DNA of 64,000 nucleotides from Desertivirga arenae (GTDB taxonomy: Bacteria > Bacteroidota > Bacteroidia > Sphingobacteriales > Sphingobacteriaceae), in contig NZ_JAFEWE010000003.1 in assembly GCF_017355785.1 (NCBI RefSeq), positions 496,001-560,000 of the forward strand, in the 5' to 3' direction. The notes under the pieces were generated by a model. The model was not told the origin of the DNA, made no database searches, and worked only from the letters and a program-made list of their open reading frames with translations. This document shows, piece after piece, positions 1-64,000 of the stretch. Position numbers and translations under genes: made by a program. The first letter of the stretch is position 1. Each line of letters opens with the position of its first letter.

Positions 1-596
1 AACTCCTTATATGAACCTTTGTATTGAGGATGCACTTCGGGTAATTTCCACCAAATGAAAATCCAAAGCAAGACCATTATCCCTGCTGCTATAAAGAACA
101 TACTTCTCCAACCCCAGATATTTCCAACGTATCCACTAAGGATTCGCGATCCAAGAATTCCGACTAAAAGTCCGCTCATTACCAGACCTATAGAATGGGT
201 ACGTTTTTCCGGATGGGAAAGACTAGCCGCCATTGGAATAAATAATTGAGGGACAACGGAGGTTAAGCCGGTTAGAAAACTAAAAACATATAAGAGAGAT
301 AGAGATGGACTCAATGCCATGCCCAGTACAGCGGCCAATATCAAGGCAAAGTCGATTACAATAAGCTTCTTGCGTTTTAACAGATCACCAAGAGGTACGA
401 TGATCAGTAAGCCAAGGGCATATCCCATCTGGGTGAGCATCGGTATTTTGCTTACACTTTCGTCCGAGACTTGAAATTCCTTGGCAATAAGGGTTAATAA
501 GGGTTGGTTATAGTAATTGTTAGCAACTACCAAACCTGAGGAAATAGCCATCAGCCATAATACTGCTGGTGTTAATGTTTTTTTATGTTGATCCAT
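1..596 (-). CDS. MFS transporter, N-terminal part (cut by window edge)
   Basis: Reading leftwards from an ATG at 596, an open frame of 198 codons runs off the window edge, so the C-terminal half is missing. The protein is very hydrophobic, with about six predicted membrane segments. It has an early NNYYNQPLL motif and a short basic loop (GDLLKRKK) between segments 2 and 3, both typical of major facilitator proton antiporters of the drug or metabolite export type. It lies 146 bp downstream of the Crp-like regulator on the same strand, so that regulator may control it (inference). The substrate cannot be told. Confidence 0.85.
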   Translation of the reverse strand, partial: MDQHKKTLTPAVLWLMAISSGLVVANNYYNQPLLTLIAKEFQVSDESVSKIPMLTQMGYALGLLIIVPLGDLLKRKKLIVIDFALILAAVLGMALSPSLSLLYVFSFLTGLTSVVPQLFIPMAASLSHPEKRTHSIGLVMSGLLVGILGSRILSGYVGNIWGWRSMFFIAAGIMVLLWIFIWWKLPEVHPQYKGSYKE

Positions 597-742
597 GATT
601 GACAATTTTATGCAGACCTCTAATGAAGCTTGCTCTTTGTGTAATGTTTTAAATTATCGTAGCTACAACACAAAAATGCACAGGAGGGATTTAATTACTC
701 ATGATCTGGATTAAGAAATAAAGTTGATCTGGTTCAACTTTT

Positions 743-1342
743 TTAAATGTTATTCTTTGTTTTTGTTACCCGTTTATTACGCAATCGCGAAAGGTATTCG
801 GTGGACATTCCTAAAAAAGAAGCTAGGGCATATTGAGGAACCCGTTGGACAAAAAGCGGATAGCGATTCAGAAAGTCCTGATACCTCTCCTCGGCTGTCA
901 TCGTGAGATTGCTAATCACTCTACGCTGTTGGTAAGCCAGGCCTCTTTCAGCAATCCTACAAAAAAAGGTTTCAAACTTTGGATTCTGAATTTTCAGCTC
1001 CTGCTCTTTTGTAAAATCCAGGGCTAATACCATACTATCTTCCAGCGCTACAACGAACATTGTCGCTTTCTGTTGGTATAGATAAGCATTATAATCAGTT
1101 ATCCACCAGTCATCGATAGCAAAAGAAACGGTGTGATCGTGTCCCTCTTCCGTTACTACATAGGCTCTAAAAGCACCCTGTAATACGTAGTAGCGATTGG
1201 GAACTGGAAAGTCGGGCTGAACAATGAACTGGCGTTTCTTGATAAATATTTTTTTAAATGCAGTATTGAAGACAGAAGCTTCTTCCTCATTTATATCAAC
1301 AAACCTTCTAATGTAGTCAATTATTGCACTTCCTTCTGCCAT
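743..1342 (-). CDS. Crp/Fnr family transcriptional regulator
   Basis: A 199-residue protein with a cyclic-nucleotide-binding beta-roll over about residues 25-115 (including YYVLQGAFRAY) and a C-terminal helix-turn-helix near residues 168-191 (ALASFLGMSTEYLSRLR). This is the usual form of the small Crp-like regulators abundant in Bacteroidota. They generally lack the residues needed to bind cAMP, so the ligand is unknown. The ATG at 1342 is the natural start. It stands alone between the efflux operon terminator and the MFS gene, both on the same strand, and the MFS gene is its most likely local target (inference). Confidence 0.85.
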   Translation of the reverse strand: MAEGSAIIDYIRRFVDINEEEASVFNTAFKKIFIKKRQFIVQPDFPVPNRYYVLQGAFRAYVVTEEGHDHTVSFAIDDWWITDYNAYLYQQKATMFVVALEDSMVLALDFTKEQELKIQNPKFETFFCRIAERGLAYQQRRVISNLTMTAEERYQDFLNRYPLFVQRVPQYALASFLGMSTEYLSRLRNKRVTKTKNNI

Positions 1343-1416
1343 AGATTTTCAGAATGCAATAATATTAATGTTTCATTAAATGATTAAAGAAATGTTTGTA
1401 TAACTGAATATAAAAA

Positions 1417-1438
1417 AGGCCGGGCAAATTGCCCAGCC
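1417..1438 (-). terminator. Rho-independent terminator of the RND efflux operon
   Basis: On the minus strand a GC-rich stem (GGCTGGGCAA paired with TTGCCCGGCC) is followed directly by a run of six T. It lies 19 bp beyond the stop codon of the outer-membrane channel gene, the last gene of the efflux operon. Confidence 0.8.
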
Positions 1439-1456
1439 TCTCTCATTCAGATGATA

Positions 1457-2890
1457 TTACTTCCAACCACCACCCAAATCTCTATACACGTTTACCACAG
1501 CATTTAGTTGGTCACGTTTAGTTTCAATCAACTCTAGTTTTGATTCTAATGCGTCCCTTTGTGTCATCAGCACTTCCAGGTAATCTGCACGGGCAGAAGC
1601 GAAGAGATCATTAGAGATCTGAATAGAGCGATTAAGCGCATCTACCGACTTCGACTTCAGGTCATAGCTTTTCTCCAGGTTACTGATATTTGAAAGTTGC
1701 GTAGAAACTTCAAGATAAGCATTCAACAAAGTACGTTGGTAGTTATATAAAGCTTGTAACTGCCTGGCATTCGCCATGTAAAACTCGGCTTTTATAGCAT
1801 TCCTGTTAATCAGTGGCGCGGTTAGATCTCCCGCCAGAGAATAAAGCATTGATTCAGGGATCTTTGTTAGATACGAAGGTTTGAAAGCTTGCAATCCTAA
1901 ACCTGCTGAAATTCCCAATGACGGATAAAACTCTGCACGGGCGACTTTTACATCCAGTTTTGCCGCAGCCAAGTCAAGTTCTGCTTGTTTTATATCCGGG
2001 CGATTAGCTAAAAGCTGTGAGGGAATACCTGCCTTAACGGCAGCAGGAACCAACGCAAGAAAATTCCCTTTCTGCCGTGGGATATCCTGTGGGTAGCGAC
2101 CTAAAAGGAAGTTTATTTTATTTTCGGTTGCCTTAATCTGCTGTAGCACGTCGAACTCCATGCTTTGAGATTTTAATACCTCCGCCTGAAATTTCTGAAC
2201 AGCCAGTTCTGTAACCCGCGTTGCTTCTTTCTGAACCTTCACTATCTCAAGTCCATTCTTTTGCAATTCAATGTTCTGTCGGATTATATCCAACTGATTG
2301 TCTAAGGCAAGTAATTCGTAATAAGAATTTGCCACCTCAGCAATGAGGTTAGTAAGAACGAAGTTCCGGCCTTCAATACTTGATAAATAACGGGTTAAAG
2401 CAGCCTTTTTAGCATTATGTAGCTTTTTCCAAATATCAACCTCCCAATTAGCATAAATTCCGGCAACAAAATCAGGCAAAGGGTCAGGCATCTCCTTACC
2501 TTCTTCTATCTGGGTAGAGGCATCACCAGCACCCTGGCTGGTGTACCTTCCTACCTTTTCAAGGCCCGCACCTAATTTTGCACTTACTGTAGGCAGTAAG
2601 GGGCCTCTTCTAAACAGGGCCTCGTTCTTAGCAATTTGAATCTCCTGCAAAGTGATCGCCAGCTCCTGATTGTTTTTTAAGGCTGTGTCGATCAGGTTCT
2701 GCAAGTTTGGATCTGTGAAATAGCTCCTCCACTTTAGGGTGGATATATTAACAGTATCTTGACTATTTCCGAATGTACCAGGTACTGTTTTATTTTCCGT
2801 CACCTGGATGATCGACGGCACTTTGCAGGCTGAGGCTGCCAGGATAAATCCCAGCAAGCTCATACCTGTATATCTTTTCAGATTAAACAT
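1457..2890 (-). CDS. Efflux RND transporter outer membrane channel (TolC/OprM, NodT family lipoprotein)
   Basis: Outer-membrane factor of a tripartite efflux pump. I place the start at the ATG at 2890 rather than the upstream in-frame codon at 2938. It gives 477 residues with a proper lipoprotein signal ending in LAASAC, with Cys22 as the lipidated residue. Two OEP repeats follow, including the FYPSLGISAGLG strand near the middle and long coiled-coil helices, as in OprM. The ATG overlaps the 3' end of the pump gene by 8 bp (shared ATGTTTAA), which indicates translational coupling. It is the last gene of the adaptor-pump-channel operon. Confidence 0.92.
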   Translation of the reverse strand: MFNLKRYTGMSLLGFILAASACKVPSIIQVTENKTVPGTFGNSQDTVNISTLKWRSYFTDPNLQNLIDTALKNNQELAITLQEIQIAKNEALFRRGPLLPTVSAKLGAGLEKVGRYTSQGAGDASTQIEEGKEMPDPLPDFVAGIYANWEVDIWKKLHNAKKAALTRYLSSIEGRNFVLTNLIAEVANSYYELLALDNQLDIIRQNIELQKNGLEIVKVQKEATRVTELAVQKFQAEVLKSQSMEFDVLQQIKATENKINFLLGRYPQDIPRQKGNFLALVPAAVKAGIPSQLLANRPDIKQAELDLAAAKLDVKVARAEFYPSLGISAGLGLQAFKPSYLTKIPESMLYSLAGDLTAPLINRNAIKAEFYMANARQLQALYNYQRTLLNAYLEVSTQLSNISNLEKSYDLKSKSVDALNRSIQISNDLFASARADYLEVLMTQRDALESKLELIETKRDQLNAVVNVYRDLGGGWK

Positions 2891-5800
2891 ATTCCTCAAT
2901 CTTTTCTTTTTTTGCGTGGTGATGATCAACTTCTTCACTTAAGGGATTTTCATCTTCATGTTTTACAAGCGTAAAACGCTCGGCTATTTTGGCGAAAATG
3001 AAGTACAAGCCTGGAATAACAAGTACTCCAAAGACAGTTCCAAACAGCATCCCTCCAAGAGCTGCTGTACCAATGGTACGGTTTCCTAAAGCTCCCGGGC
3101 CATGAGCCACTACCAGAGGGATTAATCCTGCGATAAACGCGAACGAAGTCATCAGAATTGGACGGAAACGGATAACTGCACCTTGCATAGCCGCCTTTAA
3201 GACAGAATCACCCGCTTGATGGCGTTGAACGGCAAATTCGACAATTAACACGGCATTCTTTCCAAGCAGGCCAATAAGCATCACCAGGGCAACTTGTGCA
3301 TAAATATTATTTTCAAGTCCCATTACTTTAAGCAGGAAGAACGTTCCGAAGATACCTGCAGGTAAAGAGAAGATAACTGCTAAAGGAAGTATGAAGCTCT
3401 CATACTGCGCTGAAAGGATCAAATAAACGAAACCAAGACAGATCAGGAAGATATAAATAGCTTCGTTACCACGGGCCACCTCATCAGCAGAGATACCAGC
3501 CCAATCTATACCGAAACCTCTCGGTAATGATTTTTGAGCTACCTCCTGAATAGCTTTAATAGCTGCACCACTACTGTAACCAGGAGCAGCAGTTCCACTG
3601 ATCTCCGAAGCATTGTACATATTGTGACGGGTAATCTCCGATAAACCGTACACTTTCTCCATCTTCATAACGGCGGAGAATGGCACCATCTCGTCGTGAT
3701 CGTTTTTCACATACAGCTTAAGAATATCTTCTGGTAATGCCCTGTATTCAGGAGATGCCTGAACCATCACCTTATACGGTCTACCAAACTTAATAAAGCT
3801 GGTCTCATAATTACTACCGATTAAGGTAGAAAGGGTATTCATGGCATTTTCAATTGTTACGCCCTTTTGCTGCGCAATATCATTATCAATTTTAAGGCGG
3901 TACTGCGGAAAGCTGGCGCTGTAAAAGGTGAACACTGAGGATAATTCCGGCCGTTTATTTAGCTCCTTTACGAAATCCTTGCTCACTTCTTCCATTTTAT
4001 GGAAATCGTTGGTACCCGTCTTATCAAGCAAACGAAGCTCGAAACCTCCTGCAGCACCGTATCCGGGAACCGCGGGTGGTTGGAAAAATTCAATATTGGC
4101 TCCGCTAATATCCTTACATTTCTCTTCCAGCTCTTCGATAATTTCGCTGCACGAATGCTCACGCTCATCCCAAGGTTTTAAGTTAACTAAACAGGTACCC
4201 GCATTTGCGCCTGTACCCTCCGAAAGGATCTCATAACCTGCAAGAGACGATACAGATTGTACTCCTTCAACATCTTCTGCAATTTTTTGAAGTCTTTCTG
4301 ATATTTGATTAGTCCTTTCTAATGATGAACCAGGAGGCGTTTGGATAATAGCGTAGAACATTCCCTGATCTTCATTAGGAATGAAGCCCGTAGGGAGACT
4401 ATTACTCATGAAGTATGTACCGGCACAAAAGACCATTAATGTAATGAATGTTAATGCCCGCTTAGTAACCACTACACCCAGTATCCTTTGATACCTTCCC
4501 GTAAGTCTATTAAAAGCATTGTTAAAGCCGTCGAGGAATTTATCTATGATAGTCTTCTTTTTTGCTTTTCCATGGTTATTCTTCAACATCATCGCACAAA
4601 GAGCGGGCGTAAGGGTAAGTGCCACAATTCCAGATAGAATAATGGAAGTTGCCATAGTAATAGAGAACTGCCGATAGAATATACCCACAGGCCCAGACAT
4701 AAAAGCAACCGGAATAAAAACCGCCGCCATAAGGAATGTAATGGCTATGATCGCACCGCCGATCTCATGCATGGCTTTCTTTGTTGCCTTATATGGCGAA
4801 TAATGATGCTCTTCCATCTTCGCATGCACGGCTTCAATTACTACGATCGCATCATCCACAACAACCCCAATTGCCAGTACAAGGGCGAATAGGGTGATCA
4901 GGTTTAGCGTGATGCCGAAAAATTGCATGAATACAAACGTTCCTATAAGTGAAACGGGCACCGCAATAGCAGGAATAAGAGTGGATCTCCAGTCACCTAA
5001 GAATAGAAATACCACAATACCTACCAGAATAAAAGCTTCTACAAGTGTGTGAACAACTTTCTCGATGGATGCATCAAGGAATTTTGAAACGTCATAACTA
5101 ATCTCATAATCTACTCCCTTAGGGAACGTACTGGCCTTAATCTCTTTCATTTTGGCCTTTACATTCTCAATAACCTGACTGGCGTTACTTCCATAAGATT
5201 GCTTTACTACAATCGCAGCAGATGACCGGCCATTTAATGTGGAATAAAGGTCGTACATAGAACTACCAAATTCTATGTTTGCAACGTCTTTTAGTCGCAG
5301 GATCTCACCATTAGGGCTTGACCTCAGAATAATATCTTCATATTCTTTCTTAGAGCTGAAACGCCCTGAATACTTCAGTACATATTCAAATGCCTGGGAT
5401 CTTTTACCAGAGCTTTCTCCTGTTTTACCAGGCGAAGCCTCAAGACTTTGAGCATTTAAAGATTCCATTACTTCCTCTGCCGAAATCTTGTAGGCCAGCA
5501 TCCGATCTGGTTTTAACCAAATACGCATGGCATATTCCCGGTTACCAAGGATTTCTGCATAACCTACACCATTTACACGTTTTAGCTCAGAAAGGATGTT
5601 GATATCACCAAAATTATAAAGGAATTTCTGGTCCATTTTAGGATCCTTGCTGAACAAGTTGATATACATCAACATATTTGATTCCTCACGGGTGATCTTA
5701 ACCCCTTCCCTAATTACTAAAGGAGGAAGCTTATTTGTTACGGCAGCTACGCGGTTCTGGACAGCAACAGCAGCCAGATTTGGATCTGTTCCCAGATTAA

Positions 5801-6080
5801 ATACTACCTGGATCGTCGCTTCTCCATCATTACCCGCGTCAGAAGCCATATATTTCATTCCCGGAACCCCATTAATAGCTCTCTCCAATGGGATGAGGAC
5901 CGCTTTAGTCATCAACTCATTGTTTGCACCAGGATACTCGGCAGTAACATTCACCTTTGGAGGTGAAATAGAAGGAAATTGTGTTACAGGCAAATGCGTA
6001 ATGGCAAGCACTCCCAGGAACACAATAATGAGTGATATTACTATAGACAGGACTGGCCTGTGTATAAACTTATTAAACAT
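2883..6080 (-). CDS. Efflux RND transporter permease (AcrB/MexB-like, HAE1 family)
   Basis: An inner-membrane proton-driven pump of 1065 residues, the normal length of the HAE1 family that exports hydrophobic and amphiphilic compounds. Visible features are the N-terminal membrane helix followed by the porter start FPSISPPKVNVTAEYPGA, the twin aspartates of the proton relay in TM4 (GVVVDDAIVVIEA), and the matching TM10 lysine (GLLGKNAVLIVEFA). Twelve membrane helices and two large periplasmic loops fit the sequence. The C-terminus is charged and His-rich. It sits between its adaptor gene upstream and its channel gene downstream. Drug specificity cannot be read from the sequence. Confidence 0.95.
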   Translation of the reverse strand: MFNKFIHRPVLSIVISLIIVFLGVLAITHLPVTQFPSISPPKVNVTAEYPGANNELMTKAVLIPLERAINGVPGMKYMASDAGNDGEATIQVVFNLGTDPNLAAVAVQNRVAAVTNKLPPLVIREGVKITREESNMLMYINLFSKDPKMDQKFLYNFGDINILSELKRVNGVGYAEILGNREYAMRIWLKPDRMLAYKISAEEVMESLNAQSLEASPGKTGESSGKRSQAFEYVLKYSGRFSSKKEYEDIILRSSPNGEILRLKDVANIEFGSSMYDLYSTLNGRSSAAIVVKQSYGSNASQVIENVKAKMKEIKASTFPKGVDYEISYDVSKFLDASIEKVVHTLVEAFILVGIVVFLFLGDWRSTLIPAIAVPVSLIGTFVFMQFFGITLNLITLFALVLAIGVVVDDAIVVIEAVHAKMEEHHYSPYKATKKAMHEIGGAIIAITFLMAAVFIPVAFMSGPVGIFYRQFSITMATSIILSGIVALTLTPALCAMMLKNNHGKAKKKTIIDKFLDGFNNAFNRLTGRYQRILGVVVTKRALTFITLMVFCAGTYFMSNSLPTGFIPNEDQGMFYAIIQTPPGSSLERTNQISERLQKIAEDVEGVQSVSSLAGYEILSEGTGANAGTCLVNLKPWDEREHSCSEIIEELEEKCKDISGANIEFFQPPAVPGYGAAGGFELRLLDKTGTNDFHKMEEVSKDFVKELNKRPELSSVFTFYSASFPQYRLKIDNDIAQQKGVTIENAMNTLSTLIGSNYETSFIKFGRPYKVMVQASPEYRALPEDILKLYVKNDHDEMVPFSAVMKMEKVYGLSEITRHNMYNASEISGTAAPGYSSGAAIKAIQEVAQKSLPRGFGIDWAGISADEVARGNEAIYIFLICLGFVYLILSAQYESFILPLAVIFSLPAGIFGTFFLLKVMGLENNIYAQVALVMLIGLLGKNAVLIVEFAVQRHQAGDSVLKAAMQGAVIRFRPILMTSFAFIAGLIPLVVAHGPGALGNRTIGTAALGGMLFGTVFGVLVIPGLYFIFAKIAERFTLVKHEDENPLSEEVDHHHAKKEKIEEYV

Positions 6081-6105
6081 AATTTTCTATTTTAAGATAG
6101 AACCA

Positions 6106-7188
6106 TTATTCAGTGTACAGCTTCAAATTTGAAACTACCTTGTTTGGTGCAACAAAAGCATATTCGATCTTCTCGTCGTCTTTTACTTTCTGAACACCTT
6201 CAAGCAAGATTTTATCGCTTTCTACCAAGCCTCCCGATACCACATAAAGGTCAGGCATTTCGTTGCTCACCACGATGTTACGCGATCTTACCACGTTATT
6301 CTTGTCTACCACAAAAACATAGATCTTATCCTGGATCTCATAAGTTGCTTTCTGAGGAATAACAACAGCGTTGGGAAGCGGAACAGTCATTTGAACCTTA
6401 CCTGTTTCACCGTGTTTCAATAGCCTGTCCGGATTAGGAAACTTAGCTCTGAAAGCAATATTTCCCGTTTCATTATCGAACTCACTTTCAATTGTTTCAA
6501 CAATCCCGGAATGCGGCAGCAGTTGATTGTTGGCAAGAAGCAACCTTACTTTACTGTGAACATCATCTTTGTGGTGCATTTTAAAGTTCAGGTATTCAGG
6601 CTCCGATACATTAAAATAGGCGAACATCTCACTATTATCAGATAAGCTTGTCAACAACTCTCCTTCATCTATAAGACTTCCCAGCTTCAGAGGAATGCGG
6701 TCAATAGTTCCGCTAAACGGAGCGCGGATCTCTGTAAAGGATAAGTGAAGTTTTGCTAAAGCAACTTCTGCCTTTGCCTGTTCAACTTTAGCCTGAGCCA
6801 ATGCCAGTTCATTCTTAGAAACTACTTTCTTATTGAATAATGTCCTAGTGTTTTCCAATTCAATTTCAGTAGCTTTCGCTTCCGCCTGAGCTTTCAGGTA
6901 CTCGGCCTGATACATCTTTGGCATAATCCGGAAAAGTACCTGTCCGGTGTGAACGAACTGGCCTTCATCTACAAAGATCTTTTCCAGAAAACCTTTCTCC
7001 TGAGCTCTGATTTCAATGTTTCTTACTGAGCGAATTTGAGACACATATTCTTTAGTGAAAGACGTGTCGATCTTAATAGGACTAGTCACAACGTACTTAC
7101 TAGCTTCTTCTTTTACTTCTTTTTTAGTAGTACAGCTTGAAAAATACAATACGGCGCACACTGCCGTTAGCATGAAAACTCTCTTCAT
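6106..7188 (-). CDS. Efflux RND transporter periplasmic adaptor subunit (membrane fusion protein)
   Basis: First gene of the efflux operon. It bridges the pump and the outer-membrane channel. The ATG at 7188 gives 360 residues starting with a lipoprotein signal (VLYFSSC, lipidated Cys19). A TTG two codons upstream is less likely. The order is a lipoyl half-motif (IRAQEKGFLEKIFVDEGQFV), a helical hairpin rich in Ala, Glu and Lys around residues 95-150, the second lipoyl half with the classic FTEIRAPFSGTIDR motif, then a beta-barrel and a membrane-proximal domain. It ends 25 bp before the pump start. No local regulator gene adjoins it. Confidence 0.93.
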   Translation of the reverse strand: MKRVFMLTAVCAVLYFSSCTTKKEVKEEASKYVVTSPIKIDTSFTKEYVSQIRSVRNIEIRAQEKGFLEKIFVDEGQFVHTGQVLFRIMPKMYQAEYLKAQAEAKATEIELENTRTLFNKKVVSKNELALAQAKVEQAKAEVALAKLHLSFTEIRAPFSGTIDRIPLKLGSLIDEGELLTSLSDNSEMFAYFNVSEPEYLNFKMHHKDDVHSKVRLLLANNQLLPHSGIVETIESEFDNETGNIAFRAKFPNPDRLLKHGETGKVQMTVPLPNAVVIPQKATYEIQDKIYVFVVDKNNVVRSRNIVVSNEMPDLYVVSGGLVESDKILLEGVQKVKDDEKIEYAFVAPNKVVSNLKLYTE

Positions 7189-7358
7189 GGGCAATAAGTA
7201 ATATATTAAATGATTGATGGATGGAATTCGAATGTTCCTTAATGGGCGGTTGGTATTGGTTTTAAAACACAGCGCGATCTATAGCAGGATAAAATTACTT
7301 TAAAAGCAAAATCCTGCCAGGTGGTTGGAACGCTGCAGTAAAACCAATAATGTTGTGA

Positions 7359-7733
7359 TCAGATCCTTAAAACCCGAAGCGTGATGTATTTGAAAGAGCT
7401 TGTATGGGGTAAATATCTGCCGAACGACAGACGTTTTAGACAGCTTAGGAAATAGCTGAAGATAAAGCCATAGCCAATGACGATGAAATAGTGGGCTACA
7501 ATAACATTTTTTCTGAGAAAAGAAATGTCTTCATCTTCGTCTTCTATATTAAAAAAATATTCTTTAACAGTTTCGTGTGGCCTCGAAGACTTTATGTTTG
7601 TTTGGGGTGTTTTAGCAGGTTTAGAAGATGTAAGATGCCAGACTTGATCTCGTAAACTCTCGGCACGAGCATTACTCTCCCCCTTCAGCAGGAAAAAACA
7701 TAAGGAAAGGAAAAAAGCAATAAATAATCTCAT
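7359..7733 (-). CDS. Hypothetical small envelope protein
   Basis: A 124-residue protein that I do not recognise. It begins with a clear signal peptide (hydrophobic stretch to about residue 17, then GESNARA). A polar, Lys/Ser/Pro-rich middle follows, then an acidic patch (NIEDEDED, about residues 62-69). A second hydrophobic segment (VIVAHYFIVIGYGFIFSYFL, residues 76-95) precedes a basic C-terminal tail. That suggests a single-pass inner-membrane protein after signal cleavage. It stands alone, upstream of the efflux operon on the same strand but 170 bp away. Confidence 0.55.
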   Translation of the reverse strand: MRLFIAFFLSLCFFLLKGESNARAESLRDQVWHLTSSKPAKTPQTNIKSSRPHETVKEYFFNIEDEDEDISFLRKNVIVAHYFIVIGYGFIFSYFLSCLKRLSFGRYLPHTSSFKYITLRVLRI

Positions 7734-7936
7734 ACAGCTAGCACAAAAATAACAATCAAAATGAAGACTTGCCTTGTATTAACACTTTTTAACAGTCAGG
7801 ATATCGTCATCTATTACAAACAAGCCGTATTTAAGTTATAAAAAACAGCTTTTTTAATAGTCAAAGGTTTTTGAGAGTAGAAAACAATTTATTGGGCTGC
7901 TTGTAATACAAGCTCTATAACACATTAAAACCACAC

Positions 7937-9028
7937 ATGATGAGATACATTTTCCTGGCATTACTATTTACCTTTAAATTTGCTCTGGCGCAACAAAAAG
8001 AACGAACTATTTCCGTTACCTGTTATGTTAATGCTGAGCTATACATGGAAGCTGGAGTTATTGCCTATGTTAGTGATAAAGCTGGAAATATCTCCTGCCA
8101 GGGACATTACGTAAACATTAGCAATAAAAGTAAAAACTTATTCTATTATCTTAACGGCAACCGTTGGATAGCTTTAAAGCCTCAGGCAAGAGCTGTATCC
8201 TATATGGGTGGCAGTTTAAAATCTGCTTCAGTTGTAAACCTGAAAGTTAAATATAGCCCTGATGCTTCTGGAGGTATAACAACTAAAATAAAAACAATTG
8301 ACCTGCTTAATGCGCAAAGTGATCGCGCGAAAACCCGTGAACTTGAAGGAGATCAATCTGTAGCTGTAATAAGCAGACCAACTGCCCCTGTAACCAAGCT
8401 TGAAAGTAATCCAACAGTTGTACCTCAAAAATCCTCTCCTACTAAAGCAGAGACAAAACCTCAAAGAGAGCCTACGGTTGCAAAAACTCAAACAAAAACA
8501 TCAAGCCCGGCAGCAAGAAAAGTACCGGTGGAAAAAAAGCAAGCAACCACCAGAACCGAATCTAAAACTTCCAGGCATACTGGTACTTCAAATACGTACG
8601 CATCAAAAAGAAAAGTTTCGCCCTACTCTCGCATGTCTGCGAGAAATGCTCTGGGCCTTCGTGTTGATTTCGGAACGGGTGCAACAGGCATTGGTCCTAA
8701 TTATAAACGTTATTTCAGCAAAAACGTGGCACTAGATGCTTCCCTTATCTTTTTCGAGGGAAACCTAACGAGCCTTGTAGGACAGGTAGAGAAACATTTC
8801 ATTATGCCATCTGACCCTGGGCTTAGTTTATACGTGGGCGCCGGTCCACAATTGCTCTTTAGCCGGAGCAATACAGCATTGGCCTTGGTTCCAGTCGGAG
8901 GTATAGAATACAATATTCCCGCTACTCCAATAAACCTTAGTTTCGATTGGCGACCCAGTCTATTTTTGTCACCCGACGCTGACGCAGAAGCTGGAAGATT
9001 TGGACTTTCACTGAGAATAAGGTTTTAG
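7937..9028 (+). CDS. Hypothetical secreted protein with C-terminal outer-membrane beta-barrel-like domain
   Basis: A 363-residue protein of unknown role. A signal peptide ends in FALAQQ. Residues of about 20-130 form a beta-rich domain. A long linker rich in Lys, Thr, Ser and Pro follows (about 150-225). The last 130 residues show alternating strands ending in RFGLSLRIRF, the terminal aromatic strand pattern of small outer-membrane beta-barrels. Two ATG codons stand in tandem at 7937 and 7940. It is monocistronic, with rplT convergent behind it. An envelope or adhesion-related role is inference. Confidence 0.6.
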   Translation: MMRYIFLALLFTFKFALAQQKERTISVTCYVNAELYMEAGVIAYVSDKAGNISCQGHYVNISNKSKNLFYYLNGNRWIALKPQARAVSYMGGSLKSASVVNLKVKYSPDASGGITTKIKTIDLLNAQSDRAKTRELEGDQSVAVISRPTAPVTKLESNPTVVPQKSSPTKAETKPQREPTVAKTQTKTSSPAARKVPVEKKQATTRTESKTSRHTGTSNTYASKRKVSPYSRMSARNALGLRVDFGTGATGIGPNYKRYFSKNVALDASLIFFEGNLTSLVGQVEKHFIMPSDPGLSLYVGAGPQLLFSRSNTALALVPVGGIEYNIPATPINLSFDWRPSLFLSPDADAEAGRFGLSLRIRF

Positions 9029-9037
9029 AGTAACGCA

Positions 9038-9110
9038 TAAAAAAGCCCGCAGCTATGGGAGCTGCAGGCTTAACCTAAACCTTATCACAATTAGATACAA
9101 TATTAGCGGG
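9038..9110 (-). ncRNA. Candidate orphan small RNA or leader with terminator
   Basis: On the minus strand a near-consensus -7 box (CATCTTTG, plus-strand 9111-9118) is followed by about 65 nt and then a strong hairpin (AAGCCTGCAGCT paired with AGCTGCGGGCTT, 9043-9071) with a T6 run. The rplT terminator lies upstream at 9173-9199, so this would be a separate transcript. It ends against the 3' end of the opposing gene. A tiny frame, VIRFRLSLQLP then stop, starts with GTG and runs into the hairpin like an attenuator leader peptide, but no operon follows. No -33 element was seen. Confidence 0.35.
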
Positions 9111-9172
9111 CAAAGATGAAGAACAAATGAATTTTTAAAAAAAATCAGAAGCTGAAAATTTGTACATAAAAA

Positions 9173-9199
9173 AAGGGAACAGCCTTTCGGTGTTCCCTT
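9173..9199 (-). terminator. Terminator of the thrS-infC-rpmI-rplT operon
   Basis: Minus-strand stem AAGGGAACA / TGTTCCCTT with a 9-nt loop, followed by seven T. It lies 20 bp beyond the rplT stop codon. Confidence 0.85.
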
Positions 9200-9218
9200 C
9201 TAAGTAATTTATATTGAT

Positions 9219-9563
9219 CTATTTTACTGAATCAACGATTGCTTTGAAAGCATCAGGTTCGTTAAGTGCTAAGTCAGCTAGAACTTTACGGTTTAAAGTG
9301 ATTCCTTTTGCAGATAATTTACCGATTAATTGAGAGTAAGATAAACCATTGTGACGAGCTGCAGCGTTAATACGCTGAATCCATAATGCTCTGAATTCTC
9401 TCTTTTTGGTTTTACGGTCGCGGTAAGCATATTGCAAACCTTTTTCTACCGTGTTTTTAGCAATAGTATAAACCTTGCTTCTTGATCCCCAATAGCCTTT
9501 AGCTAATTTTAAGATCTTTTTTCTTCTTCTTCTTGACGCTACTGCGTTGACCGAACGTGGCAT
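9219..9563 (-). CDS. rplT: 50S ribosomal protein L20
   Basis: A 114-residue basic protein with the invariant L20 start ([19 protein letters not shown]) and the [16 protein letters not shown] block. It binds 23S rRNA early in large-subunit assembly. Length is standard. It is the last gene of the thrS-infC-rpmI-rplT run. In other bacteria L20 represses this operon by binding its mRNA, but no such site was identified here. Confidence 0.98.
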
Positions 9564-9643
9564 TTTTTACTTGTTTTGGCGGACGGCGTTGCGTTTTACA
9601 GCAAACTTACTACCGAAGGCCGGGTTAAAACTTAATTAAACTT

Positions 9644-9844
9644 CTACTTACCAATGCAAAGCATACGTTTTACGTTACCTAAATCAGCATCAGCTACAAG
9701 GCTTGACTGACCTAAATTACGTTTACGCTTAGTTGACATCTTTGTTAAGATGTGACTCATGAACGCATTGTTCCTCTTGATTTTACCTGTTCCAGTAAGC
9801 TTGAAGCGCTTTTTAGCACTGGAATTGGTCTTCATTTTTGGCAT
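9644..9844 (-). CDS. rpmI: 50S ribosomal protein L35
   Basis: A 66-residue, strongly basic protein with the L35 hallmarks [20 protein letters not shown] and the internal [14 protein letters not shown] block. It is a structural component of the large ribosomal subunit. It sits in the conserved order infC-rpmI-rplT, 24 bp after infC, and is co-transcribed. Confidence 0.98.
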
Positions 9845-9868
9845 AAACTATATATATTAACCTGTTAA

Positions 9869-10429
9869 TTATTTTTTAGTTCCTTTTGAGCCAACGATTA
9901 AAAACATACGTTTACCCTCTAATTTAGGCAATTGCTCTACTTTACCCACTTCTTCCAGCGCTTGTGCAAATTTCAGAAGAAGGATTTCACCCTGCTCCTT
10001 ATATACAATTGCACGACCTTTAAAGTGTACGTAGGCTCGTACCTTCTCACCAGCTTCAAGGAAACTGATCGCGTGTTTTAGTTTAAACTGAAAATCGTGG
10101 TCATTCGTATTCGGTCCGAAACGAATCTCTTTAATTACAGTCTGCTTCGCATTCGACTTTATCTCCTTAAGCTTTTTCTTCTGCTCGTAGATAAATTTAT
10201 TGTAGTCGATTACCTTACAAACCGGAGGACTAGCATTCGGTGAAATTTCTACCAGATCTAACTCCTGCTCGTCTGCAATTTTCAAAGCATCCTGCAATGA
10301 GTAAATCCCTGTTTCAACATTATCACCTACAAGACGAACTTGTTGTGCTCTGATGAATTGGTTTATGTTATGCTCAGCCTCCTTTTTCTTCATTGGAGGC
10401 CTTGAACCGCCTGGTCTTCCTAACGCCAA
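9869..10429 (-). CDS. infC: Translation initiation factor IF-3
   Basis: IF3 binds the 30S subunit and checks start-codon/initiator-tRNA pairing. The N-domain (INQFIRAQQVRLVGDNVETG), the Lys/Glu-rich linker helix (YEQKKKLKEIKSNAKQ) and the C-domain (IRFGPNTNDHDFQFKLKHA) are all present in 186 residues. The full family N-terminus is reached only from a TTG codon at 10429. The first ATG, at 10393, would remove 12 residues (ALGRPGGSRPP). A rare start is a known feature of infC, where it allows IF3 autoregulation. It starts 13 bp after thrS. Confidence 0.95.
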   Translation of the reverse strand: MALGRPGGSRPPMKKKEAEHNINQFIRAQQVRLVGDNVETGIYSLQDALKIADEQELDLVEISPNASPPVCKVIDYNKFIYEQKKKLKEIKSNAKQTVIKEIRFGPNTNDHDFQFKLKHAISFLEAGEKVRAYVHFKGRAIVYKEQGEILLLKFAQALEEVGKVEQLPKLEGKRMFLIVGSKGTKK

Positions 10430-10442
10430 ATTATTAAATTTG

Positions 10443-12368
10443 TTAAACTGTTATTTCTTTAATTAATTGATTTCTAAATTCTTCCGCTGTCATGCTTCCT
10501 AAATCTCCCTGACCATGTTTTCTTAAAGAAACTTTACCTTCAGCCTCTTCTTTTTCACCTATGATCAGCATGTAAGGAATTTTTTTCACTTCAGCGTCTC
10601 TGATCTTTCTTCCGATTTTTTCATCTCGTAAGTCGATCATCCCGCGAATATCGGAATTATTCAGTGATTCTAAAACTTTTTTCGCATAATCTTCATATTT
10701 TTCAGAAATAGGAAGTATAATAAACTGCTCTGGTGCAAGCCATAATGGGAAGTTACCAGCGCAATGTTCAATTAATACCGCTACGAAACGTTCAAGAGAT
10801 CCGAAAGGCGCCCTGTGGATCATCACCGGGCGATGTTTTTGATTGTCGCTACCTGTATATTCCAGTTCAAAACGTTCTGGCAGATTGTAATCAACCTGAA
10901 TTGTTCCTAACTGCCACTTTCTTCCCAACGCATCCTTCACCATAAAGTCAAGTTTTGGACCATAGAAAGCAGCTTCGCCCAATTCAACAACTGTTGGTAA
11001 GCCTTTTTCAGCGGCTGCTTCAATGATTGCACTTTCAGCTAAAGACCAGTTTTCGTCTGTACCAATGTATTTTGTCTTGTTTGCAGGATCGCGAAGGGAA
11101 ACTTGAGCTGTAAAATTATCAAATCCCAAAGCACCAAAAACATATAGTACAAGATCAATTACCTTTTTGAATTCTTCCTTAACCTGATCAGGGCGACAAA
11201 ATAAATGCGCATCGTCCTGAGTAAAGCCCCGTACACGCGTTAAGCCATGCAATTCACCGCTCTGCTCGTAACGATATACAGTACCAAATTCAGCAAATCG
11301 CACAGGAAGATCTTTATACGATCTCGGCTTTGTTTTGTAAATCTCGCAATGGTGAGGACAGTTCATTGGTTTTAAGAAGAACTCCTCCCCTTCCTGTGGG
11401 GTTTTTATTGGCTGAAATGAATCAGCACCGTATTTATCGTAGTGACCAGAAGTTACATATAGATTTTTATGACCTATATGAGGGGTGATCACTTGTTCGT
11501 ATCCAGCTTTAACCTGTGCTCTTTGCAAGAAGTTAACAAGCTTTTCGCGTAATGCAGTTCCTTTTGGCAACCATAAGGGTAACCCCATTCCCACTTTTTC
11601 TGAAAACGCAAACAGCTCCAACTCTTTACCTAATTTACGGTGATCGCGCTTCTTAGCTTCTTCGATCATCTTCAGGTATTCAGAAAGCTCGCTTGCTTTA
11701 GGGAAGGTTACACCATAGATACGTGTTAATTGCTTGCGACTCTCATCACCTCTCCAATAAGCACCCGCAACATTCATCAACTTTACTGCTTTTACAAAAC
11801 CAGTATTTGGAATGTGAGGACCGCGGCAAAGATCAGTAAAGTTACCTTGTGTATAGAATGTGATGGAACCATCCGGAAGATCTTTTATCAGATCCAACTT
11901 GTATTCGTCGCCTTTTTCAGTAAAGTATTCTACTGCTTCGGCTTTGCTAACCGGCTGACGAACGTAATCTGATTTGGCTTTCGCCAATTCAATGATCTTA
12001 TCCTCTATCTGCTTAAAATCATCAGAAGAAAATTCACGATCACCAAAGTCAACATCGTAATAAAAACCAGTCTCAATTGCCGGACCGATTCCGAATTTAG
12101 TACCAGGATATAAAGCTTCTAATGCTTCAGCCATAAGGTGAGCTGAAGAATGCCAGAAAGTTGACTTACCTGCAGTATCGTTCCAGGTAAGCAGTTTAAC
12201 TGATGCATCTGCTTCGATAGGACGACTAGCATCCCAAACTTCGCCATTTACTTCGGCAGCTAATACATTCCTTGCTAAACCCTCTGAGATAGACAGGGCA
12301 ATTTGATAGGCAGTTGTTCCTTTTTCGTACTGACGAACGGAACCGTCGGGGAGTGTAATATTAATCAT
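10443..12368 (-). CDS. thrS: Threonine--tRNA ligase
   Basis: Class II aminoacyl-tRNA synthetase of 641 residues with full domain order. It has an N-terminal TGS domain ([14 protein letters not shown]), an editing domain with the [10 protein letters not shown] zinc/catalytic motif, the catalytic core with motif 2 ([30 protein letters not shown], shown in part), and motif 3 ([11 protein letters not shown]). A C-terminal anticodon-binding domain follows. The zinc ligands include Cys in [11 protein letters not shown]. It is the first protein gene of its operon. A tRNA-Arg gene and an intrinsic terminator lie immediately upstream on the same strand. Confidence 0.98.
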
Positions 12369-12395
12369 CTACAACTATGATTTAATAAATAAAAA

Positions 12396-12419
12396 ACCGT
12401 CAGTATTTCTACTGACGGT
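12396..12419 (-). terminator. Intrinsic terminator between tRNA-Arg and thrS
   Basis: A perfect 10-bp stem (ACCGTCAGTA / TACTGACGGT) with a GAAA tetraloop on the minus strand, followed by T6 and a T-rich tail. It lies 14 bp after the tRNA 3' end and 28 bp before the thrS start. It may simply end the tRNA transcript, or it may also act as a partial read-through (attenuator) step for thrS. Confidence 0.8.
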
Positions 12420-12432
12420 CCGTGTTTGTTTG

Positions 12433-12506
12433 TACACCCATCAGGATTCGAACCTGAGACCTGCGGTTTAGAAAACCGATGCTCTATCCAGCTGAGCTAT
12501 GGGTGC
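12433..12506 (-). tRNA. tRNA-Arg (anticodon UCU)
   Basis: A 74-nt cloverleaf on the minus strand. The acceptor arms are GCACCCA and TGGGTGT. The D arm is GCTCAGCTGGATAGAGC. The anticodon loop TTTCTAA carries TCT at positions 34-36, and the T arm contains GGTTCGAATCC. The 3' CCA is not encoded, as is common in Bacteroidota. The outermost anticodon-stem pair (27-43) appears mismatched (U-C). It reads AGA and AGG arginine codons. Confidence 0.95.
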
Positions 12507-12518
12507 CCTTTGTGGCTG

Positions 12519-12549
12519 CAAATATAGAAAAGCATTACATACTACGCAA
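12519..12549 (-). promoter_or_regulatory. Promoter of tRNA-Arg
   Basis: Minus-strand Bacteroidota-type promoter. A perfect -7 box TATATTTG (12526-12519) and a -33 TTG (12549-12547) are separated by 20 bp. The -7 box lies 12 bp before the tRNA 5' end. It matches the TTG-N19/20-TAnnTTTG consensus known for the primary sigma factor of this phylum. Confidence 0.7.
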
Positions 12550-12621
12550 TAGTTTTTTCGCATCAGCACCAGAAAAAGAACCTTCCTGTTTTTATCCTCC
12601 TCACAAACAGTGAATTGTTTG

Positions 12622-12723
12622 ATGAAAATTTTTCTAATAATTTTTATTTTTTTCTTCTTAACAATCCTGTCTTTACTTCATCTAAAGGTAAAAAGCAATG
12701 AAACAAAGGCTGCAAAACAATAA
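12622..12723 (+). CDS. Possible 33-residue single-pass membrane peptide
   Basis: A short frame (MKIFLIIFIFFFLTILSLLH, then a polar KVKSNETKAAKQ tail) between the tRNA promoter and the ABC exporter gene, on the same strand as the exporter. It looks like a one-helix membrane peptide. The region is very T-rich, so a chance frame is quite possible. There is no recognisable ribosome-binding site. Confidence 0.2.
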   Translation: MKIFLIIFIFFFLTILSLLHLKVKSNETKAAKQ

Positions 12724-12777
12724 TCTTAGAATTTCCTTATGTTTACCTGCTAGTAACTGTAATCAAAATCAACAATC

Positions 12778-13683
12778 ATGCTAAGTGTACAGAACATCGT
12801 AAAGCAATATGAAGGTCACCGTGCGCTTGACGATGTAAGCATAGAGATTCCAAAAGGAAGTATTTTCGGCTTATTAGGTCCAAACGGCGCTGGAAAAACT
12901 TCACTGATCCGGATAATCAATCAGATCACCGCTCCCGACGAGGGACACGTGTATTTTAACCAGGAGAAGCTGAATTCTACCCATATAGGTAAAATCGGCT
13001 ATTTACCGGAAGAACGTGGCCTATATAAGAAGATGGATATAGGCGAACAAGTGATCTATCTGTCAAGATTAAAAGGACTAAGTCGGGACGAAGCTTTAAA
13101 GCGAGCTAAATACTGGTTTGAGAAGCTGGAGATCCAAACCTGGTGGAACAAGAAGGTGGAAGATCTCAGCAAAGGGATGCAGCAGAAGGTACAGTTCATT
13201 GCTACAGTGATTCATCAGCCAGATCTGGTAATCCTGGATGAACCTTTTTCCGGTTTTGATCCTGTGAATGCCGACATTATAAAAAATGAGATACTCGAAC
13301 TTAATGATAAGGGTGCAACGATCATCTTTTCAACACACCGTATGGAATCGGTTGAAGAGTTATGTGATAGCATTGCATTGCTTAACAAGTCTAAAAAGAT
13401 CCTTGAAGGAAGCGTAAAAGACATTCGTAATTCTTACCGCAATAACATCTATAAGATTTGTTATTCCTCACAAGAGCCTCTCCAGCTCATTACCCCAGCC
13501 TTTGTGATTATCAAGCAGGTATTAAAAGATGATCACAACGAAATTACTATTCAATTGGAAGAGGGCGCGAAAATTAATGATGCTTTAGGTTACCTCATTT
13601 CACATACAGAGGTGCAGAGTTTGAATGAGGTAATACCGACCATTCACGAAATATTTGTAGAAAAGGTAAAAGGGATAGAATAG
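12778..13683 (+). CDS. ABC transporter ATP-binding protein (NatA-like, ABC-2 exporter)
   Basis: A 301-residue ATPase. Walker A is GPNGAGKT (about residues 35-42), the signature is LSKGMQQKVQ, Walker B is LVILDEPFSGFD, and the H-loop is STHRMES. The C-terminal ~70 residues carry the DUF4162-type extension found in NatA-like subunits. It is followed after 2 bp by its membrane partner, so the two are translated together. The family exports sodium, drugs or lipids. The substrate cannot be told here. Confidence 0.93.
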   Translation: MLSVQNIVKQYEGHRALDDVSIEIPKGSIFGLLGPNGAGKTSLIRIINQITAPDEGHVYFNQEKLNSTHIGKIGYLPEERGLYKKMDIGEQVIYLSRLKGLSRDEALKRAKYWFEKLEIQTWWNKKVEDLSKGMQQKVQFIATVIHQPDLVILDEPFSGFDPVNADIIKNEILELNDKGATIIFSTHRMESVEELCDSIALLNKSKKILEGSVKDIRNSYRNNIYKICYSSQEPLQLITPAFVIIKQVLKDDHNEITIQLEEGAKINDALGYLISHTEVQSLNEVIPTIHEIFVEKVKGIE

Positions 13684-13685
13684 AC

Positions 13686-14990
13686 ATGAATAAAATTTTA
13701 CTCATTATACAACGGGAATACTTAAGCAGAGTGAAAAAGAAATCCTTCATTGTGATGACCTTTGTAGTCCCCTTACTTTTTATAGGAATGTATGCAATTA
13801 TTGGATATATGTTCTACAAGAAGGATGAATTAACAGATATTCAAAAAGTTCTGGTTATCGATGATTCAAAAGACTTTATTAACAAGTTTAAAAACACTCC
13901 AGCATTAGAGTTTAGATACTCACAGCAACCCTCGGAGGCTGCCAGAGGAGAGTTTGAACGGTCCACAGATGATTACTTATTACTCATCCCTAAAGACAAG
14001 AAGAACCTGCAGCTTTTAAGTCAGAAGAAGCCCGGAATCTCTGTTATCGGCGATATTGAAACACAGGTTAATGAAATAGCCCGCACCCGGCAACTTGTTG
14101 CTGCCGGTATTGATACTTCAGTTTTAAATGCCAAACAAGCGCAACTGCGCCTCAACACCCGCCAAATCACGGAAAAGGGAGAAGAAGATGCCAGTTCATG
14201 GCTTGCCTATGGGATTGGCTTTGTTGGTGCATTCCTTATTTATATGTCCCTTTTCATTTATGGAGTGCAGGTAATGCGAGGAGTTATAGAAGAAAAGACG
14301 AACCGTATAATTGAAGTAATTATCTCTTCGGTAAAACCCTTCCAGCTAATGCTCGGTAAGATTGTGGGTGTAGGTCTGGTAGGACTTACCCAATTTCTTT
14401 TATGGATTGTTCTATGCTTAACTATAGCAGGTTTTGCAGGTACCTACTTCTCCAAAGATCTGCACCTTAAAGATCAGAGCAAAGAGCAGATCATTGCAAA
14501 AGGTATTCAAAATGATTCGCCCGTAGACGAAGGTGCTGCCATTATAACTGCATTAGATTCCATTCCTCTTGGCTATACTATTGGCACCTTCCTGTTTTAT
14601 TTTCTCTTTGGCTTTCTACTTTACAGCTCCATTTTCGCAGCCGTTGGATCAGCTGTTGACAGTGAAACGGAGACGCAGCAGTTCATGCTTCCCATTACCA
14701 TGCCGCTGATCTTTACCTTTATCATTTCCATAAACTTTGTAATTAATAGTCCTGATAGTCCTCTAGCGTTCTGGCTCTCCATAATTCCATTCACCTCTCC
14801 TATTGCCATGATGATCAGAATTCCATTTGGTGTTCCTGTGTGGGAGTTAATTCTTTCGATGGTCCTGCTTGTTGGCGGATTCTTACTGATCACCCTGATT
14901 GCAGCGAGGATCTATCGTGTAGGGATATTAATGTACGGAAAGAAGGCAAGTTATAGGGAATTGATCAAGTGGTTCAGCTATAAAGAGTAG
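13686..14990 (+). CDS. ABC-2 type transporter permease (NatB-like)
   Basis: A 434-residue membrane subunit. The N-terminal helix (FIVMTFVVPLLFIGMYAIIG) is followed by a large extracytoplasmic domain (about residues 55-165) and then five C-terminal membrane helices. A conserved ABC-2 segment, GVIEEKTNRIIEVIISSVKPFQLMLGK in full, is present in the usual place. That arrangement matches the NatB/CcmB-like permeases paired with the ATPase encoded directly upstream. Start ATG at 13686 lies 2 bp after the ATPase stop. Confidence 0.92.
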   Translation: MNKILLIIQREYLSRVKKKSFIVMTFVVPLLFIGMYAIIGYMFYKKDELTDIQKVLVIDDSKDFINKFKNTPALEFRYSQQPSEAARGEFERSTDDYLLLIPKDKKNLQLLSQKKPGISVIGDIETQVNEIARTRQLVAAGIDTSVLNAKQAQLRLNTRQITEKGEEDASSWLAYGIGFVGAFLIYMSLFIYGVQVMRGVIEEKTNRIIEVIISSVKPFQLMLGKIVGVGLVGLTQFLLWIVLCLTIAGFAGTYFSKDLHLKDQSKEQIIAKGIQNDSPVDEGAAIITALDSIPLGYTIGTFLFYFLFGFLLYSSIFAAVGSAVDSETETQQFMLPITMPLIFTFIISINFVINSPDSPLAFWLSIIPFTSPIAMMIRIPFGVPVWELILSMVLLVGGFLLITLIAARIYRVGILMYGKKASYRELIKWFSYKE

Positions 14991-14997
14991 TCCTTAT

Positions 14998-15930
14998 ATG
15001 AGCAAAATAATAGCAGCACTTGACCTCGGCACTAATACCTTCCATTTACTGATTGCTTCGGTTGAAAATGGGAAAATCCACAAGTATGTAGAAGAACAGC
15101 GCCATGTAAAATTAGGTGAAGGTGGAATAAATAAAGGGCTGATTGCAGAACAAGCATATGAAAGAGGACTTGAAGCTCTAAGATTTTTTAAATCAATTAT
15201 TGATTCTTATCCTGTTGATCTTATCCGGGCTAACGGAACAGCTGCCTTAAGAACTGCCGCGAATGGGGATGAGTTTATCACTCAGGTTAAAAATGAAACC
15301 GGTATTGAAATCGGGATAATCCCAGGTGATCGCGAAGCAGAATTAATTTACAAAGGTGTCAGGGCTGCAGTAGAGCTGGATGAATCGTCTTTAATAATGG
15401 ATATTGGAGGAGGCAGCGTAGAATTCATCTTTTGCAATCAAGCTGAGATCTTTTGGAAAAGGAGCTATCCTGTAGGTGCTGCTAAATTAATGGCTACTTT
15501 TCATCATTCAGATCCAATTAATAAAAATGATAAGGAGCTGATCCATCTTCATCTGATAAGGGAACTAAAGGAGTTGAAGGAAATAGCCGGGAAGTTCAGG
15601 CCCCTAAAACTTGTTGGCTCGGCGGGAGCTTTTGAAACCTTCGCAGCCTTGGAAGTCGATCAATTTGGAGAAGGCAAAAATTTACAAAAACAACCCCATT
15701 GTCACGTATTTACCTCTCATCACCTTCAAACAGTCATTCAAAATTTGATTACTTCCACACATATTGACCGGGCTAATAATTCCCTTATTCTCCCGGTAAG
15801 AACAGACATGATCGTAGTCGCTTCACTTCTTGCTCAATTTATAATAGAGGAGCTGCAACTATCAAGGGTAGAAATGTCGACCTTCAGTTTAAAAGAAGGC
15901 CTGCTGATAGAATCAGCAGAATCTTATTAG
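14998..15930 (+). CDS. Ppx/GppA family exopolyphosphatase / pppGpp phosphatase (short form)
   Basis: An ASKHA-fold phosphatase of 310 residues. The N-terminal phosphate loop is ALDLGTNTFHLLIA, and the second nucleotide/phosphate motif is MDIGGGSVEFIF. Only the two-lobed N-terminal catalytic unit is present. The HD-like C-terminal part of E. coli Ppx (513 aa) is missing, as is usual for the short Bacteroidota form. Either polyphosphate or pppGpp may be the substrate. It follows the ABC permease by 7 bp, so it probably shares its transcript. It overlaps the convergent maf gene by 4 bp. Confidence 0.88.
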   Translation: MSKIIAALDLGTNTFHLLIASVENGKIHKYVEEQRHVKLGEGGINKGLIAEQAYERGLEALRFFKSIIDSYPVDLIRANGTAALRTAANGDEFITQVKNETGIEIGIIPGDREAELIYKGVRAAVELDESSLIMDIGGGSVEFIFCNQAEIFWKRSYPVGAAKLMATFHHSDPINKNDKELIHLHLIRELKELKEIAGKFRPLKLVGSAGAFETFAALEVDQFGEGKNLQKQPHCHVFTSHHLQTVIQNLITSTHIDRANNSLILPVRTDMIVVASLLAQFIIEELQLSRVEMSTFSLKEGLLIESAESY

Positions 15931-16505
15931 TTCTTCACCAACTTCTGGAGTTCTTCATAAACCCTGTGTGTAGGCAAACCAACAACATTTGAATAAGAAC
16001 CATTAATTCTTTCTATCCCAGCCAAGCCTATCCATTCCTGAATACCGTAGGCTCCTGCTTTATCAAAAGGTTGATAGGTTTGAATGTAATAACTTATTTC
16101 TTCTTTGCTTAAGGGCAGGAAATAAACTTCTGTGGTTTCCGCAAATGAATAGATCTGATGGTTCTGAAGTAAGGCTACACCAGTTATCACATCGTGTTTT
16201 CTTCCTGACAACAATGATAACATCTCAAATGCATGCTCTTCATTTTCCGGCTTACCCAGAATCTGATGGTCTATAGCTACAATTGTATCTGCAGTTAGAA
16301 CGATATCATTCTCCTCCAGCGTTTCATCAAATGCTTTTGCTTTTTTTTCTGCAATAAAAACCGCAACTTGTTCAGGTGATAATCCTTCGGGATAAGACTC
16401 ATCAACATCCTTTAGCACAACATCGAATTCAATTCCGGTTTTCGAAAGTAATTCCTGTCTTCTTGGTGATTTAGATGCAAGTATGATACCTGGGAGCGTT
16501 TTCAT
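15927..16505 (-). CDS. maf: Maf family nucleoside triphosphate pyrophosphatase
   Basis: A 192-residue house-cleaning enzyme that hydrolyses non-canonical or excess dTTP/UTP-type nucleotides to monophosphates. The N-terminal signature ILASKSPRRQELL and the metal/catalytic TADTIV motif are intact, as is GKPENEEHAFEML. Length is normal (about 190-200). The family was first linked to septum inhibition in Bacillus. Which of the two Maf substrate classes it belongs to was not determined. Convergent with the Ppx/GppA gene. Confidence 0.93.
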   Translation of the reverse strand: MKTLPGIILASKSPRRQELLSKTGIEFDVVLKDVDESYPEGLSPEQVAVFIAEKKAKAFDETLEENDIVLTADTIVAIDHQILGKPENEEHAFEMLSLLSGRKHDVITGVALLQNHQIYSFAETTEVYFLPLSKEEISYYIQTYQPFDKAGAYGIQEWIGLAGIERINGSYSNVVGLPTHRVYEELQKLVKN

Positions 16506-16610
16506 ACTTACAAAGGTAATAAAACAAAACCTGTATAGGGAGGCCGCTAAAATTTAAAAAAACCAACTTGACTTGTATTAGCAGGGGCATAGCAAGTTCT
16601 CCTCCAGTGC

Positions 16611-16718
16611 ACTTTGACTCTATTGTAAGTCTGTAGTAAGTCCGTGAATTGCCGGTTAAATACGGACTCAGTATGGACTTACTATGGACTCACTATAGAG
16701 TCAGTACGAATCAGGTAT
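16611..16718. repeat. Inverted cluster of 11-bp tandem repeats
   Basis: Five 11-bp units run from 16664 to 16718: GGACTCAGTAT, GGACTTACTAT, GGACTCACTAT, AGAGTCAGTAC, GAATCAGGTAT. Two to three units in the opposite orientation occupy 16611-16643 (ATTGTAAGTCT, GTAGTAAGTCC). The two arms pair over 30 bp (16616-16645 against 16673-16702) at 25 of 30 positions, so the site can form a long hairpin. It lies between the maf start and the rpmA terminator and encodes nothing. Confidence 0.85.
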
Positions 16719-16736
16719 AGTTAAGTCCATAAAAAA

Positions 16737-16757
16737 AGCCCCACTAAAAGTGGGGCT
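16737..16757 (-). terminator. Terminator of rplU-rpmA
   Basis: Minus-strand stem AGCCCCACT / AGTGGGGCT with a 3-nt loop, followed by seven T. It lies 24 bp beyond the rpmA stop. A T4 run on the other side could make it weakly bidirectional. Confidence 0.85.
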
Positions 16758-16780
16758 TTTCTATATCTTATTCTTATTTC

Positions 16781-17044
16781 TTATTCAGCTACTACTGGAA
16801 GTACAGAAACGTAAGACTTATTATCTGCTTTCTTTTTGAAAACTACTTTTCCATCAACTAAAGCAAATAAAGTGTGGTCTCTACCGATACCTACGTTTTT
16901 ATCAGCATGGTGTCTGGTACCACGTTGACGAACGATGATATTTCCTGCGATTGCATCCTGACCACCGAAAATTTTAATACCTAAGCGTTTGCTATGCGAC
17001 TCGCGACCGTTCTTGGAACTACCGGCTCCTTTTTTGTGTGCCAT
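16781..17044 (-). CDS. rpmA: 50S ribosomal protein L27
   Basis: An 87-residue basic protein. The diagnostic L27 N-terminus [16 protein letters not shown] is followed by [20 protein letters not shown] and the [23 protein letters not shown] block (given here in part). The N-terminal tail reaches the peptidyl-transferase centre. It starts with AHKKG directly, without the cleavable extension found in Firmicutes. It is second in the rplU-rpmA pair. Confidence 0.98.
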
Positions 17045-17130
17045 TTTCTTTTATATTTTTAACTGGATCTTAATCCAATAAGGTTCAACAATTAATTATT
17101 GTAAGGACTAACGTCCCCGATATCGAAAAA

Positions 17131-17442
17131 TTATAGAGTAATATCTGTAATTTGGATTTTAGTAAAGAATTGACGGTGACCGTTTTTCTTTTTGTATCCC
17201 TTACGACGTTTTTTCTTGAAAACTAATACTTTGTCACCTTTTAAATGAGACACGATTTTAGCTGAAACTTTAGCACCTTGAAGAGCAGGAACTCCTACTT
17301 TGATATCACTTCCGTCTGCAGCTAACAATACATTGTCAAATTCAATACTAGCGCCTTCTTCTCCTTGTAGCCTGTGTACAAAGATTTGTTGGTCTTTTGC
17401 AACCTTGAACTGTTGTCCGGCTATATTTACTATTGCGTACAT
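17131..17442 (-). CDS. rplU: 50S ribosomal protein L21
   Basis: A 103-residue protein with the L21 start MYAIVNIAGQQFKVAKDQ and the basic C-terminal KKKRRKGYKKKNGHRQ rRNA-binding segment. It is a component of the large subunit, always paired with L27. It is the first gene of the pair, with its own -7 box about 24 bp upstream. Confidence 0.98.
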   Translation of the reverse strand: MYAIVNIAGQQFKVAKDQQIFVHRLQGEEGASIEFDNVLLAADGSDIKVGVPALQGAKVSAKIVSHLKGDKVLVFKKKRRKGYKKKNGHRQFFTKIQITDITL

Positions 17443-17465
17443 TGTTAGAAAATTTTTATGAGCCG

Positions 17466-17473
17466 CAAAGATA
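17466..17473 (-). promoter_or_regulatory. -7 box upstream of rplU
   Basis: Minus-strand TATCTTTG, an exact match to the TAnnTTTG box of Bacteroidota, 23 bp before the rplU ATG. No convincing -33 TTG was seen at the usual spacing, so the call rests on the -7 box and its position. Confidence 0.5.
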
Positions 17474-17717
17474 GATATTAAACTTATTAATGGAAACTAT
17501 TTTTCAATTATTAAGCAGTGCATTATTCTGACAACCCATGGAGTTTAAAAACACAGGTCTGATCTTCATCTTCCTAAGGAAGACGAAGATTGCTACTGAT
17601 GCCAAGAATATTTCAGCAAGTTCGAATTCCAATGCCTTTTAAATCCAGGACCTAAGTCGAGGCACAGACTAAACAAAAGCTTTTTTAGAAGTGTTAAGCC
17701 TGAAATATTTAATTCTT

Positions 17718-18098
17718 ATGAAAACCCAACTTATAACACTCATCTCAATATCTGCCATCTTTGCCTGCTCAAGACCAGCGAAGGATCTTGCAAGCGTAGA
17801 GATTGGCATGACGAAAGCTCAAGTAAAGGCCATTGTTGGAGAACCTGAAAAGAAAGATGTAATTAATAAAACCGAAGTCTGGAACTTTACAGATTCAAGC
17901 CGGGCTGTAGTTTTTAGAGCTGACACCGTTTATGCTATCATGACTTCTCCTCAGGCCCGATTGGATTCCATGGCGTCCTGGGTGGGCAAAACAAACGAAA
18001 AAGTAAAAAAAGGTTTCGGTAATATTGGCGACAAAATTGAAAATGCTGCTGACAAAGTTGAAGATAAACTGAAGAAAGACAGCACGAAATCGAAATAA
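17718..18098 (+). CDS. Small lipoprotein with BamE/SmpA-like motif
   Basis: The ATG at 17718 (chosen over an upstream in-frame GTG at 17691) gives 126 residues. It has a lipoprotein signal, ISISAIFAC, with lipidated Cys17. It then has a motif, IGMTKAQVKAIVGEPEKKD, that resembles the GMTxxqVxxllGxP element of BamE/SmpA-type outer-membrane lipoproteins. The C-terminal third is charged and repetitive (Lys/Asp/Glu helix). It ends 3 bp before the dehydrogenase gene, so the two form an operon. The resemblance is to a short motif only, so function is not settled. Confidence 0.65.
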   Translation: MKTQLITLISISAIFACSRPAKDLASVEIGMTKAQVKAIVGEPEKKDVINKTEVWNFTDSSRAVVFRADTVYAIMTSPQARLDSMASWVGKTNEKVKKGFGNIGDKIENAADKVEDKLKKDSTKSK

Positions 18099-18101
18099 TA
18101 A

Positions 18102-19469
18102 ATGGCAATAGAATCCATCAATCCGGCAAACGGAGAACTTATAAAATCATATACTCCTGATACTGGGGAACAGGTAGATTCCAAGATCAGGGAGACTCAG
18201 CAAGCCTGGTTAACATGGAAGGAAACTTCTTTTTCTGAAAGAGCCAGTTTGATGAAGAATATGGCAGCAGTTCTGAGATCGAAAAAAACAGAATTGGGCC
18301 GTTTGATGGCATTGGAAATGGGGAAACCACAAAAAGCGGGTGAAGGTGAAATTGAGAAATGTGCCGGTTGTTGTGAATACTATGCTGAAAATGCTGAAAA
18401 AATCCTGCGACCTGAAATTATCGAAACAGAAGCTCGAAAGAGTTACGCAATCTTTAAACCGATTGGTATTGTGCTAGCCATTATGCCCTGGAATTTTCCT
18501 TTCTGGCAAGTGTTCCGCTTTGTTGCTCCTGCCCTGATGGCTGGTAATGCAGGGGTCCTTAAACATTCATCTAACGTGGGTGGTTGCGCTCTTGCAATAG
18601 AGGAAATTGTTAGAGAGTCTGGATTTCCTGAAAATCTTTTCCAAACATTAATGATTGGAAGTGATGCTGTTGATCAGGTAATTGAAAATCCCTTAGTAAA
18701 AGCAGTTACATTAACAGGAAGTACAGGAGCAGGTATAAAAGTTGCCACAAAAGCAGGGTCACTTCTTAAGAAAACAGTACTTGAACTTGGAGGAAGTGAT
18801 CCTTACATTATATTGAAAGATGCAGATCTTGAACTTGCGGCTAAAGTTTGCACTGAAAGCAGATTAATTAACAGCGGCCAAAGCTGTATTGCAGCCAAAC
18901 GTTTTATCGTTGTGAAGGAAGTAGCTGAAGAGTTCACCCGGCTATTTAAAGAAAAGATGTCAAGCAAAGTAATGGGAGATCCGTTAGACCCCAATGTAGA
19001 TGTTGGCCCGCAAGCACGTGTAGACCTCCGGGATGAGCTTCATCAACAGGTTGAGAAGAGCATTGCAAAAGGAGCGCAATGTATTTTGGGAGGCATTATA
19101 CCTGAAGGCAGTAACGCCTTCTACCCTCCTACTATCTTAACAGGAGTAAAGAAAGGAATGCCTGCTTATGAAGAAGAACTTTTCGGTCCTGTCGCGGCTG
19201 TAATTATAGCCGAAGACGAGCAAGAAGCAATAAATATAGCTAACGATAGTGTATTCGGACTCGGCTCCGCTGTATTTAGCAGAGACATTGAAAGGGCCGA
19301 GGATATCGCTGCCAATTATTTAAATGCTGGTAATAGCTTTGTAAATGACAATGTAAAGTCCGATCCCCGGTTGCCTTTTGGCGGGGTAAATCAATCTGGG
19401 TATGGCCGCGAATTAAGCAGTTATGGTATAAAGGAATTTGTTAATATCAAAACTGTGTATATTAAATAA
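18102..19469 (+). CDS. NAD(P)-dependent succinate-semialdehyde-type aldehyde dehydrogenase
   Basis: A 455-residue aldehyde dehydrogenase that oxidises an aldehyde to an acid. The catalytic cysteine is in NSGQSCIAAKRF, and the general-base glutamate is in VLELGGSDPYI. The Rossmann glycine motif is TLTGSTGAGIKV, and the C-terminal PFGGVNQSGYGREL loop is present. The length of about 455 and the start AIESINPANGE fit the YneI/Sad-like succinate-semialdehyde dehydrogenase subgroup rather than the longer GabD. It probably works in GABA or related amine breakdown (family knowledge). No transaminase gene is nearby. Confidence 0.88.
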   Translation: MAIESINPANGELIKSYTPDTGEQVDSKIRETQQAWLTWKETSFSERASLMKNMAAVLRSKKTELGRLMALEMGKPQKAGEGEIEKCAGCCEYYAENAEKILRPEIIETEARKSYAIFKPIGIVLAIMPWNFPFWQVFRFVAPALMAGNAGVLKHSSNVGGCALAIEEIVRESGFPENLFQTLMIGSDAVDQVIENPLVKAVTLTGSTGAGIKVATKAGSLLKKTVLELGGSDPYIILKDADLELAAKVCTESRLINSGQSCIAAKRFIVVKEVAEEFTRLFKEKMSSKVMGDPLDPNVDVGPQARVDLRDELHQQVEKSIAKGAQCILGGIIPEGSNAFYPPTILTGVKKGMPAYEEELFGPVAAVIIAEDEQEAINIANDSVFGLGSAVFSRDIERAEDIAANYLNAGNSFVNDNVKSDPRLPFGGVNQSGYGRELSSYGIKEFVNIKTVYIK

Positions 19470-19471
19470 GG

Positions 19472-19855
19472 CTAGAGAACTTGTTCCTGGAATAATTTTT
19501 CAAGGGTATCAGCGGCATTGCAACATAAGCCTGGGTGCACTTTTGATGTTTGGATAACGGTACTGCGTGTAGCAGTAAGCCAGCGGAAACGTGAGGGTGC
19601 ATCCAGTTTAGCAATAGATCCCCCGTGGCCGCTGCCCTGACAAATTCTCTCGAACGAAGAGAGGTTTTGCTTCACAACTTCCAAATCCAGTCCAGGATAC
19701 AAGTGTTTCAAACGATCCTCATTCAGGTAAAACTTTACCTGAAGATACTTCTCCTTCTTACAATAGATCACCACACCTACATTGATGAATTCTTCGCGTT
19801 CAACTCTCGGTACAACACGAACTACAGCGTACTCAAATAAACTTTTGTCTTGCAT
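19472..19855 (-). CDS. DUF3037 domain protein, partner of HipA-like kinase
   Basis: A 127-residue protein with the DUF3037 pattern: FEYAVVRVVPRVEREEFINV at the start, then GVVIYCKKEKYLQVKFYL, and a C-terminal helix. Its biochemical role is unknown. The gene overlaps the 3' end of the HipA-like gene by 23 bp on the same strand, which implies co-translation. HipA-like plus DUF3037 is a recurrent pairing as I recall it (not searched). It converges with the dehydrogenase gene, 2 bp apart. Confidence 0.8.
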   Translation of the reverse strand: MQDKSLFEYAVVRVVPRVEREEFINVGVVIYCKKEKYLQVKFYLNEDRLKHLYPGLDLEVVKQNLSSFERICQGSGHGGSIAKLDAPSRFRWLTATRSTVIQTSKVHPGLCCNAADTLEKLFQEQVL

Positions 19856-20627
19856 TTTGTACTTCCGTTACAAAGTTTAAAGAGTTAGCAATTCGTATCA
19901 GTAAAAATTCTATGTAAGCTTCCCGATGCTCTTCCTTGGTTGCAAAAAAGTCGCCTTCCAGCCATTCGTCAGGAATCAGTGCGACAATACCGCGAATTAT
20001 GTGTTCGCTTAAAGCTGGCACAAATTCTTTGTCGATCTTTTCGATCTCAGCTGCCTTTGAAAGCAGGACATGATCTTTCACAAAGGCAAAAGGACGTTTG
20101 GCTGCTTCTCGCCAATTATCCCAGGAGTGGTGGAAGTATAAGGAAGCTCCATGATCAATGAGCCATAACTCCTTATGCCACATCAGCATATTTGTATTTC
20201 TCGCGGTGCGATCCACATTCATTAACAGGCAGTCCAGCCACACTATTTTTGAAGCGAGAATTGGATCAACCTGGGTTACGGTTGCGTCGAAAGTGATTGC
20301 CCCTGAGAGATAATGTAAAGCTAAGTTAAGACCCTCACTAAACTTCAACAGATCCTGAATTTCCTCATCGGGTTCGGTACGGCCGAAAGCCTCATCAAGA
20401 TTAGCAAAGACTAATTCAGGTATTCTAAAACCTAATACCCGTGCAATCTCTCCTCCGATCAGCTCTGCGATCAAGGCTCTCGGTCCCTGCCCCGCCCCGC
20501 GAAATTTCAGGACATATAAAAAGTCATCGTCGGCCTCTGCTATTGCTGGTAAAGATCCCCCCTCTCGTAAAGGTGTGATATAGCGGGTGACATTTACTGT
20601 TCTTAATGTTAAATGTGTATTAGACAT
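19833..20627 (-). CDS. HipA-like (HipA_2 type) kinase
   Basis: A 264-residue protein from the ATG at 20627. An upstream TTG at 20654 is less likely. It shows a kinase-type active site: Lys41 in FLYVLKFRG, Glu55/Glu60 in AELIGGEIARVLG, the catalytic loop MNVDRTARNTN (Asp139, Asn144, Asn146) and the metal-binding WLIDHG (Asp158). This is the core of HipA-type Ser/Thr kinases without their N-terminal subdomain. No HipB-like helix-turn-helix gene adjoins it. Instead it overlaps a DUF3037 gene. Substrate and any toxin activity are unknown. Confidence 0.8.
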   Translation of the reverse strand: MSNTHLTLRTVNVTRYITPLREGGSLPAIAEADDDFLYVLKFRGAGQGPRALIAELIGGEIARVLGFRIPELVFANLDEAFGRTEPDEEIQDLLKFSEGLNLALHYLSGAITFDATVTQVDPILASKIVWLDCLLMNVDRTARNTNMLMWHKELWLIDHGASLYFHHSWDNWREAAKRPFAFVKDHVLLSKAAEIEKIDKEFVPALSEHIIRGIVALIPDEWLEGDFFATKEEHREAYIEFLLIRIANSLNFVTEVQNARQKFI

Positions 20628-20642
20628 ATTTTGCGTGACAGC

Positions 20643-20670
20643 TTTCGGAATCAAACTAGTGATTCCGAAA
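20643..20670. promoter_or_regulatory. Operator-like 28-bp palindrome upstream of the HipA-like gene
   Basis: Perfect 11-bp arms TTTCGGAATCA and TGATTCCGAAA flank a 6-bp centre, 16 bp before the kinase start codon. There is no T run, so it is not a terminator. A -7-like TAGTTTG lies across the centre on the minus strand, which would put a bound protein on top of the promoter. Confidence 0.5.
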
Positions 20671-20707
20671 ACTGTGGCTAAAATAAATGTAATTAGGAAT
20701 TGAAAGA

Positions 20708-20884
20708 CTATTTATGCTGAAAAAGGTAATAGTGCTGACGAGTGCGAGTCTGACCATAAGATGGACCATTGCACTGTCCTAACAGCCAATAAAGAAGAAC
20801 GAATATAAGGATTGTAGAAAAACAACCTCCTCCTAGTTTTTTTGCGCCGTAACCGGCAATTAATGCTCTGAATAACTTATTCAT
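20708..20884 (-). CDS. 58-residue membrane protein of unknown function
   Basis: A short frame from ATG 20884 to TAG 20708. The order is a basic amphipathic N-terminus (MNKLFRALIAGYGAKKLGGG), then a single membrane segment (CFSTILIFVLLYWLLG, residues 21-36), then a polar tail rich in Arg, Gln and His. The clean domain logic and the Gly-Gly-Gly-Cys junction make it look like a genuine gene rather than chance. It lies between the acyltransferase (same strand, upstream) and the HipA-like gene (same strand, downstream). Confidence 0.55.
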   Translation of the reverse strand: MNKLFRALIAGYGAKKLGGGCFSTILIFVLLYWLLGQCNGPSYGQTRTRQHYYLFQHK

Positions 20885-20971
20885 AGGTTGAACGATTAAG
20901 TGTATAGCATTACAACGGCGAAAAAAACAAATAGTTCGACAGATAGGTGGTCTTAAATCAGAAGATCTGGA

Positions 20972-22066
20972 TTATTTGTCGGCATAGTCGGCAACAGCGA
21001 CCTTACCAGCTACCTTTACTCGTCCCTTCTCGGGAAACTTTTTTCCGAGTCCGGTAAAGAAGGTCTCGAAATTCAGATATACAAAATAACTAAAACTAAC
21101 CGTAGCGGCAGACGCAATAAAGATCACTGCCGGAACAGGAACTTCGAAGAATTTATTATTAATAATAGAACATACTTTACTAATTACGCGATACACTAAA
21201 GGATGTAGCAAATAAATTGAATAACTGGCGTGCCCGAGCATGACCAGGAACCTGTTAACAAGCGAAGGAAGCCTGAAATTACTTTTATAAATACCGGCAC
21301 AAATCCCTACAGAGGCGATAGCGAAGACTAATCTATTGACACCTACAACAAGCTGAACCCTGTCTCCGGATGTGGGGTATAAGCTAAAAACAAGCAATGA
21401 AATTACCAGTACTACTTTTGCCTGAATACTTAGGATATCCATCTTTTTAAGTAATGCGCCTAAACCGACCCCAGAAATAAAAAGGAAGAACTGATTTAAA
21501 GGGTTTGTGTACAGGTCCCACTGTTGAATAAATTCCACACTTGGGCTAATTACGTTGAATGCAAAGTACACCATAATTAGAAAAGAAAGAACAAGTAAGG
21601 CGTAATACAACTTATTCCAACGCTTCAAAAAGAGGATTAAGAATGGAAATGCAAGGTAAAAAGAAAGCTCGTTACCTACAGACCAGGCACCATAAGTAAT
21701 TGTATTTGCCCAGTTGTAAAAGGCAAATAAACCACTGAGGTTCGAGAACAAAAGTGAGGTATCAGGAAAGCGTTTTTCTATAAGAATGGTAAGGATTGAA
21801 GAAAGCCACATTAAAGGAAAGATCCTTAAAATGCGCTTTCCATAGAAACTTAGAATAGACTCTAAACTACTATTAAGCTTCTCATTATAAACATGATATA
21901 ACGTTAAACCGCTAAGCACATAGAAAATTGAAACACCGTACATGCCAATTCTTGTAAAGACACTTTCTGATGGTTCAATTCCATAGTTCCATAATTTGAA
22001 GTGGAACAACATAATCCCTAGCGCACTGATCCCCCTAAGATAATCCAATCCGGATAAACGCTGCAT
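20972..22066 (-). CDS. Acyltransferase family 3 protein (OafA/YrhL-like)
   Basis: A 364-residue integral membrane O-acyltransferase with about ten membrane segments. The N-terminal signature LDYLRGISALGIMLFHF contains the conserved R and the active-site His. A later HPLVYR segment fits the family. Members add acetyl or succinyl groups to surface polysaccharides, peptidoglycan or lipids. The acceptor is not deducible. It has no polysaccharide genes beside it and appears to stand alone. Confidence 0.9.
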   Translation of the reverse strand: MQRLSGLDYLRGISALGIMLFHFKLWNYGIEPSESVFTRIGMYGVSIFYVLSGLTLYHVYNEKLNSSLESILSFYGKRILRIFPLMWLSSILTILIEKRFPDTSLLFSNLSGLFAFYNWANTITYGAWSVGNELSFYLAFPFLILFLKRWNKLYYALLVLSFLIMVYFAFNVISPSVEFIQQWDLYTNPLNQFFLFISGVGLGALLKKMDILSIQAKVVLVISLLVFSLYPTSGDRVQLVVGVNRLVFAIASVGICAGIYKSNFRLPSLVNRFLVMLGHASYSIYLLHPLVYRVISKVCSIINNKFFEVPVPAVIFIASAATVSFSYFVYLNFETFFTGLGKKFPEKGRVKVAGKVAVADYADK

Positions 22067-22325
22067 ATTTTAGTAAGAGAGCTTTTAAAAATAATTTAGA
22101 AATGCCAAGCTCATTAGTATTTAGCTTGTCCCCTATTCTCACATTTCTATCCCATTAAAAGCAAATATGCGACCAAAGCACCAATTTCCCTTTTACCTCC
22201 AATGATTACAAAAGGTTTCGACTGGCTAAAGATTTTGAAAATTTTGAAAAAAGCCTGTAATGCAGTATTCTAGCTGGATCTGCCACAAGCTTTTTTCATT
22301 TAAATAGGTTTGTGAATTTTAATCC

Positions 22326-23252
22326 TTATAATTCTACCGACTTAATTATTTCTTTCAGTTTATCTGCTGATGCAGTAAGTTGTTGTTTTTCTTGCTCATT
22401 TAGGGTAACATGAAGCACTTCGCGAACTCCGGTTCTGTCAACAATACAAGGAACACCTAAAAACACATCCGAAATTCCGTGATAATCCTGCAATAATGTA
22501 GAAACGTTTAATACCGCTCCCTCATTCCTCAGTATTGCCACGCAGATCCGATCAAGTGCAAGAGCAATAGCATAGTATGTAGCACCTTTTGAATTTATAA
22601 TTTGATAAGCAGCATTTTTGGTATCCTCAAAAATTTCTGATTTATCCTCTTCTGATAGAGAAAGTTGGCTACCCGCAATATTTGACAGGCTCCATAATGG
22701 AAGTTCAGAATCGCCATGCTCCCCAACGATATGAGCGTGTACACTTCTTGCATCTACATTTAATTTCTCGCCTATTAAATATCTGAAACGAGCACTATCA
22801 AGTAAAGTACCTGAACCTATTACCCGGTTTACAGGCCAGTTTGACTTTTTCAAGGTAAAATAACTCATTACGTCAACAGGGTTAGAAGCAATCAGTAAAA
22901 TACCATGTTCGTTATATTTAAGAACCTCAGTAGTTATACTCTCGTATATCGCAACATTTCGCTTTAAAAGATCGGTCCTTGACTCTCCAGGCTTTTGAGC
23001 GGCTCCTGCAGTAATAATTACAATGTCAGCCTCCCTACAATCTTCGTAGGTTCCGGCCCATACTTTTACCTTTCCAACAAAAGGCAAACCGTGGTTCATA
23101 TCCTGAGCATCTCCTCTGGCCTTATCCATGTTTGCGTCTAGCAAAACCAGCTCATCCATCCTATGGCGTAGTAATAATGTATAGGCAGTAGTTGAGCCAA
23201 CTGCGCCAACTCCTATTACAACAATCCTTGTTTTTTTTGATGATGTACTCAT
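22326..23252 (-). CDS. ldh: L-lactate dehydrogenase
   Basis: A 308-residue NAD-dependent dehydrogenase interconverting pyruvate and L-lactate. The Rossmann motif is GVGAVGSTTAY, and an acidic DANMDKARG follows for NAD preference. The substrate loop is GAAQKPGESR. The Gln there marks lactate rather than malate dehydrogenase, which carries Arg. The catalytic His lies in VGEHGDSE, the LDH signature. The gene stands alone, divergent from the M28 peptidase gene. An allosteric fructose-bisphosphate response, seen in some LDHs, could not be assessed. Confidence 0.9.
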   Translation of the reverse strand: MSTSSKKTRIVVIGVGAVGSTTAYTLLLRHRMDELVLLDANMDKARGDAQDMNHGLPFVGKVKVWAGTYEDCREADIVIITAGAAQKPGESRTDLLKRNVAIYESITTEVLKYNEHGILLIASNPVDVMSYFTLKKSNWPVNRVIGSGTLLDSARFRYLIGEKLNVDARSVHAHIVGEHGDSELPLWSLSNIAGSQLSLSEEDKSEIFEDTKNAAYQIINSKGATYYAIALALDRICVAILRNEGAVLNVSTLLQDYHGISDVFLGVPCIVDRTGVREVLHVTLNEQEKQQLTASADKLKEIIKSVEL

Positions 23253-23414
23253 ACTGTTTTTCTAAGTTAAAATTTAAGGTTTACAAGAAACATATTTTTA
23301 ACCGGATTTTGTTTTACGTGAAAAAATATCTTTCACTTTGCTTTCATGTTCTGTGACGGTTGTTTTGAGATCTTAGTTTTCCTGTTAAGAAATACGATTA
23401 TATTTAGCTTCGTT

Positions 23415-24575
23415 ATGAAGGCACTATCCAGCACTCTTCTTCTCCTGATATCCAGTCTGTCACTAATAGCACAAGACAAGGCCTATGCACAAAGAATTAT
23501 TGAAGAACTAACTTCTGAAAGATATTTCGGGCGGGGATATATAAAGGACGGATTGGACAAGTCTCGTGAATTTATTGTAAAAGAGTTTAAAAAATGGGAC
23601 GTTGCACCCATGTCATCCTCTGGCTTCCTTCAAAAGTATTCATTTCCAGTAAATACCTTTCCCGGAGATATGATGCTGGAATTGAATGGTAAAAAATTAA
23701 GAGCCGGAATTGATTTTATAGTTAGTCCTGAAAGTGCAGGATTAAAAGCATCAGGAAAGCTTCTTATGAGGGATAGCATTCATTATATGGATCCTCAAAA
23801 CCGCCTCCAAATCTCCTTCCTAAAAAAGTTAACCTGGTCGGTAGCTGGCGAACAAGCAACAAACACTTCAATTTTTATCGACCATAAGCTATTAGAAGAC
23901 AAACCCGAATCTTATAGCGTCAGCATTGAGAATAAATTTATCGAGAGCTTTCCGGCAAGCAACATCTGTGGTATTATTAAGGGCAGTAAAAAGCCTGATT
24001 CGCTCATTCTTATAACCGCACACTACGATCATTTAGGCGGCATGGGGCAGGAGGTTTATTTTCCCGGTGCCAATGACAACGGAAGTGGTATTAGCCTTTT
24101 ACTTAACCTGGCAAAATACTATTCAAAAAACAGTCCGGACTATTCCATTGGTTTTATCTGCTTCTCGGGAGAAGAAGCGGGACTTTTAGGATCAGCGTAT
24201 TTTTCCAAAAATCCTATGATTGATTTGAAAAAAATCCGCTTCCTTATAAATCTTGATTTAACAGGAACAGGCGAAGAAGGGATCACAGTAGTTAATGCAT
24301 CCGTGTTCAAAAACGAGTTCGCCTTACTTAATAAGGTTAACGATGAAACAAAGTATCTCAGCAAAATAACACCAAGGGGAAAAGCTGCTAATAGCGACCA
24401 TTACTGGTTCAGCGAGATTGGGATACCTTCATTTTTCATATACACTAATGGAGGAATAAAGGCTTATCATGATGTATATGATAAAGCTGAAACACTACCA
24501 TTGACCGAGTTTGAGGACCTTTTCAAGCTGATCGTCAGCTTTAATAAGAAGATAATGGCCTCTAATAGGCAGTAA
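23415..24575 (+). CDS. Secreted M28 family zinc aminopeptidase
   Basis: The ATG at 23415 gives 386 residues with a signal peptide (STLLLLISSLSLIAQ). An upstream in-frame start at 23346 would bury that signal. The zinc ligands of the M28 fold are visible: His in AHYDHLGG, Asp in GANDNGSG, Glu-Glu in FSGEEAGLLGS, Asp in LINLDLTGTG, and His in NSDHYWF. These proteins cut N-terminal residues from peptides outside the inner membrane. Specificity is unknown. It is monocistronic. Confidence 0.9.
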   Translation: MKALSSTLLLLISSLSLIAQDKAYAQRIIEELTSERYFGRGYIKDGLDKSREFIVKEFKKWDVAPMSSSGFLQKYSFPVNTFPGDMMLELNGKKLRAGIDFIVSPESAGLKASGKLLMRDSIHYMDPQNRLQISFLKKLTWSVAGEQATNTSIFIDHKLLEDKPESYSVSIENKFIESFPASNICGIIKGSKKPDSLILITAHYDHLGGMGQEVYFPGANDNGSGISLLLNLAKYYSKNSPDYSIGFICFSGEEAGLLGSAYFSKNPMIDLKKIRFLINLDLTGTGEEGITVVNASVFKNEFALLNKVNDETKYLSKITPRGKAANSDHYWFSEIGIPSFFIYTNGGIKAYHDVYDKAETLPLTEFEDLFKLIVSFNKKIMASNRQ

Positions 24576-24583
24576 ACCGAAAC

Positions 24584-25303
24584 TTAGGCATCGTGTTTTT
24601 CAAGTAACTTAACCAGAGTAGCAAAATCCTTTGGATAAGGTGCTTCAATTTTTACAACCTCAGTCTCATTTATCTTAAAGGTTAGCTCCTTGGCATGTAG
24701 AGCAAAACGCTTCATTATTGGCAACTCTTCCTGATCTTTCCCCAAATGATATCCACGTTTCAGATGAGATAAAAAGACAGGCTTACCTCCATACATGTCG
24801 TCTCCTGATATTGAAGCTCGTTGAGTAGCGAGATGGATCCGAATCTGGTGCATTCTTCCCGTGATAGGCTGGCATTCAATAAGAGTGTAATGCTTGAAGT
24901 ATTTGATGGAATTGAATATGGTTTGAGCTTGCTTCCCTTCAAGTTTATTGATGGAAACGTTCTTGTTTCCAAGATTGAGAATAGGCAGGTCTATTTCCAG
25001 ATCATTAAAAACGTGGGTTCCATCAACAACAGCGTGATACACTTTCTTTATCTGTCTATGCTCAAACTGCATGGAAATGAAACGGTAGGTTTCAGGATTC
25101 TTTGCTATGATCAAACATCCTGAAGTTTCCTTATCTAACCTATGGCAAATTTGGGCATCAGGAACCGACTTTCTCACAATGTTTAGCATATTGATATCTC
25201 CCCCTTCCCGTTCATGAAGAGAACTAATAAATGGGGGTTTATTTACGACAACTAAATCATCGTTTTCAAAAATCGTAATGTCTTTTAATGCCGGAACTTT
25301 CAC
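24584..25303 (-). CDS. RluA family pseudouridine synthase
   Basis: A 239-residue RNA-modifying enzyme that isomerises uridine to pseudouridine. The catalytic motif HRLDKETSGCLIIAK carries the essential Asp. GRMHQIRIHLA and the N-terminal VVNKPPFISSLHE complete the family pattern. There is no S4 domain. The start is a GTG at 25303, since no ATG lies nearby in frame and the family N-terminus begins here. Whether it acts on 23S rRNA or tRNA cannot be told. It converges with the peptidase gene. Confidence 0.9.
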   Translation of the reverse strand: MKVPALKDITIFENDDLVVVNKPPFISSLHEREGGDINMLNIVRKSVPDAQICHRLDKETSGCLIIAKNPETYRFISMQFEHRQIKKVYHAVVDGTHVFNDLEIDLPILNLGNKNVSINKLEGKQAQTIFNSIKYFKHYTLIECQPITGRMHQIRIHLATQRASISGDDMYGGKPVFLSHLKRGYHLGKDQEELPIMKRFALHAKELTFKINETEVVKIEAPYPKDFATLVKLLEKHDA

Positions 25304-25437
25304 GGGGCAAAAGTAATGATTTTACCCGGTAACGGGCAGCGGGTATTAATAATTGCTGGTTCACCTACCCTTTAGGTAAGAAATCCAACCGGAAGCTTAA
25401 AAGGATGACTATAACATAATTTATAAAAAGAAATACT

Positions 25438-25445
25438 TACCTTTG
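25438..25445 (+). promoter_or_regulatory. -7 box of candidate small RNA
   Basis: An exact TAnnTTTG match (TACCTTTG) facing a region that contains no plus-strand gene. It lies inside the inverted repeat CTTAC/GTAAG. No -33 TTG was found at 19-21 bp. Confidence 0.4.
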
Positions 25446-25451
25446 CAAGTA

Positions 25452-25540
25452 AGCAGATGATCTGTTTCAATTGAACCTAAAGAAAAAGATATTTTGCCTC
25501 GTAGGGCCTTTGCATCTTTGATGCAAAGGCTTTGTTATTT
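25452..25540 (+). ncRNA. Candidate small RNA with intrinsic terminator
   Basis: About 7 nt downstream of the -7 box, a transcript of roughly 90 nt would end at a perfect 11-bp hairpin (GCCTTTGCATC / GATGCAAAGGC, 25506-25530) followed by TTTGTTATTTT. The T-rich tail is on the plus strand only. Both flanking genes are on the minus strand, so the hairpin cannot be their terminator. The simplest reading is a free-standing small RNA. No known RNA family was recognised. Confidence 0.4.
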
Positions 25541-25559
25541 TCAAATGCCGGATTTAGAT

Positions 25560-26114
25560 TTATATCCCTTCCACTCTATTCAATATTAGTTCAAATACCG
25601 AGAACAGATTTTTTAAAGTTCCAATATCGGTTATAGCCTCGTCCTCTATAAATAACTCTAAAAATGGCTCTTTTACTCCGGATACGTGATGAGTATGAAT
25701 ACCTAGAGAGAAGTTATGAATTGATAAAAGTGTCTTTCGCACATCTTCATCACTAAACACTGACCTTACAGTCTTTTCATCATTTGTCCGCACCAACATT
25801 CGTTTGTCGAAAACCTCATCACCTATCTTCACATCCTGCATTCCGAAAAACTTTCCTATTTCATCAATAAAGTCTTCTCTATGCACTGCAAACCGAAATT
25901 CTGTACTATGGGGAAGCATTGTGCTGAACGAAGTACTTGCATAACCTCCTTCAAAACCTCCTCCCAAATCAACGTCTATATCCAAAATTACTTCTCTTCC
26001 CTTTGTAGGAATTACAGCTTCATAATCTAATACGTCTTCCTTTAGCAGATCAAGTTCTATTTTTTTCCAGGTAGCTTCTGCAGCCTCACCTGAATTAATT
26101 ATTGCTTCATTCAT
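25560..26114 (-). CDS. Hypothetical protein
   Basis: A 184-residue, acidic, soluble-looking protein with no signal peptide or membrane segment. I do not recognise the family. It has a glycine-rich stretch, DVDLGGGFEGGYASTSF, at about residues 50-66 and alternating strands and helices after it. The pattern suggests a single compact domain. It is monocistronic between a candidate small RNA and the divergent thioesterase gene. Codon use resembles its neighbours, so it is probably a normal resident gene. Confidence 0.6.
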   Translation of the reverse strand: MNEAIINSGEAAEATWKKIELDLLKEDVLDYEAVIPTKGREVILDIDVDLGGGFEGGYASTSFSTMLPHSTEFRFAVHREDFIDEIGKFFGMQDVKIGDEVFDKRMLVRTNDEKTVRSVFSDEDVRKTLLSIHNFSLGIHTHHVSGVKEPFLELFIEDEAITDIGTLKNLFSVFELILNRVEGI

Positions 26115-26245
26115 AACAGTAAAACTTACTACAAAATACCATTTGACCGATGTTTTAGTTTTTTAATATTCAAGAACTCTTCTTATTCTTTTACTTAATT
26201 TCCTTGGCAATTATCACACAAGTCTTAAATTTGTGGGGAGATTTA

Positions 26246-26275
26246 TTGTAAGGATTCACAATTAACCTACCTTTG
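26246..26275 (+). promoter_or_regulatory. Promoter of the thioesterase gene
   Basis: TTG (26246-26248), 19 bp, then an exact -7 box TACCTTTG (26268-26275). The box ends only 6 bp before the ATG at 26282, so the message should start at or very near the start codon. Confidence 0.55.
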
Positions 26276-26281
26276 TTTCAA

Positions 26282-26803
26282 ATGAGTATAATTTCAAAGA
26301 CTGCTGAGGAATCGTTAACCATAATGAATGAATTGGTTATGCCTAACGATACCAATGCACTAAATAATTTAATGGGGGGGCGTTTATTGCAGTGGATGGA
26401 TATAGCTGCCTCAATTTCGGCACAGAAACATTGCAACAGTATTGCTGCCACTGTTTCTGTCGACAATGTATCTTTCAAACAGCCAATTAAATTAGGAGAT
26501 GTTGTTACTATAAAAGCTAAGGTTACACGCGCCTTCCACAGTTCACTTGAGGTAAGACTTGTTGTTTGGACAGAGAACATTTCAGGTGTAAAAACAAAAA
26601 GCAACGAAGCGTTCTATACCTTCGTATCGCAGGATACCAGCGGTAAAGTACTTCGTATTCCGGAAGTTGTGCCAGAAACTGAAGAAGAAATGCAGCTTTA
26701 TGATGGTGCTTTAAGAAGACGGCAATTAAGGCTTATGCTTGCCGGAAAAATGAAACCAGACGATGCAACCGAACTAAAGGCTCTATTTTTCCCGGAAGAA
26801 TAA
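26282..26803 (+). CDS. Acyl-CoA thioesterase (hotdog fold, YciA/ACOT type)
   Basis: A 173-residue hotdog-fold enzyme hydrolysing acyl-CoA to free acid and CoA. The core motif LVMPNDTNALNNLMGGRLLQ with the following WMDIAASISAQKHCN carries the catalytic Asp/Asn region. SVDNVSFKQPIKLGDVV is the usual second strand block. The ATG at 26282 is preferred over a TTG three codons earlier. The promoter is so close that the mRNA may be almost leaderless. The gene stands alone. Confidence 0.9.
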   Translation: MSIISKTAEESLTIMNELVMPNDTNALNNLMGGRLLQWMDIAASISAQKHCNSIAATVSVDNVSFKQPIKLGDVVTIKAKVTRAFHSSLEVRLVVWTENISGVKTKSNEAFYTFVSQDTSGKVLRIPEVVPETEEEMQLYDGALRRRQLRLMLAGKMKPDDATELKALFFPEE

Positions 26804-26969
26804 TAATGAAACCGGTTTCTATAAATTATTTTTCTGACTGAAACCTTTTGTATTATTTCATCTTCTATTAAAGAATGCATCTGAATAACTGCGTTATGGT
26901 GCAAAAAAGGTGATTTGAAAGCTGAATATTTTTTTGTAAAATATTAATGTTGCAGCAATAAAATTTGAA

Positions 26970-26977
26970 TATATTTG
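26970..26977 (+). promoter_or_regulatory. -7 box in the leader of the RRM protein gene
   Basis: TATATTTG, an exact TAnnTTTG match, 219 bp before the RRM gene start. TTG at 26950-26952 is 17 bp upstream, slightly short. If used, the mRNA would have a leader of about 210 nt. The rest of the 393-bp gap 26804-27196 is AT-rich and holds no other gene that I can support. Confidence 0.35.
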
Positions 26978-27196
26978 TTTAGAGTTTAATAAATATCTAA
27001 GCGTCTTGCTAAAACACATTAGTCAATACTTAAATCCAGTTTTTAGAATAATTTTGAAAAAAAATTAAGGCTAGTAAGTCTTTTTTAAGATCTTTGCATT
27101 TATATCTCAAGCCTTGTATCTCAAATCCAGGGTTTATCGTAAAAAAGTAGGTAGCAACTTTATATTTACATAATCTACCACCATTGTTATTAAATT

Positions 27197-27895
27197 ATGT
27201 CAAGAGTTTTTGTAGGAGGTTTCCCCCGCGATCTAGAAGAAGAAGAATTAAAAGAAATATTTCAGGCATTTGGGCTAGTTGAAGCCGTTAAAATTGTCAG
27301 AGACAAACGAACAGGAATAAGCAGAAGATTTGGTTTCGTTGACATGGACAGTAAAGAGACAGCTGACCTTGCTATACAAAACCTTCACGAGGGTTCCATC
27401 GATGAAGATGTGATCAGCGTTAAGCATGCTGTTGTTGAAGAGCCTAAACCTAAACCGGAAGTTCAGCCTCAAAGAGAAAGAGCCCAGAAAGTGCAGTGGA
27501 AGCCTAAAACCCAGGGTTACAATAAGGGCAAACCAGGTAATGGTTACGGAAAATCAAACTACGGTTCAAACCGGTCGAATAATGGCGGTGGAGGCTACGG
27601 TAACCAGAACAGAAGTTATGGAAACCAAGGTAACGGAAATGGTAGCGGCGGCGGCTATGGCAACCGTAATAATGGTAATGGATACGGTAATCAAAATAAT
27701 GGTTATGGTAACCAGAACAGTGGTTATGGCAATCAAAATAGTGGATATGGCAACCGTGACAACGGAGGCTATAACAGTCAGGGTTCAGGCTATAATAACA
27801 ACAATGATTACAGATCAAATCGTAATAACAATGATTCAGGATCTGGATCTGGTCCAGGAAAACCAAAAAGACCGCGGATAAATCGTAACGGATAA
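27197..27895 (+). CDS. RNA-binding protein with RRM and Gly/Asn/Tyr-rich tail
   Basis: A 232-residue protein. An RRM domain fills residues 1-80, with RNP2 (VFVGGF) and RNP1 (RRFGFVDM) intact. A Lys/Pro/Glu linker follows. From about residue 110 to the end is a low-complexity tail built on repeats such as GYGNQN, then SGSGSGPGKPKRPRINR. The design matches the small RRM-glycine proteins of cyanobacteria and Bacteroidota, thought to bind single-stranded RNA and often linked to cold adaptation. The leader appears long, which would suit post-transcriptional control (inference). Confidence 0.9.
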   Translation: MSRVFVGGFPRDLEEEELKEIFQAFGLVEAVKIVRDKRTGISRRFGFVDMDSKETADLAIQNLHEGSIDEDVISVKHAVVEEPKPKPEVQPQRERAQKVQWKPKTQGYNKGKPGNGYGKSNYGSNRSNNGGGGYGNQNRSYGNQGNGNGSGGGYGNRNNGNGYGNQNNGYGNQNSGYGNQNSGYGNRDNGGYNSQGSGYNNNNDYRSNRNNNDSGSGSGPGKPKRPRINRNG

Positions 27896-27907
27896 ATACA
27901 TATAAAG

Positions 27908-27936
27908 AAGGGAACACTGTTGAAGAGTGCTCCCTT
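27908..27936. terminator. Terminator between the RRM gene and pruA
   Basis: Stem AAGGGAACACT / AGTGCTCCCTT with one internal mismatch, followed by T5 on the plus strand and with A-rich flank on the other side. It serves the RRM gene and probably also the convergent pruA. Confidence 0.75.
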
Positions 27937-27947
27937 TTTTTATAGAT

Positions 27948-29591
27948 TTAATGTTCGTTCTCTGAACCAAGGAAAGGATACCTGAAATCTTTGGGCGGAT
28001 TGAACGTTTCTTTGATTGTTCGTGGTGATACCCATCGCAATAGGTTGAGCATTGCTCCTGCCTTATCGTTAGTTCCTGAACCTCTTGCTCCACCAAAAGG
28101 TTGCTGTCCAACTACTGCACCCGTACATTTATCATTTATATAGAAATTTCCCGCGGCGTTGCGTAGTGCATAAGTGGCAGTCTGAATAGCATATCGATCT
28201 GTAGCCAGCACAGCCCCAGTTAGTGCGTAGGGAGACGTTGAATCAATTACTTTTAAAATAGAAGTATATTCTTCATCTGGGTATAGATAAATACTTAATA
28301 CAGGACCAAATATCTCCTCGCACATCGTTACATAATCAGGCCGATGGACGAGAACTATTGTTGGCTGAATAAAATATCCCTGACTCTTGTCGTATTCTCC
28401 ACCAAACAAGACTTCCACATCAGGGTCAGCTTTCGCTTTTTCAATATAGCTGACGATTTTATCAAATGACTTTTCGTCAATTACAGCATTTACAAAATTT
28501 TTAAAATCTTCTACTGGTCCAACTGTAATACTTTGTAAGTCTTCTAACAAAAATTCTTTTATTTCCGGCCATAAGGATTCGGAGATATATGCCCTTGATG
28601 CGGCAGAGCATTTTTGTCCCTGGTATTCAAAAGCACCCCGAACTAAAGCTGTTGCGGAGGCTTTAGCATTAGCTGACGAGTGTACCAGTATAAAATCTTT
28701 TCCTCCTGTCTCTCCCACTATTCGTGGATAGCTCTTATATAAATGGATGTTTTCACCAATAGTCTTCCATATTTTCTGGAATACTGCGGTTGACCCTGTG
28801 AAATGAATACCAGCAAAATCACGATGTTTGAAGATAACCTCACCAGCCTCTGGACCGTCAACATATATTAAGTTAATCACGCCCGGAGGTAGGCCTGCTT
28901 CTTTGAAAACCTTCATTATTACTGCAGCAGAATATATTTGAGTATCGGCAGGCTTCCAAACCACAACGTTTCCCATCAATGCTACACAAGAAGGAAGATT
29001 ACCGGCAATAGCAGTAAAGTTAAAGGGAGTTAGTGCAAAAACAAATCCTTCCAACGGCCTTTGCTCCACCCGGTTCCACGACCCCTCAGGTGAAACGGGC
29101 GGTTGCTGAGTGTAAATATCAGCCATATATTGCACATTAAATCGAAGGAAATCAACCAGTTCACATGCAGAATCGATTTCAGCCTGGTACACGTTCTTCG
29201 ATTGGCCAAGCATGGTAGCGGCATTAATTTCATACCTGTATGGTCCGGCTATAAGATCAGCTGCCTTTAAAAAAACAGCTGCCCGTTGCTCCCATGGCAG
29301 GTTTTCCCATTCTTCCTTCGCCTCGAGGGCCGAGATAATCGCTTCCTCTACATCACCAGTTCCTCCTCTATGATAATATCCGAGAATTTGAGCATGATTA
29401 TGTGGTGGAGTAATCGCAATCCGATCTCCAGTCCGAACCTCCTCTGCTCCTATATACATCGGGAGATCAACATTCATTTGGTAAGCCCTTTCCAGAGCTT
29501 CCTTTATTTTTACCCTTTCAACACTTCCGGGAGCGTAATTTAAAACCGGTTCGTTTTTAGGGGAGGGTACTTTGAAAAATGCTTTTGTCAT
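27948..29591 (-). CDS. pruA: L-glutamate gamma-semialdehyde dehydrogenase (1-pyrroline-5-carboxylate dehydrogenase)
   Basis: A 547-residue enzyme that oxidises glutamate semialdehyde to glutamate in proline and arginine breakdown. The catalytic Cys is in YQGQKCSAASRAYI, the base Glu is in VGETGGKDFI, and the nucleotide loop is HFTGSTAVFQKIW. The C-terminal GTNDKAGAMLNLLRWVSPR is typical of the stand-alone PruA form (about 540 aa) rather than the PutA fusion. No proline dehydrogenase lies in the window. It stands alone and converges with the RRM gene. Confidence 0.95.
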   Translation of the reverse strand: MTKAFFKVPSPKNEPVLNYAPGSVERVKIKEALERAYQMNVDLPMYIGAEEVRTGDRIAITPPHNHAQILGYYHRGGTGDVEEAIISALEAKEEWENLPWEQRAAVFLKAADLIAGPYRYEINAATMLGQSKNVYQAEIDSACELVDFLRFNVQYMADIYTQQPPVSPEGSWNRVEQRPLEGFVFALTPFNFTAIAGNLPSCVALMGNVVVWKPADTQIYSAAVIMKVFKEAGLPPGVINLIYVDGPEAGEVIFKHRDFAGIHFTGSTAVFQKIWKTIGENIHLYKSYPRIVGETGGKDFILVHSSANAKASATALVRGAFEYQGQKCSAASRAYISESLWPEIKEFLLEDLQSITVGPVEDFKNFVNAVIDEKSFDKIVSYIEKAKADPDVEVLFGGEYDKSQGYFIQPTIVLVHRPDYVTMCEEIFGPVLSIYLYPDEEYTSILKVIDSTSPYALTGAVLATDRYAIQTATYALRNAAGNFYINDKCTGAVVGQQPFGGARGSGTNDKAGAMLNLLRWVSPRTIKETFNPPKDFRYPFLGSENEH

Positions 29592-29676
29592 ACCTCAATT
29601 TACTAAACTAATTTTGCAAACTTTAACCCGTTCAATAAATTATATAACAATCTATATATATTAATACCACAATAAA

Positions 29677-29937
29677 ATGAAAGAACCATTTGACATCGAA
29701 TTACAAGGCTTTACATATGCTGTCTTTCCTGAAGAAGACGACATCTATACGATCTTTCTTGAAGGTCAGGAATATCTTAAAATTCAAAAAGATACCGAGA
29801 GCCATTGGATAACCATAGATCCAGATACCGACAACCCAATATTTGAAGAAAATGAAGAAGCTCAAATGCTGGGAAAGGAAATTCTTGAATATAAGGAAGA
29901 AGAGGAGGATGAAGAAAATGAGCAAGACAAGGAATAG
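29677..29937 (+). CDS. Hypothetical acidic protein
   Basis: An 86-residue soluble protein, rich in Asp and Glu, ending in a long run of Glu residues broken by Asp and Lys. I do not recognise it. Residues 1-60 look like a small mixed alpha/beta domain (IELQGFTYAVFPEEDD, then WITIDPDTDNPIF). It lies 90 bp upstream of the kinase-fold protein on the same strand and may share its transcript. Such small acidic proteins are common in Bacteroidota as unannotated genes. Confidence 0.6.
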   Translation: MKEPFDIELQGFTYAVFPEEDDIYTIFLEGQEYLKIQKDTESHWITIDPDTDNPIFEENEEAQMLGKEILEYKEEEEDEENEQDKE

Positions 29938-30027
29938 CTGGTGTACTCGTGAATCATTTTAATAAATAACGTATATCATTTATAACCGGCGAGCGAGGTT
30001 CGTCCTTTGTAGAAGAAAATAAAAAGT

Positions 30028-31089
30028 ATGTCTGACTACGAATCTAGACTTGATATTCCCTCTAAAAAGAAATTTTTCTACGCTGTTAGGGATATCTTAA
30101 GGGAATACCTTCTTAAATATAACCGTGAAGTTAAACTGCCGGTACAATATTCTGATCTGCTGCGTTTTCAGATGAGTGTTCCCCTACTCGATAAGAATGG
30201 GAACGACACCTTGTGGCAAACGGTTTATTATGATCAGAGCGAGATGAATGAGCTTTTTCCAAACCTTACCTATATCTATGCATTAATGAATGCGGCGGGG
30301 GATATGGAAGTAATGGACCATTTGCAGATTGCACAGATCGACTACTGTACGTTTGGAAATTCAAAGCCCTTCAGAATTAGAGTGATTAATAAGTTTAACG
30401 ATAACTATGACTATTTCTACGTGAAGGTTGCAGATGCGTCAAGGGTTTATGGATTAGAACTTGAACATATCCTTTCCCCTAATCGTCTGACCTACTTAAC
30501 GGATAATCATACACTTATTGAAGAACACATTTCTGGTCTGCCTGGCGACTTATTTATCCGTCAAAGGATAAACACTTCCAAGTTCAATCAAATCAGGATC
30601 TGTAAAGAGTTTGTAAAGTTCAACGAAAGATGCTTTATCAGATTATTGGGAGACATGCGTTCTTACAACTATGTCGTACACATCACTCCCGACATAGAAG
30701 GAAATCAATATAGAATTAGAGCGATCGACTTTGACCAGCAATCCTATGAAGGAAGAAGGCAGTTCTATTTGCCTCATTTCTTCAAAGAAAATAACCCTCT
30801 GGTCAGTCTGGGTATCGAGCATATGGACAAAAAAACCATGAGACAGTACCAGGAAGAAGAACGAAGCTTGATCAAGAACCGGGCTAAACTAGTGCACTAT
30901 CGGTTAGCAGATATATTAAAAGCAATGAAACAGGACGAAATTTCACCTGTGGGAAAAGTGAAACAGCTTGGATCTGATCTTGCAGATTTTCATAAACAGG
31001 ATATTTTCAGGAGATGTAATTCCATGGGAGAATTGGTGGAAGAGCAGTTGAATATATATTTATCCGGGAAATTTACTTTATACTTTTAG
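30028..31089 (+). CDS. Hypothetical protein with kinase-like (APH/HipA fold) active-site pattern
   Basis: A 353-residue protein of unknown role. By eye it carries the whole order of a kinase fold. A beta-3 lysine is at YFYVKVADA (Lys133), and a helix-C glutamate is in LELEHIL. A hinge-like block, LIEEHISGLPGDLFI, spans about 163-177. A catalytic loop, LLGDMRSYNYVV, has Asp209 and Asn214, and a metal site, IRAIDFDQQ, has Asp234 and Asp236. The N-terminal 100 residues and the C-terminal helical part match nothing I know. Catalysis is inferred from the motifs only. Confidence 0.6.
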   Translation: MSDYESRLDIPSKKKFFYAVRDILREYLLKYNREVKLPVQYSDLLRFQMSVPLLDKNGNDTLWQTVYYDQSEMNELFPNLTYIYALMNAAGDMEVMDHLQIAQIDYCTFGNSKPFRIRVINKFNDNYDYFYVKVADASRVYGLELEHILSPNRLTYLTDNHTLIEEHISGLPGDLFIRQRINTSKFNQIRICKEFVKFNERCFIRLLGDMRSYNYVVHITPDIEGNQYRIRAIDFDQQSYEGRRQFYLPHFFKENNPLVSLGIEHMDKKTMRQYQEEERSLIKNRAKLVHYRLADILKAMKQDEISPVGKVKQLGSDLADFHKQDIFRRCNSMGELVEEQLNIYLSGKFTLYF

Positions 31090-31171
31090 TCTTTATGTTC
31101 ACAATTTTATTAAAAATATAAAACTACACTTAATTAAGTATCGTTTTATTATTTTTGAATCAACTTCGACT

Positions 31172-31288
31172 ATGAAATTGATTTACGCTCTCCTGGTTCT
31201 TGCTATAGTAGCAGGTGCCAGCTCTTGTAAAGTTAAATACACAGGTGCCGCAGGCAAACAAGTTGACTTTAAAAGGTATCGGAATTAA
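31172..31288 (+). CDS. 38-residue lipoprotein
   Basis: ATG 31172 to TAA 31288. It begins with a textbook lipoprotein signal, YALLVLAIVAGASSC, with lipidated Cys19. That leaves a mature part of only 20 residues (CKVKYTGAAGKQVDFKRYRN, basic). It would be one of the smallest lipoproteins, comparable in size to entericidin-like peptides, though I see no sequence likeness. The terminator hairpin starts inside the last six codons. No annotated neighbour hints at a role. Confidence 0.55.
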   Translation: MKLIYALLVLAIVAGASSCKVKYTGAAGKQVDFKRYRN

Positions 31289-31300
31289 CCGGTACCTTTT
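31271..31300 (+). terminator. Terminator overlapping the 3' end of the small lipoprotein gene
   Basis: Stem AAAAGGTATCGG / CCGGTACCTTTT (11 of 12 paired) with a 6-nt loop, followed by a CTCTTTTTTT tail. The 5' arm is coding sequence and the loop contains the stop codon. Confidence 0.75.
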
Positions 31301-31320
31301 CTCTTTTTTTCCTATCCTTC

Positions 31321-32355
31321 TTAATAACTCATCTCGTCTAACTTTACCTTCCCTTTGAAAGTCCAGAATACAAATGTAGTATAGGCAATCACTAGTGGAA
31401 CCCCAATTGCAGCCACTAACAACATGATTCCGAGAGATTTTTCTGAAGAGGCAGAATTATATACGGTTAGGTTATACGCTGGACTGGCGGTGGAAATAAC
31501 CATGTTCGGGTACAGCTCTACAGCTACAATGATCAATAATAAACTTACTGTAATGCTGGAGGATACAAATGCAAAACGATATTGTCTTTTTGCAACCATC
31601 CTTGTAATATTGGCAATAGCAAAGACCATTGCTACCGGAATGAAGAACATCCAGCTATTATTCCTGATGGCGTTTGAAAGGTGAGGGATATACAATAGGG
31701 TGTAGAAGCTTAACAGCAATATTGATATCGAAAAAAAGATTGTAGTATTCCTAACCATCACTGTAAGCTTTGCATATAACCGGTCTTCTGTTTTCATAAC
31801 AAGATAGATGGCTCCATGCATCATAAACAAAGCGAGTGTGGTAATACCTACCATTACTGAGTAAGGATTAAGAAAATAGGCAAGGGTGCCTGTAAAGTTC
31901 CCCTTATCATCGATTGGTATCCCTAACAATAGATTTCCCAACACAACTCCTAGCAAGAAGGCAATCGTGGCACTAGACAAGCAATAACAAACATCCCACA
32001 TTTTACGCCACCAGGGCATTGCTTCCTTGCTTCTAAATTCGATAGAGATCGCTCTAAAAATAAGAACAGTTAGAAAGAGCATGAAAGGCACATAAAATGC
32101 AGAAAAAACAGCAGCGTACACACCGGGAAATCCTGCAAATAAAGCCCCTCCTCCTATTACCAGCCAGACCTCGTTGCCATCCCAAACAGGACCAATAGCA
32201 TTCAAGGCTATTCTTCTGCTGGTTTCCTTATTAAAAAATAAATGCAAGGCTCCTGCTCCGAGATCGAATCCATCTAAAATAGCATAGCCTGTAAATACAC
32301 CTCCAATTACGAGGAACCAAAGGGTTTGATAATCAAGTCCAAAAATTGTAGCCAT
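31321..32355 (-). CDS. cydB: Cytochrome bd ubiquinol oxidase subunit II
   Basis: A 344-residue membrane subunit of the bd-type quinol oxidase, the high-affinity terminal oxidase. It starts ATIFGLDYQTLWFLVIGGVF, then GYAILDGFDLGAGALHLF with the conserved CydB Asp residues (D29, D32 region), and WDGNEVWLVIGGGALFAGFP. About eight membrane helices. The ATG overlaps the cydA stop by one base (TAATG), so the two are translationally coupled. No CydX-like peptide gene was found downstream. Confidence 0.95.
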   Translation of the reverse strand: MATIFGLDYQTLWFLVIGGVFTGYAILDGFDLGAGALHLFFNKETSRRIALNAIGPVWDGNEVWLVIGGGALFAGFPGVYAAVFSAFYVPFMLFLTVLIFRAISIEFRSKEAMPWWRKMWDVCYCLSSATIAFLLGVVLGNLLLGIPIDDKGNFTGTLAYFLNPYSVMVGITTLALFMMHGAIYLVMKTEDRLYAKLTVMVRNTTIFFSISILLLSFYTLLYIPHLSNAIRNNSWMFFIPVAMVFAIANITRMVAKRQYRFAFVSSSITVSLLLIIVAVELYPNMVISTASPAYNLTVYNSASSEKSLGIMLLVAAIGVPLVIAYTTFVFWTFKGKVKLDEMSY

Positions 32356-33740
32356 TATTTTGTGTAACCTAATTCGTTTGCCATACTTTTTAATTGCGGA
32401 CTGTGGTCAATGTCTTCCTCCGGATGACTCGGCCCGTGCTTTATCTTTTTATTCAGCAGATAAATAAACAATGCAAAAAGAAGCGTATAAACCACTGAGA
32501 ACAAGATCAGAGAAAAGACAACTTGCTCAGCTTTTACCGCCTGAGATAAAGCGTCTGAAGTCCGTAAAAGACCATATACAACCCATGGCTGCCGGCCTGT
32601 CTCGGCGGCGAACCAACCAGCCTGATTAGCAAGCTGAGGAAGGAATACTGACCACATAAAAACATGCATCAACCATTTCTTCTCAAAAAGAGAGTCTTTG
32701 TACCAATGCCAACAAGCGAAAAGAGTTAGGGCGATCATAAACATTCCAATGCTTATCATGAGATGGTAGGTTTGAAAAACGACGTTCAGGGCCTGGGGCT
32801 GATCTTGCTGACGGAAGTTATTAAGACCTTTTACAGGAGCTTTAAAATCACCATGAGTTAAAAAGCTTAAGCCGCCTGGAATATTTAATCCTACCGTCTT
32901 TTTGTTCTTTGTATCTATGTAACCCAAGAGGTACATATCAGCAGCCTTGTCCTTTTCGAAGTGTCCCTCCAAGGCAGCAAGTTTTGCAGGTTGATGTTCG
33001 GCTACTACATCTGCAGAAGCATGCCCCGCAACTAACTGCAAGAGAGAGGAAACAGTAGCAACACAAAGAGCTATTTTAAAAGAGGACCTTGCGAAAGGAA
33101 GATGTTTTTTCCGTAGGATGTAATAAGCACTTATACTTAAGACCAGGAAAGCTCCTGCTATAAAAGAACCGATCCAAACATGCGATACCCGTTGTATGGA
33201 GGATGGATTGAAAACCATTTCCCAAAAGTCGGTGATCACTGCTCGGGCAGCTAAACCTTCGCCTTCTATTTTATACCCTGTTGGGGTTTGCTGCCAGGAG
33301 TTGGCTACCACAATCCATATTGCCGAAAACATAGAGCCAAGGGTTACCATTACCGTAGAGAAGAAGTGAACACGGGGACTCACTTTATTCCAGCCAAAAA
33401 GTAATACGCCCAGGAAGCCCGATTCTAGGGCAAAAGCAAAAATACCTTCAGCAGCAAGAGCTGAACCGAATACGTCTCCAACATATTTTGAGTAAGTTGC
33501 CCAATTGGTTCCGAACTCGAACTCCATTACAATACCCGTGGCTACCCCTATTCCAAAAATCAGAGCAAAGATCTTAGTGTAGAACTTAGTCATGTTCTCG
33601 TAAAGCTTGTTTCCGGTCTTCAGATAAAGGCCTTCCATCGCGACCATTACCAGACCGAGTCCAATACTTAAAGGTGGATAGATATAATGAAAGGAGATGG
33701 TAAATGCGAATTGTATTCTTGAAAGAATTTCTACATCCAT
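32355..33740 (-). CDS. cydA: Cytochrome bd ubiquinol oxidase subunit I
   Basis: The heme-bearing subunit. The ATG at 33740 (461 residues) is preferred over an in-frame TTG at 33767. The axial His of the high-spin heme is in [17 protein letters not shown]. The [13 protein letters not shown] motif and the tight ETGRQP turn are intact. The quinol-binding Q-loop is short, as in Bacteroidota and Firmicutes (E. coli CydA is 522 aa). First gene of cydAB. The operon would serve respiration at low oxygen. Confidence 0.95.
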
Positions 33741-33903
33741 TTTGTCTTGATTCTGGTGATCCAACAATTGATGTAAAAGTACGCTGCTTTAAATAATTAT
33801 CAAGGTTGTTACAATTAGGATTTTGTCGTATTCTTAATTTAAAATGGTTCTATTTTGATATTTATATCCTTCTTAATGGAAATTTTATACTACGTATTAA
33901 TAC

Positions 33904-36408
33904 TCATCTCTTTAAACTATCCTGTGCTGCTTTCTTCTCCCGGCGGCTTTCACGGGCTGATTTAGTCTTATCTTTTTCTTTCTCATCCTCTTTTTCATCA
34001 TCGTCTTTCTTACCGAGCTTTACCTTCAGGTTCCCGTTCTCATCATCCGAAGCAGTCAGATTAAGCACGATCCCTCTTTTAATACGCTTCTGTTTTAAGC
34101 TATCGGGAAGATCTTTGTCCCTTTCGGGGTTCCTCAAAGGGATCTGTAAACCGATGTTTGTGCCACTTTGAATTCCATAAGTTCCCTCCACAATCATGTT
34201 TAAAACACTAGTCATCACGGTCATTTGTGGAATTACAATTTTATCACCTTTAACAATAAGTGTGTTAGAAAGATTACCGATGGTGATATTAGAAAAATCC
34301 CGGTTGGGGAAAGCAATTCTACCAACTTTTGCCATTGGTGCAAATCCGATTAAGGCTCCGTTTCTTAGCTTAAAATCTATTTTACCTTTAAAAGACCGTG
34401 GTACGATAGTCCCAGATTGATTCATCAAGCCCTTTACATTTACCAGAGCCGAAAACTTCCCCTTTATATTTTTACTTGTAATGCTCTGCTGCCCAAAATT
34501 TTCAAAAGCATAGAACAGGTGTTGAATATCCACATTCTGGAGCCTGGACACTACTGCTATTGGATTTATACGAACCGCTTTCTGATCAATACTCCCGCTA
34601 ATATTCAGTTTTCCACCGGCATGCTCTAAACTCACATCTCTAATAATTATTCCGTTTTGGTTTAGGTTCAAGTTAGCATGTGTATTGGTTGCCGCAAATC
34701 TCTTATAAAGCAGTTTATCTGATTTCAACTCAAGATGCACACTTGCTTCATCAAGAACGTTGTTCAATTGCCGGAATAATCTGCCAATTTTATTTTTGCG
34801 GTATTTTCCTTTAATCTGTTTCCTGGCTGCAAGGAAAGCCAGGAACTCCTTTAAATTTATCTGAGGGCTGGAAATATTCCAGTCAAGTAGGATCTTCTTA
34901 GGATCGGTGTAATAAAAGTTGACAAAATTCTTAACCGTTCCCTGCATGTTAAGCCTACTAAAAGCCGTCTGCACAACAAAGTTCCTCAGATATAGGTCCT
35001 GTCCCTGAAACTTCAACTGGCCATTCACGTTTTTAAAAAGCAGATCTCTTGGTACGTAATTCAACTCTCCCTTACGAATATCAATTGTGCCGGAAATAAA
35101 CGGCTCTATAATACTGTTTGAATTTAGTGGGGCTTTATAAAACAAATTTATACTAGCAGTACCTCTATTTGCAAGAAAGGTCTCTGAGCCGGATGCTTCA
35201 TTTAATTGTTTAAGCGGGAAGTTGGAAACGAAGCGCCCTTGAAGAACAGGAAACTTTAAATTGAAAACTTTTAATGAATCTGAGCTGAATGGGATACCTC
35301 TCCAATTTCCCTTGAAATTGCGCAGGATTATCATAGAGTTGGGATCTGTCCTTGGCTTTCCTCTCACTACTTCGTTAGAATAAGCGCCAGTGAAGGTACA
35401 TTTGTCAATAAGTTCTCCAGTAAGAGCTATGCGGCTATTTTTGACGGCCCAGTTAACATTTACAAGAGGAGTATCGGCGCCCTTCAGTTTTCCACGAATG
35501 GAAGCTGAAGTTGAGAAAGCTTCCGCGATCTCATAACGTTTTAAGACTTTCGAAATTTGAGGGGTGAGCAGTGTAAGAACTTTAGGATATGTAATTGATG
35601 AAGCTTTTATATTAAGGGAAAAAGCTGAGCTATTGGGGGCAAAAGAAAATTCTCCTCCCAAGTTGAGTGGAGCTCCTCCTATTTTGATTCTTTGAGAGGG
35701 AATACTTAATATATGGCTCTCATGATCGTAATTTAAATCCAAATTTGCCTGTAATTGTTGGTTCTTTATAAAACTCCCCTTACGGCTTTTGAAAGTAAGA
35801 GAACTCACCAGAGTGTTTATCTTCACCTTTGCCTTCCAGTTTTTAGGATAGTACTTTACCCTACCCTTAAAATCTTTGATAGAAAAATCAAAAAGCTTAT
35901 CTTTTAACCTGTTATCATAAACAAACCTCACGTTCCTAAGCTCAATTCTATTGAATTTGTTTCCAGGCTTCCCACTCCCACCTTTCCCAGAGGATTTAAA
36001 AATTTCAGTATTCTTATAGCCAAGGCTGTCCGTATATAGGTAAATGGCCGCATCTTCAACTTTCATCCATTGAAATGTTGGCTTTCCCTTGAGTAAGGAA
36101 AATGAATTTATTGCTACGTAGATCTGGCGGGCCCGTAACAGGTCGTGCTTGTGGTCTTTGTATAGGCTATCCCTGAGCAAAACATTCTTCAGAGATACTG
36201 CCACTCCAGGAAAGCCCTGAATTAAAGAAGGTTCCATACTTTCTATGGTTAGTTGCCCACGGATATCCTGATTTATTTCCTCGGTCACCTTCTCTAAGAT
36301 CTCCTTCTTGTTTATCGTAACGTAAGCTGCCACCCCAAGCCACATGATTAAGATCAAAACTGTAAAAACCCCAAGGATGATAAGGCTTACTTTAACGAAT
36401 CGGTTCAT
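33904..36408 (-). CDS. AsmA-like envelope protein
   Basis: An 834-residue protein. A single N-terminal membrane anchor (VSLIILGVFTVLILIMWLGV) is followed by a long periplasmic repeat-rich beta region. The AsmA-type N-terminal block (QLTIESMEPSLIQGFPGVAV, LKNVLLRDS) and C-terminal AsmA-2 features are present. The last 35 residues are a charged Lys/Glu/Asp tail. AsmA-family (RBG/VPS13-like) proteins form grooves that move phospholipids between membranes. Alone, between cydAB and a small membrane protein. Confidence 0.82.
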   Translation of the reverse strand: MNRFVKVSLIILGVFTVLILIMWLGVAAYVTINKKEILEKVTEEINQDIRGQLTIESMEPSLIQGFPGVAVSLKNVLLRDSLYKDHKHDLLRARQIYVAINSFSLLKGKPTFQWMKVEDAAIYLYTDSLGYKNTEIFKSSGKGGSGKPGNKFNRIELRNVRFVYDNRLKDKLFDFSIKDFKGRVKYYPKNWKAKVKINTLVSSLTFKSRKGSFIKNQQLQANLDLNYDHESHILSIPSQRIKIGGAPLNLGGEFSFAPNSSAFSLNIKASSITYPKVLTLLTPQISKVLKRYEIAEAFSTSASIRGKLKGADTPLVNVNWAVKNSRIALTGELIDKCTFTGAYSNEVVRGKPRTDPNSMIILRNFKGNWRGIPFSSDSLKVFNLKFPVLQGRFVSNFPLKQLNEASGSETFLANRGTASINLFYKAPLNSNSIIEPFISGTIDIRKGELNYVPRDLLFKNVNGQLKFQGQDLYLRNFVVQTAFSRLNMQGTVKNFVNFYYTDPKKILLDWNISSPQINLKEFLAFLAARKQIKGKYRKNKIGRLFRQLNNVLDEASVHLELKSDKLLYKRFAATNTHANLNLNQNGIIIRDVSLEHAGGKLNISGSIDQKAVRINPIAVVSRLQNVDIQHLFYAFENFGQQSITSKNIKGKFSALVNVKGLMNQSGTIVPRSFKGKIDFKLRNGALIGFAPMAKVGRIAFPNRDFSNITIGNLSNTLIVKGDKIVIPQMTVMTSVLNMIVEGTYGIQSGTNIGLQIPLRNPERDKDLPDSLKQKRIKRGIVLNLTASDDENGNLKVKLGKKDDDEKEDEKEKDKTKSARESRREKKAAQDSLKR

Positions 36409-36530
36409 ACAGAGAGCGATAGAATTAACATTTTATAAAGAATGATTTGCTTTCAAACAGGTTAATCCTCAAGATGTTCGATATCCCAAGAAATGTTTTT
36501 TGCAACACTATCCTGACTAAACAATTGCCC

Positions 36531-36941
36531 ATGTCTTTTGTACTAGATGAGATGGACGACTCAGATTCAATTATCAGATTATTTCTACTGGCAATACCAA
36601 TTGCCTGCGTAGCCTGGACTGTAACCCATGAGGAAGTTTTCAGGGAGCCTCGTGAATTCTGCGTTGAGAAATCCCAGAAAAGCAGGCATCTTTTGAAAAG
36701 GAAATTCTTCTATCTGTTTACCTGCGAGTATTGCTTCTCACACTACGTTACAGCACTATTTCTTATAATGACTAACTATCAGCTTCTATTCGACGATTGG
36801 AGGGGTTACATTATAGGAGGCTTTTCACTGGTTTGGATAGCGAATATCTATATGAGCCTTTATGCTATGATCAGGATCGATTTAAAGAAAAACCGCATTG
36901 TGGCGAAAATAGAGGAAAAAAAGGCAGAAGAGTTAGAATGA
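36531..36941 (+). CDS. Hypothetical membrane protein (DUF1360-like pattern)
   Basis: A small protein with three membrane segments: IIRLFLLAIPIACVAWTV, an ALFLIM segment after the CEYCFSHYVT motif, and YIIGGFSLVWIANIYMSLYA. The CxxCxSxxxT pattern resembles DUF1360 proteins, though I cannot confirm membership. The start is uncertain. I use the ATG at 36531 (136 residues). In-frame ATGs at 36474 and 36552 are alternatives. The C-terminus is a Lys/Glu-rich helix. It faces the acyltransferase (E2) gene. Confidence 0.55.
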   Translation: MSFVLDEMDDSDSIIRLFLLAIPIACVAWTVTHEEVFREPREFCVEKSQKSRHLLKRKFFYLFTCEYCFSHYVTALFLIMTNYQLLFDDWRGYIIGGFSLVWIANIYMSLYAMIRIDLKKNRIVAKIEEKKAEELE

Positions 36942-36944
36942 AAA

Positions 36945-36966
36945 AAGGGAGAAAGCTCTCCCTTTG
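36945..36966. terminator. Bidirectional terminator
   Basis: Stem AAAGGGAGA / TCTCCCTTT with a 4-nt AAGC loop, between the convergent DUF1360-like and E2 genes. The A-run 5' flank gives a T run for the minus strand. Confidence 0.65.
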
Positions 36967-36980
36967 ATATTTATAATGAT

Positions 36981-38357
36981 CTAAATTTCTTCGTTAACAT
37001 CCCAGGTTTCAAGGTAATCCGCAACTCGTTTAAGGAATCTTCCTCCAAGAGCTCCATCTACCACCCGGTGGTCGTATGACATCGATAAGTACATTTTATG
37101 TCTTATAGCTATCACATCCCCATGCTCGGTTTCTAATACTGCAGGTTTTTTCTGTATACTACCTACTGCAAGGATTGCAACCTGGGGCTGATTAATCATG
37201 GGCGTTCCCATGATATTGCCGAAGGGGCCTATATTGGTAATAGTAAAAGTTCCGTCCTTCACTTCATCTGGCTGCAGTTTATTGCTGCGAGCACGCTGTG
37301 CAAGGTCATTAACCGCTCTTGTAAGACCTACCAGGTTTAGCTGGTCTGCGTTCTTAATTACCGGAACAATAAGATTTCCACTTGGAAGAGCAGCAGCCAT
37401 CCCAATATTTATATCTCTCTTCTTTATGATCCTTGTGCCGTCTACAGAGACATTGATAAGCGGAAAATCCTTTATAGCCTTTGCTACTGCCTGGATAAAA
37501 ACAGGTGTGAAGGTGATCTTTTGGCCTTCCCTTTTCTCAAAAGATGATTTTATCCGATCCCGCCATTTAACAAGGTTGGTGACATCTGCTTCAACAAAAG
37601 AAGTAACATGAACAGAAACTTCCTTACTCATTACCATGTGCTCTGAAATCAATCGGCGCATACGGTCCATCTCTATGATTTCATCACCTGGTCCAATGGT
37701 TATCATTGGCTGGTGCTCTTTTGATACGCTTCTTTCGATGGGATATTGGTATTCCTGGAAAGTGGTGGGCCCTTCCGTAATTGCGTTTGTTTGGTTTACT
37801 TCCGCTTTTGCAGAAGAAGATTGACCAGATTTTTTTGATTTAACAAATTCAAGCACATCCTGCTTGGTGACTCTACCCTCCGCACCAGTTCCTTCAATAC
37901 CATCTAACTCTTGTTGGGAAAGGCCTTCCTCCGTAGCTATACTTCTTACCAGAGGGGAATAAAAACGGATTCCTTGTTTAGGAGCAGGGGATTTCTGTTC
38001 TGAAGTTTTAAAGCTTCCTGAATTATTAGGAATCATTACATCGGCCCCAGGAAGGTCCTTAATCACAGGAGGATTATTGAAAACTTCTTCAACTTTTTTC
38101 TCTTCTTTATCCTCTCCTTCTGTTCTGATGATCGCGATAACAGAGTTTATTTGAGCTACATCATTATGCTGATAAAGCTGACTAACTAAAACTCCGGCTA
38201 CCGGCGACGGCACTTCTGAATCGACTTTATCTGTCGCAATTTCAACCACAGCTTCGTCTTCCTTTATGGTGTCTCCTGGCTGCTTAAGCCATTTAACGAT
38301 GGTAGCTTCAGCTACGCTCTCTCCCATTTTCGGAAGCAATAATTCGAATTGAGCCAT
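36981..38357 (-). CDS. Dihydrolipoamide acyltransferase (E2) of a 2-oxo acid dehydrogenase complex
   Basis: The ATG at 38357 gives 458 residues. A TTG eight codons upstream is rejected. One lipoyl domain fills residues 1-75, with lipoylated Lys44 in EIATDKVDSEV. A disordered linker, then a peripheral-subunit binding domain (SPLVRSIATEEGLSQQEL), and a catalytic CAT domain follow, with YDHRVVDGALGGRF holding the catalytic His and Asp. Branched-chain or pyruvate specificity is not clear, although the PGDTIKEDE lipoyl context and Bacteroidota habit favour the branched-chain type. No E1 or E3 gene is adjacent. Confidence 0.9.
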   Translation of the reverse strand: MAQFELLLPKMGESVAEATIVKWLKQPGDTIKEDEAVVEIATDKVDSEVPSPVAGVLVSQLYQHNDVAQINSVIAIIRTEGEDKEEKKVEEVFNNPPVIKDLPGADVMIPNNSGSFKTSEQKSPAPKQGIRFYSPLVRSIATEEGLSQQELDGIEGTGAEGRVTKQDVLEFVKSKKSGQSSSAKAEVNQTNAITEGPTTFQEYQYPIERSVSKEHQPMITIGPGDEIIEMDRMRRLISEHMVMSKEVSVHVTSFVEADVTNLVKWRDRIKSSFEKREGQKITFTPVFIQAVAKAIKDFPLINVSVDGTRIIKKRDINIGMAAALPSGNLIVPVIKNADQLNLVGLTRAVNDLAQRARSNKLQPDEVKDGTFTITNIGPFGNIMGTPMINQPQVAILAVGSIQKKPAVLETEHGDVIAIRHKMYLSMSYDHRVVDGALGGRFLKRVADYLETWDVNEEI

Positions 38358-38400
38358 ATTATTGAATAAAGTAGGGTGCAAAAATAAATCTTTTTAACAC

Positions 38401-39648
38401 TTACACATGCTCTTCCTTAAGTAATTTAAAGAGCATAATTAAGGCATTAATTGCAGAGCGTTCAATATTTTGCTGTCTTCTGCTTCCAAACTGAAATTTA
38501 CTTGTAACTACTTTCCTTTTTCCTGCCACTGCTACCCAAACTGTTCCAACGGGTTTTTCTTCAGTTCCACCACCGGGACCTGCAATTCCTGAAATTGCAA
38601 TACTGTAGTCTGGCTCAAAATTGCTGAGTGCACCAAGCGCCATTGCCCTTACTGTTTCCTCGCTTACTGCCCCAAATTGCTCTAGGGTGTTTAACGGGAC
38701 GCCTAATACGGATTGTTTCAATTGATTGGAATAGGTTACTGCTCCTCCCATAAATACCTCGCTTGATCCTGGATGTTGGGTAAAAAGCTGTGAAAGGAAA
38801 CCTCCTGTACAACTCTCTGCAACAGCCACTGTCAGGTTCCTCTCCTTCATGAAATCCATTATAGCTTTCTCCAGAGGCTTATCCTCTGAAGTTACAACAA
38901 AGTCGCCAACAAGAGCAGTAATCTCATCTACATAGATTTTGATTTGATCACGAAGGATTTGTTCGTTTTGGCCATAAGCGCTGAGGCGTAATCTCACCTG
39001 CCCTAGCTTGGGAAGATAGGCCAGCTTTATATGAGCGGGCAAGGCATCCTCCACTGAAGCGATGGCTTCAGCCAGAAAGGATTCCCCTATACCAGCGGTA
39101 AGGATAGTATGATGGACAATAGCCTCAAGATTAAAGTGAGCCTTAATTCTCGGCATTACTTCCCCCTCTACCAGATACATCATTTCAAACGGAACGCCTG
39201 GCATGGACACATATATCTTTCCATTGTTTTCGAACCACATTCCCGGCGCCGTACCGTTCTTATTTAGAAGGACTGTACAGTTCTCCGGGACATCAGCCTG
39301 ACGGATGTTTATATCTAACAGTGGACGATTGTGACGTTTAAAAATACCCGCTACCACCTCAAGGGTTGCAGCATCTCTTTTAAAGCCTACATTAAAATAT
39401 TCTGCAAGCGTTTTTTTAGTAATATCATCCTTAGTAGGTCCTAGCCCACCTGTAATAATAATAATATCTGCCCTTTGTTCAGCTTCTTTTAAACCCTGAA
39501 TGATATGCTGCCTGTCATCAGATATAGAGCTGATTTGTTTTACCCGAACACCAATGGAATTAAGTTGTTGAGCAATCCAGGCTGAATTGGTGTCTACGAT
39601 CTGTCCGATCAGGATCTCATCGCCAATAGTTATTATTTCTGCTTGCAT
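38401..39648 (-). CDS. cinA: CinA-like protein (nicotinamide-nucleotide amidohydrolase)
   Basis: A 415-residue two-domain protein. The N-terminal MoaB-like molybdopterin-binding fold (IGDEILIGQIVDTNSAWIA, TGGLGPTKDD) is an ADP-ribose/COG1058-type pyrophosphatase region. The C-terminal PncC domain (VAESCTGGFLSQLFT, ISGIAGPGGGTEEKPVG) deamidates NMN to nicotinic acid mononucleotide. Length is typical of full CinA. It is coupled to lptD by a one-base TAATG overlap. It takes part in NAD salvage, and in some bacteria in competence. Confidence 0.92.
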   Translation of the reverse strand: MQAEIITIGDEILIGQIVDTNSAWIAQQLNSIGVRVKQISSISDDRQHIIQGLKEAEQRADIIIITGGLGPTKDDITKKTLAEYFNVGFKRDAATLEVVAGIFKRHNRPLLDINIRQADVPENCTVLLNKNGTAPGMWFENNGKIYVSMPGVPFEMMYLVEGEVMPRIKAHFNLEAIVHHTILTAGIGESFLAEAIASVEDALPAHIKLAYLPKLGQVRLRLSAYGQNEQILRDQIKIYVDEITALVGDFVVTSEDKPLEKAIMDFMKERNLTVAVAESCTGGFLSQLFTQHPGSSEVFMGGAVTYSNQLKQSVLGVPLNTLEQFGAVSEETVRAMALGALSNFEPDYSIAISGIAGPGGGTEEKPVGTVWVAVAGKRKVVTSKFQFGSRRQQNIERSAINALIMLFKLLKEEHV

Positions 39649-42260
39649 TATAGAGTGATTGGGTTGTAAGCACTTCTTCTGCTCAATTTCAAATCTTGTA
39701 AAATAGAAGCTCTTACTCTTAAGTCAAAACTATAGCTTTTATATGGACCGAAGGGCACCCAGTTAAAGGACATATCCCAGCAATGGAGATCTCTTGCAAT
39801 AGAAAATGAGGTCATTGTAAAAGTTTTCTGTTCAAAATCCCATCCGGAAGTATACATTACTTTCCACTTAGGCGTAACGCTAAAGTCACCATTAAAATTC
39901 AGTGAATTGACTAGATTATTTTGCGCGCCCAGATTATTATAAGTTTTGGTATAGGTTAAACTATACGTGAAGTTGAACGACCAGGGAATAGTAAAGTCGA
40001 CGAATTGATTAGGGTTGTTCAGGATCGTAGAGATATCCTGTCTCTGCTGCTGACTAATCTGAGGATTCTCTTGTTGTTGCTCGAGGTTCTCCTGTCTTTT
40101 CTTCAACGCTGCAGAGTTGAAATTATACCCCGTACTAAAGGTAAAGGCAGTTAGGCGTGGCAACCTGCCATTACGGAAAGTATAAGCATCGATCTCCCTT
40201 CCATTCGCACCAACTTGATAAGGGTTAAAAGTTCCCCCAAAGTTTAAGCCTAACTTCTGATCAAATAAAGCCGTACGACCACTGAAGGAAATTGGAGAAA
40301 GTTTAAAAGAATCTGCAAGGAAGTTATAGCTTCCTGTGAAGTTCAACCCTTGCAAAATTGGAATCTTTTTGAATGCATTTGCTGTATCACCAGTTGTTTT
40401 AACTTTAGCCTCAATAGTGTTATCCAAGGAGAATGACATACTAGCACTTCGCCCCATGCCCGGAGCAGAAATGCCTGAACCTTCGAATATGGAGTATCTG
40501 GTTGTGGCGCCGGTGGTTGAGTTATAATAAGACCGAAAGAAACCGAAGTTATCAGAGCCGAAGTTCGGGGTATAATTAAAACTTGTAGAAGGAGTAACAA
40601 TATGGCGGATAGCACTAACTTTTCCTTTCTTGAAATTTTTCATTCCATAGAATTTAGTAGACAAACTTCCATTCAGCCCATAATCGAAATTCCTGGCAAA
40701 ACCTCTTACATAACTTGTATCAACTTTTTTTGCTTCTTCATTATAATTATACCGTACCGTTCTAAAAGTCCAGCGTTCATTGTAGCTGGTACCTGTACTA
40801 AATTGCAGATATTTAAGGGGACTGAACGCAATACTGATTGGAATATTCTGGGTAATACCGTTCTGAGCATTCTTAAAACCTTTGTCAAACAGGTCGTACT
40901 CTTTTTCTGTCACACTGTTATTTCCCTGCATGCTGTACCCTACGGAGATCTTTTCATACCATTTCTGCTCACCCGTTCCGTTCTTATTCTCGAAGGGGTT
41001 GAGGGTAGTCATACTCAGGTTGAACGAAGGGAGCTCCAAGTTTACAGTGGAGTTACTAAAGTCCTGGCTACTTCTGGCGCTGGCACTAAAATTAAAAAGA
41101 TTATTCGCGAAAGTCCTTCCATAGTTGATACTGGAAGAAGATTGAGACCGTGTCAATTGATTTACATCATAACTGGCTCCGGCACGACTTTCAGTAAAAT
41201 ACTTTGCGGTCTGGATAGACACGTTAGCTCCAAAGTTTACGCCAGGGTGTGCTGCTGCATTCTGCTGATGTGTCCAACTTAAGCTGAAGTTTTTAGATGG
41301 TTTGTAAGATTCAGTCCCTTCTACTCCTCTGCCTGGCAATGTAGAGCTATAAGCAAAGTTTAAACCTCCGTTAAACTTATAGTTCTTACGATAGCGCACT
41401 GCCAGATTTCCCAAATAAGAGCCCTTACTATAAATGGTTGCCAGAACATCTGCATCCCAATAATCATTAATTCCAAAGTACCAGCCGGTATTCCTTAAAT
41501 AAAAACCTAAAGTACCGTCCTCTCCTACGCTTGGAAAATGGAATCCGGAAGCTCTTTTATTCGTTTTAGGGAAAAATCCAAAAGGTAAAACGGCGGGAAA
41601 AGGGATATCCTCTATCTCCAGATAAGAGGGTCCGCTTACAATCCTCTTCTTAGTAATAATTCCCTTAGAGATGTGAATACCAAAGTGTGGATGAGGAAGG
41701 TTACAGGTACTGTAAACCCCATTTTTAAAAGAAACTTCGTCGTATGGGCTCTTTTTAGAGGTGGCAGCTGAAATGTAACCACCTTCCACTTCGGTAAAAG
41801 AGCTATAGACCAGCCCCTTTTTACTTTCCATATTATAAATCAGGGAATCCGTACTAACCGGAGGTTCTTGTCCTTGCTTAAAAATAGGACGACCACGATA
41901 CTTACCATATTTATCTTTTAGCCCACTGGCGAACATAGCTTTGTTCTTCTGGTCAAGCCTTATAAAATCGGCAGACAATTCCATTTCCTCATAAGAAACA
42001 CGGGCATTTCCATAGAGATAAACAATAGTTCTGTCTATATTGAACCTGATGGAGTCTTCAGCATGATATTCTATTACAGAATTTAAACCAGAAGTAGACT
42101 TTTTTTTCAAAGTATCCGTTAAATTTGCAGTTACCGTATCAGTCTTGCGGGTAATGGGTTTAGGAGTATTTTGTGTCTGTTGTGCATCAAGTTTCATACT
42201 AAATGCAACCATAAAAACCAAAAATACGTATCTCGAGAATATAAAATTGATAGATTCCAA
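39648..42260 (-). CDS. Putative LPS assembly protein LptD (OstA-like outer-membrane protein)
   Basis: An 870-residue outer-membrane protein. A signal peptide (FLVFMVAFSMKLDAQ) is followed by an OstA/LptA-like beta-jellyroll (YLYGNARVSYEEMELSADFI, residues of about 80-100). A long C-terminal beta-barrel follows with aromatic strands. It fits LptD, which inserts lipopolysaccharide into the outer leaflet. The Bacteroidota form differs from E. coli LptD and lacks its typical cysteine pattern here. The start appears to be TTG at 42260, since the first ATG would destroy the signal peptide. It is divergent from the amidase gene. Confidence 0.8.
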   Translation of the reverse strand: MESINFIFSRYVFLVFMVAFSMKLDAQQTQNTPKPITRKTDTVTANLTDTLKKKSTSGLNSVIEYHAEDSIRFNIDRTIVYLYGNARVSYEEMELSADFIRLDQKNKAMFASGLKDKYGKYRGRPIFKQGQEPPVSTDSLIYNMESKKGLVYSSFTEVEGGYISAATSKKSPYDEVSFKNGVYSTCNLPHPHFGIHISKGIITKKRIVSGPSYLEIEDIPFPAVLPFGFFPKTNKRASGFHFPSVGEDGTLGFYLRNTGWYFGINDYWDADVLATIYSKGSYLGNLAVRYRKNYKFNGGLNFAYSSTLPGRGVEGTESYKPSKNFSLSWTHQQNAAAHPGVNFGANVSIQTAKYFTESRAGASYDVNQLTRSQSSSSINYGRTFANNLFNFSASARSSQDFSNSTVNLELPSFNLSMTTLNPFENKNGTGEQKWYEKISVGYSMQGNNSVTEKEYDLFDKGFKNAQNGITQNIPISIAFSPLKYLQFSTGTSYNERWTFRTVRYNYNEEAKKVDTSYVRGFARNFDYGLNGSLSTKFYGMKNFKKGKVSAIRHIVTPSTSFNYTPNFGSDNFGFFRSYYNSTTGATTRYSIFEGSGISAPGMGRSASMSFSLDNTIEAKVKTTGDTANAFKKIPILQGLNFTGSYNFLADSFKLSPISFSGRTALFDQKLGLNFGGTFNPYQVGANGREIDAYTFRNGRLPRLTAFTFSTGYNFNSAALKKRQENLEQQQENPQISQQQRQDISTILNNPNQFVDFTIPWSFNFTYSLTYTKTYNNLGAQNNLVNSLNFNGDFSVTPKWKVMYTSGWDFEQKTFTMTSFSIARDLHCWDMSFNWVPFGPYKSYSFDLRVRASILQDLKLSRRSAYNPITL

Positions 42261-42310
42261 GTGTGATGATGTATATTAATTTTTCAATTAAAAATTACAG
42301 TTCAAATTTA

Positions 42311-43132
42311 ATGAAATTAAAACCATTAAAACGATTCATTATTGCCTTTGCAGCCGTAATGCTGCTGCTTCCCTTCTCATCTTTCTCTAATAACTCCAAC
42401 ATACCCCCCTATCGTATAAAGACTATTGTAATTGACGCAGGGCATGGTGGTGAAGATGGAGCGACGCGGGGAGCAATTGCTAAAGAAAAGGAACTGGCAT
42501 TACAGGTAGCACTCAGGCTTGGGAAAGCAATTGAAGATTCAATGCCGGATGTAAAAGTGGTGTACACACGTACCAGTGATGTATTTGTCCCTCTTTATGA
42601 ACGTGTTGGACTGGCCAATCAGGTTAAAGCAGATCTGTTCATCTCGATCCACTGTAATGATATGCCGAAAAACTTTAAGGGCAGAAGCTCGACGAAAGGT
42701 GTCGAGACCTTTGTATCAGGTTTTCACCGTCTTGATGAGCAAAATAAAGCCATTAAAGATATTGCTACACGTGAAAACGAATCTATCTTATTAGAGAAAG
42801 ATTATAAGAACAACTATGATGGTTACGATCCTAACGATCCGGAAAGTATGATCATTTTTTCTTTAATGAAAAATGCATTCCGGGAGCAGAGCATAAAATT
42901 AGCTTCTTTTATGCAGAACGAGTATGTAAAAGTTGGACGCATAGATCGCGGTGTTAAAGAAAAAGGATTAGCTGTACTGGCACGTGCAGGGATGCCCGCA
43001 GTCCTTACCGAAATTGGTTTTGTATGTAACAAGGAAGAAGAAGAGTACATGGTGTCAGAATATGGTCAAAACGAAATCGTAAATTGTTTGTTAAAAGCAA
43101 TTCAGGGTTATAAGAAGCAGGTAGAGCTTTAA
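42311..43132 (+). CDS. N-acetylmuramoyl-L-alanine amidase
   Basis: The ATG at 42311 gives 273 residues with a signal peptide (FIIAFAAVMLLLPFSSFS). An upstream ATG at 42263 is possible. The Amidase_3 zinc fold shows IDAGHGGEDGATRG (zinc His and neighbouring Glu), FISIHCN (second zinc His) and VLTEIGFVCN (catalytic Glu). It cuts the bond between muramic acid and the stem peptide, as in cell separation. It is divergent from lptD with a ~50 bp shared promoter region, and is followed by the MCE gene 42 bp on. Confidence 0.93.
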   Translation: MKLKPLKRFIIAFAAVMLLLPFSSFSNNSNIPPYRIKTIVIDAGHGGEDGATRGAIAKEKELALQVALRLGKAIEDSMPDVKVVYTRTSDVFVPLYERVGLANQVKADLFISIHCNDMPKNFKGRSSTKGVETFVSGFHRLDEQNKAIKDIATRENESILLEKDYKNNYDGYDPNDPESMIIFSLMKNAFREQSIKLASFMQNEYVKVGRIDRGVKEKGLAVLARAGMPAVLTEIGFVCNKEEEEYMVSEYGQNEIVNCLLKAIQGYKKQVEL

Positions 43133-43174
43133 AAACCTGAAAGGTATACTATATTTGGAAAAATTATTAACGCT

Positions 43175-44119
43175 TTGAAAATAACAAACGAAACTAAAGT
43201 AGGAATATTAGCAGCTGTTGCCATCACTATTTTAATTTTAGGATATAGCTTTTTAAAAGGAAACGACGTTTTTTCGAGAGAAAATGAGTATTACGCCATC
43301 TACGAAAATGTAGAGGGCGTTGCTGTTTCAAAACCAGTATTGGTAAATGGCTATCAAATAGGGCGAGTTTCTAACCTTACCTTGCAACCTAATGGCACAA
43401 TACTCGCCGAGTTTAAAATTAAGCCCGAGTACGAAATCCCTAAGAATACCATTGCGAAAATAGAAAGTACCGACCTGCTTGGCAGTAAAGCAATTGTATT
43501 TGAGCTTGGAGAGGGAGGCGTTTACGCCACAAGCGGGGATACGCTGAAAGCTAATAAATCAAAAGATCTTTTGGAACAGGTGCAGCCTGTACAGAAAAAA
43601 GCTGAACAGATCATTGCGCGTTTAGACTCTATATTGACTTCAGTAGATAATACTATCAGTCCCGAGTTTCAACGTAACTTCAACAGCAGTTTCGCGAGTA
43701 TCGCCAAATCACTTAAGACCCTTGAATCTACTACAATGAAAGTAGATCATATGGTTGGAGCAGAAAGTAGCCGCCTACATGCTATCTTCTCAAATCTGGA
43801 GTCAATTTCAACAAACTTTGCTCAAAACAATAAAAAGATCACGACCATCATGTCGAACATTGAATCCGTGTCTGATCAGTTCGCCAGAGCAAACTTTGAA
43901 ACTACTATTAAAAATGCTGATAAGGCGATAGCAGACCTTCAGACAGCAGTAAACAAGGTAAATACGGGTGAAGGTTCTTTAGGGCAATTACTTAACGACA
44001 AACAACTCTATAATAACCTCAATAGCTCAGCTGAAAATTTAAATAAGCTAATGATAGATCTTAAAGCAAATCCCAAAAGGTACGTGAGTTTTTCAGTATT
44101 CGGTGGTCGCAAAGATTAG
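43175..44119 (+). CDS. MCE (MlaD-like) family protein
   Basis: A 314-residue protein anchored by one N-terminal helix (VGILAAVAITILILGYSFL), with an MCE domain (VSKPVLVNGYQIGRVSNLTL and the YAIYENVEGV block) then a long coiled-coil tail. MCE proteins bind lipids in phospholipid trafficking. The start is a TTG at 43175, because there is no ATG within the first 100 codons and the family N-terminus begins right here. No MlaE or MlaF gene is nearby, so its ABC partners must be encoded elsewhere. It follows the amidase and may share its transcript. Confidence 0.87.
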   Translation: MKITNETKVGILAAVAITILILGYSFLKGNDVFSRENEYYAIYENVEGVAVSKPVLVNGYQIGRVSNLTLQPNGTILAEFKIKPEYEIPKNTIAKIESTDLLGSKAIVFELGEGGVYATSGDTLKANKSKDLLEQVQPVQKKAEQIIARLDSILTSVDNTISPEFQRNFNSSFASIAKSLKTLESTTMKVDHMVGAESSRLHAIFSNLESISTNFAQNNKKITTIMSNIESVSDQFARANFETTIKNADKAIADLQTAVNKVNTGEGSLGQLLNDKQLYNNLNSSAENLNKLMIDLKANPKRYVSFSVFGGRKD

Positions 44120-44131
44120 GTAGAAGATATA

Positions 44132-44186
44132 CGTATAAAAGGAAAGCCCGTTTAGTTTTAAACTAGACGGGCTTTCCTTTTATACG
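44132..44186. terminator. Long near-perfect bidirectional terminator
   Basis: A 28-bp inverted repeat, whose arms begin CGTATAAAAGGAAAGCCCGT, with just one clear internal mismatch and a tight AT centre. It lies between the convergent MCE and rnz genes. T runs follow the GC-rich core on both strands (CTTTCCTTTTAT), which suits termination in both directions. Confidence 0.8.
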
Positions 44187-44197
44187 ATTTCTGATCG

Positions 44198-45109
44198 TTA
44201 CAATTGAAAAACAGTACCTTCAATAGCTAATTTCGAATTAGGAAATACCGTTTGCGCTTCGAGCAGTAAGGGCTCCAACTCTCTGTACCGGGCTGAAAAA
44301 TGGCCAAGAAGTAATTGTTTAGCATTAGCTTTTACAGCTATTTCGGCTGCTTGCAAAGCCGTGGTATGAAAGGTCTCCTGAGCTCTGTCAATCATATCAT
44401 TCATAAATGTCGACTCGTGATAAAGTGTATCAACATCTTTGATAGAATCTAGATATTTCCAATTACAGATGGTATCAGAACAATAGGCGTAAGATCTCGG
44501 CTCGTCCGGATCAGTAGTAAAATCTTCAGATCGATACACCTTTCCATCCATGTCCGTAAAATCTGCACCCCTTTTAAAAAGATGGATTGCTGGTAATGGA
44601 AGATCCAGTGCCTCTACTTTATCCTTTAATAACTTTCGTAAACGCTTTTTCTGGGTAAACTTAAATCCGGTGCAAGGGATACGATGCTCGAGGATAATAG
44701 TTTCTACTATTACATCCTGGTTTTCGAATATCTTTTCCGGAACTTCCGGATTGGTAAAGTAATATTCTATAGGATAACGAATATCAGTCTGTGAGTATTT
44801 AAACTGAATCTCGAGGATCTCTTTTAATTCAGCAGGAGCATAAATAAAAAGAGGCTTCTTTCTTCCGTTCAAATGCATGGAAGAAAGAAGCCCTACAAGA
44901 CCAAGATAATGATCGCCATGTAGATGGCTTATAAAGATATGCTCAATTCGCTGGGCTTTGATACCGTTTCGCAGTAATTGCAGTTGAGTACCTTCACCAC
45001 AGTCTATAAGGAAATATCTCTCATTAATATTTAAAAGCTGTGCGCTTGGATATCTGTTAAAAATTGGGGTAGCTGAACTGCTTCCTAAAATAGTTACATC
45101 AAACCTCAT
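44198..45109 (-). CDS. rnz: Ribonuclease Z
   Basis: A 303-residue metallo-beta-lactamase fold endonuclease that matures tRNA 3' ends. Zinc ligands are His62, His64, Asp66 and His67 in FISHLHGDHYLGL. The DCGEGTQ motif and HTTALQAAEIA match the RNase Z family, as does the later GHFSARYREL. The ATG at 45109 fits. Its 5' neighbour, 16 bp upstream, is the STAS protein on the same strand, so the two form a small operon. Confidence 0.95.
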   Translation of the reverse strand: MRFDVTILGSSSATPIFNRYPSAQLLNINERYFLIDCGEGTQLQLLRNGIKAQRIEHIFISHLHGDHYLGLVGLLSSMHLNGRKKPLFIYAPAELKEILEIQFKYSQTDIRYPIEYYFTNPEVPEKIFENQDVIVETIILEHRIPCTGFKFTQKKRLRKLLKDKVEALDLPLPAIHLFKRGADFTDMDGKVYRSEDFTTDPDEPRSYAYCSDTICNWKYLDSIKDVDTLYHESTFMNDMIDRAQETFHTTALQAAEIAVKANAKQLLLGHFSARYRELEPLLLEAQTVFPNSKLAIEGTVFQL

Positions 45110-45125
45110 GAACTCAGTGAAGCAA

Positions 45126-45503
45126 TTATCTCGCCTCTTTTTTCAGTTCACGTTCAATCTCCTCCATAAAAATCAGATCGATCGCTTCTTCAACAGTAGG
45201 CACTATTGTTAAAACGCTTTCTAATTGTGAAATAGTAATGAGGCGATCAATATTTTCGTTAACGCCGGTAATTATAAAACTACCATCAGCATTTTTACAG
45301 AGGCGGTGACCTACTAACAGGCTACTTAAGCCTGATGAATCAGAGTATTTAACCCCCGAAAGGTCAAGAACTATATTGCGAATCCCCTCTGTATTAATTA
45401 GAATCAACTCCGATTTAAGTTGAGGAGAGATAAGGCTGTTGAGCTTTGCTTCATTCAGCTTAATTAATACGTATTTCTCGTGTTTGTCTACCGTAAATTT
45501 CAT
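45126..45503 (-). CDS. STAS domain protein (anti-sigma factor antagonist-like)
   Basis: The ATG at 45503 gives 125 residues; a TTG five codons upstream is less likely. The STAS fold includes NIVLDLSGVKYSDSSGLSSL, where Ser56/Ser57 is the position phosphorylated in SpoIIAA-like antagonists. The C-terminal part ends in a charged helix. Such proteins act as partners of anti-sigma kinases or as phosphorylation switches. No kinase gene adjoins it. It lies 16 bp upstream of rnz. Confidence 0.85.
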   Translation of the reverse strand: MKFTVDKHEKYVLIKLNEAKLNSLISPQLKSELILINTEGIRNIVLDLSGVKYSDSSGLSSLLVGHRLCKNADGSFIITGVNENIDRLITISQLESVLTIVPTVEEAIDLIFMEEIERELKKEAR

Positions 45504-45645
45504 AGTTACCGTCTGCAATATGCTTTTACAATATTAAAAAATTATTTCTAACGGCACAATTGTTTTTAGTCGCAATTGCCCTTCTGTAGATGATTTTCTT
45601 AATAATATTACAATAATCCCACCAGCCTAAACAATTTTGAAATTC

Positions 45646-46593
45646 TTACCCTAAACGATTAAGACTTTCAAGTATATTATTTTCTACTCTCTTAAGAACT
45701 TCTGAGGCTTCGGCTTTCCTAAAAGCATCGCCTGTTATATGTTCATAAAGCTCTATGTAGCGATCTGAGATGGATTGTATCAAGTCAGGTGTCATCTCTG
45801 GAATGGTTTGACCCTCCTTGCCCTGAAACCCATTTTCAATAAGCCATTTCCTTACAAATTCTTTCGATAATTGCCTTTGAGGTTCACCCTTCGCCTGCAA
45901 CTCTTCGTAACCTTCCTGATAGAAATAGCGTGAAGAATCAGGTGTATGAATTTCATCGATCAAATAGATCCTTCCATCCGCTTTTCCAAATTCATATTTA
46001 GTGTCGACCAGAATTAAACCTCTTTCCTCTGCAATTTCCGTTCCTCTCTGAAATAATTGCCTGGTATACTCTTCTAGTTTCAGATAATCTTCTTCTGTGA
46101 CAATTCCCTTGTTCAGGATCTCTTCACGGGAGATATCTTCATCATGCCCTACAGATGCCTTTGTTGTAGGCGTTATAATTGGCTCCGGAAGCTTATCATT
46201 CTCCTTCAATCCTTCGGGAAGCCTTACTCCACAAACTTGTCTCCTACCAGCTGAATATTCTCTCCAGGCGTGGCCTGCCAGATACCCTCTAATAACCATT
46301 TCAACCTTAAAAGGTTCACAGATTTTACCAATAGTTACAGACGGATCCGGAACATCGATCACCCAATTAGGTACAATATCTTGTGTTGCATTAAGAAACT
46401 TCGCAGCAATCTGATTTAGCACCTGTCCTTTGTAAGGGATAGGCTCAGGTAGTATTACATCAAAAGCTGAAATCCTGTCGCTTACTACCATTACAAGATA
46501 GCTATCAGAGATAGTATATACATCCCTAACTTTTCCTTTATAATAATTGGTCTGACCCGGAAATTTGAAGTTTGTTTCTTTTATTGCCGACAT
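45646..46593 (-). CDS. purC: Phosphoribosylaminoimidazole-succinocarboxamide synthase
   Basis: A 315-residue SAICAR synthetase, the enzyme joining aspartate to CAIR in purine biosynthesis. The phosphate loop [26 protein letters not shown] and the ATP-site VDTKYEFG are intact, as is [10 protein letters not shown]. The length of about 315 residues is the longer PurC form common in Bacteroidota and yeast rather than the 237-residue E. coli form. A strongly repetitive 4-bp tract lies just upstream of its start. Confidence 0.95.
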
Positions 46594-46617
46594 GGGTGGT
46601 GTTGAAATGAATTTTTT

Positions 46618-46697
46618 ATTGAATGAATGAGTGAGTGAATTATTTTAATGAATGAATGAATGAATGAGTGAATGAGTGAATGAATGATTGATTGACT
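46618..46697. repeat. 4-bp (TGAA/TGAG) tandem repeat tract
   Basis: Imperfect tetranucleotide repeats (GAAT/GAGT units, about 15) occupy this stretch 25-105 bp before the purC start codon. It sits where the purC promoter or leader should be. Complementary sequence lies in the tract at 46772-46873. Confidence 0.8.
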
Positions 46698-46771
46698 CGT
46701 GAGTTAACTAATAAATTCAGTAATGAGGCAAAAATAGTTTTTTTATTGATTTCGGTCATTAGAGAAATTAA

Positions 46772-46873
46772 AAACAATCATTCTATCATTCCATCATTCT
46801 CTCCTTCCATCATTCTCTCTTTCTATCATTCATTCATTCTATCCTTCTATCATTTCCTCCTTCTATCATTCCA
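46772..46873. repeat. 8-bp (ATCATTCY) pyrimidine-rich repeat tract
   Basis: About ten imperfect copies of ATCATTCY and its 4-bp variants, such as ATCATTCT and ATCATTCC, interrupted by CTCCTTCC-type units. The tract runs up to the phoH stop codon at 46874. Its TCATTCATTCATTC segment is complementary to the tract near purC. Confidence 0.8.
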
Positions 46874-47836
46874 TCACTGTATATCTCCGTAAGCCTTAAG
46901 GATCTGCTTAACAAGCTTATGCCTTACCACATCTTCTCCGCTCAGATAGATTATATCAATACCCTTAATGTCCTCGAGGATCCTAAGAGCTGTATGCAAA
47001 CCGGAATGCTGTTTCTTTGGCAAGTCGATCTGGGTGATATCCCCTGTTACGATGAATTTAGCTGAAGGTCCCATACGGGTCAAAAACATCTTCAATTGCA
47101 TATCCGTCGCGTTCTGGGCTTCATCCAAAATCACAAAGCAGTTATCTAGGGTACGTCCACGCATAAATGCAAGCGGAGCCACTTCTATTGTCCTGTTCTC
47201 CAGATAAGCCTTCAGTTTTTCAGGAGGGATCATATCGTCCAACGCATCATATAAAGGACGTAAATACGGATCTATCTTCTCCTTCAAATCACCAGGTAGA
47301 AAACCAAGGTTCTCGCCTGCTTCAACGGCTGGACGAGTAAGAATGATGCGCTTTATCTCTTTATTTTTCAAAGCCCTTACCGCAAGCGCAACGGCTGTAT
47401 AAGTTTTTCCTGTACCAGCAGGACCAATGGCGAATAGTATATCACTTTTATTAAGCCCTTCTACCATCCTGCGCTGATTTGCAGTCCTCGCTTTTACAAC
47501 AATACCGTTAGGGCCAAAAACGATCGGTTCACCTCCACCACCTTGGGGCTTATCTCCGCCTTCACCTTCTGTCTGTACACTCACAGAGGCCCCAAGAAAA
47601 TGCTCAAGGTCGTTATTGTTAAGACTATTGTAACGCTCCACATGTTTTAAGATTTCTTTAAAACGATTGTTGAAAGCATTCAGCTCCGCATCATCTCCCA
47701 GCACTTTTACTTCTGTCCCACGGGCAACAATTTTTATCTTTGGGAACTGTCTTTTAATTACTTCGAAATACTCGTTATTAGGGCCCCAGAGAACAATGGG
47801 GTTAACATTCTCAAGATCAATCTTTAATTCGTTCAA
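46874..47836 (-). CDS. PhoH family ATPase
   Basis: A 320-residue P-loop ATPase with an N-terminal KH-like region. Walker A is GPAGTGKT (residues 138-145), Walker B is FVILDEAQN, and sensor-type FIVTGDITQIDLPKK follows. This fold is an RNA-linked helicase-type ATPase, often near ybeY and miaB genes, and its role is poorly defined. The start is a TTG at 47836, with an AAGGA Shine-Dalgarno-like sequence six bases upstream, and no early ATG in frame. Confidence 0.93.
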   Translation of the reverse strand: MNELKIDLENVNPIVLWGPNNEYFEVIKRQFPKIKIVARGTEVKVLGDDAELNAFNNRFKEILKHVERYNSLNNNDLEHFLGASVSVQTEGEGGDKPQGGGGEPIVFGPNGIVVKARTANQRRMVEGLNKSDILFAIGPAGTGKTYTAVALAVRALKNKEIKRIILTRPAVEAGENLGFLPGDLKEKIDPYLRPLYDALDDMIPPEKLKAYLENRTIEVAPLAFMRGRTLDNCFVILDEAQNATDMQLKMFLTRMGPSAKFIVTGDITQIDLPKKQHSGLHTALRILEDIKGIDIIYLSGEDVVRHKLVKQILKAYGDIQ

Positions 47837-47935
47837 GTTATCCTTTTTTTAGTTTTTGATTTATTTGTGCAATTAAAATTCAATATTTGCAGCTTCAATC
47901 TATAAGCAAGATTAATAATTAATATTCACATTTTA

Positions 47936-48715
47936 ATGGCAATAATTACTTTAACAACCGACCTCGGTTACAAAGATTTTTATCAGGCTGCCCTTAAAGG
48001 AAGTATCTTAAGCCTGATGCCGCAAGTGAATATTATTGACGTTACTCACAGCATTTCTGCATTTAACATCCTTCAAGCCGCTTTCGTTTTAAAAAACGCT
48101 TTTCCATATTTTCCAAAAGGAACTGTTCACCTAATTGGTATTGATTCGGTGTATAATGAAAACACGCGTTACCTTGCTGTGAAGTATAAAGATCATTATT
48201 TCGTAGGATCAGATAATGGCGTATTTTCCCTGATGTTTGAAGGCAATCAACCAGAGGAAATTGTAGAGCTTAACATCATGCAGGATTTGAAGTTCCTTCA
48301 CTTTCCGCTAACTGATATTTTCACTAAAGCGTCCTGCCATATTGCAGCTGGTGGAAAACTGACAGACATAGGTATTCCAGTTTCGGGACTTGAAGAAAAG
48401 ATGACGCTTCATCCTGTTATTGAGAAAGATACTATTCGTGGAAGCGTTATCTATATTGACTCTTTTCAGAACGTTATTACGAATATTTCAAAAGAGCTTT
48501 TTAACCGGGTGCAACAGAACAGAGCCTTCACTCTATACTTCCGGAAGAACGAAACTATATCACAACTGAGCTGGCATTATAACGAAGTGCCTGAAGGGGA
48601 AAAGCTTTGTCTTTTTGGAATAAGTAATCACCTCGAAATTGCAATAAACAAGGGAAATGCAAGCGGTCTTCTTGGACTTCATTTGGGGGATATTGTGCGG
48701 GTTGAGTTCAGATAA
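47936..48715 (+). CDS. SAM hydrolase / SAM-dependent halogenase family protein (DUF62)
   Basis: A 259-residue S-adenosyl-L-methionine hydroxide adenosyltransferase, splitting SAM into adenosine and methionine. The family start ITLTTDLGYKDFYQAALKG contains the catalytic Asp and the YKD triplet. FPKGTVHLIGIDSVYN, YFVGSDNGVFSLMF and VIYIDSFQNVITNIS complete the fold. The hydrolase form is expected because halogenases are rare. It is divergent from phoH, with a 99-bp gap. Confidence 0.88.
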   Translation: MAIITLTTDLGYKDFYQAALKGSILSLMPQVNIIDVTHSISAFNILQAAFVLKNAFPYFPKGTVHLIGIDSVYNENTRYLAVKYKDHYFVGSDNGVFSLMFEGNQPEEIVELNIMQDLKFLHFPLTDIFTKASCHIAAGGKLTDIGIPVSGLEEKMTLHPVIEKDTIRGSVIYIDSFQNVITNISKELFNRVQQNRAFTLYFRKNETISQLSWHYNEVPEGEKLCLFGISNHLEIAINKGNASGLLGLHLGDIVRVEFR

Positions 48716-48764
48716 TATTACTCTTTCCTGATTTTACCCCACATCTAATGCTGTAAATAAAACC

Positions 48765-48772
48765 TATTTTTG
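48765..48772 (+). promoter_or_regulatory. -7 box upstream of the MsbA-like gene
   Basis: TATTTTTG, an exact TAnnTTTG match, 41 bp before the ABC gene start. It adjoins the terminator hairpin of the upstream gene, so promoter and terminator overlap. No -33 TTG at the usual spacing. Confidence 0.4.
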
Positions 48773-48775
48773 TGC

Positions 48776-48799
48776 GCGCTCGAAAAGCGCTTTTTTTTT
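48776..48799 (+). terminator. Terminator after the SAM hydrolase gene
   Basis: Short GC stem GCGCT / AGCGC with a CGAAA loop followed by nine T. It lies 60 bp after the upstream gene stop and 13 bp before the ABC gene start. Confidence 0.7.
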
Positions 48800-48812
48800 A
48801 TCAGGAGACGAG

Positions 48813-50636
48813 ATGGCCCGTAACAGATTTAATAGTGGAACTACACCAGAAGAAGAATTACCAAAGGCTAAATTAAATAAAGAGAGCATTAAGAGAGCAG
48901 AAGGATTACTTCAATACATGAAACCTTATCGCTGGAAATTCTTCATTGGCTTGTTTTGTTTGTTTGTATCCAGTATAACTTTTCTAGCTTTTCCTGCCAT
49001 ATTAGGGGCACTACTAGATGCAGCGCAAGGGAAGCATAAGTTGCCTTTTATTCAACCTAGTATAAATGCTTTGGGGTATGCAGCTTTTGGTATTCTGTTT
49101 ATTCAGTCGATTGTTTCATTTATCAGAGTTCGCTTTTTTGTTGAGGTTGCGGAAAAAACAATCGCAGATATAAGAAAGGATACCTATTTCAAACTTATAA
49201 CTCTTCCTATGGATTTTTTTGCCAATAGAAGAGTTGGGGAATTGAATAGTCGCTTATCTGCAGATCTCTCTCAAATACAGGATACGTTAACCACCTCTCT
49301 CGCCGAAATTATTCGACAAACCGTAATGTTAATCGGGGGTATTGCTATATTGATTTTTGTATCGCAACATCTAACGCTTTTTAGTTTGGCTATTTTGCCT
49401 CTTGTGGTAATATGTGCAGTATTATTTGGAAAAAAGATCAGAGCGGTATCGCGGGAAGCTCAAGATAAATTGGCCGAATCAAATACGATCGTTCAGGAAA
49501 CGCTTCAAGGAATATCGAATGTAAAAGCCTTTGCTAATGAAGCCTATGAAACAAAAAGGTATGACAACAGCTTAAGGGACGTAGTTTCTATTGCATTGAG
49601 AGGTGCAACTTTGAGGGGTGGCTTCGCGTCCTTTATAGTGTTTTGCCTTTTTGGTACCGTGGTTGGAGTCGTATGGTACGGTGCTACTCTAGTTGCTAAT
49701 AAGGAATTATCAGTTGGGCTTCTAGGGACCTATATCCTCTATTCTGCTGTAGTTGGGGCAGCTATGGGTACTTTTCCTGACTTATTTGCTAACCTCCAGA
49801 AGGCGATAGGCTCAACTGAAAGAGTGATGGAAATCCTCCGGGAGCAAAATGAGCCTATTTCTATCGATCCAGAAGAAAACAAAACCAGGCAGGTTATCAA
49901 AGGCTGCCTTGAGTTCGACAATGTGTTCTTCTCCTACCCTTCCCGGAAGGAAATTACAGTTTTAAAGGGCTTGTCTTTTAAGGCTACCGCCGGAGAAAAG
50001 GTGGCTATTGTCGGACCCAGCGGCGCAGGTAAATCTACCATCGCCTCTCTTATCCTTCGTTTCTACAATCCTCAGGAAGGTGAAATACTGTTTGACGGCC
50101 TTACATCTGAAAGCTATGCATTAACCGACATACGTAACCAGGTTGCTATCGTTCCTCAGGACGTGCTTCTATTTGGAGGAACGATCCGTGAGAACATCGC
50201 TTACGGAAAGCTGAACGCGAGCGATGACGAGATTACAACGGCAGCAAAACAGGCAAATGCCCATAACTTTATCCATAGTCTTCCTGAAGGCTACGATACA
50301 GTTGTTGGAGAACGGGGAATTAAACTATCAGGAGGTCAGCGCCAGCGTATAGCTATTGCGAGAGCTCTACTAAAAGATCCGGCTATTTTGATCTTAGATG
50401 AAGCCACATCCTCCTTGGACTCGGAATCTGAAAGATTAGTACAGGAAGCCCTGGAAGTACTGATGAAGAACAGAACTTCTATTATTATTGCTCACCGCCT
50501 TTCAACCATCCGTGAGGCCGATAAAATTGTGGTACTTGAAAAAGGTGTAGTTGCTGAAAGCGGTACACATGAAGAGCTGATCCAGAACGAAGAAGGTTTA
50601 TATCGCTATTTAAGTCAGCTTCAGTTTGAAGCATAG
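48813..50636 (+). CDS. ABC transporter, fused permease and ATPase (MsbA-like)
   Basis: A 607-residue half-transporter. Six N-terminal membrane helices end near residue 330, with FFIGLFCLFVSSITFLAFPA first. The C-terminal ATPase has Walker A GPSGAGKS, signature LSGGQRQRIAIARAL, Walker B ILILDEATSSLD and the H-loop IAHRLST. Length and layout match MsbA-type exporters of lipids, including lipid A, or drugs. It has a good ribosome-binding site (CAGGAGA). It is one of the few genes here with a strong Shine-Dalgarno sequence. Confidence 0.92.
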   Translation: MARNRFNSGTTPEEELPKAKLNKESIKRAEGLLQYMKPYRWKFFIGLFCLFVSSITFLAFPAILGALLDAAQGKHKLPFIQPSINALGYAAFGILFIQSIVSFIRVRFFVEVAEKTIADIRKDTYFKLITLPMDFFANRRVGELNSRLSADLSQIQDTLTTSLAEIIRQTVMLIGGIAILIFVSQHLTLFSLAILPLVVICAVLFGKKIRAVSREAQDKLAESNTIVQETLQGISNVKAFANEAYETKRYDNSLRDVVSIALRGATLRGGFASFIVFCLFGTVVGVVWYGATLVANKELSVGLLGTYILYSAVVGAAMGTFPDLFANLQKAIGSTERVMEILREQNEPISIDPEENKTRQVIKGCLEFDNVFFSYPSRKEITVLKGLSFKATAGEKVAIVGPSGAGKSTIASLILRFYNPQEGEILFDGLTSESYALTDIRNQVAIVPQDVLLFGGTIRENIAYGKLNASDDEITTAAKQANAHNFIHSLPEGYDTVVGERGIKLSGGQRQRIAIARALLKDPAILILDEATSSLDSESERLVQEALEVLMKNRTSIIIAHRLSTIREADKIVVLEKGVVAESGTHEELIQNEEGLYRYLSQLQFEA

Positions 50637-50640
50637 GCTG

Positions 50641-50675
50641 ATTTACGAATTACGGTCTTAGATTTACGATTAACA
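50641..50675. repeat. Short heptamer repeat
   Basis: Five 7-bp units in a row: ATTTACG, AATTACG, GTCTTAG, ATTTACG, ATTAACA. They sit right after the stop codon of the MsbA-like gene and before the beta-CASP nuclease gene. Confidence 0.55.
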
Positions 50676-50740
50676 GAACAAAGCATTCCTAATTGAGTGT
50701 TATTTGAGAGACGTAAGATCATTACCTTAAAAAGCATTTA

Positions 50741-52129
50741 ATGAAGTTAACTATTTGGGGTGCAGCACAACAGGTAACTGGAAGCATGCACCTTCTTGAA
50801 ATAAATAATTATAAGATACTTGTCGATTGTGGCCTGGACTATGAGAAAGGCACATGGCTGGAAGAAAATGAGCTTTTCCCTTTTAACCCTGCGACGATTG
50901 ATGTTGTGATCCTCACCCATGCTCATGTTGATCATTCAGGAAATATCCCCACCCTCATCAGGCAGGGATTTGAAGGACAGATCCTGAGCACTCCTCCCAC
51001 TGCAGACCTAGCTGAAATCCTATTGATGGACTCAGTGAATCTTTTTTTGGGAAAGGAACAAAGACATGCCAGGAAAAAGAAAAAACGATCTTCAGGGCCT
51101 AAAGCGCTTTATCTGCAAAAGCATGTAATGGATACGATGGAGCGATTTGTTACCATTGGTTTCCATAAACCTTTCCGTCTTAATGGAGACATTTCCCTTG
51201 AATTTATTCCTGCGGGGCATTTATTAGGTGCAGCAGTAGCTGTTTTGACGGTTAATGACCACGGATTCGAAAAGACCATTGCCTTCACAGGTGATATTGG
51301 CAGGAAAAATTATCCTGTACTTGTAGAGCCTCAACCACTACCTGCAGTTGATTACCTGGTTTGCGAATCGACTTATGGGGGAAGGTTTCACACGAAGGGG
51401 AAGAGCGTTGAGGAGGTGCTGACTGAAGTGATCGAAGAAACATGTATCAAGACGCCTGGCCGACTTATCATCCCTGCTTTTAGTATTGGAAGAACGCAGT
51501 CCCTTGTATTTTCGCTAAACAAGATATTCTCGTCGGGCAAACTTCCACCAGTGAAAACGTTTGTGGACAGTCCGCTTGCAAACTTTGCTACTGATGTTTA
51601 TCGTAAACATCATCAATATGTAAGCGAGGACGCCAAGGAATTTTATAAGCACAAAGGTGATGAATTCGAGTTTGATAACCTGTTCTATGTTCAGAATCTG
51701 AAAGAAAGCAGGGAAATCTCCAATTACTATGAACCTTGCGTCATTGTTTCCTCTGCGGGGATGCTGGAAGGCGGAAGGATACAAGATCATTTGTTCCATA
51801 ATATCCAAAACTACTACTGTACTATTCTTTTCATTGGCTATAGTGCAAAGGGAACCCTTGGTAACCGCTTGCTAAGAGGTGATCCTATTGTTACGATCAG
51901 GGATAGGGAACTTTCAGTGTATGCCACAATAAAACAGACGGACGTTCTGAGTGGACATGGAGATCACGACGATCTTTTGAATATCATCAAGAGTCAGCCA
52001 AAGGATAAATTAAAGAAGGTATTCCTCGTGCATGGAGAACCTCAAAGTATGGAAGCCCTAAAAAAGGATCTTACAGATGAAAGTTACAATGTAGTGATCC
52101 CTGAAAAAGGTGAAGTTTGGGAAATCTAA
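50741..52129 (+). CDS. MBL-fold beta-CASP RNA nuclease (CPSF/RNase J-like exonuclease)
   Basis: A 462-residue metallo-beta-lactamase/beta-CASP protein. Zinc ligands are in LTHAHVDHSGNIP (HxHxDH). The beta-CASP signatures are present: FSIGRTQSL, FVDSPLA, SSAGMLEGGRIQDHL, and the C-terminal HGDHDDLL and VHGEPQSME. The family, typified by the YsgA/CPSF-73-like bacterial enzymes, includes RNases acting on RNA 3' ends. Substrate here is unknown. It stands alone in the same direction as the MsbA-like gene, with a 104-bp gap. Confidence 0.9.
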   Translation: MKLTIWGAAQQVTGSMHLLEINNYKILVDCGLDYEKGTWLEENELFPFNPATIDVVILTHAHVDHSGNIPTLIRQGFEGQILSTPPTADLAEILLMDSVNLFLGKEQRHARKKKKRSSGPKALYLQKHVMDTMERFVTIGFHKPFRLNGDISLEFIPAGHLLGAAVAVLTVNDHGFEKTIAFTGDIGRKNYPVLVEPQPLPAVDYLVCESTYGGRFHTKGKSVEEVLTEVIEETCIKTPGRLIIPAFSIGRTQSLVFSLNKIFSSGKLPPVKTFVDSPLANFATDVYRKHHQYVSEDAKEFYKHKGDEFEFDNLFYVQNLKESREISNYYEPCVIVSSAGMLEGGRIQDHLFHNIQNYYCTILFIGYSAKGTLGNRLLRGDPIVTIRDRELSVYATIKQTDVLSGHGDHDDLLNIIKSQPKDKLKKVFLVHGEPQSMEALKKDLTDESYNVVIPEKGEVWEI

Positions 52130-52134
52130 TAAAG

Positions 52135-52165
52135 AAAATGGCAGGCTTTTAAAGCCTGCCATTTT
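52135..52165. terminator. Perfect bidirectional terminator
   Basis: A perfect 15-bp inverted repeat (AAAATGGCAGGCTTT and its complement) around one central base, between the convergent nuclease and SDR genes. T4 runs end both arms. Confidence 0.8.
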
Positions 52166-52185
52166 AAATTAATTTCTAATTCAAT

Positions 52186-53055
52186 TTATCCATTCACAAT
52201 CTCACCTCCATTAGGATGCAGAACCTGGCCTGTCATATAACTGGAATCATTGGAGGCAAGGAATACATAACATGGAGCTACTTCCTCCGGTTGTCCCGGT
52301 CTTTTTAAAGGCACCTCACTTCCAAACTGAGCAACTTTATCTTCCGGGAATGTTGACGGAATTAAAGGTGTCCAGATTGGTCCAGGAGCAACACCATTTA
52401 CCCGGATGTATTTGTCAGCAAGCGACTGAGCCAGGGAGCGGGTAAAGCCCACAATTGCACCTTTAGTAGAAGCGTAGTCTATAAGGTTAGCACTTCCGCG
52501 GTAGGCGGTAACGGAAGTAGTATTGATAATAGCCCCTCCTTTTGGTAAATATTTCAAAGCCGCTTTTGCCATGTAGAAATAGGCAAAAATATTGGTACGG
52601 AAAGTTTTCTCAAGTTGTTCCGCGCTGATCTGTTCCAAACTATCCTGGGGATACTGTACAGCAGCGTTATTTACCAGGATATCCAATCTGCCGAATTCAG
52701 CTACAGTTTCTTCCACTATTTTTATACAATGTTGTTCGTCACCAACGTCTCCTGGTATAAGAAGGCATTTTTGGCCTTCCTGTTCAACCTGCCATTTTGT
52801 TTCTTTAGCATCTTCATGTTCATCCAGATAAACGATAGTAACATCTGCGCCCTGACGTGCAAAAGCTACAGCTACAGCCCTTCCAATTCCACTGTCGCCA
52901 CCCGTTATGATCGCAACTTTATCTGCAAGCTTTGAAAAAACATCTGATTGTTCTCCTTCATAAGCCGGTCGCGGTGTCATTTCAGATTCCAGCCCGGGCT
53001 GTTTCTCCTGATGTTGAGGAGGATTTACGTTTTGGGGTTCATTTGATTTTTGCAT
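52186..53055 (-). CDS. SDR family oxidoreductase
   Basis: The ATG at 53055 gives 289 residues. A TTG nine codons upstream is rejected. The classical short-chain dehydrogenase shows the TGGDSGIGRAVAVAFA cofactor loop, NNAAVQYP, catalytic Ser-Tyr-Lys (Ser in TTSVTAYRG, YASTKGAI) and the NGVAPGPIWTPL segment. The N-terminal Gln/Pro-rich extension of about 40 residues (LPRQND then PQHQEKQPG) is typical of the YhdF/YhxC/GsiB-type general-stress SDRs. Substrate unknown. Convergent with the nuclease gene. Confidence 0.88.
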   Translation of the reverse strand: MQKSNEPQNVNPPQHQEKQPGLESEMTPRPAYEGEQSDVFSKLADKVAIITGGDSGIGRAVAVAFARQGADVTIVYLDEHEDAKETKWQVEQEGQKCLLIPGDVGDEQHCIKIVEETVAEFGRLDILVNNAAVQYPQDSLEQISAEQLEKTFRTNIFAYFYMAKAALKYLPKGGAIINTTSVTAYRGSANLIDYASTKGAIVGFTRSLAQSLADKYIRVNGVAPGPIWTPLIPSTFPEDKVAQFGSEVPLKRPGQPEEVAPCYVFLASNDSSYMTGQVLHPNGGEIVNG

Positions 53056-53249
53056 AGATAGATCGTTTTGCCTTGGTAACAAAGTAAATCCTGCTGAGTT
53101 TGTACAGTCTTAAAAAGGAGTAATTAGCCTGCAAATGAATGGAAGGATGTTTCTTTACCAAGTAATAGGTTACAAGGATAGCTGGAGGACTAAAAGGATT
53201 TTCTTCCCCCCAGAGGAGGTTTAGCTAAGACCCAAATCCAGCGACATAA

Positions 53250-54125
53250 CTACTTTAACCGCAGCTTTTCAAAATCAAGGCTATCTCCTTTAAATACGTT
53301 CATGTCCACATCATGGTTAACTCCATTGATAGTTGCTCGGTCTGAGTGTTGCCAGAACTTCCAGTTCGCATCCTTACCCAGGCGCATCTTGCTCTGATAG
53401 TAGTTTGCTATCCAGAAAACGTAGCCTTCGAAGTCTTTTTTCAGATAGTCCTGGTAAAAAGATAAATTCGTATAGATGATGGGTTTTGTATCGGTTTTAG
53501 CTTCCACATATTTGATAAAAGCCTTTAACTCTTTCCGCATCTTTTCGGAGGACTGTCCGTCTAATGTTTCTACGTCCACTACCAATGGAAGGTCCCCCCT
53601 TTCCGGTCTGGCATTCTGCAGAAAAAACCTGGCCTGCCACTTACCGTCTTTGAAAGGACGGAAGAAGTGATAAGCACCAACCACAATTCCTGACTTCGGC
53701 GCTTCTCTCCAGTTTCGCTGAAAGTATGGATCCACGGTCAACAACCCTTCAGTAGCTTTTATAAAAGCAAATCTAATTTTAACTCCATCCTCCTCCATTG
53801 CCCTGACCTTCTCCCAGTCAATTTTTCCCTGGTAGTACGAAACATCTATTCCATGAATAGTATAGTTCTCAGGAATTGGAATACCAAAATCGTCATAGGA
53901 ATGGTACCCTTTTTTTACCCCTATATCTTTGAACCATCTGAAAGTAGACGTGAAAATGCCTAGAACATAACCGTAATAGAATGGAGATAGCAGGATCAAA
54001 AGTAAAGCTGCCACCGGAATCTTCCAGTTAAAGCCTGGCTTCTCTCCTTTCTTAGCTCTGCTCTTAACAGTTCTTTTCACTGGCTTCTTTGCGCCTGTTG
54101 TCTTTGCTGGTCTCTGTACGGCCAT
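53250..54125 (-). CDS. Glycoside hydrolase family 25 lysozyme
   Basis: The ATG at 54125 gives 291 residues. Residues of about 1-30 are basic with several Lys and Arg, then a membrane anchor (IPVAALLLILLSPFYYGYV) and an extracytoplasmic GH25 domain. The motifs GIDVSYYQGKIDW, FAFIKATEG, GAYHFFRP and PLVVDVET include the conserved Asp and Glu of the TIM-barrel active site. It cuts the muramic acid-glucosamine bond in peptidoglycan. The anchor makes it a periplasmic enzyme facing the cell wall. It stands alone. Confidence 0.92.
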   Translation of the reverse strand: MAVQRPAKTTGAKKPVKRTVKSRAKKGEKPGFNWKIPVAALLLILLSPFYYGYVLGIFTSTFRWFKDIGVKKGYHSYDDFGIPIPENYTIHGIDVSYYQGKIDWEKVRAMEEDGVKIRFAFIKATEGLLTVDPYFQRNWREAPKSGIVVGAYHFFRPFKDGKWQARFFLQNARPERGDLPLVVDVETLDGQSSEKMRKELKAFIKYVEAKTDTKPIIYTNLSFYQDYLKKDFEGYVFWIANYYQSKMRLGKDANWKFWQHSDRATINGVNHDVDMNVFKGDSLDFEKLRLK

Positions 54126-54219
54126 AATAGGGCTGTAAAAGTACAAATATGATTGAATGCTTAACGAGCAAAGGACTTAAAACGGTGCAGATGTTGAAAG
54201 ATTTAGGGGTATCTTCTTT

Positions 54220-54495
54220 TTATTTATCGTCAAATAGCAGCAACACACGTTCGTCATGGTCGCGCCATTCCCCGCTTTCGTCTTTTCTCCATGCTTTGAT
54301 GAGAATCGCAGGATCAGGAAGAAGCTTCTGATTCGAAATATCCTCGGCAATTTCCCAGGTTAATGACTCTAATGCCTCTTTAGCTTCGCTGAAATACAGG
54401 TACTCCCGTTCACCTAGTATTGGTCCGTAAACTAATTGATCACCCCTTTTCTCCTCTTGTTGAATACTTATCTTCCCTTGATTCTTTTGTTCCAT
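54220..54495 (-). CDS. Hypothetical protein
   Basis: The ATG at 54495 gives 91 residues (an in-frame codon upstream at 54528 is not preferred). It is acidic and soluble, with a Lys/Glu N-terminal tail and an alpha/beta layout: QLVYGPILGEREYLYFSEAKEAL gives a strand-helix, then WEIAEDISNQKL and a C-terminal WRKDESGEWRDHDERVLLLF. I do not recognise the family. Single gene with no partner, 95 bp from the lysozyme gene, same strand. Confidence 0.55.
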   Translation of the reverse strand: MEQKNQGKISIQQEEKRGDQLVYGPILGEREYLYFSEAKEALESLTWEIAEDISNQKLLPDPAILIKAWRKDESGEWRDHDERVLLLFDDK

Positions 54496-54626
54496 AGTTA
54501 TACTTTTTCGAATGAGGAACAAACACATTCTAAAGAATGTTTCTAATTATGAATACTGTGGATAGAGTCGAAAAAAGTCCGGGCAATTCAGAGAGTAATT
54601 AAACGATTTACATTTAGTGCTTTCTA

Positions 54627-54681
54627 TCGGACTATCTGTGCTTTATCCGGGGAGTATCTGGGGAGTATCCCCGGAGTATTT
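54627..54681. repeat. 11-bp tandem repeats, second cluster
   Basis: Five 11-bp units in phase: TCGGACTATCT, GTGCTTTATCC, GGGGAGTATCT, GGGGAGTATCC, CCGGAGTATTT. The last three are close copies. TAT(C/T) recurs every 11 bp. A short palindrome, GGGGAGTATCCCC, lies inside. It sits 13 bp past the stop codon of the GlxA-type regulator. The rest of the gap 54496-54693 shows nothing else. Confidence 0.8.
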
Positions 54682-54693
54682 GAGAAGCTATTG

Positions 54694-55683
54694 CTAACCA
54701 GCCAGCCCTATCTGCGCCCTGTTATATTTATTTCTATATTCGATCGGCGACAAGCCCGTAGTCCTTTTAAATGTTGTTCTGAACGCCTTTGTATCGGTAT
54801 AACCCACTTGATACATTACTTCGTTAATGTTGATCCTGGAACTCTCCAGGCTCTTTTTCGCAGCCTCGATCTTAACACATTGCATATACTCCACGATAGT
54901 ATTGGTGGTTGCCTTCTTAAATCTTCTTTCAAGACTTCTTCGATTGAGGGCTAACATATCAGCGATCTGGTCAACAGTGATCCTTTCCTGATAATTCTTC
55001 TCAATATACTCCTGCGCTTTGCGAACCAGATCATCCCCATGCTCCTTTTGTCCCTTGAAAATAATGAAAGGAGACTGGCTATGCCGGTCCATTTCGATCT
55101 CAAAAACTTTTGAGCACATTATAGCCATATCCCTGCCAGCGTACTTTTCGATCAGGTATAAAACCAAGTTCATTGATGAGAATGCTCCCCCGCTCGAATA
55201 CAAACCAAACTCGTCTGTTATAATCTTATCAGGTACCATCTTTACTTCGGGAAACATAGATTTAAATTCAGCAGCTGAAAGCCAGTGTGTAGAGCATTCT
55301 TTTCCATTGAGGAGTCCCGTGGAGGCGAGAATAAAAGCTCCGATACAAAGACTTGCCACTTCTGCCCCTTGCTTGTACTGGCTGATGATCCATGGCACAT
55401 AGTCCCGGTTTAGCTCCAGAATATGTTTTATAGGACCATGGACTGCCGGAATAATTATCAGGTCAGTCTTTATCAGGTCTTTTATCGTCAGTTGCGGAAT
55501 AACTGTAAACAGCCCGTTCGTTAGGCGTGTTTCCTTAGAAAGCCCTACCATCTGCACCTTGAATAAAGGTGCTTTTCCGGCACTGGCAAGAAAACCATTA
55601 ACCATGTTAAACATTTTGTAAGTGGCCTCCAGGTTGCTTAAGCTGGTTTCTCCTTCTAAAGCAAGGATCGATATGTGCTTCAT
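54694..55683 (-). CDS. GlxA family transcriptional regulator (DJ-1/PfpI + AraC)
   Basis: A 329-residue regulator. The N-terminal DJ-1/PfpI-like domain (ISILALEGETSLSNL, VASLCIGAFILASTGLL with a possible nucleophile Cys) fills about residues 1-200. The C-terminal AraC-type helix-turn-helix pair (ITVDQIADMLALNRRSLERRF, then VMYQVGYTDTKAFRTTF) is complete. GlxA-type regulators usually control adjacent divergent genes. Here the divergent neighbour is the six-gene plus-strand cluster beginning at 55797. No effector can be named. Confidence 0.9.
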   Translation of the reverse strand: MKHISILALEGETSLSNLEATYKMFNMVNGFLASAGKAPLFKVQMVGLSKETRLTNGLFTVIPQLTIKDLIKTDLIIIPAVHGPIKHILELNRDYVPWIISQYKQGAEVASLCIGAFILASTGLLNGKECSTHWLSAAEFKSMFPEVKMVPDKIITDEFGLYSSGGAFSSMNLVLYLIEKYAGRDMAIMCSKVFEIEMDRHSQSPFIIFKGQKEHGDDLVRKAQEYIEKNYQERITVDQIADMLALNRRSLERRFKKATTNTIVEYMQCVKIEAAKKSLESSRININEVMYQVGYTDTKAFRTTFKRTTGLSPIEYRNKYNRAQIGLAG

Positions 55684-55796
55684 AATTCAAATTTAACATC
55701 TTCCATTGTCGCAATCAACCCCTTAAATAGACGTAGATACACCTCACTTAAGGCAACCACCCCGGCTAACTTTACATCAATAAATGCTGGAACCAG

Positions 55797-56012
55797 ATGC
55801 AGACGGTTGAAGTTTTTAAAACGGATGTACAGAAAGATTGTGAGGCTAAAGCATTAATTGAAATTCTTGTAAAGATTTCGCCTGGCTGCCTCATTAACTT
55901 TGATCTCGATGATTGTGATAAAATTCTTCGTATTCAGGGTGAAAAAATAGTGATCAGGGATATTGAGACGATCGTATCGCAACGTGGGTATGTTTGTGAA
56001 TGCCTTGAATAG
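55797..56012 (+). CDS. Small hypothetical protein with HMA-like fold pattern
   Basis: A 71-residue protein. The layout EVFKTDVQKDCEAKALIEIL, LINFDLDDCDKILRIQ and IVIRDIETIVSQRGY fits a beta-alpha-beta-beta-alpha ferredoxin-like sandwich as in heavy-metal-associated domains. The CxxC copper motif is missing, so metal binding is doubtful. It is a family I have seen as conserved hypothetical in Bacteroidota. First gene of the cluster, 113 bp from the divergent GlxA-type regulator and 16 bp before the DHFR-like gene. Confidence 0.65.
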   Translation: MQTVEVFKTDVQKDCEAKALIEILVKISPGCLINFDLDDCDKILRIQGEKIVIRDIETIVSQRGYVCECLE

Positions 56013-56028
56013 CAAAAAAGGAATAAAC

Positions 56029-56586
56029 ATGAAAAAGATTATTTTATCGGTAATGGTTTCTCTTGACGGCTATATTGAAGGACATAATAAGGACATAGAC
56101 TGGCACGTGTGGGACAAGAATATGGACGATTACATGAGCGATTTCTTCAAAGGTATAGATCGTATAATTTTAGGAAGAGTTGCCTACCAGTTAATGGCAA
56201 ATTATTGGCCCAGTTCTTCTGCTGAATCAGAAAATCCTTTAATCGCCCATAAAATGAATAAGCTGCATAAGCTGGTTTATTCCAGGTCGCTTAAATCCTC
56301 TGATTGGCGAAACACTGAAATTATTAGTGAGCTGACGGAAAAAGACGTCCTTGAAATCAAAAGTCAGGGAGAAAATGATATAGTAATTTTTGGTGGGGCT
56401 GAAATAATTCAGCAATTTATCGATCTTGACCTCATTGATGAGTACCGGCTTATTATCAATCCGGTTATCCTTGGAAGCGGAAAACGTCTTTTTAAAGAGG
56501 GAGCTGAAAAACAAAAGAATTTTAAACTACTTCAAACTATCCATAATAAATCAGGGAATGTAATTCTTTGCTATTCCCGGAATTAG
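56029..56586 (+). CDS. Dihydrofolate reductase family protein (RibD C-terminal type)
   Basis: The ATG at 56029 gives 185 residues. In-frame upstream codons would overlap the preceding gene. The DHFR-like fold shows LSVMVSLDGYIEGHN at the start, DRIILGRVAYQLM (NADPH phosphate loop region), then FGGAEIIQQFIDLDLIDEYRL and the NPVILGSGKRLF finish typical of the YwjB/RibD_C reductase group. The group reduces unknown small molecules. Second gene of the cluster. Confidence 0.85.
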   Translation: MKKIILSVMVSLDGYIEGHNKDIDWHVWDKNMDDYMSDFFKGIDRIILGRVAYQLMANYWPSSSAESENPLIAHKMNKLHKLVYSRSLKSSDWRNTEIISELTEKDVLEIKSQGENDIVIFGGAEIIQQFIDLDLIDEYRLIINPVILGSGKRLFKEGAEKQKNFKLLQTIHNKSGNVILCYSRN

Positions 56587-56617
56587 AACACCAAAAGATT
56601 ACCTCAATATAAAAACC

Positions 56618-57154
56618 ATGAAAGTCATGAAAATCGTGTTATTTACCCTTGCTGTTATTATCGCCCTTCCTTTGATTGCTGCCATATTCATTAAAAAGGA
56701 CTACAGCATTAAAAGGGAAATAATCATTAACAAACCAACGGGCGAAGTTTTTAATTACGTAAAGCTGCTCAAGAATCAGGAGTATTATAGCAAGTGGGTG
56801 ATGTTAGACCCCAATTTGAAAAAGCAATATAAAGGCACTGATGGAGAAGTTGGATTTGTGTATTCGTGGGAGGGAAATGATAAGGCAGGCAAAGGGGAGC
56901 AGGAAATCAAAAACATAGAAGAGGGTAAAGAAGTGAATATAGAAATCAGGTTTGAAAAGCCGTTCAAAGGAATAGCTTATGCCCCTATAACTACAGAGGC
57001 TGTGAATGACAAACAGACTAGGGTAACCTGGGGAATGAGTGGAAAAAGCAACTACCCGATGAACTTCGTGAACCTTTTTAACGATAAAATGCTGGGTGGT
57101 GACATCGAGCAGAGCCTTGCTTTACTTAAAAAGAACCTGGAGCAGAGAAATTAA
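56618..57154 (+). CDS. SRPBCC family protein (polyketide cyclase/dehydrase-like)
   Basis: A 178-residue protein. A single hydrophobic N-terminal segment (IVLFTLAVIIALPLIAAIFI) suggests a membrane anchor. A START/Bet v1-like ligand-binding domain follows: IIINKPTGEVFNYVKLLKNQ, then WEGNDKAGKGEQEIKNIEEG and a C-terminal long helix. The family binds hydrophobic ligands in a cavity. Its function is unknown. Third gene of the cluster, 31 bp after the DHFR-like gene and 26 bp before the VOC gene. Confidence 0.85.
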   Translation: MKVMKIVLFTLAVIIALPLIAAIFIKKDYSIKREIIINKPTGEVFNYVKLLKNQEYYSKWVMLDPNLKKQYKGTDGEVGFVYSWEGNDKAGKGEQEIKNIEEGKEVNIEIRFEKPFKGIAYAPITTEAVNDKQTRVTWGMSGKSNYPMNFVNLFNDKMLGGDIEQSLALLKKNLEQRN

Positions 57155-57180
57155 TTATTCATAAACTTAAGAATACACTT

Positions 57181-57603
57181 ATGCTTACTATTCATCCCTA
57201 TTTAAATTTTTCCGGCAACACTCTTGAAGCCTTTAATTTCTACAAGAAAGTATTTGGCGGAGAGTTCTCGCTTGTGTTACGGTTTAGAGATACATCCGAG
57301 GCAGGTCGTGTTCCTGAGGAACATCTGGATAAACTAATGCACATAGCACTTCCTGTAGGTCAAAGTGTTTTAATGGCTACCGATGCCCTGCCCGAGATGG
57401 GTCACCATCTTCAGCCGGGCAATAATTTTCACATTTCTATCATGCCTGATAACAAGCGGGAAGCCGAGCGTATCTTTAATGAGCTATCTGAAGACGGAAA
57501 AATCTCAGTACAATTCCAAAAAGAATCATGGGGAGAATATTTCGGCATGTTTACCGACAAATTCGGAATGAACTGGATGGTTAATTGTAAAGCAGAAGAT
57601 TAA
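57181..57603 (+). CDS. VOC family protein (PhnB/glyoxalase-like)
   Basis: A 140-residue metal-binding fold. It has the typical PhnB start: IHPYLNFSGNTLEAFNFYKKVFGGEF, given here in part. Then come DKLMHIALPVGQSVLMATDA, FHISIMPDNKREAERIFNEL and a WGEYFGMFTDKFGMNWMVN finish. These proteins resemble the 3-demethylubiquinone methyltransferase-like PhnB group and bind small aromatic or thiol ligands. The reaction is unknown. Fourth gene of the cluster, next to two SRPBCC genes, a pairing frequent in many genomes. Confidence 0.88.
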   Translation: MLTIHPYLNFSGNTLEAFNFYKKVFGGEFSLVLRFRDTSEAGRVPEEHLDKLMHIALPVGQSVLMATDALPEMGHHLQPGNNFHISIMPDNKREAERIFNELSEDGKISVQFQKESWGEYFGMFTDKFGMNWMVNCKAED

Positions 57604-57638
57604 ATAATAGAAGTATATTTAATTAAATTACGTTTACC

Positions 57639-58085
57639 ATGAAAACAGTAGAATCAATTAAGAGAACTCTAACTCTTAATGCTCCTAAAGAGAAGGTGTG
57701 GGAAGTATTGACAAAGGACGAATACACCCGTGAATGGTATAAAGAATTCAGCGAGGGGTCTCATGCAAAGAGCGATTGGAGGGAAGGTAGCAAGATTACC
57801 TTTCAAGATTTAAGCGGACAAGGAATTATAGGGGTAATAACTGTTCTTCAGCCCCATGAGCATCTCGAATTTAGGTACAATGGTATTTTAAATAAGGGAG
57901 TTGAAGACTTTGAGAGTGAAGAAGCTGTGGCTGTAAAAGGCTTTAAGGAACTATACCTTATCAAGGAAACAGATGGCGTTTGTACGCTGAAAATTGAAAG
58001 CGATATGAACGAAGAATATGTCCAGATGATGGAAGAAGCCTGGGACAGGGCGTTGAAAGTTCTGAAAACATTAGCTGAGGGCTAA
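57639..58085 (+). CDS. SRPBCC domain protein (AHSA1-like)
   Basis: A 148-residue soluble Bet v1/AHSA1-type protein. The start LTLNAPKEKVWEVLTKDEYTREW and the later LEFRYNGILNKGVEDFESEE fit the family, as does the C-terminal helix (YVQMMEEAWDRALKVLKTL). Members either bind hydrophobic ligands or act as Hsp90 co-chaperone homologues. Here, with a VOC gene 35 bp upstream, the small-molecule role is more likely. Fifth gene of the cluster. Confidence 0.88.
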   Translation: MKTVESIKRTLTLNAPKEKVWEVLTKDEYTREWYKEFSEGSHAKSDWREGSKITFQDLSGQGIIGVITVLQPHEHLEFRYNGILNKGVEDFESEEAVAVKGFKELYLIKETDGVCTLKIESDMNEEYVQMMEEAWDRALKVLKTLAEG

Positions 58086-58165
58086 AAGAATTGTGATCAA
58101 ATAATAATTAAGGGAGTTGTGGATTAACCCTCATGGTAATTCGCAACTCTCTCACTCGCTGATCA

Positions 58166-58576
58166 ATGGAAAAACTAGTATTAACCGAGTCAATAGATTT
58201 ATTTTGCATTAGGGCAAAGTCCTTTCCTGAAGGCATTAAAGATGCATTCGATACGCTTTCAAATCTGTTAACTGATTCTTCCTCAGAAAGAATATTTTAT
58301 GGTATCTCCTACCCTGATGAAAAAGGTTCTATTGTTTATAAAGCGGCCGTGGAACAAAAAGCAGAAGAAGATCTGGATAAAGCAGAATTAGAAAAATTTA
58401 CTATTCCTTCCGGTATTTATTTAACAGAGAAAATTGAAGACTTTATGCATAATATCCCGGCAATTGGAGATTGCTTTATGAGACTTCTTGCCAATCCTGA
58501 AATTGACCGGTTTCCCTGCATCGAGTGGTACAATAACAGCAAGGACGTGATCTGTTTGGTAAAGCTTAAAGATTGA
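58166..58576 (+). CDS. GyrI-like small-molecule-binding domain protein
   Basis: A 136-residue protein with the layout of the GyrI/effector-binding fold of AraC-like regulators. It begins VLTESIDLFCIRAKSFPEGIKDAF, then YGISYPDEKGSIVYKAAVE and the characteristic FTIPSGIYLTEKIEDFM segment. It lacks a DNA-binding domain. Such proteins bind or hydrolyse small cyclic or electrophilic compounds in some cases. The end of the plus-strand cluster, 80 bp after the AHSA1 gene. Family membership is by pattern only. Confidence 0.65.
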   Translation: MEKLVLTESIDLFCIRAKSFPEGIKDAFDTLSNLLTDSSSERIFYGISYPDEKGSIVYKAAVEQKAEEDLDKAELEKFTIPSGIYLTEKIEDFMHNIPAIGDCFMRLLANPEIDRFPCIEWYNNSKDVICLVKLKD

Positions 58577-58618
58577 CAGCTTTCCTAAATAGTAAGCTGT
58601 AAAATAAGATCTGAGTAT

Positions 58619-59107
58619 TTATAACTGCAGGTTACGCTTGTATTCACAACTTTCGATTGCCTTCTTATAATCTTCCAGCGTATCGAAGTTCAGGCATCTT
58701 TGAATGGCTTTCTTGTAACACAAGATCGCTTCATCATAATTCAACTGGAATTCTTCAGCTATACCAAGACGATAGTATATTATAGACTTATCTACAAGAG
58801 GAATATGCAATGCTTGATCGGCTATAGGCCTGATCTTGGACCATTCCTCCAGGTTTGTATACAGAATAATTAAATTACTGTAAGGATGAGGATAGTACTT
58901 GTTAGTCTTAAGTGCTTTAAAAAAATGGTTCTTTGCCCGCTCATAATCGTCAAGTTGCGTACGATAGATCCAACCCAGGGAATTGTGAGCAGGAACATAG
59001 TCTGGCTCTTCATTAATGATAGACTCCAGCAACTGTTTAGCGTGAACATAGTTAGCGTTACGAATAGCTTCCTCTGCTTCCAGGTAAATATCTTCTAAAT
59101 GGATCAT
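58619..59107 (-). CDS. Tetratricopeptide repeat protein
   Basis: A 162-residue soluble protein made of about four TPR units. Examples are YVPAHNSLGWIYRTQLDDYE, HPYSNLIILYTNLEEWSKIR and IIYYRLGIAEEFQLNYDEAI. TPR proteins are scaffolds for protein-protein contact. No signal peptide or extra domain is present, so a cytoplasmic adaptor role is likely. It stands alone, convergent with the GyrI-like gene and divergent from yjbQ. Confidence 0.85.
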   Translation of the reverse strand: MIHLEDIYLEAEEAIRNANYVHAKQLLESIINEEPDYVPAHNSLGWIYRTQLDDYERAKNHFFKALKTNKYYPHPYSNLIILYTNLEEWSKIRPIADQALHIPLVDKSIIYYRLGIAEEFQLNYDEAILCYKKAIQRCLNFDTLEDYKKAIESCEYKRNLQL

Positions 59108-59228
59108 TTCTTCTCACAAAACTAAGCCACAAAGTTAAATATCATACCGATAAAACAAATCGCCCGGGCTTGTTTCATAATTTCATCCTCCAATATTCTT
59201 TCTACCTTAGACATAAATTGGACATTAG

Positions 59229-59651
59229 ATGAAGTTATACCAAAGATCGTTAAGACTAAAAGCAAGAAGAAGAGGGTTTCATATCATTACTTCGGAGGTG
59301 GCTCAGGCGTTGCCGGAAATAATTACTATCAAAGCAGGAATGTGTCAGGTATTCATTCAACATACTTCAGCCTCTCTTACCATAAATGAAAACGCAGATC
59401 CCACCGTAAGGCAAGATTTCGAAATGTTCTTTAATAAAACCGTTAAGGAGAATGATCCGGATTATCTGCATGATTATGAGGGATCTGACGATATGCCTGC
59501 TCATTTAAAAGCATCGATCCTGAGCTGTTCTGTTATGATACCCGTTAGTAATGGAAGGTTGGCGTTAGGAACGTGGCAGGGTATTTACCTTTGCGAACAT
59601 CGAGATCAGGGAGGTGAAAGGAACTTAGTGATAAGCTTATGGGGTGACTAA
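59229..59651 (+). CDS. YjbQ family protein (UPF0047)
   Basis: A 140-residue protein with the signature QVFIQHTSASLTINENADP and DYEGSDDMPAHLKASILSCSV, then GTWQGIYLCEHRDQGGERNL. These residues form the conserved active site of the UPF0047 fold. Some members have been reported to show weak thiamine-phosphate synthase activity, but the physiological role is unclear. Its terminator lies 21 bp downstream. Confidence 0.93.
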   Translation: MKLYQRSLRLKARRRGFHIITSEVAQALPEIITIKAGMCQVFIQHTSASLTINENADPTVRQDFEMFFNKTVKENDPDYLHDYEGSDDMPAHLKASILSCSVMIPVSNGRLALGTWQGIYLCEHRDQGGERNLVISLWGD

Positions 59652-59672
59652 GGCTATCGATGAAAGCATAAA

Positions 59673-59703
59673 AAAGCACAGTTTCTTTTTGAAACCGTGC
59701 TTT
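59673..59703. terminator. Terminator between yjbQ and osmC
   Basis: Stem AAAGCACAGTTTC / GAAACCGTGCTTT with one mismatch and a TTTTT loop, between the convergent genes. A5 and T3 flanks. It probably works in both directions. Confidence 0.7.
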
Positions 59704-59721
59704 ATATTATTTAAACTGAGA

Positions 59722-60156
59722 CTAGCCTAACTTTGCCTCAAGCGTGATAGCTACTGAACTTAATGCTTTACTTACCGGACATCCAGCTTTGGCTGCATTA
59801 GCAAGCTCTTGAAACTGCTCTTCAGAAATACCCGGAACCTTAGCCTCAAGTTTCAAAGTGATAGCAGTAATACTAAAACCACCCTCTGATGGATCAACAC
59901 GAACAGCTGCTTCAGTTTTTAGTTCTTCAGGAACAAAACCAGCTCCTGATAATTGAAAGCTTAAAGCCATTGTAAAACATCCCGCATGTGCTGCAGCGAT
60001 TAACTCTTCAGGGTTTGTTCCTGCTTTACCGTCTTCGCTTTCAAAACGTGCTGCAAATGAATAAGGGGTGTTACTTAATACTCCACTTGTTGAAGTTAAG
60101 GTTCCTTTTCCTTCTTTACCGGAGCCGTTCCAAACGGCAGATGATCTTCTAATCAT
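59722..60156 (-). CDS. OsmC family peroxiredoxin
   Basis: The ATG at 60156 gives 144 residues, the normal OsmC length. The upstream in-frame codon at 60204 is rejected. The peroxidatic Cys is in AAHAGCFTMALS and the resolving Cys in AKAGCPVSKAL. The RRSSAVWNGSGKEGKGTLT start matches the OsmC rather than the Ohr subgroup. It reduces organic peroxides. It stands alone, 65 bp after the LEA gene stop on the same strand. Confidence 0.93.
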   Translation of the reverse strand: MIRRSSAVWNGSGKEGKGTLTSTSGVLSNTPYSFAARFESEDGKAGTNPEELIAAAHAGCFTMALSFQLSGAGFVPEELKTEAAVRVDPSEGGFSITAITLKLEAKVPGISEEQFQELANAAKAGCPVSKALSSVAITLEAKLG

Positions 60157-60220
60157 ATTGAAATTATTTGTTGCTAAAATTAAAACTTCAACATTCAATT
60201 CCAAACGAAGTTTTAACCAT

Positions 60221-60823
60221 CTAAAGTAAAATTTTACTGCTTACTTCTTTGTCAATTGTGATATAACCGGGGTAAGTGATCTTTTTGCCACCCAAGCCGA
60301 TAGTTGGCTTAATTTTAATGGTCATTATTCCTTTGTCTTCTTTTCCGCTTTTGCCTGCTGTTATAAAATCTGCAATATCCTGGGCGGCTTTAGTATCTGA
60401 AAGCAGATCGTAAATATTCGAATTAAGTTTGATGGGCACGGTGGTTTGACCTCCACCAGGTTCAACTGCGATCGCCTGATTAACTAAGCCTTCTGCAAGC
60501 TGATGGTTCTTAAAAAGTATCTTGTACTCAAACTGGTTAATTGCGGCGAGGTCAGCAGAAGGATTAGTTACCTTTAAATTTAACTTTGCGGAAAACGGTA
60601 CATCTCTTCGAAGCAGGGCAAGCGCTAACCGTGGTGCCTTGGCATAATCAAAGCCCTTCTCGCCCACCAGGTTCATAACCGGAACATTAGCAATCGAAAC
60701 ACTGTCTGCAGAGAGCAAATCATACTTACATTTTTCAAAAGCTTTTAATTGCTCAACTTGTTTATTAATGCCGCAGGCTGCTAACAGCAGGATAACACTG
60801 CAGGACAAAATCAATTTCTTCAT
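60221..60823 (-). CDS. LEA type 2 family lipoprotein
   Basis: A 200-residue protein. The lipoprotein signal SVILLLAACG has lipidated Cys17. The rest is a single immunoglobulin-like LEA14/WHy-type beta domain, with LNLKVTNPSADLAAINQFEYKI (given in part) and ILFKNHQLAEGLVNQ. It is likely anchored in the periplasm. LEA14-like proteins are linked to stress and desiccation in several groups, but the bacterial role is unproven. Lies between osmC and the DUF92 gene, all on the minus strand. Confidence 0.8.
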   Translation of the reverse strand: MKKLILSCSVILLLAACGINKQVEQLKAFEKCKYDLLSADSVSIANVPVMNLVGEKGFDYAKAPRLALALLRRDVPFSAKLNLKVTNPSADLAAINQFEYKILFKNHQLAEGLVNQAIAVEPGGGQTTVPIKLNSNIYDLLSDTKAAQDIADFITAGKSGKEDKGIMTIKIKPTIGLGGKKITYPGYITIDKEVSSKILL

Positions 60824-60904
60824 GGTTTCTTTAACGTAATTTGTAAATAAAGTGTGTGTTTCTTTTTTTAAGACGATAGAAATTGCAATAAGGTTTAATG
60901 CTTT

Positions 60905-61615
60905 TTAAAAGAAGTTGGAGAGGATCATGGCCACCGCTGCCCCAATGAGGGTATTAATAAAATTAACAGCATTATTACCCAGGATCCCCTTGCGTTCCCA
61001 GGTAGCGCCAAGAACGGAATCACTCAGATTTCCGACTAATCCGGCAACTATGATGGTAAAACTCCACGGTAAATTATTGCTGTAGTAGAAAAAAATACTA
61101 GCGACAAGTATGCTTCCAGCCAACCCCGCGATAGTCCCTTCAAGACTTATTACACCATCCAGGCCACGTTGGTCATTTTTAAAAGTCAGTACATTAAAAT
61201 ATCTGCTACCATAAACGTTTCCCAGCTCGGAAGATAGCGTGTCAGCCGTTGCGGAAGAAAAAGCTCCTGCAATCCCAGCATGAATAAAGCCATTCCACTC
61301 TGGAAAAAACAAGGCGCAGTACCCTATCAGAGCAGCTATACCTCCATTTGCCAATACCTGGCGTACATCCCTTTTTCCATGATTTGCTTCACGAAGGCCA
61401 AGTTTTTCTTTAGAGGTCTTTCGCCATGAAGTTGCCAGGGTTGCAAGCAAAAAAAATGCGCCAAGCATAAGTATGCCTGGATAACCTGCACCTGAGAAAA
61501 CCCCAATCGCGACAATACCTCCGGCCAAAGTTCCAGCTGCTGTCAACTTTTGAGCACGATACACCAGGAGCATTAAGAGAATTAAGGTAGACAGAGGAAC
61601 TATATATTGAGACAT
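60905..61615 (-). CDS. DUF92 family membrane protein
   Basis: The ATG at 61615 gives 236 residues; an upstream in-frame start would add a stretch lacking family match. Six to seven membrane segments are visible. The DUF92 motifs are TAAGTLAGGIVAIGVFSGAGYPG, ATADTLSSELGNVYG and DGVISLEGTIAGLAGSILVA, given in part. The plant homologue VTE6 is a phytyl-phosphate kinase, so a prenol-phosphate kinase activity is possible here (family knowledge, not shown). It is divergent from an MFS gene. Confidence 0.88.
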   Translation of the reverse strand: MSQYIVPLSTLILLMLLVYRAQKLTAAGTLAGGIVAIGVFSGAGYPGILMLGAFFLLATLATSWRKTSKEKLGLREANHGKRDVRQVLANGGIAALIGYCALFFPEWNGFIHAGIAGAFSSATADTLSSELGNVYGSRYFNVLTFKNDQRGLDGVISLEGTIAGLAGSILVASIFFYYSNNLPWSFTIIVAGLVGNLSDSVLGATWERKGILGNNAVNFINTLIGAAVAMILSNFF

Positions 61616-61746
61616 TTGAATTAAACGATAGGCTTTTTTACAATAATAGCACTTGAAAAACAATATAATTACCATTAGCAATAAAAATCGTTTGAAAGCT
61701 TACTCATTAGCCCTACTTTTGCGGCCAATCTTTTGGAAACGTTTTG

Positions 61747-62895
61747 ATGGACAAGAGTCGGTACAGAGCATTTTTAACAATATTCTTTTTTATAGCAGGG
61801 GTTTGTTTTTCCACCTGGGCATCACGGATACCCACCGTAAAAGCAAGCTTTCATCTTAATGATGCTGAATTAGGTACTTTACTTTTGACTATGCCCATAT
61901 CCTCACTGATAGGTTTACCTATATCAGGCTTTCTGGTTTCAAGGTTTGATAGTCGCGTGCCACTTACTATAGCATTTCTCGGGCATGCTTTGGCCCTCAC
62001 CCTTATAGGATTTGCAAGCTCGCTTATAGTTCTTGTTGCTTCAGTTGCACTTTTCTCTTTTAGCACCAGGATCTTAAACATCTCTATGAACACGCAGGCT
62101 ATCACTATTCAAAAGATGTATGACCGTAAAATTAACGGATCATTTCACGCGCTTTGGAGTACAGGAGGGATAGTAGGTATAAGTTTTTCTACACTGTTGC
62201 TAAAGCTGCATGTTCCTATTCACATCCATTTCAGCATTGTTGCAGCATTTACCGCCATTGCCACTTTAATATTTTCCAATCATCTGCTCAAAGGTGACAG
62301 GTCAGAAAAGGGCAACAAAATTATTATTGGGAAGCCCGATCCTTTTGTTCTCTACCTTGGGGTAATCGTCTTCTTTTCAGCAGTGTGTGAGGGAGGAATG
62401 TTCGATTGGAGTGGGATCTATTTTAAGGAAGTTGTTGGCGAAGACATTTTCACCGCAGGCTACCTCATCTTCATGACATTCATGGCGCTCTCCCGTTTTG
62501 TTTCCGATCGTATTGTTGAAAGAATAGGGATGGCAAAAACTTATATTCTAAGTTCAGCACTAATCGTATCGGGAATACTTTTGGCTATTCTTTTTCCTCA
62601 TTTCTGGTCAGCTCTTGTCGGTTTTTCTCTTGTCGGTTTTGGAACCGCCTCCGTCATCCCTATGACCTTTACTCTTGCCGGAACCTCTAAGAAGTACTCT
62701 CCCGGACTAGCTATATCCATCGTAACTACTTATGTTATTGTTGGAATGTTGCTGGGCCCGCCACTCATCGGCTATATAGCTCATGCTTTTGGTTTGCAAA
62801 GAGCTTTTATTGCCTTTGCCATAGCGGGTTTAATGATAACTCCGATGTCCAGGATGTTCTTTGCGCATAAAAGAAAGATAGAGGCTGCCGACTAG
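61747..62895 (+). CDS. MFS transporter
   Basis: The ATG at 61747 gives 382 residues; TTG one codon earlier is less likely. Twelve membrane segments are visible, with an early FIAGVCFSTWASRIPTVKASF and the motif-A-like GFLVSRFDSRVPL. The pattern resembles the YbjJ-type group of permeases. Substrate unknown. It overlaps the convergent prmC by 4 bp. Confidence 0.9.
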   Translation: MDKSRYRAFLTIFFFIAGVCFSTWASRIPTVKASFHLNDAELGTLLLTMPISSLIGLPISGFLVSRFDSRVPLTIAFLGHALALTLIGFASSLIVLVASVALFSFSTRILNISMNTQAITIQKMYDRKINGSFHALWSTGGIVGISFSTLLLKLHVPIHIHFSIVAAFTAIATLIFSNHLLKGDRSEKGNKIIIGKPDPFVLYLGVIVFFSAVCEGGMFDWSGIYFKEVVGEDIFTAGYLIFMTFMALSRFVSDRIVERIGMAKTYILSSALIVSGILLAILFPHFWSALVGFSLVGFGTASVIPMTFTLAGTSKKYSPGLAISIVTTYVIVGMLLGPPLIGYIAHAFGLQRAFIAFAIAGLMITPMSRMFFAHKRKIEAAD

Positions 62896-63749
62896 TTTAT
62901 CCAGGCCTTGATCATTCGCTCTTTCCCCTGTAAGTCGGTACGAATCTCAGAATGAAAGCCTTTTTCCTTCAGCATGCTCTGGGTGTCCTTTCCTAAAGCC
63001 TCGTTGATTTCAAGGAACAGCAAACCATTTTCGCTTAAGTGCTTGACTGCGAAGTCGGCGATTTTGTTATAAAAAAGCAGAGGATTGTCATTAGGAACGA
63101 AGAGTGCGGTATGAGGCTCATGTTCCAGGACATTTTTGTGCATTTGTTCTTTTTCGTTCTCGGCAATATAAGGTGGATTACTAATGATAAAATCAAATGT
63201 TAGAGGTAATAGATTGAACGATTCCTTCAGGATATCAGCAAGAAAAAAATGAACCTCTGTCTGATTTAAAACTGCATTTTGAACTGCTGTATCCACAGCT
63301 TCCTGAGAGATGTCACAGGCACAAACTTCCGCTCCCGGAAGGTTTTTCTTTATAGCAATAGGGATACAACCAGTACCCGTACCAAGATCAATAATATTAA
63401 GGGCGCGCTGTTTGCCTTCTTTCACGCATTCTAACACCCAGAAAACTAACTCTTCGGTTTCTGGTCTTGGTATCAGAACGCTTGAATTTACTTTGAATCG
63501 CATTCCATAAAAGTCGGCTTCTCCCAATACATATTGTAATGGCTTACCAAAGCGTAACTCATCAAGCACTCTGATCAATGACGTTTCTTCCTGCAAAGTC
63601 AAATCATGCCCCTTATGAAGCATAACATAGCTTTTGCTTTGATTACAGATAAATTGAACGGCTAACTGTGCAATATTCCTGGCTTCCTCTCTATCATACA
63701 TTGGAGGAAGCTGATCTACGTAAATACTTTCAATTTCGGCTATGGTCAT
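62892..63749 (-). CDS. prmC: Peptide chain release factor N(5)-glutamine methyltransferase
   Basis: A 285-residue methyltransferase that methylates the GGQ glutamine of release factors. The SAM-binding motif DLGTGTGCIPIAI, the acidic CACDISQEAVD and the catalytic FIISNPPYI (NPPY) are present, as is the N-terminal helical domain. YVLGEADFYG and SVLIPRPETEELV also match. Length is standard. It is divergent from ribD, an arrangement I associate with Bacteroidota. Confidence 0.95.
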   Translation of the reverse strand: MTIAEIESIYVDQLPPMYDREEARNIAQLAVQFICNQSKSYVMLHKGHDLTLQEETSLIRVLDELRFGKPLQYVLGEADFYGMRFKVNSSVLIPRPETEELVFWVLECVKEGKQRALNIIDLGTGTGCIPIAIKKNLPGAEVCACDISQEAVDTAVQNAVLNQTEVHFFLADILKESFNLLPLTFDFIISNPPYIAENEKEQMHKNVLEHEPHTALFVPNDNPLLFYNKIADFAVKHLSENGLLFLEINEALGKDTQSMLKEKGFHSEIRTDLQGKERMIKAWIN

Positions 63750-63848
63750 AGTTTGGCAAAGTAATCAGAAATAGCCTTAGGCTAATATATTTTTTATCAC
63801 TTTTGTTAAGCGTTTTTATACAATTAAGTTTTAGAAGAATTACAATTT

Positions 63849-64000
63849 GTGAATTTAGAAAGATACATGCGACGCTGTTTAGATCTGGCTGAATTGGGGG
63901 CTGGACATGTAAGTCCGAACCCGATGGTGGGATCTGTAATAGTTCATAATGATAAGATAATAGGAGAAGGTTATCATCAGCAGTATGGTCAAAGCCACGC
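63849..64000 (+). CDS. ribD: Riboflavin biosynthesis deaminase/reductase, N-terminal part (cut by window edge)
   Basis: A GTG start at 63849 gives [18 protein letters not shown], then [24 protein letters not shown] before the window ends. This is the invariant start of the RibD cytidine-deaminase-type domain, which deaminates the pyrimidine intermediate in riboflavin synthesis. The catalytic HAE motif begins right at the edge (SHA). An internal ATG at 63867 would lose six residues. The C-terminal reductase domain is out of view. Confidence 0.9.

Follow-up and report, generated by a model that had tools for sequence, protein, structure and literature searches.

A hairpin of 11-bp repeats beside rpmA in Desertivirga arenae, probably a gene-less copy of a small mobile unit linked to DUF6266-related genes

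The cluster of 11-bp repeats at positions 16611-16718 of a 64,000-nucleotide stretch of the Desertivirga arenae genome (hereafter the window) is probably, with a likelihood that we put at roughly 60%, a solo copy, lacking the gene, of the hairpin with which a small mobile unit of Bacteroidota begins at its 5' end. The layout of the unit would be a hairpin of inverted 11-bp arrays, a promoter region and one gene related to the Pfam family DUF6266 (PF19781). Hairpins of this kind belong to the upstream regions of gene families, namely DUF6266 and a distant relative, here called family ii, and the element seems to be an undescribed small mobile element that spreads with its gene family.

The cluster lies between two genes of the reverse strand named from their ORFs and translations, its upstream neighbour at 16781-17044 (-), which we take to be rpmA (ribosomal protein L27), and its downstream neighbour at 15927-16505 (-), presumably a maf-like gene. 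The preliminary description had proposed two inverted arms of 11-bp units, and these are indeed present: a left arm of decayed units at 16615-16643 (+) faces positions 16675-16703, with 25 of 29 positions paired without gaps around a 31-base loop (16644-16674) that holds an extra, unpaired unit from 16664. The right-arm array (16664-16707, +) consists of four units in 11-bp register, starting at 16664 (GGACTCAGTAT), 16675 (GGACTTACTAT), 16686 (GGACTCACTAT) and 16697 (AGAGTCAGTAC), followed by a decayed unit from 16708 to 16718; Tandem Repeats Finder reported period 11 with 3.0 copies at 16664-16696. Folding of positions 16590-16765 gave -70.5 kcal/mol as RNA (z -7.76) and -35.1 as DNA (z -6.98), with 0 of 200 shuffles equally stable in either case, although both z-scores are raised by the hairpin of the likely intrinsic rpmA terminator (GCCCCAC..GTGGGGC, 16738-16756, -; sequence and fold), which adjoins the element and falls within the folded stretch. 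A covariance model matched the hairpin core at 16608-16697 on the minus strand over positions 1-90 of 90 with 79.3 bits, the window copy being one of the 20 used to build that model. In minus-strand orientation, a cognate gene would come after the hairpin; being a quasi-palindrome, the core was matched on the plus strand too (51.2 bits). No family-ii or DUF6266-type gene lies beside the window hairpin, and none was found anywhere in the window. Conservation of the arms in relatives, anticipated earlier, failed at this site, as the hairpin was present in 0 of the 26 rpmA/rplU loci searched among 29 fetched from relatives.

Arrays with an 11-bp period are found well beyond this site. A scan of 864 kb of the 6.19-Mb D. 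arenae genome (800 kb in stretches plus the window), in which an array in non-ORF DNA had to show at least 22 of 33 matches, gave nine arrays at period 11, nine at 22 (the double of 11), six at period 8, five at 16, and 1, 1, 0, 1 and 0 at periods 10, 13, 14, 17 and 23, respectively. At the same threshold, 200 kb from each of two congeners held one period-11 array and none. The units of the nine arrays differ (GGACTCACTAT, TATCCGGGGAG, CTTATAGCGAT, GGGTTATGTCC, GATTCAAATCC and others), and GGACTCACTAT is found at the window cluster and beside groEL. Chance or slippage is an unlikely origin, given the excess of period 11 over most periods and a unit common to several genera. The expectation of an intergenic family with an 11-bp period was borne out, and the family reaches beyond D. 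arenae. A lag-11 scan of the window yielded two arrays, the cluster at 16611-16718 and another at 54.6 kb, which had been read as evidence of one genome-wide family; the period of 11 bp is shared, but the unit belongs to a different family. This second array (54631-54693, unit TATCCGGGGAG) folds weakly (DNA z -2.1, 7 of 200 shuffles equally stable) and has three clear relatives elsewhere in the genome.

Several further arrays were observed. The relatives of the TATCCGGGGAG array (window 54520-54720) lie at C16:31924, C13:65451 and C10:84867 of D. arenae, and the copies at C13 and C10 are alike well past the array limits; beside the TATCCGGGGAG copies, no DUF6266-like ORF was recognised among ORFs of at least 80 aa. 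A tandem array with an 8/16/40-bp period (ATCATTCT/ATCATTCC) occupies window positions 46777-46876, with a TGAA array ahead of it at 46620-46695, and a 21-bp array of 3.6 copies at 27679-27753 has a period that is a multiple of three and is perhaps coding. Elsewhere in D. arenae, a 22-bp array (GATTATTGGGGATGATTCCACC) sits at a gene end (L045:12907-13053), and its internal spacing is not of the 11-bp class.

Hairpins of the window unit occur in at least five places in D. arenae, namely in the window, beside groEL and at C42:101055, C6:139315 and C38:123386; the covariance search of this genome scored 150 of 2394 candidates and gave 10 strand-wise matches, and the eight of them that are listed fall at these five places. 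Using a 21-base pattern common to the rpmA and groEL copies (TATGGACTYACTATGGACTYA), 61 stretches were matched in a 257-Gb genome collection, where we estimate about 0.5 by chance. All belong to Bacteroidota genera: Myroides N17-2 (34), NP-2 (7), WP-1 (3) and M. marinus (3), Pedobacter (9), Flavobacterium endophyticum (2), and Parapedobacter, Confluentibacter and Kaistella (1 each). The covariance model gave at least 96 strand-wise matches in Myroides N17-2, at least 50 in M. marinus and at least 38 in NP-2, with at most 150 candidates scored per genome; these correspond to fewer places, since many places match on both strands. An inverted, decayed arm stands opposite the array in 60 of the 61 stretches, the remaining one being cut by the stretch start. 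Among ORFs of at least 80 aa, one (107 aa) encloses one of the 61 hairpins, and the arrays of two others contain the start of an ORF.

The two arms also covary. Across 20 copies and 15 stem pairs, 92.0% of cells are paired (85.1% in shuffles, 26-39% in slid controls), and 22 cells are changed on both sides compared with 7.9 in shuffles, such change affecting 8 of the 15 pairs; the structure was derived from the tested alignment itself, so the test favours it. The conservation of one arm reflects the choice of data, because the pattern TATGGACTYACTATGGACTYA fixed 21 bases there. In the decayed arm, fully conserved AT pairs recur every 11 bases, and a conservation periodogram of this arm was not significant (p 0.45). 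Presentation of the units on one face of the DNA is plausible.

The genes behind the hairpins emerged when the genes neighbouring the 61 loci were compared all against all, in which comparison the array-adjoining ORF at five non-Myroides loci came from one family of ~240-330-aa proteins, family ii, weakly related to DUF6266. Another shared neighbouring gene was rejected as an explanation, as just a few single pairs were seen apart from family ii. The one gene-linked hairpin of the window unit observed in D. arenae (G000:C38:123386; gene read in G000:C38:122300-124000) lies ~100-190 bp upstream of a family-ii gene. Two further array-bearing genes of this genome (C34:12609-13256 and C34:445483-446205) are DUF6266 members according to Pfam. 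HHalign related family ii to DUF6266 with a probability of 82 and an E value of 1e-5 over the first 96 residues only, and none of four family-ii proteins matched PF19781 above the gathering score.

Both families carry period-11 arrays upstream far more often than other genes do. Within 400 bp upstream, an array was present in 24 of 41 DUF6266 loci (all 11 of D. arenae plus 30 of 57 matches from other genomes, 7 of the 9 sampled having matches), whereas downstream the count was 0 of 41. At the same threshold, other periods reached at most 8 of 41 upstream, except the double period 22 (14 of 41). The 17 loci without an array at the threshold used include L182, where the wrong ORF was picked and scored as a miss, and three of the 41 loci are second genes of tandem pairs. 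Without the two loci found through their arrays, the proportion was 22 of 39. For family ii, 30 loci taken from 35 matches gave an array within 450 bp upstream in 22 and downstream in one, or 17 of 25 upstream without the five array-found loci, and two of four further D. arenae family-ii genes had an array upstream. In the background, upstream arrays were found at 9 of 691 D. arenae genes, at 9 of the 277 having at least 150 bp upstream and at 1 of 303 genes in the two congeners, with the array-bearing loci of this analysis left inside the background set; Fisher tests against the 277 gave p 5e-18 for DUF6266 and 4e-20 for family ii.

The units linked to DUF6266 mostly differ between paralogues, AACAGGG being seen in three loci. 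Family ii, with 10 matches in D. arenae, was present in all 10 of the hairpin genomes searched, compared with 28 of 296 across the phylum; the ten had been selected for holding hairpins, five of them did not feed the family-ii query, and they come from 12 known hairpin genomes, Myroides WP-1 and Pedobacter PMG_085 standing outside the search. DUF6266 was found in 21 of the 296 genomes and in 0 of 14 control genomes. Confluentibacter holds hairpins, but both of its family-ii genes lack the window unit. No single kind of gene follows family ii, the downstream neighbours being mixed. Behind four DUF6266 genes of D. arenae (L155, L156, L160 and L165), shared small genes follow (ORFs of ~150 and 105 aa), so some units may carry cargo. 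In the Pedobacter MAG PMG_085, period-11 arrays of different units (MGKKRKSKGKKVRY and others; L102:252-464) precede a 219-aa gene without a Pfam match, perhaps a third gene family of the array-linked kind.

Hairpin and gene recur together as a unit. The family-ii copies L200 and L207, on contigs C38 and C13 of D. arenae, are 94.5% identical over 1194 bp with unrelated flanks, the shared span beginning ~240 bp ahead of the gene, taking in the hairpin and ending 4 bp after the stop codon. In these two, decay has left the outer array under the threshold (score 17), with just the GGACT apex clear. A third D. arenae copy (C41) matches over almost all of this span at 75%; no outer array in the three copies scores above 17. 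Three P. frigiditerrae copies are similarly alike from ~215-270 bp before the start to as much as ~33 bp after the stop.

Such recurrence bears on a regulatory reading of the arrays, in which DUF6266-type proteins would be DNA-binding regulators, the upstream array autoregulatory and the solo arrays further regulatory sites. This arrangement agrees with the position of the array upstream of the gene, with units that differ between most paralogues, and with a promoter-like box, TAnnTTTG, which we take to be the Bacteroidota promoter consensus. A consensus scan of 61 loci placed this box between array and gene in all 13 having both, two of which carry another box upstream of the array. However, regulatory sites do not account for a hairpin-plus-gene stretch that occurs twice as a unit, nor for solo copies without fixed orientation to their neighbours (17 divergent, 12 convergent and 26 co-directional among the 55 with an ORF on both sides), and we regard an operator or regulon as rather unlikely.

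The covarying stem could also be read at the RNA level, with the array transcribed and acting as RNA, for example as the partner of the protein as in type III toxin-antitoxin systems, where tandem repeats stand upstream of a single gene. The repeats here share that position and are mostly specific to the paralogue, and transcription is suggested by the extra box upstream of the array at 2 of the 13 gene loci, as well as by TAnnTTTG boxes that, by eye, point inward on one or both sides of many solo hairpins of Myroides N17-2. Strand-specific RNA pairing was nevertheless rejected, as wobble-class mismatches are even between the strands (GT+TG 102, AC+CA 104; 61 loci that are not independent). 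Moreover, at 13 of 13 loci the box sits between array and gene, no PADLOC match was obtained, and no Rfam family reached the gathering threshold over the window array or nine related loci. A functional RNA hairpin is accordingly very unlikely, and the box position, the balance of wobble-class mismatches between strands and the lack of a fixed orientation favour a role at the DNA level. Many solo hairpins of Myroides N17-2 (e.g., L095, L107 and L126) are embedded in longer repeated intergenic stretches, where small conserved inverted repeats (ATTTCTA..TAGAAAT and GACC..GGTC) accompany the promoter-like boxes by eye.

Most of the scored solo copies resemble the gene-linked hairpins of their own genome. 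Among 52 scored solo hairpins, 34 of them from Myroides N17-2, 45 were most similar to a gene-linked hairpin of the same genome, with counts of 5 of 7 in NP-2, 1 of 3 in M. marinus, 1 of 2 in D. arenae and 0 of 1 each in P. duraquae and Parapedobacter. The D. arenae C42 and C6 copies are not part of this count, and for the Kaistella gene hairpin a terminator was taken as the centre. The window copy at rpmA is among the seven exceptions, its closest hairpin not being that of the D. arenae gene. At one gene junction, Myroides N17-2 and M. marinus carry a solo hairpin that WP-1 and NP-2 lack; between the alignable flanks lie ~200 bp in N17-2 compared with 13 bp in WP-1 and 11 bp in NP-2. This difference could stem equally from insertion in the former or from clean deletion in the latter; a second candidate, L153, was less clear and was left out. 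No target-site duplication was seen, either in the L200/L207 flanks by eye or at the empty site, where the alignment is too diverged.

Alternatively, the phased arrays may be binding sites of a host protein, with gyrase, HU or another nucleoid protein recognising them at the ends of transcription units in the manner of BIMEs. The D. arenae copies adjoining the rpmA and groEL terminators, the 11-bp phasing and the ~100-bp length of the hairpin, comparable with a gyrase footprint, would suit such sites. Host-protein binding leaves unexplained, though, why the arrays are linked to patchy gene families on the upstream side only and why different loci have different units, and it too appears very improbable.

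Regarding the protein, no nuclease or recombinase was recognised with Pfam, PADLOC, PHROGs and NCBIfam, where rows were at chance level only, and the mover could thus be something else. Seven proteins tested in each of Pfam and NCBIfam matched no transposase family, and the seven submitted to PADLOC gave no match. A structure predicted for the family-ii protein L154 from a five-row alignment is weak, given a mean pLDDT of 56 and a pTM of 0.53. The C-terminal half of this model appears similar to FN3-like sandwiches (best Foldseek E value 8e-4; best VIA Z 7.4 to 5dft_B over 85 residues at 3.4 A), a resemblance that at Z 7.4 may be just a common arrangement, and the structure search barely tested the N-terminal part. 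A PDB sequence search returned nothing meaningful. Y1_Tnp (PF01797) had 0 matches in D. arenae, which is one of 7 hairpin genomes out of 10 without a match.

It could be argued that the units are passengers, which recombination or a transposase foreign to them carries along, and that the gene has another job. The protein does lack a recognised catalytic signature, and further small downstream genes are common to some DUF6266 copies. In a transposase search that covered Y1_Tnp alone, on the other hand, D. arenae and 6 of the 9 other genomes gave no match, and hairpins and family-ii genes occur together in each of the 10 genomes searched; we judge passenger status very improbable.

The preferred reading remains that of a mobile unit whose hairpin is recognised by the protein of its own family. 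The protein would bind the hairpin with one contact per helical turn, all on the same face, and such contacts would keep the 11-bp spacing while the unit changes between paralogues. Recognition could allow copies of the unit, perhaps in the form of a single-stranded hairpin, to reach further intergenic sites, and would act in trans on gene-less hairpins; the copy between rpmA and maf would be one such insertion, adjoining the rpmA terminator. More generally, and somewhat short of an even chance in our estimation, DUF6266-type proteins might confer specificity, and perhaps mobility, on a class of bacterial mobile DNA that has not been described. Every paralogue would own a hairpin with its own motif per helical turn and spread both itself and gene-less hairpins with no known recombinase, the motif diversifying while the 11-bp pitch stays fixed.

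With these results, a Pfam family without function becomes tied to a defined DNA element, and the 11-bp-period arrays scattered over Bacteroidota genomes gain a testable partner. If the protein acts on the hairpin, there would be many protein-motif pairs from which DNA recognition could be read by comparison. Pfam gives no function for DUF6266, of which the two array-linked C34 genes are members, and its model does not detect family ii, which is linked to the window unit. In the open-access literature, no papers were found that name DUF6266 or PF19781 or that treat such a repeat system.

Among known systems, type III toxin-antitoxin loci (ToxIN and kin) share the placing of tandem repeats upstream of a single gene (PMC8860590 and others), but differ from the present family, in which the units have 11 bases, solo copies are dispersed, wobble-class mismatches show no strand bias, promoter-like boxes stand between array and gene and PADLOC gives no match. 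Similar to MITEs and solo insertion-sequence ends, short gene-less copies resemble one end of a unit that carries a gene, with presence and absence at an orthologous site. Unlike insertion sequences with MITEs, however, the gene-bearing copy has no recognised transposase, and the hairpin was observed on the 5' side of the unit alone; no target-site duplication was seen in the flanks read by eye. PMC6006769 describes atypical structures that adjoin subclass 2.6 Y1 genes in Bacteroidetes and have further copies in the genome, which suggested a Y1 transposase as a hidden partner; this candidate was rejected, and the structures described there do not explain D. arenae, because no Y1 gene was matched in that genome.

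The closest system in anatomy is REPIN/RAYT. According to PMC3116915, REPINs are dispersed intergenic hairpins of inverted repeats, each kind beside its own gene, with which it is thought to co-evolve; their stems show compensatory changes, and they are regarded as non-autonomous mobile DNA. The present family likewise consists of dispersed extragenic hairpins of inverted repeats, and its repeat adjoins a cognate gene and changes with it, one genome dominating that comparison. It differs in that the arms are phased 11-bp arrays, that the gene family is multicopy (10 family-ii matches) whereas RAYTs are described as single copy, and that the partner gene is of DUF6266 type rather than a Y1/HUH transposase. 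It is thus not a member of REPIN/RAYT, since the defining Y1 transposase was unmatched in D. arenae and in 7 of 10 hairpin genomes overall, yet the two may work alike. If the protein acts on the hairpin, the REPIN/RAYT way of life would have arisen a second time, independently.
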